Shown: positions 1-36,446 of the stretch, one piece after another
Layout: each line of letters starts with the position of its first letter
How positions within the stretch are numbered: the stretch's first letter is position 1
Assembly: GCA_002682945.1 (NCBI GenBank)
Contig: NYSL01000028.1
Coordinates: forward strand, 1 to 36,446
Reading direction: 5' to 3'
Source of the DNA: Cryomorphaceae bacterium
Lineage (GTDB): Bacteria; Bacteroidota; Bacteroidia; Flavobacteriales; Schleiferiaceae
Length of the DNA: 36,446 nucleotides
Program-made: the position numbers and the translations under genes
The notes under the pieces: generated by a model
Seen by the model: only the letters and a program-made list of their open reading frames with translations
What the model was told of the DNA's origin: nothing
Database searches by the model: none

Positions 1-74
<74 letters not shown>

Positions 75-82
75 ATGTGGTG

Positions 83-90
83 CGAAGGTA
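83..90 (-). promoter_or_regulatory. possible -7 element of the initiator tRNA
   Basis: The minus strand reads TACCTTCG at 90-83, one base off the Bacteroidota -7 consensus TAnnTTTG, and lies eight bases before the mature tRNA 5' end. That spacing suits transcription starting at or just before the tRNA. No clear TTG -33 element is seen 17-23 bases further upstream, so this is tentative. Confidence 0.35.
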
Positions 91-179
91 CAAAATAAAA
101 GCCTGTTGTTATTTGAAATATTTATAATGAACTGTTTTGCATAAGGGAAACTTATGATTCAACTCAGATTAAACTTCAC

Positions 180-187
180 GACCTTTG
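180..187 (+). promoter_or_regulatory. possible era -7 element
   Basis: GACCTTTG at 180-187 differs from TAnnTTTG only in its first base. It ends four bases before the era GTG codon, so transcription from it would start on or next to the start codon. No TTG lies 17-23 bases upstream. This is weak evidence, listed because the same geometry recurs at rsgA and gldB. Confidence 0.25.
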
Positions 188-191
188 TCTC

Positions 192-1088
192 GTGAAAAAA
201 GTTCATAAATCTGGTTTTGTAAATATAATTGGACACCCTAATGTTGGAAAGTCCACTTTAATTAATGCCATAATTGGTGAACGCTTGAATATTATTACTC
301 ACAAAGCTCAAACTACTCGTCATAGAATTTTTGGCATTTTAAATGGAAAGAATAAAGAGTTTGAATACCAGGTGGTTTTTAGCGATACGCCAGGGGTTTT
401 AGAGCCAGCATATGCACTCCAAGAAAGTATGATGAGTTCAGTTAAGTCCGCTTTAGAGGATGCAGATGTTTTTTTATATGTCGTAGAGCTCGGTGAGGGG
501 CCTTTGAAAAATGAATCGATCTTGGAATCACTAAAAAAATCGGATAAACCTTTGCTTTTACTTCTAAATAAGGTTGACCTTCATGACCAAGGAAAATTGG
601 AAAAAGAAGCAACTTTATGGTCGGATAGAATGCCAAATGCTGAGGTAATACCTATTAGTGCATTAACAAAATTTAATCTTGATTATTTGCTAAAAAGGAT
701 TTTAGAATTAATCCCGGATTCACCTCCATATTTTGGTAAAGAGCAACTAACCGATCGATCAGAGCGTTTTGTAACCTCGGAAATAATCCGTGAGCAGATT
801 CTAATCTATTATAACAAAGAAATCCCTTATTCTGTGGAAGTAGAAATTGATTCTTTTAAAGAGACAGATGATCTCATAAAGATAAGAGCTCTTTTATTTG
901 TGGCCAGAGAATCCCAAAAGGGTATAATTATAGGGCATAAGGGGGCCGCTTTGAAGAGAGTGGGTGTGGGCGCTCGAAAAAAGATGCAGAATTTTTTTAA
1001 AAAACATGTACATCTTGAGCTCTTTGTCAAAGTCCAGGCAGATTGGAGAAATAATCGGGATAAACTGAAAAAATTTGGATACGAATGA
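192..1088 (+). CDS. era: GTPase Era
   Basis: Era is a GTPase that binds the 3' end of 16S rRNA and helps mature the 30S subunit in the cytoplasm. The 298-residue protein has the full set of G motifs: GHPNVGKS at 14-21, the G2 Thr near 42, DTPG at 65-68, NKVD at 126-129 and SAL at 156-158. A C-terminal KH RNA-binding domain follows, with its GHKG loop at 248-251. Length and domain order are normal. The start is GTG at 192, giving an N-terminus that aligns with flavobacterial Era (KSGFVNIIG); I see no better ATG. The stop overlaps the der start by 4 bases (ATGA), so the two genes are probably translationally coupled. Confidence 0.96.
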   Translation: MKKVHKSGFVNIIGHPNVGKSTLINAIIGERLNIITHKAQTTRHRIFGILNGKNKEFEYQVVFSDTPGVLEPAYALQESMMSSVKSALEDADVFLYVVELGEGPLKNESILESLKKSDKPLLLLLNKVDLHDQGKLEKEATLWSDRMPNAEVIPISALTKFNLDYLLKRILELIPDSPPYFGKEQLTDRSERFVTSEIIREQILIYYNKEIPYSVEVEIDSFKETDDLIKIRALLFVARESQKGIIIGHKGAALKRVGVGARKKMQNFFKKHVHLELFVKVQADWRNNRDKLKKFGYE

Positions 1089-2398
1089 ATACTTTAGTTG
1101 CCATTGTTGGAAGACCTAATGTAGGTAAATCGACGTTTTTTAATCGACTTGTTCAGCGCAGAGATGCTATTGTAGACTCTATTGCTGGAGTTACTCGAGA
1201 TCGACATTATGGGAAAACGGATTGGGCAGGTCACAGTTTTAGTATCGTTGATACTGGAGGTTATGTAGAGGGCTCTGATGATGTCTTTGAAGGAAGAATT
1301 CGCGAACAGGTTGAAGCAGCAATGCAAGAGTGTGATATAATTTTATTCTTAGTTGATGCTGAAGAAGGAATTACCCATGATGACAAGAAGATAACAGCTT
1401 TATTACGGCGTCAAAAGAAACCTGTAATTTTAGCAGTGAACAAGGTAGATAATCATCAAAAGTCAAACGAAGCTGCTGAATTTTATTCTTTAGGACTTGG
1501 AGAGCCTTATTGTATGTCCGGAATAAATGGGAGTGGTACTGGAGAAGTTCTTGACGCAGTCATAAAGGTAATTCCAAAAGAAAACTCTAAATCAGAAAAA
1601 ACAGAAGATGGTTTGCCAAAACTAGCCATTGTTGGAAGACCAAATGTGGGTAAATCATCATTGACAAACTCATTATTCGAAGAGGAAAAAAGTATAGTTA
1701 CGGATATTGCAGGTACAACTAGAGATACCGTAAATGCTCATTTTAAAAAGTTTGGATTCGATTTTTTGTTGTTAGATACCGCTGGTTTGAGAAAAAAAGG
1801 TAAGGTCAATGAGGATATTGAATTTTATAGTAATATGAGAAGTATCCGAACAATTGAGGAATCAGATGTATGCTTGCTAGTAATTGATGCTACTCAAGGG
1901 TTTGAATCCCAAGACTTGTCGATTTTAAACGTAATTGAAAAAAATCATAAAGGTTTAGTAATCGTTGTAAATAAATGGGACCTTGTCGAAAAAACAACAA
2001 GTTCAACTGAAGAATTTAGGACTAAAATTTTATCTAAAACACGTCCTTTTCAGGATATACCAGTCGTTTTCACCTCTGCTAAAACCAAGCAACGAGTTCT
2101 AAAATCAATAGAAGAAGCAATGGCAGTATTTGAGCGAAGGTCCGGTCGAATTAGTACTAGTAAGCTAAATGACGAAATTTTACCAATAGTTAAGCATATG
2201 CCTCCCCCGATTCACAAGGGGAAGGAGGTTAAAATCAAATACATAACTCAATTGCCTACTCATTATCCGCAATTTGTCTTCTTTTGTAATCTTCCTCAAT
2301 ACGTAAAAGAACCATATTACCGATATGTAGAAAATAAAATGCGTTCGAGATATGAATTTTGCGGCGTTCCCATTGAAATATATTTCCGCAAAAAGTAA
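1085..2398 (+). CDS. der: ribosome assembly GTPase Der (EngA)
   Basis: Der is a tandem GTPase needed for 50S subunit assembly. The 437-residue protein has two G domains in series: GRPNVGKS at 9-16, DTGG at 56-59 and NKVD at 119-122 in the first; GRPNVGKS at 184-191, DTAG at 231-234 and NKWD at 296-299 in the second. A C-terminal KH-like domain of about 100 residues follows. The length is usual for the family. It starts inside the era stop codon and is followed four bases later by the convergent gldA stop. Confidence 0.97.
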   Translation: MNTLVAIVGRPNVGKSTFFNRLVQRRDAIVDSIAGVTRDRHYGKTDWAGHSFSIVDTGGYVEGSDDVFEGRIREQVEAAMQECDIILFLVDAEEGITHDDKKITALLRRQKKPVILAVNKVDNHQKSNEAAEFYSLGLGEPYCMSGINGSGTGEVLDAVIKVIPKENSKSEKTEDGLPKLAIVGRPNVGKSSLTNSLFEEEKSIVTDIAGTTRDTVNAHFKKFGFDFLLLDTAGLRKKGKVNEDIEFYSNMRSIRTIEESDVCLLVIDATQGFESQDLSILNVIEKNHKGLVIVVNKWDLVEKTTSSTEEFRTKILSKTRPFQDIPVVFTSAKTKQRVLKSIEEAMAVFERRSGRISTSKLNDEILPIVKHMPPPIHKGKEVKIKYITQLPTHYPQFVFFCNLPQYVKEPYYRYVENKMRSRYEFCGVPIEIYFRKK

Positions 2399-2414
2399 GA
2401 TTTTACTTTGTTGC
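2388..2414. terminator. possible bidirectional terminator hairpin between der and gldA
   Basis: Left arm 2388-2398 and right arm 2403-2414 form an 11-bp stem with one bulged G at 2410 and a 4-base loop (GATT). Both stop codons lie inside it. Such a hairpin could end transcription from both convergent genes, but it is AT-rich and neither side has a long T tract. Confidence 0.4.
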
Positions 2415-3098
2415 TTTTCGAAATGCTTCTTCTAGGCTTTCTTTGTTAGCTCCAAATTCTTTAATTGACGCTTCACGAACTATTTTGCCTTTTTGAATAA
2501 AAATCACCTGATCGCAAAGTGCCTCAACTTCTTGCATTATGTGAGTTGAAAGCAATACCGTTTTATTTTCTCCAATAGTTCTAATCAACTTTCTAATTTC
2601 AATTAATTGATTGGGGTCAAGTCCAGTAGTAGGTTCATCCAGAATGAGAACATCCGGATTATGAATCAAAGAAGATGCTAGACCAACTCTTTGCTTATAT
2701 CCTTTTGAAAGTTGATGAATTTTTTTATGAGATTCATCAGTTAGACCAACTTGGTTAATGATTTTATCAATTGAATCATACGAAGCGTGAAATAGGTCTG
2801 CAACAAACTTCAAAAACTCAATTACGAACATTTCTTCGTACAAAGGATTATTTTCGGGAAGGTAACCAATTATTTTTCTCACCTGAAGACTCTGCGATAG
2901 ACAATCTAAATCGCAAACTTTGGCATACCCGCTGTCTGCAGGGATAAATCCAGTAAGTATTTTCATTAAAGTACTTTTGCCTGCACCATTTGGTCCAAGA
3001 AGACCAATAATTTTTCCTTTTTTCAGGTCAATATTTACTTTGTCTAAGGCAACTTGGTCACCGTACTTTTTGGAAAGGTCTTTCGTAAATATTGCCAT
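2403..3098 (-). CDS. gldA: GldA-like ABC transporter ATP-binding protein
   Basis: This is a single ABC ATPase domain of 231 residues: Walker A GPNGAGKS at 35-42, signature LSKGY at 130-134, Walker B LILDEP at 151-156 and H-loop His186. The stretch around YLPENNPLYEEM (79-90) resembles GldA, the ATPase of the GldA/GldF/GldG complex associated with flavobacterial gliding. The family as I remember it runs near 300 residues, so this copy seems to have a short C-terminal region, although it ends in the usual LEEAFRK. No membrane partner (gldF, gldG) lies nearby. A different export ATPase of the same subfamily is the main alternative. Confidence 0.7.
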   Translation of the reverse strand: MAIFTKDLSKKYGDQVALDKVNIDLKKGKIIGLLGPNGAGKSTLMKILTGFIPADSGYAKVCDLDCLSQSLQVRKIIGYLPENNPLYEEMFVIEFLKFVADLFHASYDSIDKIINQVGLTDESHKKIHQLSKGYKQRVGLASSLIHNPDVLILDEPTTGLDPNQLIEIRKLIRTIGENKTVLLSTHIMQEVEALCDQVIFIQKGKIVREASIKEFGANKESLEEAFRKATK

Positions 3099-3141
3099 TT
3101 AAATTTTTTATATTAAAATGCTTTGCCGAATTTAAGGCAGA

Positions 3142-3149
3142 TATCTTTG
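3142..3149 (+). promoter_or_regulatory. predicted rsgA -7 promoter element
   Basis: TATCTTTG at 3142-3149 is an exact match to TAnnTTTG. A TTG at 3123-3125 lies 16 bases upstream, one short of the 17-23 range known for Flavobacterium promoters. The element touches the first candidate ATG (3150), so the RNA start should fall around 3154-3157, near the second ATG (3156). Confidence 0.5.
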
Positions 3150-4103
3150 ATGAAGATGAAAGGAAGAGTTATAAAATCTACGGGTAGTTGGTATAAGGTA
3201 ACACTCAATAATCAAAATATTGTCAATGCTCGTCTAAAAGGTAATCTCAGGCTCATGGAGTCGAGAAGTACTAATCCTATTGCAGTTGGTGATTTTGTGG
3301 ATTTAATGCCTGAATCTGAGGGTAATTTTTTAATTGAAAAAATACATGAAAGAACAAATCATATTATTCGAAGATCAGTGAACCTAAGTAAGAAAAAGCA
3401 AGTTATTGCAGCCAATATAGATCAAGCAATTCTTATTTGTACAATTGATGAACCGAAAACTTTATATGGTTTTATGGATCGTTTTTTAGCAACAGCTGAG
3501 GCTTATGATATTCCAGCAATTATAGCATTCAATAAAGTTGATATATATTCTAAAGAGAGCCTTGCTGAGTTAAAATATAGAGAGTCTGCATATCAAGTTG
3601 CAGGCTACAGGACTTTGCGGACTTCAGCGGTTTCGGGTGTGGGTATTTCGGAGTTAAAAAATTTATTAAAAGACAAAGTTTCATTGTTTAGTGGTCATTC
3701 AGGTGTTGGTAAAAGTACATTAACTAACTCTCTTCAACCTGGCTTAGAATTAAAAACTAGTCATATTTCTGAGGCGAACAAACAAGGCAAGCATACAACA
3801 ACATTTGCGGAAATGCATTCATTGGGATTTGGAGGATATATAATTGATACTCCTGGTGTCAGAGGTTTTGGTTTAGTTGATTTGGAAGATGTGGAAATAA
3901 GTCATCTTTTCCCTGAAATATTTAAATTTCAATCTGAATGTAAATTTAGTGACTGTAAACATTTGGAAGAGCCTGGTTGTGCTGTTAGGAAGGCCATTCA
4001 AATGAATAAAATAGCACCAAGCAGATACAATTCTTATTTATCGATGTTAAATGGTGATGAAGAGGAAGATACTTTTCGTCAAGATATTTACAAGAAAGAT
4101 TGA
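3150..4103 (+). CDS. rsgA: ribosome small subunit-dependent GTPase RsgA
   Basis: RsgA is a circularly permuted GTPase that checks late 30S maturation. The order is an N-terminal OB fold (about 1-75), then the permuted G domain with NKVD (128-131) before GHSGVGKST (182-190) and DTPG (233-236), then a zinc-binding knuckle with Cys264, Cys269, His271 and Cys277. At 317 residues the length is normal. Translation could start at ATG 3150 or, two codons on, at ATG 3156, which gives the family-like N-terminus MKGRVIKSTGSWY. A TTG at 3123 is possible but lies in the promoter. dtd follows after 6 bases. Confidence 0.95.
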   Translation: MKMKGRVIKSTGSWYKVTLNNQNIVNARLKGNLRLMESRSTNPIAVGDFVDLMPESEGNFLIEKIHERTNHIIRRSVNLSKKKQVIAANIDQAILICTIDEPKTLYGFMDRFLATAEAYDIPAIIAFNKVDIYSKESLAELKYRESAYQVAGYRTLRTSAVSGVGISELKNLLKDKVSLFSGHSGVGKSTLTNSLQPGLELKTSHISEANKQGKHTTTFAEMHSLGFGGYIIDTPGVRGFGLVDLEDVEISHLFPEIFKFQSECKFSDCKHLEEPGCAVRKAIQMNKIAPSRYNSYLSMLNGDEEEDTFRQDIYKKD

Positions 4104-4109
4104 TATGTT

Positions 4110-4562
4110 ATGAGAGCATTAATTCAACGTGTGTCAAAAGCTTCTGTTAATATATTGGGCAATACGCATTCAGCTATTAAAAACGGTTTATTAGTTTTTG
4201 TATGTTGGGAAAATGATGACGATTTTTCAGATTCAGATTGGATATTGCACAAAATATTGAATTTGAGAGTTTTCGATGATGAAAAGAATATTATGAATCA
4301 ATCATTACAAGATATTAAGGGCGAGATATTAATTGTTTCCCAATTCACACTTTATGCTTCAACAAAAAAAGGAAATAGACCCAGTTATATTCGTTCCGCT
4401 AAAGCTGATATTTCAGAACCTTTTTATGATGATTTTGTTAAAAAAGCATTAAATGTTTCTGGATTAAATGTTAAATCGGGGATTTTTGGTGCTGACATGA
4501 AAATTCAATTAATTAATGATGGTCCAGTAACGATATTTATGGATTCAAAGAACAAAGAATGA
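4110..4562 (+). CDS. dtd: D-aminoacyl-tRNA deacylase
   Basis: Dtd hydrolyses D-amino acids (and glycine) wrongly attached to tRNA. The 150-residue protein matches the family in length and carries both active-site motifs: SQFT at 77-80 and the NDGPVT segment with the Gly-cisPro at 136-141. It follows rsgA by 6 bases and overlaps the next gene by 4 (ATGA), so rsgA-dtd-mazG-like is probably one transcript. Confidence 0.95.
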   Translation: MRALIQRVSKASVNILGNTHSAIKNGLLVFVCWENDDDFSDSDWILHKILNLRVFDDEKNIMNQSLQDIKGEILIVSQFTLYASTKKGNRPSYIRSAKADISEPFYDDFVKKALNVSGLNVKSGIFGADMKIQLINDGPVTIFMDSKNKE

Positions 4563-4906
4563 AAAAAAATAATATCTCAAAACCTGTCACTGAGCTTCAA
4601 ACCCAGGTAGATGAATGGATAACGGAGTTTGGTGTTAGATATTTTAATGAATTGACAAATATGGCTCAATTGACCGAAGAGGTTGGAGAAGTCGCGCGCA
4701 TTATATCAAGAAAGTATGGTGAGCAAACAGAGAAAGAATCGGATAAAAGTTTGGACTTAGGCGAAGAACTTGCAGATGTATTATTTGTTACTCTTTGTTT
4801 GGCTAATCAAACTGGTATCAATTTGCAAGATTCCTTTAACAACAGGATGATGAAAAAGGGATTACGTGACAAGAAGCGTCATTTTGAAAATTCAAAACTT
4901 CATTAG
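4559..4906 (+). CDS. MazG-like nucleotide pyrophosphohydrolase
   Basis: This 115-residue all-alpha protein has the MazG/iMazG metal-binding pattern: Glu40, Glu41 and Glu44 in one helix and Glu70/Asp73 in a second (EExxE...ExxD). Such enzymes cleave NTPs or dNTPs to the monophosphate and pyrophosphate, often as house-cleaning enzymes. It is a single-domain form, much shorter than E. coli MazG, and likely works as a dimer or tetramer. It overlaps dtd by 4 bases. The substrate cannot be read from sequence. Confidence 0.85.
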   Translation: MKKNNISKPVTELQTQVDEWITEFGVRYFNELTNMAQLTEEVGEVARIISRKYGEQTEKESDKSLDLGEELADVLFVTLCLANQTGINLQDSFNNRMMKKGLRDKKRHFENSKLH

Positions 4907-4936
4907 ATAATTTATTTCGTTAAGAATTGCCAGACC

Positions 4937-4944
4937 TATCTTTG
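4937..4944 (+). promoter_or_regulatory. predicted -7 promoter element of the acyl-CoA dehydrogenase gene
   Basis: TATCTTTG is an exact TAnnTTTG match in the 62-base gap after the mazG-like gene, 24 bases before the ATG. The expected leader is about 15-20 bases. No exact TTG is present 17-23 bases upstream; the nearest is TTC at 4916-4918. Confidence 0.5.
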
Positions 4945-4968
4945 ATAAAAATTTGTTAAAATTTAATT

Positions 4969-6147
4969 ATGCGTCCTGATCTTTTTGAACATACAGATTA
5001 CTATTTATTGGATGAGTTGCTAACAGATGAGCATAAACTTGTTAGAGAAGCGACACGAGAATGGGTTAAACGTGATATTAGCCCGATAATTGAGGAATAT
5101 GCTCAGAAAGCAAAATTTCCAGAGCAAACCATAAAAGGGTTGGCAAGTATTGGGGCTTTTGGTCCATATATACCTACTGAATACGGGGGAGCTGGCTTAG
5201 ATCAAATTTCCTATGGGTTAATGATGCAGGAAATTGAACGCGGTGATAGTGGTGTAAGATCTACATGCTCTGTTCAATCTTCTCTGGTTATGTATCCAAT
5301 TTTTAAATACGGGAATGAAGAGCAAAGAAAAAAATACTTACCGAAACTTGCGAGTGGTGAATACCTCGGATGCTTTGGCCTAACTGAACCAAATTTTGGT
5401 TCCAATCCTGGAGGGATGGTTACAAATTATAAGGATATGGGAGACCATTTACTTTTGAATGGAGCTAAAATGTGGATTTCAAATTCTCCTTTTTGCGACA
5501 TTGCTGTGGTTTGGGCAAAAAATGAAGAGGGGAGGATCCATGGATTGATAGTGGAAAGAGACATGGAGGGCTTCTCAACTCCAGAGACTCACAATAAATG
5601 GTCATTGAGAGCCTCTTCAACAGGTGAGTTGGTTTTTGATAATGTGAAAGTCCCTAAGGCTAATATTTTGCCAAATAAATCAGGACTTGGAGCGCCTTTG
5701 GGTTGTTTAGACTCCGCACGATACGGTATCGCCTGGGGTGCGATCGGTGCTGCGATGGATTGCTATGACACGGCTCTAAGGTACTCTAAAGAGAGGGTCC
5801 AATTTGATAGGCCAATTGCTGGATTTCAATTGCAACAAAAGAAATTAGCTGAAATGGTTACAGAAATTACAAAAGCGCAATTTTTAACTTTCAGATTAGG
5901 GCAATTAAAAAATGAAGAAAAAGCTACGACTGCTCAAATTTCAATGGCCAAAAGGAATAACGTTGATATGGCCCTTAAAATTGCAAGAGATGCGAGACAA
6001 ATGTTGGGTGGAATGGGAATCACAGGGGATTATCCGATTATGCGACATATGATGAACTTAGAATCTGTAGTGACTTATGAAGGCACCCACGATATTCACT
6101 TATTGATAACTGGAATGGATATTACAGGGTTACCTGCTTTTTCTTAA
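4969..6147 (+). CDS. acyl-CoA dehydrogenase, glutaryl-CoA dehydrogenase-like
   Basis: This is an FAD acyl-CoA dehydrogenase of 392 residues. It resembles glutaryl-CoA dehydrogenase along its whole length: the substrate-binding segment GVRSTCSVQSS (95-105) with Arg97 where human GCDH has the carboxylate-binding arginine, the FAD segment GLTEPNFGS (138-146), and the catalytic base Glu371 in TYEGTHDIH. GCDH oxidises and decarboxylates glutaryl-CoA to crotonyl-CoA in lysine and tryptophan breakdown. No other gene of that pathway is in the window and the gene appears monocistronic with its own promoter. The subfamily is well supported; the exact substrate is inferred. Confidence 0.85.
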   Translation: MRPDLFEHTDYYLLDELLTDEHKLVREATREWVKRDISPIIEEYAQKAKFPEQTIKGLASIGAFGPYIPTEYGGAGLDQISYGLMMQEIERGDSGVRSTCSVQSSLVMYPIFKYGNEEQRKKYLPKLASGEYLGCFGLTEPNFGSNPGGMVTNYKDMGDHLLLNGAKMWISNSPFCDIAVVWAKNEEGRIHGLIVERDMEGFSTPETHNKWSLRASSTGELVFDNVKVPKANILPNKSGLGAPLGCLDSARYGIAWGAIGAAMDCYDTALRYSKERVQFDRPIAGFQLQQKKLAEMVTEITKAQFLTFRLGQLKNEEKATTAQISMAKRNNVDMALKIARDARQMLGGMGITGDYPIMRHMMNLESVVTYEGTHDIHLLITGMDITGLPAFS

Positions 6148-6153
6148 GAAAAC

Positions 6154-7329
6154 CTATTCGATTTCATATAAGAAACTATTGTACGGATACCTTTCCGAAT
6201 GAATCGTTGAGGCCAAATTATAAATCTTTTTCTTCAAGGTAACAAAATTGGATTTTTTCGTTGCAGAAATGAATACACAATTCCCTTTAAGAGCTTCAGA
6301 AATTTCTTGTTGAATTTCTTCTGCTCGCTCTTTTCCCTCAGGATCTTTTGAAAGCGAGTCAATTTTGTTAAATATTACTAATTCGGGCTTTTCTTTTGTG
6401 CCAATATCTTTTAATATTTCATCTACAGATTTCATATGGTCTCTATAAGATGGATGTGATAAATCAACAACATGTAGAAGCAAATCTGCTTCTCTTACTT
6501 CATCAAGAGTGGATTTGAATGACTCTATTAACTGGGTAGGTAGTTTTCTTATGAACCCAACTGTATCTGCAAGTAAAAAAGGTAAGTTTTGAATCACAAT
6601 TTTTCGAACTGTGGTGTCGAGAGTTGCAAATAATTTATTTTCCGCCAAAATATTTGATTTGCTCAAGGTATTCATGAGGGTGGATTTACCAACATTAGTA
6701 TATCCTATCAACGCTGCCCTAACTAGTTTGCCACGGTTTCCTCTTTGCGAAGCCATCTGTCGATCAATCTTTTCTAATTTTTTTTTGAGACCCGAAATTT
6801 TATCTTTTATTATCCTTCGATCAGTTTCTATTTGAGTTTCTCCCGGTCCTCTCATCCCAATACCACCTTTTTGTCGCTCTAGGTGAGTCCATAGGCGAGT
6901 TAGTCTCGGAAGCAGATATTCATATTGCGCAAGCATGACTTGATTCCTGGCATATGATGTTCGTGCTCGTGAAGCGAAAATATCTAAGATTAAATTCGTT
7001 CTATCTAGGACCTTTATATTAAGAATTCTTTCAATATTTTTAAGTTGTGATGGAGTGAGTTCATCGTCAAAAATTGCAATATCTATTTTTTCAGTTTTTA
7101 TAAAATTATTGACCTCATCCATTTTTCCCGAGCCAAGAAATGTATTTGGGTCAGGTTTATCTAGTTTTTGCTGAAAAACTTTTATCGATTTAGTACCTGC
7201 AGTTTGTGCCAGAAATTTAAGTTCATTTATGTATTCTTGACTCTTTATTTCATTCTGCTCTTGTGTGATGGCGCCGATTAATATGCAGCGCTCCGGCTCA
7301 TTTTTTTTGAGTGCTTTTCGTTCTAACAT
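6154..7329 (-). CDS. hflX: ribosome-associated GTPase HflX
   Basis: HflX binds the 50S subunit and splits stalled ribosomes under stress. The 391-residue protein has the N-terminal HflX domain, the conserved GGIGMRGPGE motif (155-164) that reaches toward the peptidyl-transferase centre, a coiled-coil linker (about 165-200) and a G domain with GYTNVGKST (209-217), DTVG (255-258) and NKID (321-324). The start is ATG at 7329. It is convergent with the acyl-CoA dehydrogenase, 6 bases apart, and divergent from maeB across a 208-base gap. Confidence 0.95.
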   Translation of the reverse strand: MLERKALKKNEPERCILIGAITQEQNEIKSQEYINELKFLAQTAGTKSIKVFQQKLDKPDPNTFLGSGKMDEVNNFIKTEKIDIAIFDDELTPSQLKNIERILNIKVLDRTNLILDIFASRARTSYARNQVMLAQYEYLLPRLTRLWTHLERQKGGIGMRGPGETQIETDRRIIKDKISGLKKKLEKIDRQMASQRGNRGKLVRAALIGYTNVGKSTLMNTLSKSNILAENKLFATLDTTVRKIVIQNLPFLLADTVGFIRKLPTQLIESFKSTLDEVREADLLLHVVDLSHPSYRDHMKSVDEILKDIGTKEKPELVIFNKIDSLSKDPEGKERAEEIQQEISEALKGNCVFISATKKSNFVTLKKKIYNLASTIHSERYPYNSFLYEIE

Positions 7330-7537
7330 ATATGGACATTAAATATCTTTATTTCTGAGCAATTTCTTGATTTTCGTAGCATATTTTTTCGTAATTATTA
7401 ATAGATTTATGTTTAAATATTCCATCTATTATTTATTAGGTAAAAAACAAATTCATTTAGGCAAGGAAATAGATTTTCCTCAAAGGTAGCCTAATTTAAA
7501 AATGGGCCTCACCTTTGCAATAAGTAAATAAAAAAAC
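7330..7537. promoter_or_regulatory. divergent hflX/maeB control region
   Basis: This 208-base gap is among the longest non-coding stretches in the window. It holds an inverted pair: CAAAGGT at 7481-7487 and ACCTTTG at 7511-7517. On the minus strand the first reads TACCTTTG (7488-7481), an exact -7 match pointing to hflX with a leader of about 145 bases. On the plus strand the second reads CACCTTTG (7510-7517), one mismatch, 20 bases before the maeB ATG. No convincing TTG -33 elements are seen. I find no small ORF or structured RNA in the long hflX leader. Confidence 0.45.
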
Positions 7538-9826
7538 ATGCCCAAAAAAAATAGAACGATACGAAAGAAAGATATTCTTGAGTATCATGAGGGAAAGCGA
7601 CCAGGGAAAATTGAAGTAATACCTACAAAGCCTTCTAATTCTCAGAGAGACTTGAGTATTGCATATTCTCCTGGTGTAGCTGAGCCATGTGTTAAAATCT
7701 CAGAAAATAAAGCCAATGCATATCGTTATACTGCAAAAGGAAATCTTGTGGCAGTTATTTCAAATGGTACTGCGGTCCTTGGGCTAGGCGATATAGGTCC
7801 CTTAGCATCGAAACCGGTAATGGAGGGTAAGGGAGTTTTATTCAAAATATTTGCTGATATCGATGTTTTCGATTTAGAATTGGATACAACTAATACTGAA
7901 AAATTTATTGAGACAGTAAAAATATTATCGCCAACATTTGGGGGAATAAATTTAGAGGATATCTCAGCACCTGAATGCTTTGAAATTGAACATCGATTAC
8001 GCGAAGAATTAGATATTCCGATAATGCACGACGACCAGCACGGTACTGCGATTATCACTGGAGCTGCTCTACTAAATGCACTCGAGGTAGTAAAAAAAGA
8101 CATTAAGGAGATAAAGGTTGTTTTTAACGGAGCAGGAGCAAGTGCAATTTCATGTGCTTTCCTATATCTATCGTTAGGAGTTTTACCTGAGAATTTAATT
8201 ATGTGTGATTCAAAGGGTGTAATTCATTCAGGAAGAAAAGGGCTTACGAATCAAAAAATGAAATTTATTAGAAAAACTCCTTTAAGGAGTTTGGATGAGG
8301 CCTTGAAAAAAGCCGATGTTTTTGTGGGATTATCAAAAGGGAATATCCTCACTCAGGAAATGATTATGACCATGGGTAAAGACCCAATAGTTTTTGCCTT
8401 AGCAAATCCAGACCCTGAGATATCTTATAAGCTTGCAAAATCATCAAGAGATGATATAATAATGGCCACGGGAAGAAGTGATAATCCAAATCAGGTGAAT
8501 AATGTTTTAGGCTTCCCTTATATTTTTCGAGGCGCGCTTGATGTTCGGGCATCTGAAATAAATGAGAAAATGAAATTGGCTGCTGTTCATGCGATAGCTG
8601 AATTGGCGAAGGAGCCGGTTCCAGAAATTGTAAATTTGGCATATGGTAGTCGGAATTTAACTTTCGGCCCAGATTATATAATTCCTAAACCATTTGATCC
8701 TCGGTTAATATATACAGTTGCACCCGCTGTTGCAAAAGCTGCAATGGAATCAGGAGTTGCAAAAAAATCAATAGATAATTGGGTCTCCTATGAAAACGAT
8801 TTAAGAAACAGGTTAGGACTTGATGATAAATTTATTCGGTTGGTCATGGAAAAAGCGAAGACAGACCCGAAGCGAGTTGTTTTTAACGAGGCTGATAATT
8901 ATAAGGTTTTAAAAGCTGCCCAAATTGTTCTTGAAGAGGGTATCGCCATACCAATTCTTCTTGGAAATGAGAATAAAATAAAATCTCTTAATGACGAATA
9001 TTCCTTAGGGTTAGAAGAGGTTAAAATTATTGATACAAAATCTTCAGAACTACCTCGAATATCGGAATACATAGATTCATATTATAAATCTCGACAACGC
9101 AAAGGAGTGGGATACGATGAAGCTCGCAGGCTTCTATTAAACCGAGATTACTTTGGTCCCATGATGGTAAAAATGGGAGATGCTGATGCTTACTTAACAG
9201 GATCGATGGTTAAATATCCTCGTGCGGTCAAACCGGTAATGGAGATTCTTGGCCCTAAAGATGATAATCGAACTGTTGCTGGAGTTTATGTGATGCTTAC
9301 TAAAAAAGGACCAAGATTTTTTACAGACACAACAATGAATCAGAATCCAGACGCTGAAAAAATTGCACAAATTGCTTGTGAAACCGCTGAACTTGTCAGG
9401 AAAATGAATATCGAGCCTCGAATTGCTCTATTGAGTTATTCGAATTTTGGTTCGTCATCTGGTAGAACTTCAGTGAAAATGCGTGATGCCATGAATTTAA
9501 TAAGAATGTCTGATCCAAGTTTAATTGTTGATGGGGAAATGCAAGCGAATTTTGCTGTGGATAATAACCTTTTGAAGGAACAATTCCCTTTTAGTGACTT
9601 AGTTGGGAAGGATCCAAATGTTTTTGTCTTCCCTGGATTAAGCTCCGCTAATATTTCTTATAAGCTACTTCAATCCATGGGCAGTATGGAGGCTGTGGGG
9701 CCTCTGCTTGTGGGGTTAACATATCCGGCTCATATTCTTCAATTGGGTTGTAGTGTAAGGGAAATTGTAAATACGGCAGCAATGGCTGTCATTGATGCTC
9801 AATCTAGAGAGACTTCTGATTTATAA
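7538..9826 (+). CDS. maeB: NADP-dependent malic enzyme with phosphotransacetylase domain (MaeB type)
   Basis: This enzyme decarboxylates malate to pyruvate with reduction of NADP, supplying NADPH and linking the TCA cycle to pyruvate. The 762-residue protein has the malic enzyme domain first: the YSPGVAEPC segment (43-51), acidic metal ligands in EDISAPECFE (140-149) and MHDDQHGT (163-170), and the dinucleotide-binding GAGASA (198-203). A phosphotransacetylase-like domain follows from about 430 to the end. In MaeB proteins that domain is usually regulatory (acetyl-CoA sensing) rather than catalytic. The length matches E. coli MaeB. A small outer-membrane protein gene follows 9 bases later and may be cotranscribed. 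Cofactor choice is inferred from the family. Confidence 0.92.
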   Translation: MPKKNRTIRKKDILEYHEGKRPGKIEVIPTKPSNSQRDLSIAYSPGVAEPCVKISENKANAYRYTAKGNLVAVISNGTAVLGLGDIGPLASKPVMEGKGVLFKIFADIDVFDLELDTTNTEKFIETVKILSPTFGGINLEDISAPECFEIEHRLREELDIPIMHDDQHGTAIITGAALLNALEVVKKDIKEIKVVFNGAGASAISCAFLYLSLGVLPENLIMCDSKGVIHSGRKGLTNQKMKFIRKTPLRSLDEALKKADVFVGLSKGNILTQEMIMTMGKDPIVFALANPDPEISYKLAKSSRDDIIMATGRSDNPNQVNNVLGFPYIFRGALDVRASEINEKMKLAAVHAIAELAKEPVPEIVNLAYGSRNLTFGPDYIIPKPFDPRLIYTVAPAVAKAAMESGVAKKSIDNWVSYENDLRNRLGLDDKFIRLVMEKAKTDPKRVVFNEADNYKVLKAAQIVLEEGIAIPILLGNENKIKSLNDEYSLGLEEVKIIDTKSSELPRISEYIDSYYKSRQRKGVGYDEARRLLLNRDYFGPMMVKMGDADAYLTGSMVKYPRAVKPVMEILGPKDDNRTVAGVYVMLTKKGPRFFTDTTMNQNPDAEKIAQIACETAELVRKMNIEPRIALLSYSNFGSSSGRTSVKMRDAMNLIRMSDPSLIVDGEMQANFAVDNNLLKEQFPFSDLVGKDPNVFVFPGLSSANISYKLLQSMGSMEAVGPLLVGLTYPAHILQLGCSVREIVNTAAMAVIDAQSRETSDL

Positions 9827-9835
9827 TATTGCAAA

Positions 9836-10408
9836 ATGAAAAAAATATTTATCATAACCCTATTTTTTATATCCACAACATTAGTGGCTCAAAATAAATA
9901 TGAATTTTTACAAGGTTTTGGCTATGACTTTTCTTTCGGTATCCCCAGATTATCGGGTGGAGCAGTTTTTACTGGCAATGGTATTAATTATGTACCTCGG
10001 TTTGTAAGCCCAATTAATGAGGACCTATCCATTGGAATTAGTTTACCAGTTGGGTTGTCTTTAGTAAATTCACTTGGCTCATTTAATTCAAACCCTATAG
10101 GTTTTAATTATGCAATTTCTGCGGATATTAATTTCGGCTTAAACAGTACAAAAGCATCAAGAAATCGTTTTGGAGCTTTTTTTGGTTTAGGATTCGGCTC
10201 TTATGACTTGTATTCTTTTTATGATGATGGTACAGGAATAAAATCTTATCGAGATGCAAATTATGGAATTCACAGTCAAGTAGGAATCAGAATGCCATAT
10301 CGAGGTCAAGATATCTCTTTGGTAGCATCAAATTGGAGAGGAATGAATATCTCAAATGGAAGAACCCAAGTGTTTGCTTTAAAATTGATTTATGAATTTA
10401 TGAATTAA
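9836..10408 (+). CDS. hypothetical secreted protein, possible small outer-membrane beta-barrel
   Basis: I do not recognise the family. The 190-residue product begins with a clear signal peptide (MKK, a hydrophobic run to about residue 17, then LVAQ with cleavage likely after Ala18 or Gln19). The rest is rich in Gly and aromatic residues in short alternating stretches and ends in a beta-type strand (LKLIYEF), as in small outer-membrane barrels. There are no cysteines and no catalytic motif that I can see. It lies 9 bases after maeB on the same strand, and its 3' end overlaps the convergent yqeY by 11 bases. Confidence 0.7.
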   Translation: MKKIFIITLFFISTTLVAQNKYEFLQGFGYDFSFGIPRLSGGAVFTGNGINYVPRFVSPINEDLSIGISLPVGLSLVNSLGSFNSNPIGFNYAISADINFGLNSTKASRNRFGAFFGLGFGSYDLYSFYDDGTGIKSYRDANYGIHSQVGIRMPYRGQDISLVASNWRGMNISNGRTQVFALKLIYEFMN

Positions 10409-10859
10409 GAATTTCTCTTAATACCTTGGCAATCACTTTCCCCTCAGCTTTTCCGATTAGAGATTTACTTGCGTGTCCCATTACTCTGCCAAAATCTTGT
10501 GGTGTTTTAGCCTTTAATTGAAAAATGATATCTTTTAAGACAGGTATTAATTCATCTTCTGACATCAAAGGGGGTAAGTACTCGGAGATTATTAATAATT
10601 GTTCTCTTTCTACTTCGGCTAAGTCTTTTCTATTTTGACTTTCAAAGATTTCAATACTTTCTATTCTTTGTTTTTTTAATCTTTGTAATACGGAGATAAG
10701 CTCTGCCTCTTCTAATTTATTCCTTCTTTTTGGAGCGGACTCTGCAGTTTTCAATGCTGTTATTATGGATCTAATTGTTTCTAATCTATTTTTTTTACCA
10801 AAACGCATGGCGCTTTTAAGATCCTCTTTAAGTTTATCATTTAAATCGCTAATCGACAT
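10398..10859 (-). CDS. yqeY: GatB/YqeY domain protein
   Basis: This is a 153-residue protein of the GatB/YqeY family. These are free-standing relatives of the tRNA-binding tail domain of the GatB amidotransferase subunit; their own role is poorly known. The helical C-terminal part contains the typical DFGRVMGHASK...GKAEGKVIAKVL pattern. I chose ATG 10859 (MSISDLNDKLK), though ATG 10865 is equally possible; a much longer upstream extension would run inside ftsZ. It overlaps the ftsZ 3' end by 11 bases and closes the division operon. Confidence 0.88.
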   Translation of the reverse strand: MSISDLNDKLKEDLKSAMRFGKKNRLETIRSIITALKTAESAPKRRNKLEEAELISVLQRLKKQRIESIEIFESQNRKDLAEVEREQLLIISEYLPPLMSEDELIPVLKDIIFQLKAKTPQDFGRVMGHASKSLIGKAEGKVIAKVLREILNS

Positions 10860-13095
10860 TGTCATGTAAGAATGAATTATGTGACGTGAATTCAATATCG
10901 TCATCTTTTCCGCTAAGTCCAGTATTACTTTTATTGCCATCTTCTGAAAGATCTTCCCCTGTTCTGCTTATGTCAATGCCATTTCTTTCAAAACTTGGTT
11001 TTTCCCACTCATCTTCGTTCATGGCAACCATTTTAATATTTTTCCCAAATTGATGATTGAAATTTTGCAGATATGCTCTTCTTTGGTTTGCAAGTCTTTT
11101 CATACTCAAATCGATATTATCCTTATCTGGGTCGACAGAATTCAAATCTGAAATCTCTGAAACATTCTCATTTTTTATTAGAAATTCAAGAGTTTCGTCT
11201 GGTTCTATTTTATCTGACTCATGCTCAGAATTGTCAAATCTCAAAGAGGTTTTGTTAGAGCTGGATTTCGAGTCATCAATAACTTCTTCATTGATCTCTT
11301 TTGTTGATTCTCTCTTTTCATTTGAATCCAAAAGTTCATCTTCTAAAGCTCTTAAATCCTCTAGTGAAAATTGTTGAACATTCAGGTCGTCTGATAGATC
11401 CTCATTAAATGGAATGTAATCATTATCAGAATTTAACACAATATCATGTTCTGAATCATGTGTTGACTGAACCGCATTGGTTTCCGATTCAGCCGAAATG
11501 TTTTTATCGGCTCCTGATAGACTCTTTTTTTGATTTTCTGTTGGCGAGTTCGGCTCTTCCTGGGGAGATGTTTCAGGTATATGTTCGTTATCAGGAGCAT
11601 CTATGCTAAAGGCATCAAAGAGATTTATTGATGACTCTTCTGATTTTATTGGCTCTTCAAAGATGTTGTGCTCTGCTAAATTCTCATCATTAAGATCAGA
11701 TAAATTTGGATCAATACTATTGATTTCGGATAAAGATTTTTCGCTATCAAGGTATTCTTCCTTAAGCTTATCTTGATTTTCAGTTTTTGGATCACTTTCC
11801 TCAGTTTCAAAACGAATTTGTACGTGATCGTCTTCATCTTCTAAGTTGTAAATAACTTGTTCTTCATCATTTTTAGAGTTTTGGATTTCTTCATTATTAA
11901 TCGGTTCTTCAGTGTCTTTTAAATCAAGGAAATCATCCGAAGGCTCATTTTCAATTGCAGTATTTTTTGTTTGAAATAAATCAAATTGATTTGAATCGAC
12001 CTCAGAATCAATGCTCACGTGCTTTGAGCTATTATTAATGTTTTGTTCTATTTCATCATTAAGTCCGTGAATTACTCGTTTTTGTTCAGCTGGCTTTATG
12101 ATACCAATAGGATTTGAAGAATTGAACCCTGTTGCAACAATTGTTACTTGCAAAGCATCACCTAATTTTTCATCTTCACCGATACCCATTATTATATCGA
12201 CTTGTTTCCCAGCTTGGTTTTGGATGTAATCATTTATCTCTCCAATTTCATCAAATGTAATTTCATGTTTTCTGTTACCCGAGACAATTAATAGCAAAAC
12301 ATGAAGAGCTCCATGAATATGATTATCATTTAAAAGTGGTGAGTCAAGTGCTGCTTGAACAGATTTTATTGCTCGGTCAGGACCGCTTGCTTTTGAGGAA
12401 CCCATAATTGCCGTACCAGAATCTTTTAAAACTGTTTTTGCATCTCTAAGGTCAATATTCACATTGTAATGATGGGTAATTACTTCAGCAATGCCTTTTG
12501 CTGCCGTAGCTAGGACTTCATCAGCTTTGTTAAACCCTGTTTTGAAGCCTAAATTGCCATAAACTTCTCTGAGTTTATTATTATTGATTACGATAAGTGA
12601 ATCAACATGTTTTTTTAATTTTTCGACTCCATTTTCTGCTTGTCGAAGTCTTAGTCCTCCTTCAAAATGAAAGGGTACAGTTACAATTCCAATTGTGAGT
12701 ATATCTAATTCTTTTGCTGCTTTGGCAATAATTGGGGCGGCTCCTGTACCTGTTCCTCCCCCCATTCCTGCGGTTATAAATACCATTTTTGTGGTCGTGC
12801 CCAAAACTGATTGAATATTGCTGTAGCTTTCAAGGGCAGCTTTTTCTCCAATTTCTGGATCAGCACCAGCACCAAGTCCCTCTGTTAGGTTGACACCCAA
12901 CTGTACTTTGTTTTCAACGGAACTATATTCTAGAGCTTGTACATCGGTATTACAAACAATAAAGTCCACACCTCTGATGCCTTGCAGCTTCATATAGTTT
13001 ACAGCATTTGACCCTCCGCCACCAACGCCGATTACTTTAATAACCGATGATCGGTTCTTAGGCATGTCAAAATTTAATGTGTTATAATCTTCCAT
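10849..13095 (-). CDS. ftsZ: cell division protein FtsZ with very long acidic linker
   Basis: FtsZ is the tubulin-like GTPase that builds the division ring. The 748-residue protein has a normal core (about 1-325): nucleotide loop GGGGSN (25-30), tubulin signature GMGGGTGTG (110-118) and the catalytic T7 loop NIDLRD (213-218). After it comes a linker of about 350 residues, dominated by Asp, Glu, Ser and Asn and surely disordered. A conserved basic/helical segment (about 675-715) and the C-terminal peptide ending SFLHDNVD follow, as in flavobacterial FtsZ. E. coli FtsZ is 383 residues, so nearly all the extra length is linker. The start is ATG 13095; a TTG at 13110 would overlap the ftsA stop. 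ftsA lies 11 bases upstream. Confidence 0.97.
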   Translation of the reverse strand: MEDYNTLNFDMPKNRSSVIKVIGVGGGGSNAVNYMKLQGIRGVDFIVCNTDVQALEYSSVENKVQLGVNLTEGLGAGADPEIGEKAALESYSNIQSVLGTTTKMVFITAGMGGGTGTGAAPIIAKAAKELDILTIGIVTVPFHFEGGLRLRQAENGVEKLKKHVDSLIVINNNKLREVYGNLGFKTGFNKADEVLATAAKGIAEVITHHYNVNIDLRDAKTVLKDSGTAIMGSSKASGPDRAIKSVQAALDSPLLNDNHIHGALHVLLLIVSGNRKHEITFDEIGEINDYIQNQAGKQVDIIMGIGEDEKLGDALQVTIVATGFNSSNPIGIIKPAEQKRVIHGLNDEIEQNINNSSKHVSIDSEVDSNQFDLFQTKNTAIENEPSDDFLDLKDTEEPINNEEIQNSKNDEEQVIYNLEDEDDHVQIRFETEESDPKTENQDKLKEEYLDSEKSLSEINSIDPNLSDLNDENLAEHNIFEEPIKSEESSINLFDAFSIDAPDNEHIPETSPQEEPNSPTENQKKSLSGADKNISAESETNAVQSTHDSEHDIVLNSDNDYIPFNEDLSDDLNVQQFSLEDLRALEDELLDSNEKRESTKEINEEVIDDSKSSSNKTSLRFDNSEHESDKIEPDETLEFLIKNENVSEISDLNSVDPDKDNIDLSMKRLANQRRAYLQNFNHQFGKNIKMVAMNEDEWEKPSFERNGIDISRTGEDLSEDGNKSNTGLSGKDDDIEFTSHNSFLHDNVD

Positions 13096-13106
13096 TATAT
13101 TTTCAA

Positions 13107-14489
13107 TCAATCATCAATTAGTTCAATAAACTTGTCAACCCATCTTTTAAACCAGTCTGCTTGCTTTGGAGTTCTTGCAACAGGATCCATTTCAGATTCT
13201 ATTTTTTCTTTTTTGATTTCACTTGGAGTTAATTCTGGCGATTCATTTGACGTCTGGATAGGATCATCCAAACTTGTTTTTTCATCATTCTCATTCATTA
13301 AATCAACAAAATTGCCGTCTTTTCTACTCGATAGCCCTTGCATTAATAAGCCAACAGCTGTAGAATAGATGGGGGAGTTAAGCTCTTTATCTAATGCCTC
13401 TTTTGATCCTAGATGTTCATTCGGGTATCCAATTCTAGTATCCATGCCTGTTAGGTATTCAACCAATTGCTTGATGTGTTTTAGTTTACTTCCTCCACCT
13501 GTAATTACAACGCCAGCAATTAGTTTTTTCGAGGTTTGGTCATGTCCGTAATTCTTAATTTCAGTGAATACAGCATTAATTATTTCTGTGCATCGGGCAT
13601 GGATAATTCTGCTTAAGTTTTTCAGGCTAATTTCTTTTGGGTCTCTTCCCCTTAAACCAGGGATGGATACGATTTCTGTTTCTTTATTTTCACCGGGCCA
13701 GGCAGACCCAAATTTGATTTTTAATAATTCCGCTTGCTTTTCGATAATACTGCAACCCTCTTTTATATCATTAGTTATTATATTTCCGCCATGCGGTACA
13801 ACAGCAGTATGGCGAATAATTCCATCTTTGAATATTGCTACATCTGTTGTGCCTCCACCAATATCTATTAGTACAACTCCCGCTTCTTTTTCTTCTTGAT
13901 TTAGAACTGCATCAGCGCTTGCTAAAGGTTCTAAATTAACTGTGTGTAGCTCTAATTCTGAGCTTTTTACGCATCGAGCAATATTCCGAATACTTGTTAT
14001 TTGCCCGACAACAATATGAAATGTTGCCTCCAGTCTTCCTCCGAACATTCCTCTAGGCTCTTTGATCTCACCTTGTCCATCTACTTTATATTCTTGCGGA
14101 AGTACGTGTATGATCTCTTCTCCTGGCATCATGACTAGTTTATGCACATTATCTGTAAGTCTATCTAAATCGATATCATTAATGACAGACTCAGAATCTT
14201 CTCGTGTGACATAATCACTATGTTGCAAGCTTCTTATGTGCTGACCAGCAATTCCTACTGCGACAGAATTAATTTTATAATTTACTTGACTCTCAGCAAC
14301 CTGTATTGCTTTCTTAATGGAATCAATGGTTTGGGTAATGTTCACAACTACGCCTCTTTGCACACCGAGGCTTGGAGCTGAGCCGTAAGATATCACTTCA
14401 ATTTTCCCTAAATCATTTCGTTGTCCAATTATGGCCACAATTTTTGTGGTCCCAATATCTAATCCAACCGCTATTCTATTTTCTTCCAT
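13107..14489 (-). CDS. ftsA: cell division protein FtsA
   Basis: FtsA is the actin-like ATPase that tethers FtsZ filaments to the membrane and recruits late division proteins. The 460-residue protein shows the phosphate-1 loop DIGTTK (11-16), the second phosphate loop IDIGGGTTD near 208-216 and the adenosine motif VITGGGS further on. A roughly 60-residue polar linker leads to a C-terminal amphipathic helix (WFKRWVDKFIELI), the membrane-targeting sequence. It sits between ftsQ (3 bases upstream) and ftsZ (11 bases downstream). Confidence 0.97.
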   Translation of the reverse strand: MEENRIAVGLDIGTTKIVAIIGQRNDLGKIEVISYGSAPSLGVQRGVVVNITQTIDSIKKAIQVAESQVNYKINSVAVGIAGQHIRSLQHSDYVTREDSESVINDIDLDRLTDNVHKLVMMPGEEIIHVLPQEYKVDGQGEIKEPRGMFGGRLEATFHIVVGQITSIRNIARCVKSSELELHTVNLEPLASADAVLNQEEKEAGVVLIDIGGGTTDVAIFKDGIIRHTAVVPHGGNIITNDIKEGCSIIEKQAELLKIKFGSAWPGENKETEIVSIPGLRGRDPKEISLKNLSRIIHARCTEIINAVFTEIKNYGHDQTSKKLIAGVVITGGGSKLKHIKQLVEYLTGMDTRIGYPNEHLGSKEALDKELNSPIYSTAVGLLMQGLSSRKDGNFVDLMNENDEKTSLDDPIQTSNESPELTPSEIKKEKIESEMDPVARTPKQADWFKRWVDKFIELIDD

Positions 14490-14492
14490 AAC

Positions 14493-15230
14493 TTAATTAT
14501 TTACTTTATAAACAGCTTGTCCACTATATCTAAGGTCTAAATGAGATAATTTGTCAAGGTTGTTTGTTTCTAATAAATAGGCATATACTGCTTGAGCCTT
14601 GTGCGCTTTAATCTCAAAAAAATCATCTAATCCCCATGTTATTGAGTGCTCATGCCATGCAGGATAAACGATGTAGGTGCCATTATTTTCTCTGTGAACA
14701 GAAGATATACCATTTGGAAAAGAGGGATGTTTCGAGGCTTTTTCTATAAAATTTAAAACTTGAATTCTTTTTTCTGAGTCAAAGAATCCTGATATAACAG
14801 TTAGTTTATCTGAATCATGTTCTGATAGTGGGAATAAATTCCCCATCTCATCCACGTAAGCCATTTCTTTATTATCAATCATTCTTGCTTTCGCTTTTTT
14901 TTGAGTTACGTTTATTTTGAGCAATCCTTTCCATGTTGAAAATACCTCTGCTTGCAGGATTTGCGGATGATCACGTAATAATTCTTCCAACAATGTGATG
15001 TTGATTTCTTTATAGCTAATACTGTCATAATTAGAGCCAAAAGCTTCAAGAATCTTTACGACATCAGACTTTTTTAAAAACATTTGTTTTTCAGAATTTT
15101 CTATTTCAATTTGATGACCAACCAAAGCTCCATTATTTCGAATTATTGAACTTTCTTTTGTCGACCAAATCATTAAAAATGAGATAATTACCCATGTAAA
15201 AATTGTAATTATGATTTTACCTATTCTCAT
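14493..15230 (-). CDS. ftsQ: cell division protein FtsQ
   Basis: FtsQ is a bitopic membrane protein that scaffolds FtsL and related partners of the septal synthase. The 245-residue product has a short cytoplasmic N-terminus, one transmembrane helix (about 5-23) and an extracytoplasmic region starting with a POTRA-like stretch (strand, helix, then RDHPQILQAEVFSTWKG). Sequence identity in this family is low; the call rests on topology, size and position between murC and ftsA. Its start overlaps the murC stop by 4 bases. Confidence 0.88.
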   Translation of the reverse strand: MRIGKIIITIFTWVIISFLMIWSTKESSIIRNNGALVGHQIEIENSEKQMFLKKSDVVKILEAFGSNYDSISYKEINITLLEELLRDHPQILQAEVFSTWKGLLKINVTQKKAKARMIDNKEMAYVDEMGNLFPLSEHDSDKLTVISGFFDSEKRIQVLNFIEKASKHPSFPNGISSVHRENNGTYIVYPAWHEHSITWGLDDFFEIKAHKAQAVYAYLLETNNLDKLSHLDLRYSGQAVYKVNN

Positions 15231-16555
15231 TTTTTTGATTGATTTAAATTCTCAATTATGCTTGGGACTAATCGATCAATATCTCCCGCTCCTGCAGTTA
15301 TGTAAATATGATTTTTAACTTTGCATAACCATTTTGGTCCATCTTGAAATGGAACAAATTCTGATTTTGGAATGCAACTTGTTATTTTTTGAGAGTTCAC
15401 TCCTTCAATTGGATCTTCTCTCGCCCCAAATATTGGTAGAACTCCCAATGTATCAACCTGACTTAAAATTTCAATAAACTCACTAAAAAACTCATTTGTT
15501 CTGGAGAATAAATGAGGTTGAAAAAGCATAGCAATAGGTCTCTCAGGAAATATATCTTTAACGGAATTAATTAATTTATTTAACTCTGTTGGGTGATGTG
15601 CATAGTCATCAATGAATATATTTGATTCATTGTTTACATGTATTTCAAATCGTCTTTTCACACCTTTGAAAGATTCTATACCATTAATTATATCTTTTGG
15701 TGAAATCCCAAGCTGAAATGCAATTACTGCTGCTCCAATTGCATTTTCAATATTATGTTCCCCTAGAACTCCAGGTCGAATATTTTTGTACTTAATTCCA
15801 TCTAGAATCAGGTTAAAATATTGGGATCCATTTTTATTAATAATTTCTTCTGCTCCGAATTTTTTATTTGATAAACTATATGACTCTCCGTCGATACTCT
15901 TGATTTGATCATGAATTACGCATTTTTTGCTCTTTTGCGCAAAGTTTCTGAAGGCCATTTCCAATTCACTTTTTGTTTTATAATAATCTAAATGATCTGG
16001 ATCTGTCGATGTTATCAAAGAATAATCTGGTTTTAAATACAAAAAAGATCTATCAAACTCGTCAGCCTCAAGGATTGTTATGTTTTCTGTCCCAAATACA
16101 TAATTACTTTTAAAATTGTTACTAACGCCTCCAAAAAATCCATTTACTGATAATCCTGAATTTATTAATATCCATGCCGTTAGACATGATGTCGTTGTTT
16201 TCCCATGCGTCCCTGCTATTGCAATACTTTTCCCTTGGTTAGCAATACGACTTAAGAGCTCAGCGCGTTTGATTAGTTTAAATTTCTTTTTCTTAATTTC
16301 AAGAATTTCTGGATTATTAAGAGGTATTGCTGGTGTATAAACAAAAATTTTATCTGCAGCCGTATTGATTTGAATATTTTCAGATTGATATCGAATTTTA
16401 GCTCCTTCTTTCTCTAATGCTTTTGTGATAGAACTTTTAACTTTATCATATCCACTTACAGTTAAACCTTTATTCAGTGCCCATCTAGCAAGCGCAGACA
16501 TCCCAATTCCCCCAATTCCAATAAAATCTATTGAACTAAAATTTAATTTTTCCAT
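15227..16555 (-). CDS. murC: UDP-N-acetylmuramate--L-alanine ligase
   Basis: MurC adds L-Ala to UDP-MurNAc using ATP, the first step of stem-peptide assembly in the cytoplasm. The 442-residue protein has the N-terminal UDP-binding loop GIGGIGMS (13-20), the Mur ligase P-loop GTHGKTT (115-121), a central domain with DEFDRS and DPDHLD segments, and a C-terminal domain with the DDYAHHP motif. ATG 16555 is chosen over a TTG two codons upstream; it overlaps the murG 3' end by 13 bases. Confidence 0.96.
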   Translation of the reverse strand: MEKLNFSSIDFIGIGGIGMSALARWALNKGLTVSGYDKVKSSITKALEKEGAKIRYQSENIQINTAADKIFVYTPAIPLNNPEILEIKKKKFKLIKRAELLSRIANQGKSIAIAGTHGKTTTSCLTAWILINSGLSVNGFFGGVSNNFKSNYVFGTENITILEADEFDRSFLYLKPDYSLITSTDPDHLDYYKTKSELEMAFRNFAQKSKKCVIHDQIKSIDGESYSLSNKKFGAEEIINKNGSQYFNLILDGIKYKNIRPGVLGEHNIENAIGAAVIAFQLGISPKDIINGIESFKGVKRRFEIHVNNESNIFIDDYAHHPTELNKLINSVKDIFPERPIAMLFQPHLFSRTNEFFSEFIEILSQVDTLGVLPIFGAREDPIEGVNSQKITSCIPKSEFVPFQDGPKWLCKVKNHIYITAGAGDIDRLVPSIIENLNQSKK

Positions 16556-17667
16556 AACCAATATTTTTCAAGATTATCAACGATATCTTCCGTTGCATTT
16601 GGCTTTGAAAGCTGAAGAATGTTTGACCTTAGAGATTTTAGTTTTGCATGGTTAAAAACGACCTCTAAAACTATATTCCTGATATTATTGATTGCGTTTT
16701 TTTCATCTATAAATAATGCAGCATTTAAGTCGGATAGATTTTTTGCATTTCGAGTTTGATGATCTTCAGAAACATTGGGTGAGGGTATTAAGATTGAAGC
16801 AGCTCCGACACAACATAGTTCGCTAATCGTTCCTGCCCCAGCCCTTGAAATAATGAGATCTGCGCCCAAATATGCTAAGTTCATGTCGTTCAAAAATGGC
16901 TTGATTAGTATAAATTCATTTTGAGATATTTTATCTAGTAAATTATTGTAATAACGATCTCCAGATTGCCATAAGATTTGAATATTATTTTGATTCCATT
17001 CTTTATAATTTTTCTCTATTGCTCTATTTATCTCTTTAGCACCTTGGCTACCTCCAAGGACTAGTATCAAAGGATATTTTGGGTTAAAACCTAATTTGTT
17101 TTTAGCCGCAATAGATTTTACGCTTTCTAAATCTGTGGATCCGATTTTCGCAATTTCATTTCTTACTGGATTTCCAGTTAACTGTATTTTCTTTAAAGGA
17201 AAAAATTTTTCCATTCCATTATATGCAACGCAAATAATTTTAGCTTTTTTACCTAAAACTCTATTTGTCCAACCTGCAAGACTATTTTGTTCTTGTATTA
17301 TTGTTGGTATACCCATAAGCTGGGCCATGAATAATGTTGGTCCACTTACATAGCCTCCGGTTCCAATAACGGCATCTGCTTTTTGTTTTCGAAGAAATCC
17401 ATAAACTTGGAATAAACTTAGAAAAATTTTGATAGGAAGACTTATGTTTTTAAAGAATGCTTTACGCTGAAAACCAGCAATATTTATCCCGAATATTGGG
17501 AACCCTTCTTTAGGTACACGTGTCATTTCCATTCGGTTTTTTGCACCAATAAACTGAATTTTAGCTTTTGGATGACGTTTTATGATTTCCTTAGCAATAC
17601 TTATCGCAGGAAAAATATGCCCTCCTGTCCCTCCACCTGAGATAATTATGTTTGGTGTTTTATTCAT
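16543..17667 (-). CDS. murG: UDP-N-acetylglucosamine--N-acetylmuramyl-(pentapeptide) pyrophosphoryl-undecaprenol GlcNAc transferase
   Basis: MurG transfers GlcNAc to lipid I to make lipid II on the inner face of the membrane. The 374-residue GT-B protein has the N-terminal lipid-facing loop GGGTGGH (11-17), a second glycine-rich loop LGGSQGAKEINRA in the middle and the donor-binding ISRAGAGTISE segment near 270-280. Length is normal. It overlaps ftsW by 8 bases and murC by 13. Confidence 0.96.
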   Translation of the reverse strand: MNKTPNIIISGGGTGGHIFPAISIAKEIIKRHPKAKIQFIGAKNRMEMTRVPKEGFPIFGINIAGFQRKAFFKNISLPIKIFLSLFQVYGFLRKQKADAVIGTGGYVSGPTLFMAQLMGIPTIIQEQNSLAGWTNRVLGKKAKIICVAYNGMEKFFPLKKIQLTGNPVRNEIAKIGSTDLESVKSIAAKNKLGFNPKYPLILVLGGSQGAKEINRAIEKNYKEWNQNNIQILWQSGDRYYNNLLDKISQNEFILIKPFLNDMNLAYLGADLIISRAGAGTISELCCVGAASILIPSPNVSEDHQTRNAKNLSDLNAALFIDEKNAINNIRNIVLEVVFNHAKLKSLRSNILQLSKPNATEDIVDNLEKYWLWKN

Positions 17668-18802
17668 CTTTTGAAATATTTAAAGGGATTGTTTCAAATA
17701 TTTCAACTTCAGTATCTTTTTTGCGTCTGCTTACGGATAATATAAATCCTATTGCAATACAAGTCATCCAGATTGAAGAACCACCAGCACTTACTAATGG
17801 CAGAGTTTGACCCGTAACTGGAAGTAAACTAGTTGCAACAGCCATGTTTATCATGGCTTGAAGGCATATGGAAAAACTTAGCCCGATAACTATTAGCCTT
17901 CCAAATAGGTCTTTTGCTCTTCTGGCTGTTCTTAGACAAGCTAACATAAACCACAAATACATGAATAAAATAATGGTTCCGCCAATAAGACCATACTCTT
18001 CAACTATTGTGGCATAAATAAAATCAGAATTATTTTGAGGTAAAAAATGTTTATGAAGTCCTCTTCCTGGTCCCGTCCCAGTTATTTTACCCTCTGAAAT
18101 TGCTGTCATAGCAATATTCTTTTGATAATTTTCACCAATCTCCTCTGGGGAAGTAAAACTTTCTACTCGGCTAATCCATGTGTCAATTCTGTTTGGAATC
18201 AAATCTGGAAAAGCGCGGGCAAAAAGAATAAAGCTGAAAAGAAATATAATTGCTAATCCCAATATTTTGCCTATGTGTTTAAGGTGATAGCCCCCAACGT
18301 ACAGTAATACCATAGAATTTAAAAAAATTAAAATAGTTGTGGATAAATTTGCAGGCAGAACAAGTCCACAAATAATAAATACTGGCCACAACAAGTTTTT
18401 TATTGACTCTTTGAATGTCCAATTGCCTTCTTTCTTAGATAGTTTTCTGGAGAGAAAGATTAGAAGTGCCAGATTTGCTAGAGCGCTGCTTTGAAAACTC
18501 ATGCCAAATACATATATCCACCGGCTTGAATTGGCACCCTGTATGGTCGCTCCTTGAGCGATAGTCAGAACTAATAAAAATATGCTTCCCCAAAGAATAA
18601 GAGAGGAAAGGGGCCCTCGCCAAAAACGGTACGGAATTCTATGCGCAATTATCGCTAAAAGAAGACCAAAAACGACATGTGCGACATGCATAGTTATACT
18701 TTTGCTTGTACTGAAAACCGGGAGAAAGGAAAAAACCGCCAATAGCATGGTTATCACCCAAATTTGGGTGCTCCCTTGAAATAGACGATTAAATATTTTC
18801 AT
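17660..18802 (-). CDS. ftsW: septal peptidoglycan polymerase FtsW
   Basis: FtsW is the SEDS glycosyltransferase that polymerises lipid II at the septum together with the FtsI transpeptidase. The 380-residue protein is hydrophobic through most of its length with about ten membrane segments. It shows the family segment TGTGPGRGLHKHFLPQNNSDFIYATI and a C-terminal SEDS signature with LPLVSAGGSS. The C-terminal tail is short and acidic. murD ends 14 bases upstream. RodA is excluded by context. Confidence 0.94.
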   Translation of the reverse strand: MKIFNRLFQGSTQIWVITMLLAVFSFLPVFSTSKSITMHVAHVVFGLLLAIIAHRIPYRFWRGPLSSLILWGSIFLLVLTIAQGATIQGANSSRWIYVFGMSFQSSALANLALLIFLSRKLSKKEGNWTFKESIKNLLWPVFIICGLVLPANLSTTILIFLNSMVLLYVGGYHLKHIGKILGLAIIFLFSFILFARAFPDLIPNRIDTWISRVESFTSPEEIGENYQKNIAMTAISEGKITGTGPGRGLHKHFLPQNNSDFIYATIVEEYGLIGGTIILFMYLWFMLACLRTARRAKDLFGRLIVIGLSFSICLQAMINMAVATSLLPVTGQTLPLVSAGGSSIWMTCIAIGFILSVSRRKKDTEVEIFETIPLNISKDE

Positions 18803-18816
18803 TTTATCTTTAAATT

Positions 18817-20163
18817 TTAAAGCTTACGTACGGCTTGAGTGAATTGATCTCCGCGATCCTGATAGTTTTGAAATAAATCAAAACTCGCGCAGCAAGGAGA
18901 TAAAATAACAGTATCACCTTTACTTGCCAATTGATAACTAATTTTCACAGCATCTTCCATATTTTGAACTTCAGCGAAGTGATTGGTTCTGTGAGCAAAA
19001 GCATTTCGAATTTTAAGCACATCTGCTCCAATTGCAATAATCGCTTTTACTCTTTTTTCAACCAATCCATATAATTCAGAGTAGTCATTGCCTTTGTCTA
19101 CTCCCCCCAAAATCCAAACAGTTTTGCTATTTAAACTTTCTAAGGCATAGTATGTTGAATTTACATTCGTGGCTTTACTATCATTAATGAATTGGATTCC
19201 ATGAATAGTACCTATATTTTCCATTCTATGTTCAAGTCCTTCGAAGTTTGCCAATGATTCTCTAACCATTTCACTTCTAACATTAAGAAGTCTGGCTGAA
19301 AGTCCTGCAGCTAGAGCATTATAGGTATTATGTTTTCCCTGTAGAGCGAGATCTTCAATTGTCATGATTTCATTTGTTTTAGCGATCATTATTAAGTTTG
19401 AATTTTTTACGAAAGCCCCCTGTTTGGGAATGGGGGTTGGAGTTTTTGTATATATAGGATAAAGATTGGCTTTAACTGATTTAAGCTTGGATTTAATTAT
19501 TTCATCTTCTGCAAAGAATAAGAAGGAATCATTTTTATTTTGATTCGCAGTGATATTAAATTTTACTTTAGCATATTCTTCGAGGGATTTATGGCGGTCA
19601 AGATGGTCCTTTGAAATATTGGTAATTATGGAAATATTTGGCTTGAAAGTTGGACAATTTTCTAATTGAAAACTTGATACCTCTAAAACATATATATCAA
19701 CCTCTTCCCTCAATAATAGCCTCCCTGCACCAATGCCAATATTTCCTCCTACAAGATATTTTGATTGATTTCGAGACAGTATTTCACTTATAAGATGAGT
19801 CGTCGATGTCTTACCATTTGTTCCTGTTATGGCTACAATTTTGGAGCTTTTTGGTATATTTCTGTAAAACCATTCTATATCGGACCATACAGGTATACCT
19901 TTTTCTTTTATTTGTTGTAACAACGGTATATCCGATTTAATTCCTGGACTTTTAATAATGATGTCAGATTTTAGAAGCTTGTTTAAGTTATGTTTCCCCT
20001 CTTCAAATGGGATATTAGCTTCTAATAATTCTATTTGATTAGATTTTTTGAGATAACCATTGTCTGAAAGAAAAACGTTCATATTTTTTTCCTTGCCTAA
20101 AAGAGCGGCTGAAATTCCACTTTCTCCTCCGCCTAGAATACTTAGATTTACTTTCTTTTTCAT
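18817..20163 (-). CDS. murD: UDP-N-acetylmuramoyl-L-alanine--D-glutamate ligase
   Basis: MurD adds D-Glu to UDP-MurNAc-L-Ala. The 448-residue protein has an N-terminal nucleotide fold loop GGGESG (11-16), the ATP P-loop GTNGKTST (114-121), a central NISKDHLDRH segment and the C-terminal domain with NDSKATN. I chose ATG 20163 (MKKKVNLSILGGGESG); a start 60 bases earlier would add an unrelated tail inside mraY. It begins 2 bases after the mraY stop. Confidence 0.96.
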   Translation of the reverse strand: MKKKVNLSILGGGESGISAALLGKEKNMNVFLSDNGYLKKSNQIELLEANIPFEEGKHNLNKLLKSDIIIKSPGIKSDIPLLQQIKEKGIPVWSDIEWFYRNIPKSSKIVAITGTNGKTSTTHLISEILSRNQSKYLVGGNIGIGAGRLLLREEVDIYVLEVSSFQLENCPTFKPNISIITNISKDHLDRHKSLEEYAKVKFNITANQNKNDSFLFFAEDEIIKSKLKSVKANLYPIYTKTPTPIPKQGAFVKNSNLIMIAKTNEIMTIEDLALQGKHNTYNALAAGLSARLLNVRSEMVRESLANFEGLEHRMENIGTIHGIQFINDSKATNVNSTYYALESLNSKTVWILGGVDKGNDYSELYGLVEKRVKAIIAIGADVLKIRNAFAHRTNHFAEVQNMEDAVKISYQLASKGDTVILSPCCASFDLFQNYQDRGDQFTQAVRKL

Positions 20164-20165
20164 GC

Positions 20166-21392
20166 TTACCTGAGCTTTAGTGTAATCAGGGTGAAAATCG
20201 CCAAGAAAATTCCAAAAATCCAAAATCGAGTAGCAATCTTAGATTCGTGAATGCCTTTTTTTTGAAAATGATGATGTAAAGGTGACATAAGGAATACACG
20301 TTTTCCTTGGCCATAACGTTTTTTCGAATATTTAAAATATGATACCTGAATAATTACGCTCAGATTCTCAATTAAGAAAACTCCTGCCAGTATTGGTATT
20401 AAAAGTTCTTTTCGAATTGCAATGGCAAAAACAGCGATAATTGCACCTATTGATAAACTACCAGTATCTCCCATAAAAACTTGTGCAGGATATGTGTTAT
20501 ACCATAGAAAACCTATACATGCCCCAATAAAAGCTGCAGCAAAAACTACCAATTCTCCAGAATTAGGGATGTACATTATATCTAGATAACTCGCGAATAC
20601 AACAGATCCGCTCACATAAGCTAAAATGGCAAGAGTAAATGCTATAATTGCAGAAGTTCCTCCTGCGAGCCCATCGAGCCCATCAGTTAAATTTGCACCA
20701 TTGCTAACTGCAGTTATTATGAATATTACAATTACAATAAATATTATCCACCCATTTTGATTTATCCCAAATGGATTTAAGAGGTTTCGGTAATCAAATG
20801 TTGCATCTTTAAAGAAAGGTATTGTTGTTTTTAATGAATGCTCTGATTGACCAAAGACAGGAGAATTTTTTTCAGTTTCACCATATAGTTTAATCTGTGA
20901 GTCAATAGGAATTTCTTCTTTCATTGTTACATCAGGATGAAATGAGAGAATTAAGCCAATGATTACTCCTAATGTTATTTGACCGATGACCTTAAAATAG
21001 CCTCGTAACCCTTTTTTATTCTTTTTGAAAACCTTGATATAATCATCAGCAAACCCAATTGCACCCATCCAAATTGTTGTGAGAAGAAGAATTTTTATAT
21101 AAATGTTCCCTAGGTCAGAGACTAATAAAACGGGAACTATTATGGCTGATAAAATGATTAAACCTCCCATTGTAGGGGTTCCGGATTTTTCAATTTGACC
21201 ATCAAGTCCTAAATCTCTTACGCTTTCTCCTATTTGTTTTTCTTTAAGAATATTTATCAGTTTGCCGCCAAAAATTAAACTTATTGCCAAAGCTCCCAGA
21301 ATCGCAAGAGCCGCCCTGAAAGTTAAAAATTCAAATAATCCAGCTCCAGGAAAATCTATCTTATCAAGAAGTTTAAATAATTCGTATAACAT
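20166..21392 (-). CDS. mraY: phospho-N-acetylmuramoyl-pentapeptide transferase MraY
   Basis: MraY makes lipid I by joining UDP-MurNAc-pentapeptide to undecaprenyl phosphate in the inner membrane. The 408-residue protein has about ten membrane segments, the GTPTMGG loop, the ADDYIK aspartates, [12 protein letters not shown] and the MGDTGS and PLHHHF motifs. It is about 45 residues longer than E. coli MraY because of a polar insertion at about 150-215, between the fourth and fifth membrane segments; similar insertions are common in Bacteroidota. murE ends 5 bases upstream. Confidence 0.97.
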
Positions 21393-21397
21393 ATATT

Positions 21398-22864
21398 CTA
21401 GGCTTGAACATCCATTAACATATTTTTTAAAATCAAAGCATCGTCAAAGGGTGTTTTTTCTCCATTTATTTCTTGAAATTTCTCATGCCCTTTACCAGCT
21501 AATACTATTATATCTCCAGGATTTGCATTTTGGCATGCCAGCTTAATAGCTTCTCGTCTGTCCTCAATCGTAATGCATTGTTTTTTCTCCAACTCCTCAA
21601 GGCCATTTTCCATTTCTTTGAGAATAGTTCCGGGTTTTTCCGTCCTTGGATTATCAGATGTTAGTATTAAATAATCACAAAGGCTAGCTGAGATAGATGC
21701 CATTTTTGGACGCTTTTCTTTATCTCGATCTCCACCGCATCCAATTATTGTAATTATTCTTTGCGATGATTTTCGAAATTTCTGAAGATTATTAAGAGTT
21801 TTTTCAAGGGCATCTGGAGTATGCGCATAGTCAACAATCCCAATGATATTGTTTGGGCCTTCTATTTTTTGGAATCTTCCATCTACAGGCTCCAATGCGC
21901 TCATTCCTTGTAAAGCAATATCGGGGGCCATTCCTAGTTGAATAGCAGCACCATAAACTGCACATGCATTCGATACATTGAAATCACCTATCAGTTTTAG
22001 CCAACATTCTTTTTGATTTATGCTAATTAGAGTTCCACTTATATGACTTTCTAAAATTCTTGCTTTTATATCTGCATTTCCAAGAATGCCGAATGATAAT
22101 TTTTTTTTAGCCTTACATTCTAAAATCATAGTTTCCCCAAAAACATCGTCTAAGTTGTAGAGGGCAAATGCAGATTGATTCAATTTGTCAAAAAGAATTT
22201 TTTTTGCTGCAACATAATTATCTAATGTCTTGTGATAATCTATGTGGTCATGGCTGATATTCGTAAATATTGCCCCTTTAAATTGAATTCCAGATACTCT
22301 GTTTTGAATTAGCCCATGGGAACTAACCTCCATAAATACAACCTTACAACCTTGTCCGGACATCTTATTCAGATATTTTTGAATTTCCCATGAGTCGGGC
22401 GTGGTATGTTGAGTAGGGTAGTTGGAGTTATGAATTGAAATTTTAATTGTTGATATTAAGCCCGATTTTACTCCACTATTCTTAAATAGTTGAAACAATA
22501 AGGATGCTGTTGTAGTCTTTCCATTTGTCCCTGTTATTCCAACAATTGTCAGTTTCTCCGAAGGCCTATTAAACCAATTCCCAGCGATGATTGCATTTGC
22601 TTGAGAGGATGAACTTACATGTATATATGTTACATTTTTATTTATGATTTTAGGTATTTTCTCACAAATAATAGCAATGGCCCCGTCATTAATAGACTTT
22701 TCTATAAATTCATGTCCATCAGCTGAAGATCCTTGAATTGCGACAAATAAATCATCTTTTTTTATATTTTTTGAATTCGAGTTGACATTATTAATTGCAA
22801 CTAATGTTGAACCTAAAACATCTAGAATCCTAACACCAAAAAGGATATCCTTTAATAACTTCAT
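21398..22864 (-). CDS. murE: UDP-MurNAc-L-Ala-D-Glu--meso-diaminopimelate ligase
   Basis: MurE adds the third stem-peptide residue. The 488-residue protein has the uridine-binding N-terminal domain, the P-loop TGTNGKTTT (111-119), a central [10 protein letters not shown] segment (202-211) and the C-terminal specificity motif DNPR (404-407). DNPR is diagnostic for meso-diaminopimelate rather than L-lysine, so this organism should build DAP-type peptidoglycan. The start overlaps the ftsI stop by 4 bases (ATGA). Confidence 0.96.
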
Positions 22865-24864
22865 CCTAGTCTGATTAATATCTTTTTTTGTGGTTTTTCA
22901 ACTTTGTAATCGATCACAGCACCATTGCCTTGGAGTTTGATTTCCCACTTTTTATTTTCAAAGAGTTCGATAACATCGATACTTTTCCAGCCAATAATGT
23001 TTGGAATCTTACCCTCTTCTAATTTTGCTGCGGCACGATTATATTTTGAAGATGCTTTAGATTCATTTTGCTGCGTAACAAGCTGAATAGCATCATCCCA
23101 GTATCCTTGCGTTGGTGTATTTATTTGAGGAGTCATTTTATGAATGGACATGGCAATATCTTTAAATACCGGCGCGGCTACGATATTACCATAAAAGCCA
23201 GTTGATATTTCTGGTCGATTGATAACTACGATACAAGAATATTCTGGGTTTTTGGCTGGGAAATAACCGGCAAACGAGGCCTGATAACCTTTTTTTTCAG
23301 GATCCCAATAATTTAATTGTGAAGTTCCAGTCTTACCAGCTATCTCAAGAGAGTCAGAATAAATATTTTTCGCTGTGCCCCTTCGCACAGCCTTCTCCAA
23401 TAGATCTTTGATTTGATTTATATTGTCTCTGGAAGCTATTGAGGGGTGAGCTATTTTGATTTCATGATTTTTTATAATTAGTCCATGATCGCGAGTGGCT
23501 TCCCAAATAGACGGCTTTACCATTGTTCCGTTATTGGCAATAGCGTTATAAAACATTAAAGTTTGCAGAGGTGTATTCTCAACACCATAACCAAACAGCA
23601 TCCATGGTAATGAAAGTCCATTCCACTTTGATGTTCCGGGCTTAGGTATGAAGGGCATGCTTTCTCCAGGAATCTGAATTTTAGATTTATCAGCTAATCC
23701 AATTTGATACATTCTATCAATAAATTCTTTTGGATTATTTTTGTATTCTGGGTATAGTGCCTTTACGATACCTGTGTTTGACGATAATTCAAGTGCTCTC
23801 CCAAGGGATATTAACCCATAACCATCTTTTTTCGAGTCTTTTACTTTTCTCCCATATATCGTGTAAGTTCCTCCTTTTGTATCTACTTTTTGTGCTGTAT
23901 CAACCTTTCCATCCTCCAATGCCACTAGTAATGCTGCTACCTTAAAAGTGGATCCTGGTTCAGACTTTTCCCAAACAGAGTAGTTCCTTAATTCTCTATA
24001 TGTATCGTTCTTATCAGTTTTTCCAAGATTAACCATAGCTCGAATTTTTCCTGAAGAAGCCTCCATTACAATCACACAGCCATGATCTGCATTGAATTTT
24101 TTTAATTGCTCAATAAGTGACTTATGAGCAATGTCTTGTATTCGAGAATTTATCGTAGTTACTATATCTTTCCCATTTACAGGCGGGATTGAAAAATCAC
24201 TATCAATAGGTTTCCATTGATTCCCACCAAAATTTTGCATCCATCTCTTTCCATAATTACCTTTTAAAATATGATTGAATGACGATTCTAATCCAACTTT
24301 ACTATTTCCCCTTACATATCCAATGGTCCTCTCTGCTAATACTCCAAGAGGCATGAGTCTGGTATATTTTTCATGTGCAATTAAACCTGTCTTGTATTTA
24401 TTGCCCCTAAAAAGAGACATTTTTTTTACTTTTTGATACTCTGTGTAACTAATGTCTTTTATCAAGAAAGCATATCTTTTTTTAGCTCTAAATGTTTTTC
24501 TTAAATAGTCTTCCCAGTACTTTTGGGTTTTAGCCTGAATGCCAAACAAATCTGATAAAGCTTGACTTGTTTTTTTTACTTCAGACTTGAATCTTAATGG
24601 ATCCATAATAGCGGCATCCCACCTTAATTCATACACTGGCATGGATGTGGCCAAAAGTTGCCCGTCAGATGAGTAAATGTTACCCCGGCTTGCCGGCACC
24701 TGTCTTTCTTGTATTACTTTCTCTCTGGCTGTGACAATTAAATCAGGCCCGAGCGAAAAAGAAATGAAGTATAATTTGAAAAGTATAATAAATGCAACGA
24801 CTCCGGTAAAAATGACAAGCCAAGCCATTTTTCGAATGCTCGATTCATACTTATCAGTCATCAT
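22861..24864 (-). CDS. ftsI: septal transpeptidase FtsI (PBP3) with PASTA domain
   Basis: This is a class B penicillin-binding protein that cross-links septal peptidoglycan as partner of FtsW. The 667-residue protein has one N-terminal transmembrane helix (about 13-35), a dimerisation/pedestal domain containing RGNIYSSDG, and the transpeptidase domain with active-site Ser305 in STFK, SSN at 361-363 and KTGT at 511-514. A single C-terminal PASTA domain (about 611-667) is present, as in other Bacteroidota FtsI but not in E. coli. Tandem ATGs at 24864 and 24861 are equally good starts. It overlaps the ftsL-like gene by 11 bases. Confidence 0.96.
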   Translation of the reverse strand: MMTDKYESSIRKMAWLVIFTGVVAFIILFKLYFISFSLGPDLIVTAREKVIQERQVPASRGNIYSSDGQLLATSMPVYELRWDAAIMDPLRFKSEVKKTSQALSDLFGIQAKTQKYWEDYLRKTFRAKKRYAFLIKDISYTEYQKVKKMSLFRGNKYKTGLIAHEKYTRLMPLGVLAERTIGYVRGNSKVGLESSFNHILKGNYGKRWMQNFGGNQWKPIDSDFSIPPVNGKDIVTTINSRIQDIAHKSLIEQLKKFNADHGCVIVMEASSGKIRAMVNLGKTDKNDTYRELRNYSVWEKSEPGSTFKVAALLVALEDGKVDTAQKVDTKGGTYTIYGRKVKDSKKDGYGLISLGRALELSSNTGIVKALYPEYKNNPKEFIDRMYQIGLADKSKIQIPGESMPFIPKPGTSKWNGLSLPWMLFGYGVENTPLQTLMFYNAIANNGTMVKPSIWEATRDHGLIIKNHEIKIAHPSIASRDNINQIKDLLEKAVRRGTAKNIYSDSLEIAGKTGTSQLNYWDPEKKGYQASFAGYFPAKNPEYSCIVVINRPEISTGFYGNIVAAPVFKDIAMSIHKMTPQINTPTQGYWDDAIQLVTQQNESKASSKYNRAAAKLEEGKIPNIIGWKSIDVIELFENKKWEIKLQGNGAVIDYKVEKPQKKILIRLG

Positions 24865-25192
24865 TTGGTTTTTGTATTGTTATGGGCGCTTTGGCTAAGG
24901 AAATAAGTCCAAGTTTTTTGGCTCGCATTTGAACAGAAGATTCTTGTTCCATTTTCATTAATATTGACTTTGACTCCAAGTATTGACTCTCTAGCTCATT
25001 GATCTCAATAGTTTTTTCTGATATCATTCGAACATTTGATTCTGCTCTATGTGCTGCCCAAATTTGTATTATCGCTAAAGTTGTTAGATAGAGTATAAAA
25101 GGTAAATTTTTTAGTATTGTTGGATGCCCCAAGAAACTTCCCCTTAATATTCCTTTAAGGGCTTTAATATTTCTGTGGTTGAGATATTTCAT
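24854..25192 (-). CDS. ftsL: FtsL-like cell division protein
   Basis: This small bitopic protein of 112 residues has a basic N-terminal cytoplasmic part (1-27), one transmembrane helix (about 30-46) and a coiled-coil-like segment with a heptad pattern (about 50-95). FtsL has this topology and size and sits between rsmH and ftsI in almost all dcw clusters; it activates FtsWI with FtsQ and a FtsB-like partner. Direct sequence similarity to E. coli FtsL is not visible, so the call leans on position and topology. It overlaps the rsmH stop by 4 bases. Confidence 0.82.
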   Translation of the reverse strand: MKYLNHRNIKALKGILRGSFLGHPTILKNLPFILYLTTLAIIQIWAAHRAESNVRMISEKTIEINELESQYLESKSILMKMEQESSVQMRAKKLGLISLAKAPITIQKPNDD

Positions 25193-26094
25193 ATAAAAAT
25201 CTCTTTTTTTTCCGCAGCACGAAGCTTAGCTGATCTGGATCTTGGGTTTTCCTCAATTTCTTTGGGTCTTGGAACTATGGGCTTCCGTGTAATTATCTTA
25301 AATGGGGTAAGTCGGTTTCCATATTTATCTCTGGGAGCATCACCATTATGCTGACCTTCTCGAAAATATATTTTTACCCTTCTATCCTCCAAACTATGAT
25401 AAGAAATGATAACAAATCGACCTCCATAAGAAAGGATCTCCTGACCTTCATGGAGTAAATGTTCAAGGACCTCTAATTCTCGATTTATTGAAATACGAAT
25501 TGCTTGGAAAACTTTTGCAAAAACCTTTTCTCCTTTGCGCCCATGCGGTTCAATAACATCTAGCAATTCTTTAGTTGTGAGAATTGGAGATTTGTTTTGC
25601 GCAGTCAAAATAATTTGGGCCAGTTTTTTTGGTCGACTAACCTCTCCATACTCAGATAGCGCTTTTGTTAGAGTAAATTCATCAATCTGATTTAACCATT
25701 CTGCAGCGGATACACCTTTCTTTGGATTCATTCGCATATCTAAGGGGCCATCTCCACGAATTGAAAATCCTCTTTTGAAAATATTTAATTGATGAGAGCT
25801 TACTCCTAGGTCAGCAATAATCCCGTCTACTTTCTCAATCTTATTCAGCTTCAAGAATTTTTTTAGATGTTCAAAATTGTGAGGGATTAATGTAAATCTT
25901 GAATCAGTTATATTATTTGCTAAGGCATCTGGATCTTGGTCAAATCCAAAAAGTTGCCCTTTGGACCCTAATTTTTTTAGTATGAGATTACTATGGCCAC
26001 CACCTCCAAAAGTGGTATCTACATATATTCCATCAGGATTGATGGAGAGGAGATCAATCGATTCATTCAGTAGAACAGGTTTATGATATTCCAT
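25189..26094 (-). CDS. rsmH: 16S rRNA (cytosine(1402)-N(4))-methyltransferase RsmH
   Basis: RsmH (MraW) methylates N4 of C1402 in the 16S rRNA decoding centre using S-adenosylmethionine. The 301-residue protein starts with the family hallmark YHKPVLLNE, followed by the SAM-binding loop DTTFGGGGHS (26-35), the FDQDPDA acidic loop, ADLGVSSHQL and the C-terminal SYHSLEDRRVK motif. Length is normal. It overlaps mraZ by 14 bases and the ftsL-like gene by 4. Confidence 0.97.
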   Translation of the reverse strand: MEYHKPVLLNESIDLLSINPDGIYVDTTFGGGGHSNLILKKLGSKGQLFGFDQDPDALANNITDSRFTLIPHNFEHLKKFLKLNKIEKVDGIIADLGVSSHQLNIFKRGFSIRGDGPLDMRMNPKKGVSAAEWLNQIDEFTLTKALSEYGEVSRPKKLAQIILTAQNKSPILTTKELLDVIEPHGRKGEKVFAKVFQAIRISINRELEVLEHLLHEGQEILSYGGRFVIISYHSLEDRRVKIYFREGQHNGDAPRDKYGNRLTPFKIITRKPIVPRPKEIEENPRSRSAKLRAAEKKEIFI

Positions 26095-26548
26095 CTGAAT
26101 TTTTTTCTCCCATTACTTCTTCCGTTAGCTGCGCAAAATCATTATCTTCTAAATTCACAGCTCTTTCGTAATCAGATAGATTCCATATCTCGAGTCCAAA
26201 AGGAGTCGCGCTGAAAACTATATTACTTTTGAGATTTGCAAAATTTATTAAATCTTTTGAAATTAAAATTCTTCCGGAAGAATCCATTTCAACTTGTTTC
26301 ACTCCTGCGTGAAACATTCGAATAAATTCATTATTCTTTTTAATAAACCTGTTTAATTTTTTTAATGAATTTGTGACACTAGTCCATTCGTCTTGTGTAT
26401 GAAGTTCAAGGCATTTACTAAATACACTTCTTTTCAGAATGAAACCATGAGACCCTAATGAAAGAAGTTGCTTTTTTAATGAAGCCGGGACGGATACGCG
26501 CCCTTTTACATCCATTTTACATTCATATACACCTAGTAATTCTCTCAC
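26081..26548 (-). CDS. mraZ: transcriptional regulator MraZ
   Basis: MraZ is an AbrB-like DNA-binding ring protein that represses the dcw promoter in E. coli and Mycoplasma. The 155-residue protein has two tandem SpoVT-AbrB repeats, each with a DxxxR motif: DVKGR at 13-17 and DSSGR near 89-93. The start is GTG at 26548; the ATG two bases upstream is out of frame and runs straight into a stop. It heads the 16-kb dcw operon, and its likely own binding sites lie just upstream (26584-26608). Confidence 0.95.
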   Translation of the reverse strand: MRELLGVYECKMDVKGRVSVPASLKKQLLSLGSHGFILKRSVFSKCLELHTQDEWTSVTNSLKKLNRFIKKNNEFIRMFHAGVKQVEMDSSGRILISKDLINFANLKSNIVFSATPFGLEIWNLSDYERAVNLEDNDFAQLTEEVMGEKNSDGIS

Positions 26549-26567
26549 ATCAAATTGATTGTAAATT

Positions 26568-26601
26568 CAAAAATACCTATTTATCCCACTATTTCCCACA
26601 A
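26568..26601 (-). promoter_or_regulatory. predicted dcw operon promoter
   Basis: On the minus strand a TTG (26601-26599) and an exact TAnnTTTG match, TATTTTTG (26575-26568), are separated by 23 bases, at the upper end of the 17-23 spacing known for Flavobacterium promoters. The RNA would start near 26562, giving a leader of about 14 bases before the mraZ GTG. It is the only -7 match facing mraZ in the 182-base gap. Confidence 0.6.
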
Positions 26602-26608
26602 ATACCCA
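26584..26608 (-). promoter_or_regulatory. MraZ-box array (three TGGGN repeats)
   Basis: The minus strand carries TGGGT (26608-26604), TGGGA (26598-26594) and TGGGA (26588-26584), each separated by exactly five bases, so the repeat unit is 10 bases, one helical turn. MraZ is known to bind direct TGGGN repeats spaced this way upstream of its own gene. The second and third boxes fall between the predicted -33 and -7 elements and the first lies just outside, an arrangement expected for autorepression. Confidence 0.8.
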
Positions 26609-26627
26609 CAAAAGTTGATAACTTTTG
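26609..26627. repeat. perfect inverted repeat upstream of the MraZ boxes
   Basis: CAAAAGTTGATAACTTTTG has 8-base arms around a 3-base centre and directly abuts the outermost MraZ box. No coding sequence overlaps it. It could be an operator half-site pair for a dimeric regulator. It lacks a T tract and no gene ends here, so it is not a terminator. Confidence 0.5.
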
Positions 26628-26693
26628 AGGAATTTAATATGGGAAGCTAATTCAAGGAATTTTTTAAGGGTTATTTATGCTCTGCGTAATGCT

Positions 26694-26701
26694 TATCTTT
26701 G
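26694..26701 (+). promoter_or_regulatory. predicted -7 element of the hydrolase-engB operon
   Basis: TATCTTTG matches TAnnTTTG exactly, 29 bases before the first ATG of the alpha/beta hydrolase. It is the same octamer seen before rsgA and the acyl-CoA dehydrogenase gene. No TTG is present at the usual -33 distance. Confidence 0.5.
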
Positions 26702-26730
26702 TGCTTGCATTCTTTTAAACTAAATAGTTA

Positions 26731-27510
26731 ATGATGAATGAATTAATACCTGAACTCAAGAAAGAAGGTAAGTATGAATATAAAATTGCGGGTGAGGGTA
26801 CTCCAATTATATTTCTTCACGGTTTGATGGGGACTTTAGGAAATTTTGACGCTCAGGTAAATTTTTTTGCAAACGCAGGATTTCAGGCTTCTGTCCCATC
26901 ACTTCCCCTCTATTCTATGCCTTTAGCGAAAACAAGTGTGAAAAGCTTAACTCGTTTCGTAAAGTCGTTTATCGAACACATGGGTTATGAAAAAGCCATT
27001 TTAGTCGGTAATTCTTTAGGAGGTCACATTTCTTTAATGATGCAAAAAATGTATCCTGAAAATGTTTTGGGGCTTGTTTTAGCCGGGAGTTCTGGGCTTT
27101 ATGAATCGGCAATGGGTAATTCGTATCCGCGTAGAGGTGACAGAGACTATATAGCAGAACGAATTAGAGATGTTTTTTATGTTAAAGAGGTTGCTACTGA
27201 AGAATTGATCGATGATGTTTTTGCTACTGTTAATGATCGAAATAAAGCAATAAAAACATTAGCTATTTCGAAGAGTGCTATTCGACACAATATGTCAAAT
27301 GATATCAAAGGTTTTAATGTGCCGGTATGTATTGTTTGGGGTAAGCAAGATGAGGTAACCCCTCCCGAAGTTGCAGAAAAGTTTCATCAACTTTTACCCA
27401 GCTCAGAATTATATTGGATTGCTAAATGCGGACATGCAGCAATGATGGAGCATCCTGAAAAATTTAATTCGATTATATTAAAATGGCTGAAAAACTCTTT
27501 GGAGAATTAA
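26731..27510 (+). CDS. alpha/beta fold hydrolase
   Basis: This 259-residue alpha/beta hydrolase has an intact catalytic triad: nucleophile Ser95 in GNSLGG, Asp207 in WGKQDEV and His235 in CGHAAMMEHP. The oxyanion segment HGLMGT lies at 30-35. There is no signal peptide, so it is cytoplasmic. The substrate is unknown; the fold covers esterases, lipases and C-C hydrolases. Tandem ATGs at 26731 and 26734 are both possible starts. It overlaps engB by 28 bases, so the pair is cotranscribed, and it diverges from mraZ. Confidence 0.88.
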   Translation: MMNELIPELKKEGKYEYKIAGEGTPIIFLHGLMGTLGNFDAQVNFFANAGFQASVPSLPLYSMPLAKTSVKSLTRFVKSFIEHMGYEKAILVGNSLGGHISLMMQKMYPENVLGLVLAGSSGLYESAMGNSYPRRGDRDYIAERIRDVFYVKEVATEELIDDVFATVNDRNKAIKTLAISKSAIRHNMSNDIKGFNVPVCIVWGKQDEVTPPEVAEKFHQLLPSSELYWIAKCGHAAMMEHPEKFNSIILKWLKNSLEN

Positions 27511-28148
27511 ACACACCGATTAAAGCAGAGTTTATAAAGTCTGCGTCAAAAACCTCTGAATGTCCCAAAATTGTAGTTCCTGAATTTGCTTTTATCGGTC
27601 GCTCGAATGTTGGTAAATCTTCATTAATTAACTGTTTAGCAAATAACGCTGGCTTGGCAAAAATTTCGGGAAAGCCCGGAAAAACTCGCCTTATTAATCA
27701 TTTTTCAATGGATTCAGGGCAATGGTCATTAGTTGATTTGCCGGGGTATGGTTTTGCTAAGGTAAGTAAGTCTCAAAGAGAAGATTTTTCCAAAATGATA
27801 AGTCATTACTTGAAGAACAGAATGAACTTAGTGAATGTTTTTGTCTTAATTGACGGCCGACATGAGCCTCAAAAAAATGATTTAGAATTTATTCGAAAAC
27901 TTGGAAATTTGAAAATTCCATTTTCACTTGTTTTCACTAAACTAGATAAGTTGTCAAGAGTTGCTTTCGACAAAAATAAAGCTGCTTTTAGAAGAAGTAT
28001 GCTAAAAGAATGGGAAGCTCTTCCACCAATGTTTGAGACAAGCTCACAAACTCAATTAGGACGAAAAGATTTAGTTGAACACATAAGGTCTTTAACTCGG
28101 GATCTGTCAACTCCTCTTCTTGAGGAGATTCAGAATGCTACTCAGTAA
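27483..28148 (+). CDS. engB: ribosome biogenesis GTPase EngB (YsxC/YihA)
   Basis: EngB acts late in 50S assembly. The 221-residue protein is a compact single G domain: GRSNVGKSS (39-47), DLPGYG (85-90) and TKLD (152-155). The start is ATG 27483, the only in-frame ATG, GTG or TTG before the conserved region; this makes the gene overlap the upstream hydrolase by 28 bases. The N-terminus is thus about ten residues longer than usual. It converges with gldC, 18 bases apart. Confidence 0.95.
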   Translation: MAEKLFGELNTPIKAEFIKSASKTSECPKIVVPEFAFIGRSNVGKSSLINCLANNAGLAKISGKPGKTRLINHFSMDSGQWSLVDLPGYGFAKVSKSQREDFSKMISHYLKNRMNLVNVFVLIDGRHEPQKNDLEFIRKLGNLKIPFSLVFTKLDKLSRVAFDKNKAAFRRSMLKEWEALPPMFETSSQTQLGRKDLVEHIRSLTRDLSTPLLEEIQNATQ

Positions 28149-28150
28149 GC

Positions 28151-28166
28151 AAAATCAGGTGATTTT
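28151..28166. terminator. possible weak terminator between engB and gldC
   Basis: AAAATC at 28151-28156 and GATTTT at 28161-28166 form a 6-bp stem with loop AGGT, and the plus strand continues with two more T. It fills the 18-base convergent gap exactly. The stem has only one G-C pair, so it would be a weak terminator at best. Confidence 0.35.
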
Positions 28167-28490
28167 TTAGCCGATTAGTTTTAATTTTTCTGCAAAATAT
28201 TTTGCAAAATCTCTAATGTCTTCAGAAATTTCATCCTCATTTGTTGAGCGTTTAAAGCTGTCAGCCATTGAAAGTAATGTTTGATGATAAAACTTCTTCA
28301 TGTCGTCTACCAACATATCTTTTGTCCACAAATCAATTTTTAGTGTATCCTTTGTCTTTCCATCCCAAACAGATAGCATAAAGGCATCTGCTTTAGACTT
28401 ATCTACCCCGCCATCGGGAGCTGACCATTGAATATTTTTTGGAACTCGATTTTTATCCAGTTCGATATCTAGACTTATTTTAGAATTCAT
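28167..28490 (-). CDS. gldC: gliding motility protein GldC
   Basis: GldC is a small cytoplasmic protein linked to gliding in Flavobacterium, partnering GldB genetically; its biochemical role is unknown. The 107-residue product matches the family along its length, with the central hallmark SVWDGKTKDTLKIDLWTKDM and the C-terminal FHQT-like segment (FYHQTLLSMADSFKR) followed by FAKYFAEKL. There is no signal peptide. It is 14 bases downstream of gldB. Confidence 0.92.
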   Translation of the reverse strand: MNSKISLDIELDKNRVPKNIQWSAPDGGVDKSKADAFMLSVWDGKTKDTLKIDLWTKDMLVDDMKKFYHQTLLSMADSFKRSTNEDEISEDIRDFAKYFAEKLKLIG

Positions 28491-28504
28491 TTTTTGATTT
28501 TTAT

Positions 28505-29503
28505 TTAGGGTCTGTACCCAGATTTCTGAAGAATCAAATTTACATTTTCATTATCTAATATCTGTGATAAGGTAAGTTCTGGATTGGCTAACCAATAGCT
28601 TTGAAGAATTTTCCAACCAAACCAGATTCCGACTTGTCCAGGTATTTGTTGATCAATAGATGTTCCAAATGGGCTAAAAGGTGATGGCTCAATTAATTTT
28701 CTTTTTAGCTCAAAGGATTTGTCAAATAACCATCTTTGATTCAAAATAATTGTCCACAAGTTCTTTTCATTCTTTTCAAGAAAATCATATTTATCGACAG
28801 ATATATTCATTGCTTGGTACGCTTCATCTTTTCCAAGAATCGTTTGAATAAATAGTATTTTTTTTCCAGAATTAATCATGGCTGTTAGTAAAGATGAATT
28901 TTTCTTGGATTGGGATATATGCTCTTCACTTAAAGCTTTGAACAATTCAATAATTATTTGGTCTGAATCATGTCTTGACCTTTGATAAATAGATTCCCTT
29001 GCATATAGGGGATGTTCCCTCCCAAGATATCTATCCCATGGTAAAAAATAAATTTGAGGACCTTTTAAAACCCAAAAGTTTTCATTTCGACTTATGTAGG
29101 TATAGATATCAATTTTTTTTGCAAGATCAAGAAATCGATGATTATATTGAGAAATTCCATAATTGACTCTGGATTCGAATTCTTCTACTGGCATGCGAAA
29201 TTTTCTCGCATCTTGATAGATTGCTTGGACTTCTGGATCTAATAAGTAGGGGGGGAGTTCGGACTTCCAATTAAAAGAAGTATCGGGACTCGTAAAAATA
29301 GCTGGGTGTCGATACTGCATTTCGACTAGTTTTTGAAATAGATCAAGAGAGTCTAATCCCAAAACAGAGTCTGAAAAGTGTACAAAACTTATTTGATTTA
29401 TAGGCGCAATGTCTTTAGTATGTTCCCATGGTTTTTGATGACATGAGTTTAAAAAAAACAATGAACCAATGAGCAGTGTTAAATTTGAATATATTTTAAA
29501 CAT
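28505..29503 (-). CDS. gldB: gliding motility lipoprotein GldB
   Basis: GldB is a lipoprotein required for gliding and surface-adhesin function in Flavobacterium. I place the start at ATG 29503, giving 332 residues with a textbook lipoprotein signal: a hydrophobic run 8-18 and lipobox LNSC with Cys21. A TTG seven codons upstream (29524) would spoil the signal N-terminus. The mature part is mostly alpha-helical and without enzymatic motifs, consistent with GldB. The size (about 330) fits the family, and gldC follows immediately, as expected for the gldB-gldC pair. It diverges from nadE across only 23 bases. Confidence 0.88.
   Translation of the reverse strand: MFKIYSNLTLLIGSLFFLNSCHQKPWEHTKDIAPINQISFVHFSDSVLGLDSLDLFQKLVEMQYRHPAIFTSPDTSFNWKSELPPYLLDPEVQAIYQDARKFRMPVEEFESRVNYGISQYNHRFLDLAKKIDIYTYISRNENFWVLKGPQIYFLPWDRYLGREHPLYARESIYQRSRHDSDQIIIELFKALSEEHISQSKKNSSLLTAMINSGKKILFIQTILGKDEAYQAMNISVDKYDFLEKNEKNLWTIILNQRWLFDKSFELKRKLIEPSPFSPFGTSIDQQIPGQVGIWFGWKILQSYWLANPELTLSQILDNENVNLILQKSGYRP
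29480..29487 (+). promoter_or_regulatory. possible nadE -7 element inside the gldB 5' end
   Basis: TAAATTTG is an exact TAnnTTTG match on the plus strand, 40 bases before the nadE ATG and inside the signal-peptide codons of gldB. The divergent gap is too short for a full nadE promoter, so some overlap with gldB is expected. No TTG at -33 is seen. Confidence 0.35.
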
Positions 29504-29508
29504 ATTAT

Positions 29509-29516
29509 CAAAAATA
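29509..29516 (-). promoter_or_regulatory. possible gldB -7 element
   Basis: TATTTTTG on the minus strand (29516-29509) matches TAnnTTTG and lies only six bases before the gldB ATG (29503). It sits inside a 14-base string, ATAGGTATTTTTGA, identical to the one at the mraZ promoter (26580-26567). No TTG -33 element lies 17-23 bases upstream. Confidence 0.45.
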
Positions 29517-29526
29517 CCTATCAAAA

Positions 29527-30360
29527 ATGAATCTTAGTCATCTCGATCTTCATATAACGAATTGGCTTCATAATTATGCAATTTCTAATGCTCTAAATGG
29601 TTTTGTTGTGGGAGTGTCTGGAGGTGTTGATTCGGCATTAACATCTTCCCTATGCGCTTCTACCGGGCTCGAAACGCATCTTATAGAATTACCCATTCAT
29701 CAGGATAAAAGCCAGTCAGAAAGAGCTATTAGTCATATGAAATTTTTAAAAGAAAAGTATGATAATGTCAAAACCCAACGAATTGATTTATCAGATGTTT
29801 TTGATAATTTATCTTCTACATTAAAACTTGAAATTAAGGGAAATAATACAAAATTATCTCTTGCAAATACCAGAGCAAGATTGAGAATGACAACACTTTA
29901 TGGTCATGCTCAAAATCATGGCTTACTTGTTGTTGGAACCGGAAATAAAATTGAAGATTTTGGTGTTGGATTTTTTACAAAATATGGTGATGGCGGTGTT
30001 GATATCAGCCCAATAGCAGATCTGTATAAGTCCGAGGTGTATTTGTTGGCAAGGCATAAGGGAGTTTCAAAATCAATTTTGGATGCTGCACCTACAGATG
30101 GACTTTGGGATGATCAGAGAAATGATGAAGATCAAATTGGGGCATCCTATGAAGAATTAGAAAAAGCTATGAAATGGTCAAAAAATAATGAATGGGATCA
30201 CTCAAGGAATAATTTAAATACAATTGAGGGTTATTTAAATCTTACCGAAAGAGAAAAAGAGGTTCTAATGATTTTTGCCAATCATCAAAAAATAAATGCT
30301 CATAAAATGTCCCCAGTGCCTGTTTGTAAAGTCCCGAGCATAGTGAGAAAACTAAACTAA
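29527..30360 (+). CDS. nadE: NH3-dependent NAD(+) synthetase
   Basis: NadE amidates deamido-NAD to NAD using ATP. The 277-residue protein is the ammonia-dependent short form, without the N-terminal glutaminase domain. It has the PP-loop SGGVDS (31-36), the GTGNKIED segment and the TKYGDGGVDISPIADLYK substrate loop. It diverges from gldB with 23 bases between start codons. Its 3' end overlaps the convergent phosphatase gene by 4 bases. Confidence 0.95.
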   Translation: MNLSHLDLHITNWLHNYAISNALNGFVVGVSGGVDSALTSSLCASTGLETHLIELPIHQDKSQSERAISHMKFLKEKYDNVKTQRIDLSDVFDNLSSTLKLEIKGNNTKLSLANTRARLRMTTLYGHAQNHGLLVVGTGNKIEDFGVGFFTKYGDGGVDISPIADLYKSEVYLLARHKGVSKSILDAAPTDGLWDDQRNDEDQIGASYEELEKAMKWSKNNEWDHSRNNLNTIEGYLNLTEREKEVLMIFANHQKINAHKMSPVPVCKVPSIVRKLN

Positions 30361-31967
30361 TTATAATTCAAAGGTAAAATATTACCGTTACATGCACTGG
30401 GTAAAGAAAGGCCAAACATATAGCTTAAAGTTGGCGCGATGTCTTTGACATTTACTCTTTTAATATGATTTTGAGAAGAAAGACTTTTTCTCCCGTAAAA
30501 AATTATCGGGACATTGGTATCGTATGTGTAACCTGATCCGTGGGTAGTCCCTGTTTTCGAATATATAATAGAGCCAGGGTAAAGTGAAAAAAACACATCT
30601 CCACTGAGTTTATTTGATCCGTTTTTTCTCATAATCGAAAATGGATCTGATGCTCTTTGAATATCTTCTTTTGTCCATGCCTCCATTATTGCAGGATGAG
30701 ATAATATCGCATCCCGAACTATTTTTCTCTTGATTTCAGCATTCACCGGATTCGAGTTATCATTGATTTGGATATAGATTTGTTCATTGGAAAAGTTTAA
30801 TACATCTTCATTATTAATTCCAGCATTCAAAATTAATTTTCGACATTCATTTTCCAAGTCGGCAGGAGCTATCCAGTCTGTATTCATTCCGTCTATTCGA
30901 GCTTGGCTCGGGTTATCTGCAGCTCCATGGTCTGCAGTTAATACGATAATGAAATTATCCTCACCAATCTTTTTATTCATGTAATTGAATAATGTATTTA
31001 GCTGTCTATCTAACCGTAAATACATATCGATGATTTCGTGTGATCGGATTCCAGTAGAATGACCAAGATAATCTGTGGACGAAAAGCTAATAGCAAGAAC
31101 ATCAGGATAAGGGTTGTTGTGAATTCCCAATTTTTCATTTTTTAAGGCTTCAATGGCAACATCAATAAGAATTTGATTCCCTTGAGGTGTCCCTTTAAAT
31201 GCCTCAGTATATGTTGTGTCCGAATTATATAATTGTTCCAATTCATATGGAAAATCTGCATTTCTAGCACCTTTTGGGATACGTTCAAACTCGGAAGTAT
31301 TGGGTGAAGGGTAATTGTCTTTATCAATTAAATAATCCCACTTCCCGGACATATAAGATTGAATATCATTTTTTTTATTAAAATTTTCTAGCCATTTTGG
31401 AAGCTTTTTCATATAGTAGCTACTAGATACAAATCCCTTTTTGTCCAACCAAAATGCGGCATCACCAAGGTGTCCAGCAGCACAAATCGCACCCCTATCT
31501 TTCAAGGAAAACGCAAAGATTTTGGATTTTCTATTACTAACCCATTCAAGTTCATCGGTCCAAGTTGTAGATAAAATATTTTTTGGACTTCTTTTTGCGT
31601 AGTTTGAAGCAGTTCCAATTGGCATTGCATTTTTATCTTCAACACAATAAGATGTTTTTCCAGAATCTACAACATACCAATCATTTGCAATTAACCCATG
31701 AAATCTGGGATCAGTTCCAGTATAAATGCTGGCGTGTCCAGGAGCAGTGTATGTTGGTACATGAGAGTAATGTGCATTCCAAAAAACCTGCCCTTCTTCC
31801 ATTAAAGTTTTAAATCCACCTTCATAAAGATTTGCGAATCTTGTTAAGTAATCAGTTCGCATTTGATCAACTACTATTGATACAATGAGTTTTGCATCAG
31901 ACTTGTCCTGGGCCGTTAATTGAAGGCTAGAAAATATTAGAAAAATTAGTTTTAGGTTTTTTTTCAT
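30357..31967 (-). CDS. pafA: PafA-like periplasmic alkaline phosphatase
   Basis: This 536-residue secreted protein of the alkaline phosphatase superfamily resembles PafA, the monoesterase of Elizabethkingia/Flavobacterium. A signal peptide covers 1-20 (cleavage near TAQ). The nucleophile is Thr74 in TYTAPGH, with Asp34, Asp299, His303, Asp346, His347 and His476 as zinc ligands. The PafA substrate-binding residues Asn95, Lys156 and Arg158 (SLKDRG) are all present, separating it from plain nucleotide pyrophosphatases. PafA enzymes release phosphate from many organic phosphates. It lies 9 bases after the ABC-F gene. A closely related phosphodiesterase is the alternative. Confidence 0.85.
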   Translation of the reverse strand: MKKNLKLIFLIFSSLQLTAQDKSDAKLIVSIVVDQMRTDYLTRFANLYEGGFKTLMEEGQVFWNAHYSHVPTYTAPGHASIYTGTDPRFHGLIANDWYVVDSGKTSYCVEDKNAMPIGTASNYAKRSPKNILSTTWTDELEWVSNRKSKIFAFSLKDRGAICAAGHLGDAAFWLDKKGFVSSSYYMKKLPKWLENFNKKNDIQSYMSGKWDYLIDKDNYPSPNTSEFERIPKGARNADFPYELEQLYNSDTTYTEAFKGTPQGNQILIDVAIEALKNEKLGIHNNPYPDVLAISFSSTDYLGHSTGIRSHEIIDMYLRLDRQLNTLFNYMNKKIGEDNFIIVLTADHGAADNPSQARIDGMNTDWIAPADLENECRKLILNAGINNEDVLNFSNEQIYIQINDNSNPVNAEIKRKIVRDAILSHPAIMEAWTKEDIQRASDPFSIMRKNGSNKLSGDVFFSLYPGSIIYSKTGTTHGSGYTYDTNVPIIFYGRKSLSSQNHIKRVNVKDIAPTLSYMFGLSLPSACNGNILPLNYN

Positions 31968-31976
31968 GATGGTAAG

Positions 31977-33938
31977 TTACGTTTCTAATTTTTTCAATTC
32001 TTCATTTAGTGCTGAACTTTTTTCCACTGTTTTTTCCCAGTCGATGAATGAATTTTCTAATTTGATCTTTAAATCCTCATATTTTTGATAGAAACCGGGT
32101 TCCCCTGACTTCTTTTTGAATTCAATGGGGTTTGACAATATTTCTTCTAAAATATCTAGTTCATGTTGTAAATTTTCATAAACTTTTTGGGCACTTTTTT
32201 CTTGATTTTGAGCACTCTTGAATTCTCGTTCAATTTTTTTAAACTTATCTCTTGAATTCCGAATAGTTTTATTCTTTTTTTCTTTTGAATCAGATTTTTC
32301 TTGAATTCCTAATTCTACTTGTCGCATGTTTTGCATTTTTTTCTGATCTAGGAAATATTCAATACCCCCCAGGTGCTGCTTAACTTTGCCCCCTTTAAAT
32401 TCATATGTGACACTTGCTAAATCAGATAAAAATTCTCGATCGTGAGATACAACAATGAGGGTGCCATCATAGCTAGCTAAAGATTTTTTTAAAACGTCTT
32501 TAGCTTGCATATCTAAATGATTTGTGGGTTCGTCAAGTATTAAAAAATTAATTGGGTTCAACATCAATTGGCACAATGCCAACCGACCTCTTTCGCCACC
32601 AGATAAAACTGAAACTTTTTTCTCCACATCGTCACCAGTAAACATGAAATTACCTAACATCTTTCGTGCATAAATTCTAATTTTTTCTGGTGCAGAATTT
32701 TCGATTGTCTCTAAGACTGTGATCGATCCATCTAATGCTTCAGATTGATTTTGAGCATAATAGCCCAAAGATATTTTATGCCCTGGCTCTATCTCTCCCT
32801 TGAAATCAAGATTTTCAGCAAGAATTTTTACTAAGGTCGATTTCCCCTGACCATTTTGACCAACGAAAGCTATTTTTTGTCCCCGAACAATTTCTATATT
32901 AATACCGGATAATATCTTTTTCTCGCCATAGCTTTTATGTAAGTCAATTATTTTACTTACAATTTTCCCTGACCTAGGGGCTGCAGGGAATTTAAAAGTC
33001 ATATTTCGCGTATCTTCATCATCTACCTCAATTCGCTCCATTTTATCCAGCTTCTTTATTAAACTTTGGGCGAATGCAGCTTTTGAAGCTTTATATCGAA
33101 ACCTTTCAATAAGTTCTTGAGTTTGTTTTATTTCTTTTTCTTGATTTATTTTCGCCTGCTTTTGTTTTTCTCTTATTTCCTCCCGTAGTCTTAAATATTT
33201 ATAGTAGGGACATGGAAAATCGTAGCTTTTACCTAGAACGATTTCTAAGGTTCGAGTCGTAGCATTATTTAAGAATGTTCTGTCATGCGAGACAAGAATA
33301 ATAGCTTGAGAGCTCTCGGCTAAAAATTGTTCTAACCACATAATGGATTCAATATCTAAGTGATTAGTAGGCTCATCCAATAAAAGAACATCATTATTTT
33401 GCATTAATATTTTTGCCAACTCCACTCTCATTTGCCAACCACCAGAGAATGATTCAAGAGGTTTGTTAAAATCAGCAGCAGAAAAACCGAGACCAATTAA
33501 TACTTTTTCCATTTCTGCTTGATATGTATATCCACCAAGCATTTGAAAGTTTTCTTGATTCGCAGAAAGATTTTCAATTAAGTCCATATAATCTTGACTT
33601 TCATAATCTTCTCTGGTTTCTAATTCTTCAGTTTGCTTTTGCATTTCATGCTCTAGAGACTGAATTTCTACAAAGCTGGAGGCGGCTTCTTCCCAAACAC
33701 TGAGACTTCCAGATGAAGGAATGTCTTGAGTTAAAAACCCAATTTTAAAATTATTTGGGAAAGATATTTTTCCAAGATCAGTAGAGATTTGTCCGGCAAT
33801 GAGCTTTAAAAGGGTTGATTTTCCAGCTCCATTTCGACCCACGAGACCAATTCTCTCTCCAGGGTTTATTTGAAAAGATATGTCCTTAAATAGGTCTGTC
33901 CCTCCGAAGGCCAAACCAACTTGATTTACACTTAACAT
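31977..33938 (-). CDS. ABC-F family ATPase
   Basis: This 653-residue soluble protein has two ABC domains and no membrane segments: Walker A GRNGAGKS (34-41), signature SGGWQ (165-169) and LLLDEP (185-190), then GQNGQGKS (360-367), LSGGE (445-449) and LILDEP (466-471). An arm insertion and a charged inter-domain linker (about 250-310) lie between them, and a C-terminal coiled coil (about 545-653) follows. ABC-F proteins act on ribosomes rather than as transporters; the C-terminal coiled coil suggests the Uup/YheS side of the family. Antibiotic resistance is possible but not indicated. It is followed by pafA after 9 bases. Confidence 0.9.
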   Translation of the reverse strand: MLSVNQVGLAFGGTDLFKDISFQINPGERIGLVGRNGAGKSTLLKLIAGQISTDLGKISFPNNFKIGFLTQDIPSSGSLSVWEEAASSFVEIQSLEHEMQKQTEELETREDYESQDYMDLIENLSANQENFQMLGGYTYQAEMEKVLIGLGFSAADFNKPLESFSGGWQMRVELAKILMQNNDVLLLDEPTNHLDIESIMWLEQFLAESSQAIILVSHDRTFLNNATTRTLEIVLGKSYDFPCPYYKYLRLREEIREKQKQAKINQEKEIKQTQELIERFRYKASKAAFAQSLIKKLDKMERIEVDDEDTRNMTFKFPAAPRSGKIVSKIIDLHKSYGEKKILSGINIEIVRGQKIAFVGQNGQGKSTLVKILAENLDFKGEIEPGHKISLGYYAQNQSEALDGSITVLETIENSAPEKIRIYARKMLGNFMFTGDDVEKKVSVLSGGERGRLALCQLMLNPINFLILDEPTNHLDMQAKDVLKKSLASYDGTLIVVSHDREFLSDLASVTYEFKGGKVKQHLGGIEYFLDQKKMQNMRQVELGIQEKSDSKEKKNKTIRNSRDKFKKIEREFKSAQNQEKSAQKVYENLQHELDILEEILSNPIEFKKKSGEPGFYQKYEDLKIKLENSFIDWEKTVEKSSALNEELKKLET

Positions 33939-34036
33939 TTGCTTGTAAAATTAAGCAACAGCTTGATCTAAATGTTAAATTATTTTCAGACCCAATAAAT
34001 AAAAAAAGTAAAAAAGGTTAATGATGTTAGTTCCTC
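33939..34036 (-). other. 98-base intergenic region before the ABC-F gene
   Basis: The gap between the oxidoreductase stop and the ABC-F start contains two T runs on the minus strand (about 34000-34015) but no convincing preceding stem, and no exact TAnnTTTG match toward the ABC-F gene. It may allow read-through. I see no other element. Confidence 0.4.
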
Positions 34037-35023
34037 TTATATTGAATGAATTGACAATAAGTGATTACTGTAAAATGGAGAAGTTAGTACACCCCGGGCC
34101 CCTAAACCATTTAAGAATCCAACATTTTTATATTTACTGTGCCACCCGAAGCGAATTCTTCGACTTTTCATTGTTGGCCTGATTCCTGCCCAATGGTCTA
34201 TAACTTCATAGTCATCCAAAAACCATTTCGATAAATCTTTGATCAAAGATTTTTTTCCTTCAGCTGAAGGCGATTGTAAAGAGAAATTACGCTCGAATGT
34301 AGAACCTACGGTATAAATATTTTTTTTCTCTGGTAATAAAAATATATTTCGGTGAACAGGAAAATCAAAATTGGACTTCTGACTCTTTATAATAATACCT
34401 TCTCCTTTTGTGGGGCTAAAGTCAAGCTTTCCAAATATTTTTTCTGTCCAAGAGGCTTCGACTCCTTCAGCTAATAATAATCCGTCATATTTTTTGTCAT
34501 TTACTAAAATTTTTTCCCCAATGAGTTTTATGGAATATACTCTTTCATCACGAAGATTGTGATTTTCGTTCAGCCATTCGCGAACCTTTTTCAAATAGCT
34601 TTTTATATCTAATCGGCAGCTATTCTTTATGATACCCATTCCGATTCCTTTTATGGTCGGAATTTTTATATTTTCAACTGGCCCCAGATAATCATCGAAT
34701 TTAGAATTGTTTAGTAATGAATTCCAGTTATGAATTTCTTGTTTTTCTTGGAAAACCTCTCGAATTAAATTTCGAGATAAAAAATCTTGTCCAAATAATT
34801 CAGAAATGTCTTTAAAAAATCTATCAAAATAATTCAAGTAAACCTGAGATGGGTCAAATAAAGTTTTGTTTTTTAAAATCAATGGGTTTACCAGTCCAAC
34901 CGCCAACCGTGATGAACTATTGGGAACGTTCAGATCAAAACATGTGATCTCGTGCCCCTTTTTTGCAGTTTGAATTGCAAGAGCAGATCCCGCTAGTCCT
35001 TGACCAATTATCGCAAAATGCAT
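34037..35023 (-). CDS. FAD-dependent oxidoreductase (DAO family)
   Basis: This 328-residue flavoprotein has an N-terminal Rossmann dinucleotide loop GQGLAG (7-12) followed by an acidic beta-2 end (CFD), and the C-terminal DAO signature NGLGARGVLTSPFYS. It is shorter than typical D-amino-acid dehydrogenases and recalls the oxidase half of MnmC, but I cannot assign a substrate. No signal peptide is present. A strong hairpin terminator for gldN lies immediately upstream, so this gene either has its own promoter in the short gap or depends on read-through. Confidence 0.8.
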   Translation of the reverse strand: MHFAIIGQGLAGSALAIQTAKKGHEITCFDLNVPNSSSRLAVGLVNPLILKNKTLFDPSQVYLNYFDRFFKDISELFGQDFLSRNLIREVFQEKQEIHNWNSLLNNSKFDDYLGPVENIKIPTIKGIGMGIIKNSCRLDIKSYLKKVREWLNENHNLRDERVYSIKLIGEKILVNDKKYDGLLLAEGVEASWTEKIFGKLDFSPTKGEGIIIKSQKSNFDFPVHRNIFLLPEKKNIYTVGSTFERNFSLQSPSAEGKKSLIKDLSKWFLDDYEVIDHWAGIRPTMKSRRIRFGWHSKYKNVGFLNGLGARGVLTSPFYSNHLLSIHSI

Positions 35024-35055
35024 TATAAAATAAAAGGCCGCTTTAGAGGCGGCCT
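35024..35055 (-). terminator. rho-independent terminator of the gldM-gldN transcript
   Basis: AGGCCGC (35035-35041) and GCGGCCT (35049-35055) form a perfect 7-bp, GC-rich stem with a 7-base loop. On the minus strand it is followed by TTTTATTTTATA. It starts 15 bases after the gldN stop and ends directly at the next start codon. This is the strongest terminator in the window. Confidence 0.85.
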
Positions 35056-35070
35056 AATTGATCTATTATT

Positions 35071-35895
35071 TTAGAATTGCCATAAATCGTGCTCGTAATT
35101 TCTTAAGGTCTCACGAATTCTTTTCGATTCTAAAAGTTGCTCCATTGGTCTGTTTTGCTTATAGTCATCAATTGTACGATCATAAACGTTATCCTCTTTA
35201 AAGACTATGGAATTGAAATAACGCATCTGTAATATCTGATCAAAAGTTAACCTTCGTGTGTTATTATCCGGGTTATATGCAATATTCGTTGAAAGCGCTT
35301 GACGAGCATCTGGGAACCAAATCCAGAAAATATTATAAATTTCAGAGGTCGAGGGGTCTTTGACTACGGGGGAAATTCCAATTATGCGGTTTTTCATTTC
35401 ACCTCTTTGTTTATCAAAATACCAATCTGATTTTAATTCCCATGCCACAACGTTGGGAGCTTTTAACTCTATTGAGTCTATAGCTAGTAGAATACTGGGA
35501 TCATCAGGATCAGTTATCGAGTCTACTCTAAAAATAATACCTGCAACTTCTTGATTACTTAACGGAAGTTCAAAAAGGTCATCTCTGAAGACCTCAACAA
35601 TACTGCCTTCAATAAGTATGGCATCTTTAAGAACATCAAACATTGATTTCCTATCCGGAAGAGGAGCAACAGGATAGTATAACGGATGGTTTAATTTCTC
35701 TTGAACCTGTATCCTTTCCCAATGGCGTGTTGCCCACATCATATCGTCTTGTCTAAGAAAAGGGTAGGGAACTACTCTGGTATTCGAATAATGAATGTCT
35801 CCTTTCGGCACCAAGCCATCGTCTTCAGGAGAAATCACTTGACTCCAAATTGAGCTCGAAGCAATTAAAAAGGAGGCGATTAAAATTTTCTTCAT
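35071..35895 (-). CDS. gldN: gliding motility / type IX secretion protein GldN
   Basis: GldN is a periplasmic component of the type IX secretion system that forms ring structures with GldK and is needed for gliding and secretion. The 274-residue protein has a signal peptide (1-19, ending SIWSQ) and family features: the N-terminal WATRHWERIQVQEKLNHP segment, then YYPVAPLPDRKSMFDVL, and an IIGISPVVKD stretch in the second half. It follows gldM by 2 bases, the standard gldM-gldN order, and is closed by the terminator at 35024-35055. Confidence 0.92.
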   Translation of the reverse strand: MKKILIASFLIASSSIWSQVISPEDDGLVPKGDIHYSNTRVVPYPFLRQDDMMWATRHWERIQVQEKLNHPLYYPVAPLPDRKSMFDVLKDAILIEGSIVEVFRDDLFELPLSNQEVAGIIFRVDSITDPDDPSILLAIDSIELKAPNVVAWELKSDWYFDKQRGEMKNRIIGISPVVKDPSTSEIYNIFWIWFPDARQALSTNIAYNPDNNTRRLTFDQILQMRYFNSIVFKEDNVYDRTIDDYKQNRPMEQLLESKRIRETLRNYEHDLWQF

Positions 35896-35897
35896 AG

Positions 35898-36446
35898 TTA
35901 TTGAACGTCAATTGATACAATACCGACTCTGGATATCCGCGCCCCTTTGCCAGTTTTTGCAATGATTTTACGAATTTGAACACTACTTCCTGGGCGTAAC
36001 TTTTGGATAAGAGGTTTGGCCTTGGAAGGAATTTTATCACCCTTTACTTGCATCGGCGGTTGACCATCCATTTTGAGTTCAAAAGACACAACTTTTAAGG
36101 GAAGGTCAAAAGGGAAATCTTGATATTCGGCTTCTACTTTTGCTTTGCTCAATAGACTTGACGACATTACTCCTTGAGTCTTCTTAAATACTGAGCCAAC
36201 TGCTTGTGGTAAACCTTTAATTCTAAAAAGCTTTGATCCGGCTCTCCTTAGCTTTCCGTTTTCTTCTTTTACTGAGACAGATATTTTAATTTCTTTCCCT
36301 TTGATTTTAGTTATGTCTGCATTGTAATTTCCATTTCGGCCTGATACCCCTGGTCCGTTGACAATGATATCAGTTGGAGCTACACCTGGGACCGAGATCT
36401 CTAATGGATTAATTACGTTGCGATAAAGCACATTCATTTTTGATGG
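35898..36446 (-). CDS. gldM: gliding motility / type IX secretion protein GldM, C-terminal part
   Basis: The reading frame is open through the window end (the codons before MNVLYRN read P-S-K), so only the last 182 residues are seen; full-length GldM is about 510. GldM is an inner-membrane protein whose periplasmic part forms the rotary shaft of the type IX secretion motor with GldL. The segment MNVLYRNVINPLEISVPGV is typical of the start of one of the C-terminal periplasmic domains. The ATG at 36437 is internal and not the real start. Confidence 0.9.
   Translation of the reverse strand, partial: PSKMNVLYRNVINPLEISVPGVAPTDIIVNGPGVSGRNGNYNADITKIKGKEIKISVSVKEENGKLRRAGSKLFRIKGLPQAVGSVFKKTQGVMSSSLLSKAKVEAEYQDFPFDLPLKVVSFELKMDGQPPMQVKGDKIPSKAKPLIQKLRPGSSVQIRKIIAKTGKGARISRVGIVSIDVQ

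Follow-up and report, generated by a model that had tools for sequence, protein, structure and literature searches.

The window, a stretch of 36,446 nucleotides from a Cryomorphaceae genome, carries on its minus strand mraZ followed by rsmH, an FtsL_2 gene, and ftsI-like and murE-like genes. Given this gene order, the repeat array directly 5' of mraZ stands at the head of a cluster of division and cell-wall genes (dcw), the position expected of an MraZ operator. The encoded protein is MraZ (PF02381), with relatives among the solved MraZ structures. Read on the minus strand, the region ...AAAAGTTATCAACTTTTGTGGGTATTTGTGGGAAATAGTGGGATAAATAGGTATTTTTGAATTTACAATCAATTTGATGTGAGAGAATTACTAGGT... contains the array, a TTG and the element TATTTTTG, and all letters and coordinates that an earlier sequence-only reading had given for the TGGGN repeats at exact 10-base steps, the TTG, the N23 spacer and TATTTTTG on that strand were exact. 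The numbering used below sets the T of the -7 element at -12 (PMC6847099). The features are listed in order of the minus strand.

26613..26621, minus strand: DnaA-box-like 9-mer TTATCAACT, at about -58 to -50 and 12 bp 5' of the first G in box 1
26604..26608, minus strand: MraZ box 1, TGGGT, about -45 to -41 with the T of TATTTTTG at -12; kept in 113/113 upstream regions
26599..26601, minus strand: TTG taken as a -33 element in the earlier reading (N23); not conserved
26594..26598, minus strand: MraZ box 2, TGGGA, about -35 to -31, over the expected -33 position; read in the sequence and in 113/113 upstream regions
26584..26588, minus strand: MraZ box 3, TGGGA, about -25 to -21, inside the spacer; read in the sequence and in 113/113 upstream regions
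26576..26577, minus strand: GG where a degenerate fourth box would fall in register, immediately 5' of the -7 element; in 19/28 same-genus records only
26568..26575, minus strand: -7 element TATTTTTG (TAnnTTTG); exact TAnnTTTG at a fixed distance in 105/113
26562..26563, minus strand: start site of transcription as predicted by the Flavobacterium johnsoniae rule (PMC6847099), 4-5 nt 3' of the -7 element
26081..26548, minus strand: mraZ, GTG start (PF02381, E=5.8e-19)
25189..26094, minus strand: rsmH (mraW), overlapping mraZ (PF01795, E=7.2e-93)
24854..25192, minus strand: ftsL-like gene, FtsL_2 (PF19579, E=6.1e-24)
22861..24864, minus strand: ftsI-like penicillin-binding protein, next in the cluster, read from its translation without a profile search
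21398..22864, minus strand: murE-like ligase, next in the cluster, likewise read from its translation without a profile search

The predicted mraZ leader is only about 15 nt long, and the GTG start overlaps an out-of-frame ATG followed by an immediate stop (ATGTGA, 26550-26546, minus strand). On the plus strand, TATCTTTG at 26694-26701 lies about 30 bp 5' of a divergent alpha/beta-hydrolase gene (26731-27510) and is likely a divergent promoter sharing the 180-bp intergenic region. Genes resembling gldC and gldB, which are gliding-motility genes, lie near the dcw cluster (28167-29524, minus strand) in this small genome (1.65 Mb).

The repeat array and its conservation

As expected of an MraZ operator, the array comprises at least three TGGG/GTGG direct repeats with a 10-bp period. 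Three exact TGGG boxes at 10 bp matched once in the window, against a mean of 0.05 in shuffled windows with one mismatch allowed, and TGTGGN6GTGGN6GTGG occurred once in the whole 1.65-Mb genome, where its reversed control did not occur. The observed array is far beyond chance. In this species, AAAAGTTATCAACTTTT (26624-26608) is also a perfect palindrome with 7-bp arms; congeners retain the left part only, and we rejected the palindrome as a functional unit because its right half is not conserved.

We drew mraZ upstream regions from members of the same genus, from further families of its order and from named genomes. The first survey held 113 records, nearly all from Flavobacteriales and 106 of them distinct, and three boxes at exact 10/10 bp spacing were present in all 113, a count that does not represent independent events since many records are from Flavobacterium and the sequences are related. 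Four more Flavobacteriales loci that had escaped the initial search pattern likewise carried the array, with 0 to 2 mismatches (117 loci in total), and every mraZ-bearing family of the order examined contained it. The earlier proposal that these are MraZ-type boxes 5' of mraZ was supported, and the refuting condition set with it, irregular or absent boxes in close relatives, did not arise: the 10/10 spacing was found in 113/113 records.

Eleven sampled genomes had no MraZ match; rsmH was sought in ten of these and found in eight, and a comparable array preceded the readable rsmH in none of the eight. The nearest match before rsmH had two mismatches, lay in GC-rich sequence and reads as chance. 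Two mraZ-less genomes of the same order kept TAnnTTTG words and had lost the boxes. Given that the array is missing before rsmH where mraZ was lost, the boxes are tied to MraZ, in agreement with the pattern expected of its operator, with presence at 117 loci that have the gene and absence from eight genomes that do not.

A DnaA-box-like word upstream of the array

In its loose form (TTWTNMACW), the 9-mer stood at -11 or -12 from box 1 in 106 of the 113 records, and the tighter TTATNMACA was seen in 90 of them versus 1.1% in shuffles. The most frequent words before box 1 were TTATTAACA (40), TTATCAACA (30), TTATCAACT (11) and TTATTCACA (11), followed by the rarer TTTTCAACA (5), TTATGCACA (4), TTATCCACA (4) and TTATTAACT (3), and nearly all copies of these eight were at -11 or -12. 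A further GTGG lay 21 bp before box 1 in 56 of 85 records outside the genus, sometimes with another at 32 bp (15/85). The 9-mer shares the TTAT..AC frame of the DnaA box (TTWTNCACA), with the canonical TTATCCACA, TTATTCACA or TTATGCACA in several relatives. The classic form was found in 19 of the 113 relatives and not in the window, whose copy, TTATCAACT, departs from a DnaA box at positions 6 and 9. Among other orders of Bacteroidia, classic TTWTNCACA was present in 6/13, mostly on the opposite strand (null 1.8%), a signal we consider weaker because TGTGGAAAA doubles as a possible MraZ-like box; TTATNMACA was seen in 0/42 genomes of other classes. Given that the 9-mer word was rarer genome-wide than its reversed control, both here (169 versus 254) and in F. 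ammonificans (228 versus 390), it does not seem to be a generic promoter element. We know of no DnaA-like 9-mer at the MraZ sites of Mollicutes.

DnaA itself is conserved, its domain IV matching 1J1V (E=5.6e-17) with the recognition motif DHAT instead of DHTT. Several 9-mer words occur in the AT-rich rpiB-rnr gap of one complete Flavobacterium genome, F. ammonificans, near a sign change of the sampled GC skew. Across the 420 bp before rpiB in 27 relatives, TTATNAACA was seen 26 times versus 2.4 expected and TTATNCACA nine times versus 0.9 expected, while scrambled words showed no enrichment; this approximately 10-fold enrichment partly reflects shared ancestry, as with TTATGAACA 20 bp before rpiB in many congeners. 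At six loci, the AT-rich gap before rpiB was rich in TTATNAACA words on both strands. We regard this gap as a candidate replication origin of Flavobacteriales, with the rpiB upstream region as presumed oriC. Another cluster of DnaA-like words in this genome (C18:3.6-4.0 kb) was dropped as oriC, three of its four words being inside an open reading frame, and no DnaA boxes were found beside dnaA in this genome. Before dnaB, the 9-mer was seen six times versus 0.8 expected, a weak signal, and the dnaB upstream region was not retained as a second DnaA target.

DnaA may bind the 9-mer at mraZ, a suggestion we make tentatively and count as less likely given the lack of boxes at dnaA, the weak dnaB signal and the absence of the 9-mer before rsmH in both mraZ-less Flavobacteriales. 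The word could instead belong to the MraZ operator or be bound by a different factor, which we consider plausible with similar reserve: its position at -11/-12 of box 1 is fixed, it is missing along with mraZ in those two genomes, and in most records beyond the genus it is flanked on its other side by the GTGG found 21 bp 5' of box 1, all of which, like the weak dnaB enrichment, would suit a function unrelated to DnaA. However, the word bears no resemblance to GTGG, its variants TTATTAACA, TTATCAACA, TTATTCACA, TTATGCACA and TTATCCACA fit the DnaA-box pattern, and the enrichment of TTATNAACA and TTATNCACA before rpiB, unmatched by scrambled controls, places such words at the candidate oriC.

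Promoter geometry and the sign of regulation

In 105 of 113 records, an exact TAnnTTTG began 14-16 bp downstream of box 3, counted from its first G (null 0.4%, first-order-Markov shuffles), and the same held for 12/12 genomes of a separate order-level draw, as expected of a -7 element held at a constrained place in a Bacteroidota primary-sigma promoter. Counted alone, TAnnTTTG was not significant in the window (42 seen versus 50 expected); its significance comes from its position relative to the array and not from the word count. Box 2 occupies the -33 position, and the AT-rich stretches that flavobacterial promoters favour fall between the boxes. This geometry, like the array, its spacing, its conservation and its absence from mraZ-less genomes, is established at the level of sequence. 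The locus shares with typical Bacteroidota primary-sigma promoters (TAnnTTTG, weak TTTG at -33; PMC7366714, PMC6847099) an exact -7 element and no strong -33, and it differs from them in an upstream half that holds a regulator array, with AT-rich stretches alternating with G-rich boxes. The sequence-only reading therefore stood in part. Its placement of MraZ boxes over a Bacteroidota-type promoter agrees with a -7 element fixed relative to the array across Flavobacteriales, but its TTG -33 element, with a 23-base spacer leaving room for two boxes, failed outside the genus, as detailed below. Neither the DnaA-like 9-mer nor the different layout in other classes figured in that reading.

We consider it likely, with good confidence, that the MraZ operator of the dcw cluster occupies the upstream half of a primary-sigma promoter of the Bacteroidia type, where MraZ probably represses its own expression. 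In support of such a promoter, the genome encodes a 287-aa primary-sigma-like protein without region 1.1. RNA polymerase would read the -7 element TATTTTTG and presumably start at the predicted position, and MraZ, a multimer with repeated DNA-binding units, would bind the three boxes on one helix face, from about -46 to -21. With the -33 position covered by box 2 and the spacer holding box 3, MraZ on its boxes should keep polymerase off the upstream half of the promoter, which would lower transcription of its own operon and close an autoregulatory loop on the cluster. The DnaA-like 9-mer (-58 to -50) would be a probable second regulatory input.

Repression is the probable sign of this regulation. 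The sign could be opposite, given that MraZ activates the dcw cluster in Neisseria elongata, where deletion lowers and overexpression raises expression (PMC9395523). MraZ bound at -46 to -21 would then replace the missing -33 element and recruit polymerase, and several features here would suit such an activator: no -33 TTG is conserved outside part of the genus, the boxes stand upstream in its stead, and the array ends at a fixed distance 5' of the -7 element. We nevertheless consider activation unlikely. Boxes 2 and 3 overlap the stretch that polymerase should cover, an arrangement that is usually blocking, and the missing -33 needs no special explanation because this element is weak across flavobacterial promoters (PMC6847099). 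In RNA-seq data from F. johnsoniae, the -33 motif stood out far less than did AT-rich stretches with centres at -18 and -28 (PMC6847099), and a later paper described it as not identified in this species (PMC7366714); a TTG/TTTG at -33 is therefore not strictly required.

That the promoter is TTG-N23-TATTTTTG, with an unusually long spacer accommodating two boxes, seems improbable. A TTG 17-23 bp before the -7 element, where a -33 would be expected, was present here and in 12 of 28 same-genus records, always at N23 and above the 22% null, but in 0/77 records outside the genus (null 19%), where TTG was at N24-25 or N15 or absent while the boxes were unchanged. Given these records, we rejected TTG-N23 as a conserved -33. 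The TTG belongs to the box's own flank, and its N23 spacing is apparently a local coincidence arising from TTGTGG.

Operator side across classes and a possible second input

MraZ-type repeats also preceded mraZ in the other classes of the phylum that were sampled (42 usable genomes), some with more mismatches. In 23 of the 42, a TTGAC-N15-19-TAnnTT promoter abutted box 1 or stood close to it, and the boxes followed downstream (null 0.2%); a -7 element after the array was found in 0/42. Six loci of these classes had a perfect TTGACA-N18-TACATT abutting box 1 of the mraZ promoter. Conversely, an upstream TTGAC/TAnnTT promoter before the array was found in 0/138 Bacteroidia records (113 + 12 + 13, sets partly overlapping). 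Other orders of Bacteroidia had a looser -7 element, at 14-16 bp exactly in 2/13 and with at most one mismatch in 6/13 (null 4.6%). Given that the array is downstream of the promoter in other classes and upstream of -7 in Bacteroidia, the sequence comparison indicates that core promoter and operator have changed sides. A switch of sigma factor was rejected, in its simple form, as the cause: region 1.1 was undetected in 30/30 genomes of the phylum, region 2.4 of the primary sigma differs hardly at all between Bacteroidia and other classes, and the -10 of other classes also reads TAnnTT.

The E. coli mraZ promoter and its MraZ operator of TGGGN direct repeats were reportedly described by Eraso et al. 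in 2014. As here, GTGGG boxes with a 10-bp period lie directly 5' of mraZ, but the E. coli layout is TTGACA-N17-TAAACT-7 bp-boxes, with boxes at and after the start site, whereas in the window they span about -46 to -21, on the 5' side of the -7 element. E. coli MraZ regulates its own operon, and the same role may be read here. In Mollicutes, according to a passage of PMC8475190 that quotes Fisunov et al. 2016, MraZ binding sites are defined as AAAGTG[T/G] direct repeats in the mraZ promoter; these GTG-containing repeats resemble the array described here, and their box sequence and promoter type differ. Although our literature search turned up no paper describing DnaA boxes at mraZ or MraZ sites in Bacteroidota, and no binding data from any member of the phylum, it is very improbable that the boxes bind another regulator and precede mraZ incidentally, with the same repeats and period before mraZ in E. 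coli and the other classes sampled and none seen before rsmH where mraZ was lost. MraZ is thus the protein that we infer to bind the array.

What is known of MraZ control over the division cluster comes from few species, which use sigma-70-type promoters and differ in the sign of regulation, and to our knowledge little is known about cell-cycle control in Bacteroidia. The most useful extensions offered by this analysis are the class contrast in promoter side and the conserved DnaA-like neighbour. The same operator on opposite sides of the promoter within one phylum provides a natural comparison between blocking of the start site and upstream blocking or activation. More cautiously than for DnaA binding alone, we suggest that the Bacteroidia mraZ promoter might be a conserved two-input switch, with DnaA at about -54 and MraZ on three boxes before -7, in which the core promoter has moved across the operator. 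Were this so, replication initiation would be directly coupled to the transcription of division genes, given that DnaA and MraZ would both bind the mraZ promoter. If the 9-mer is a DnaA site, it would tie chromosome replication to cell division in Bacteroidia through a connection that is simple, conserved and open to direct test.
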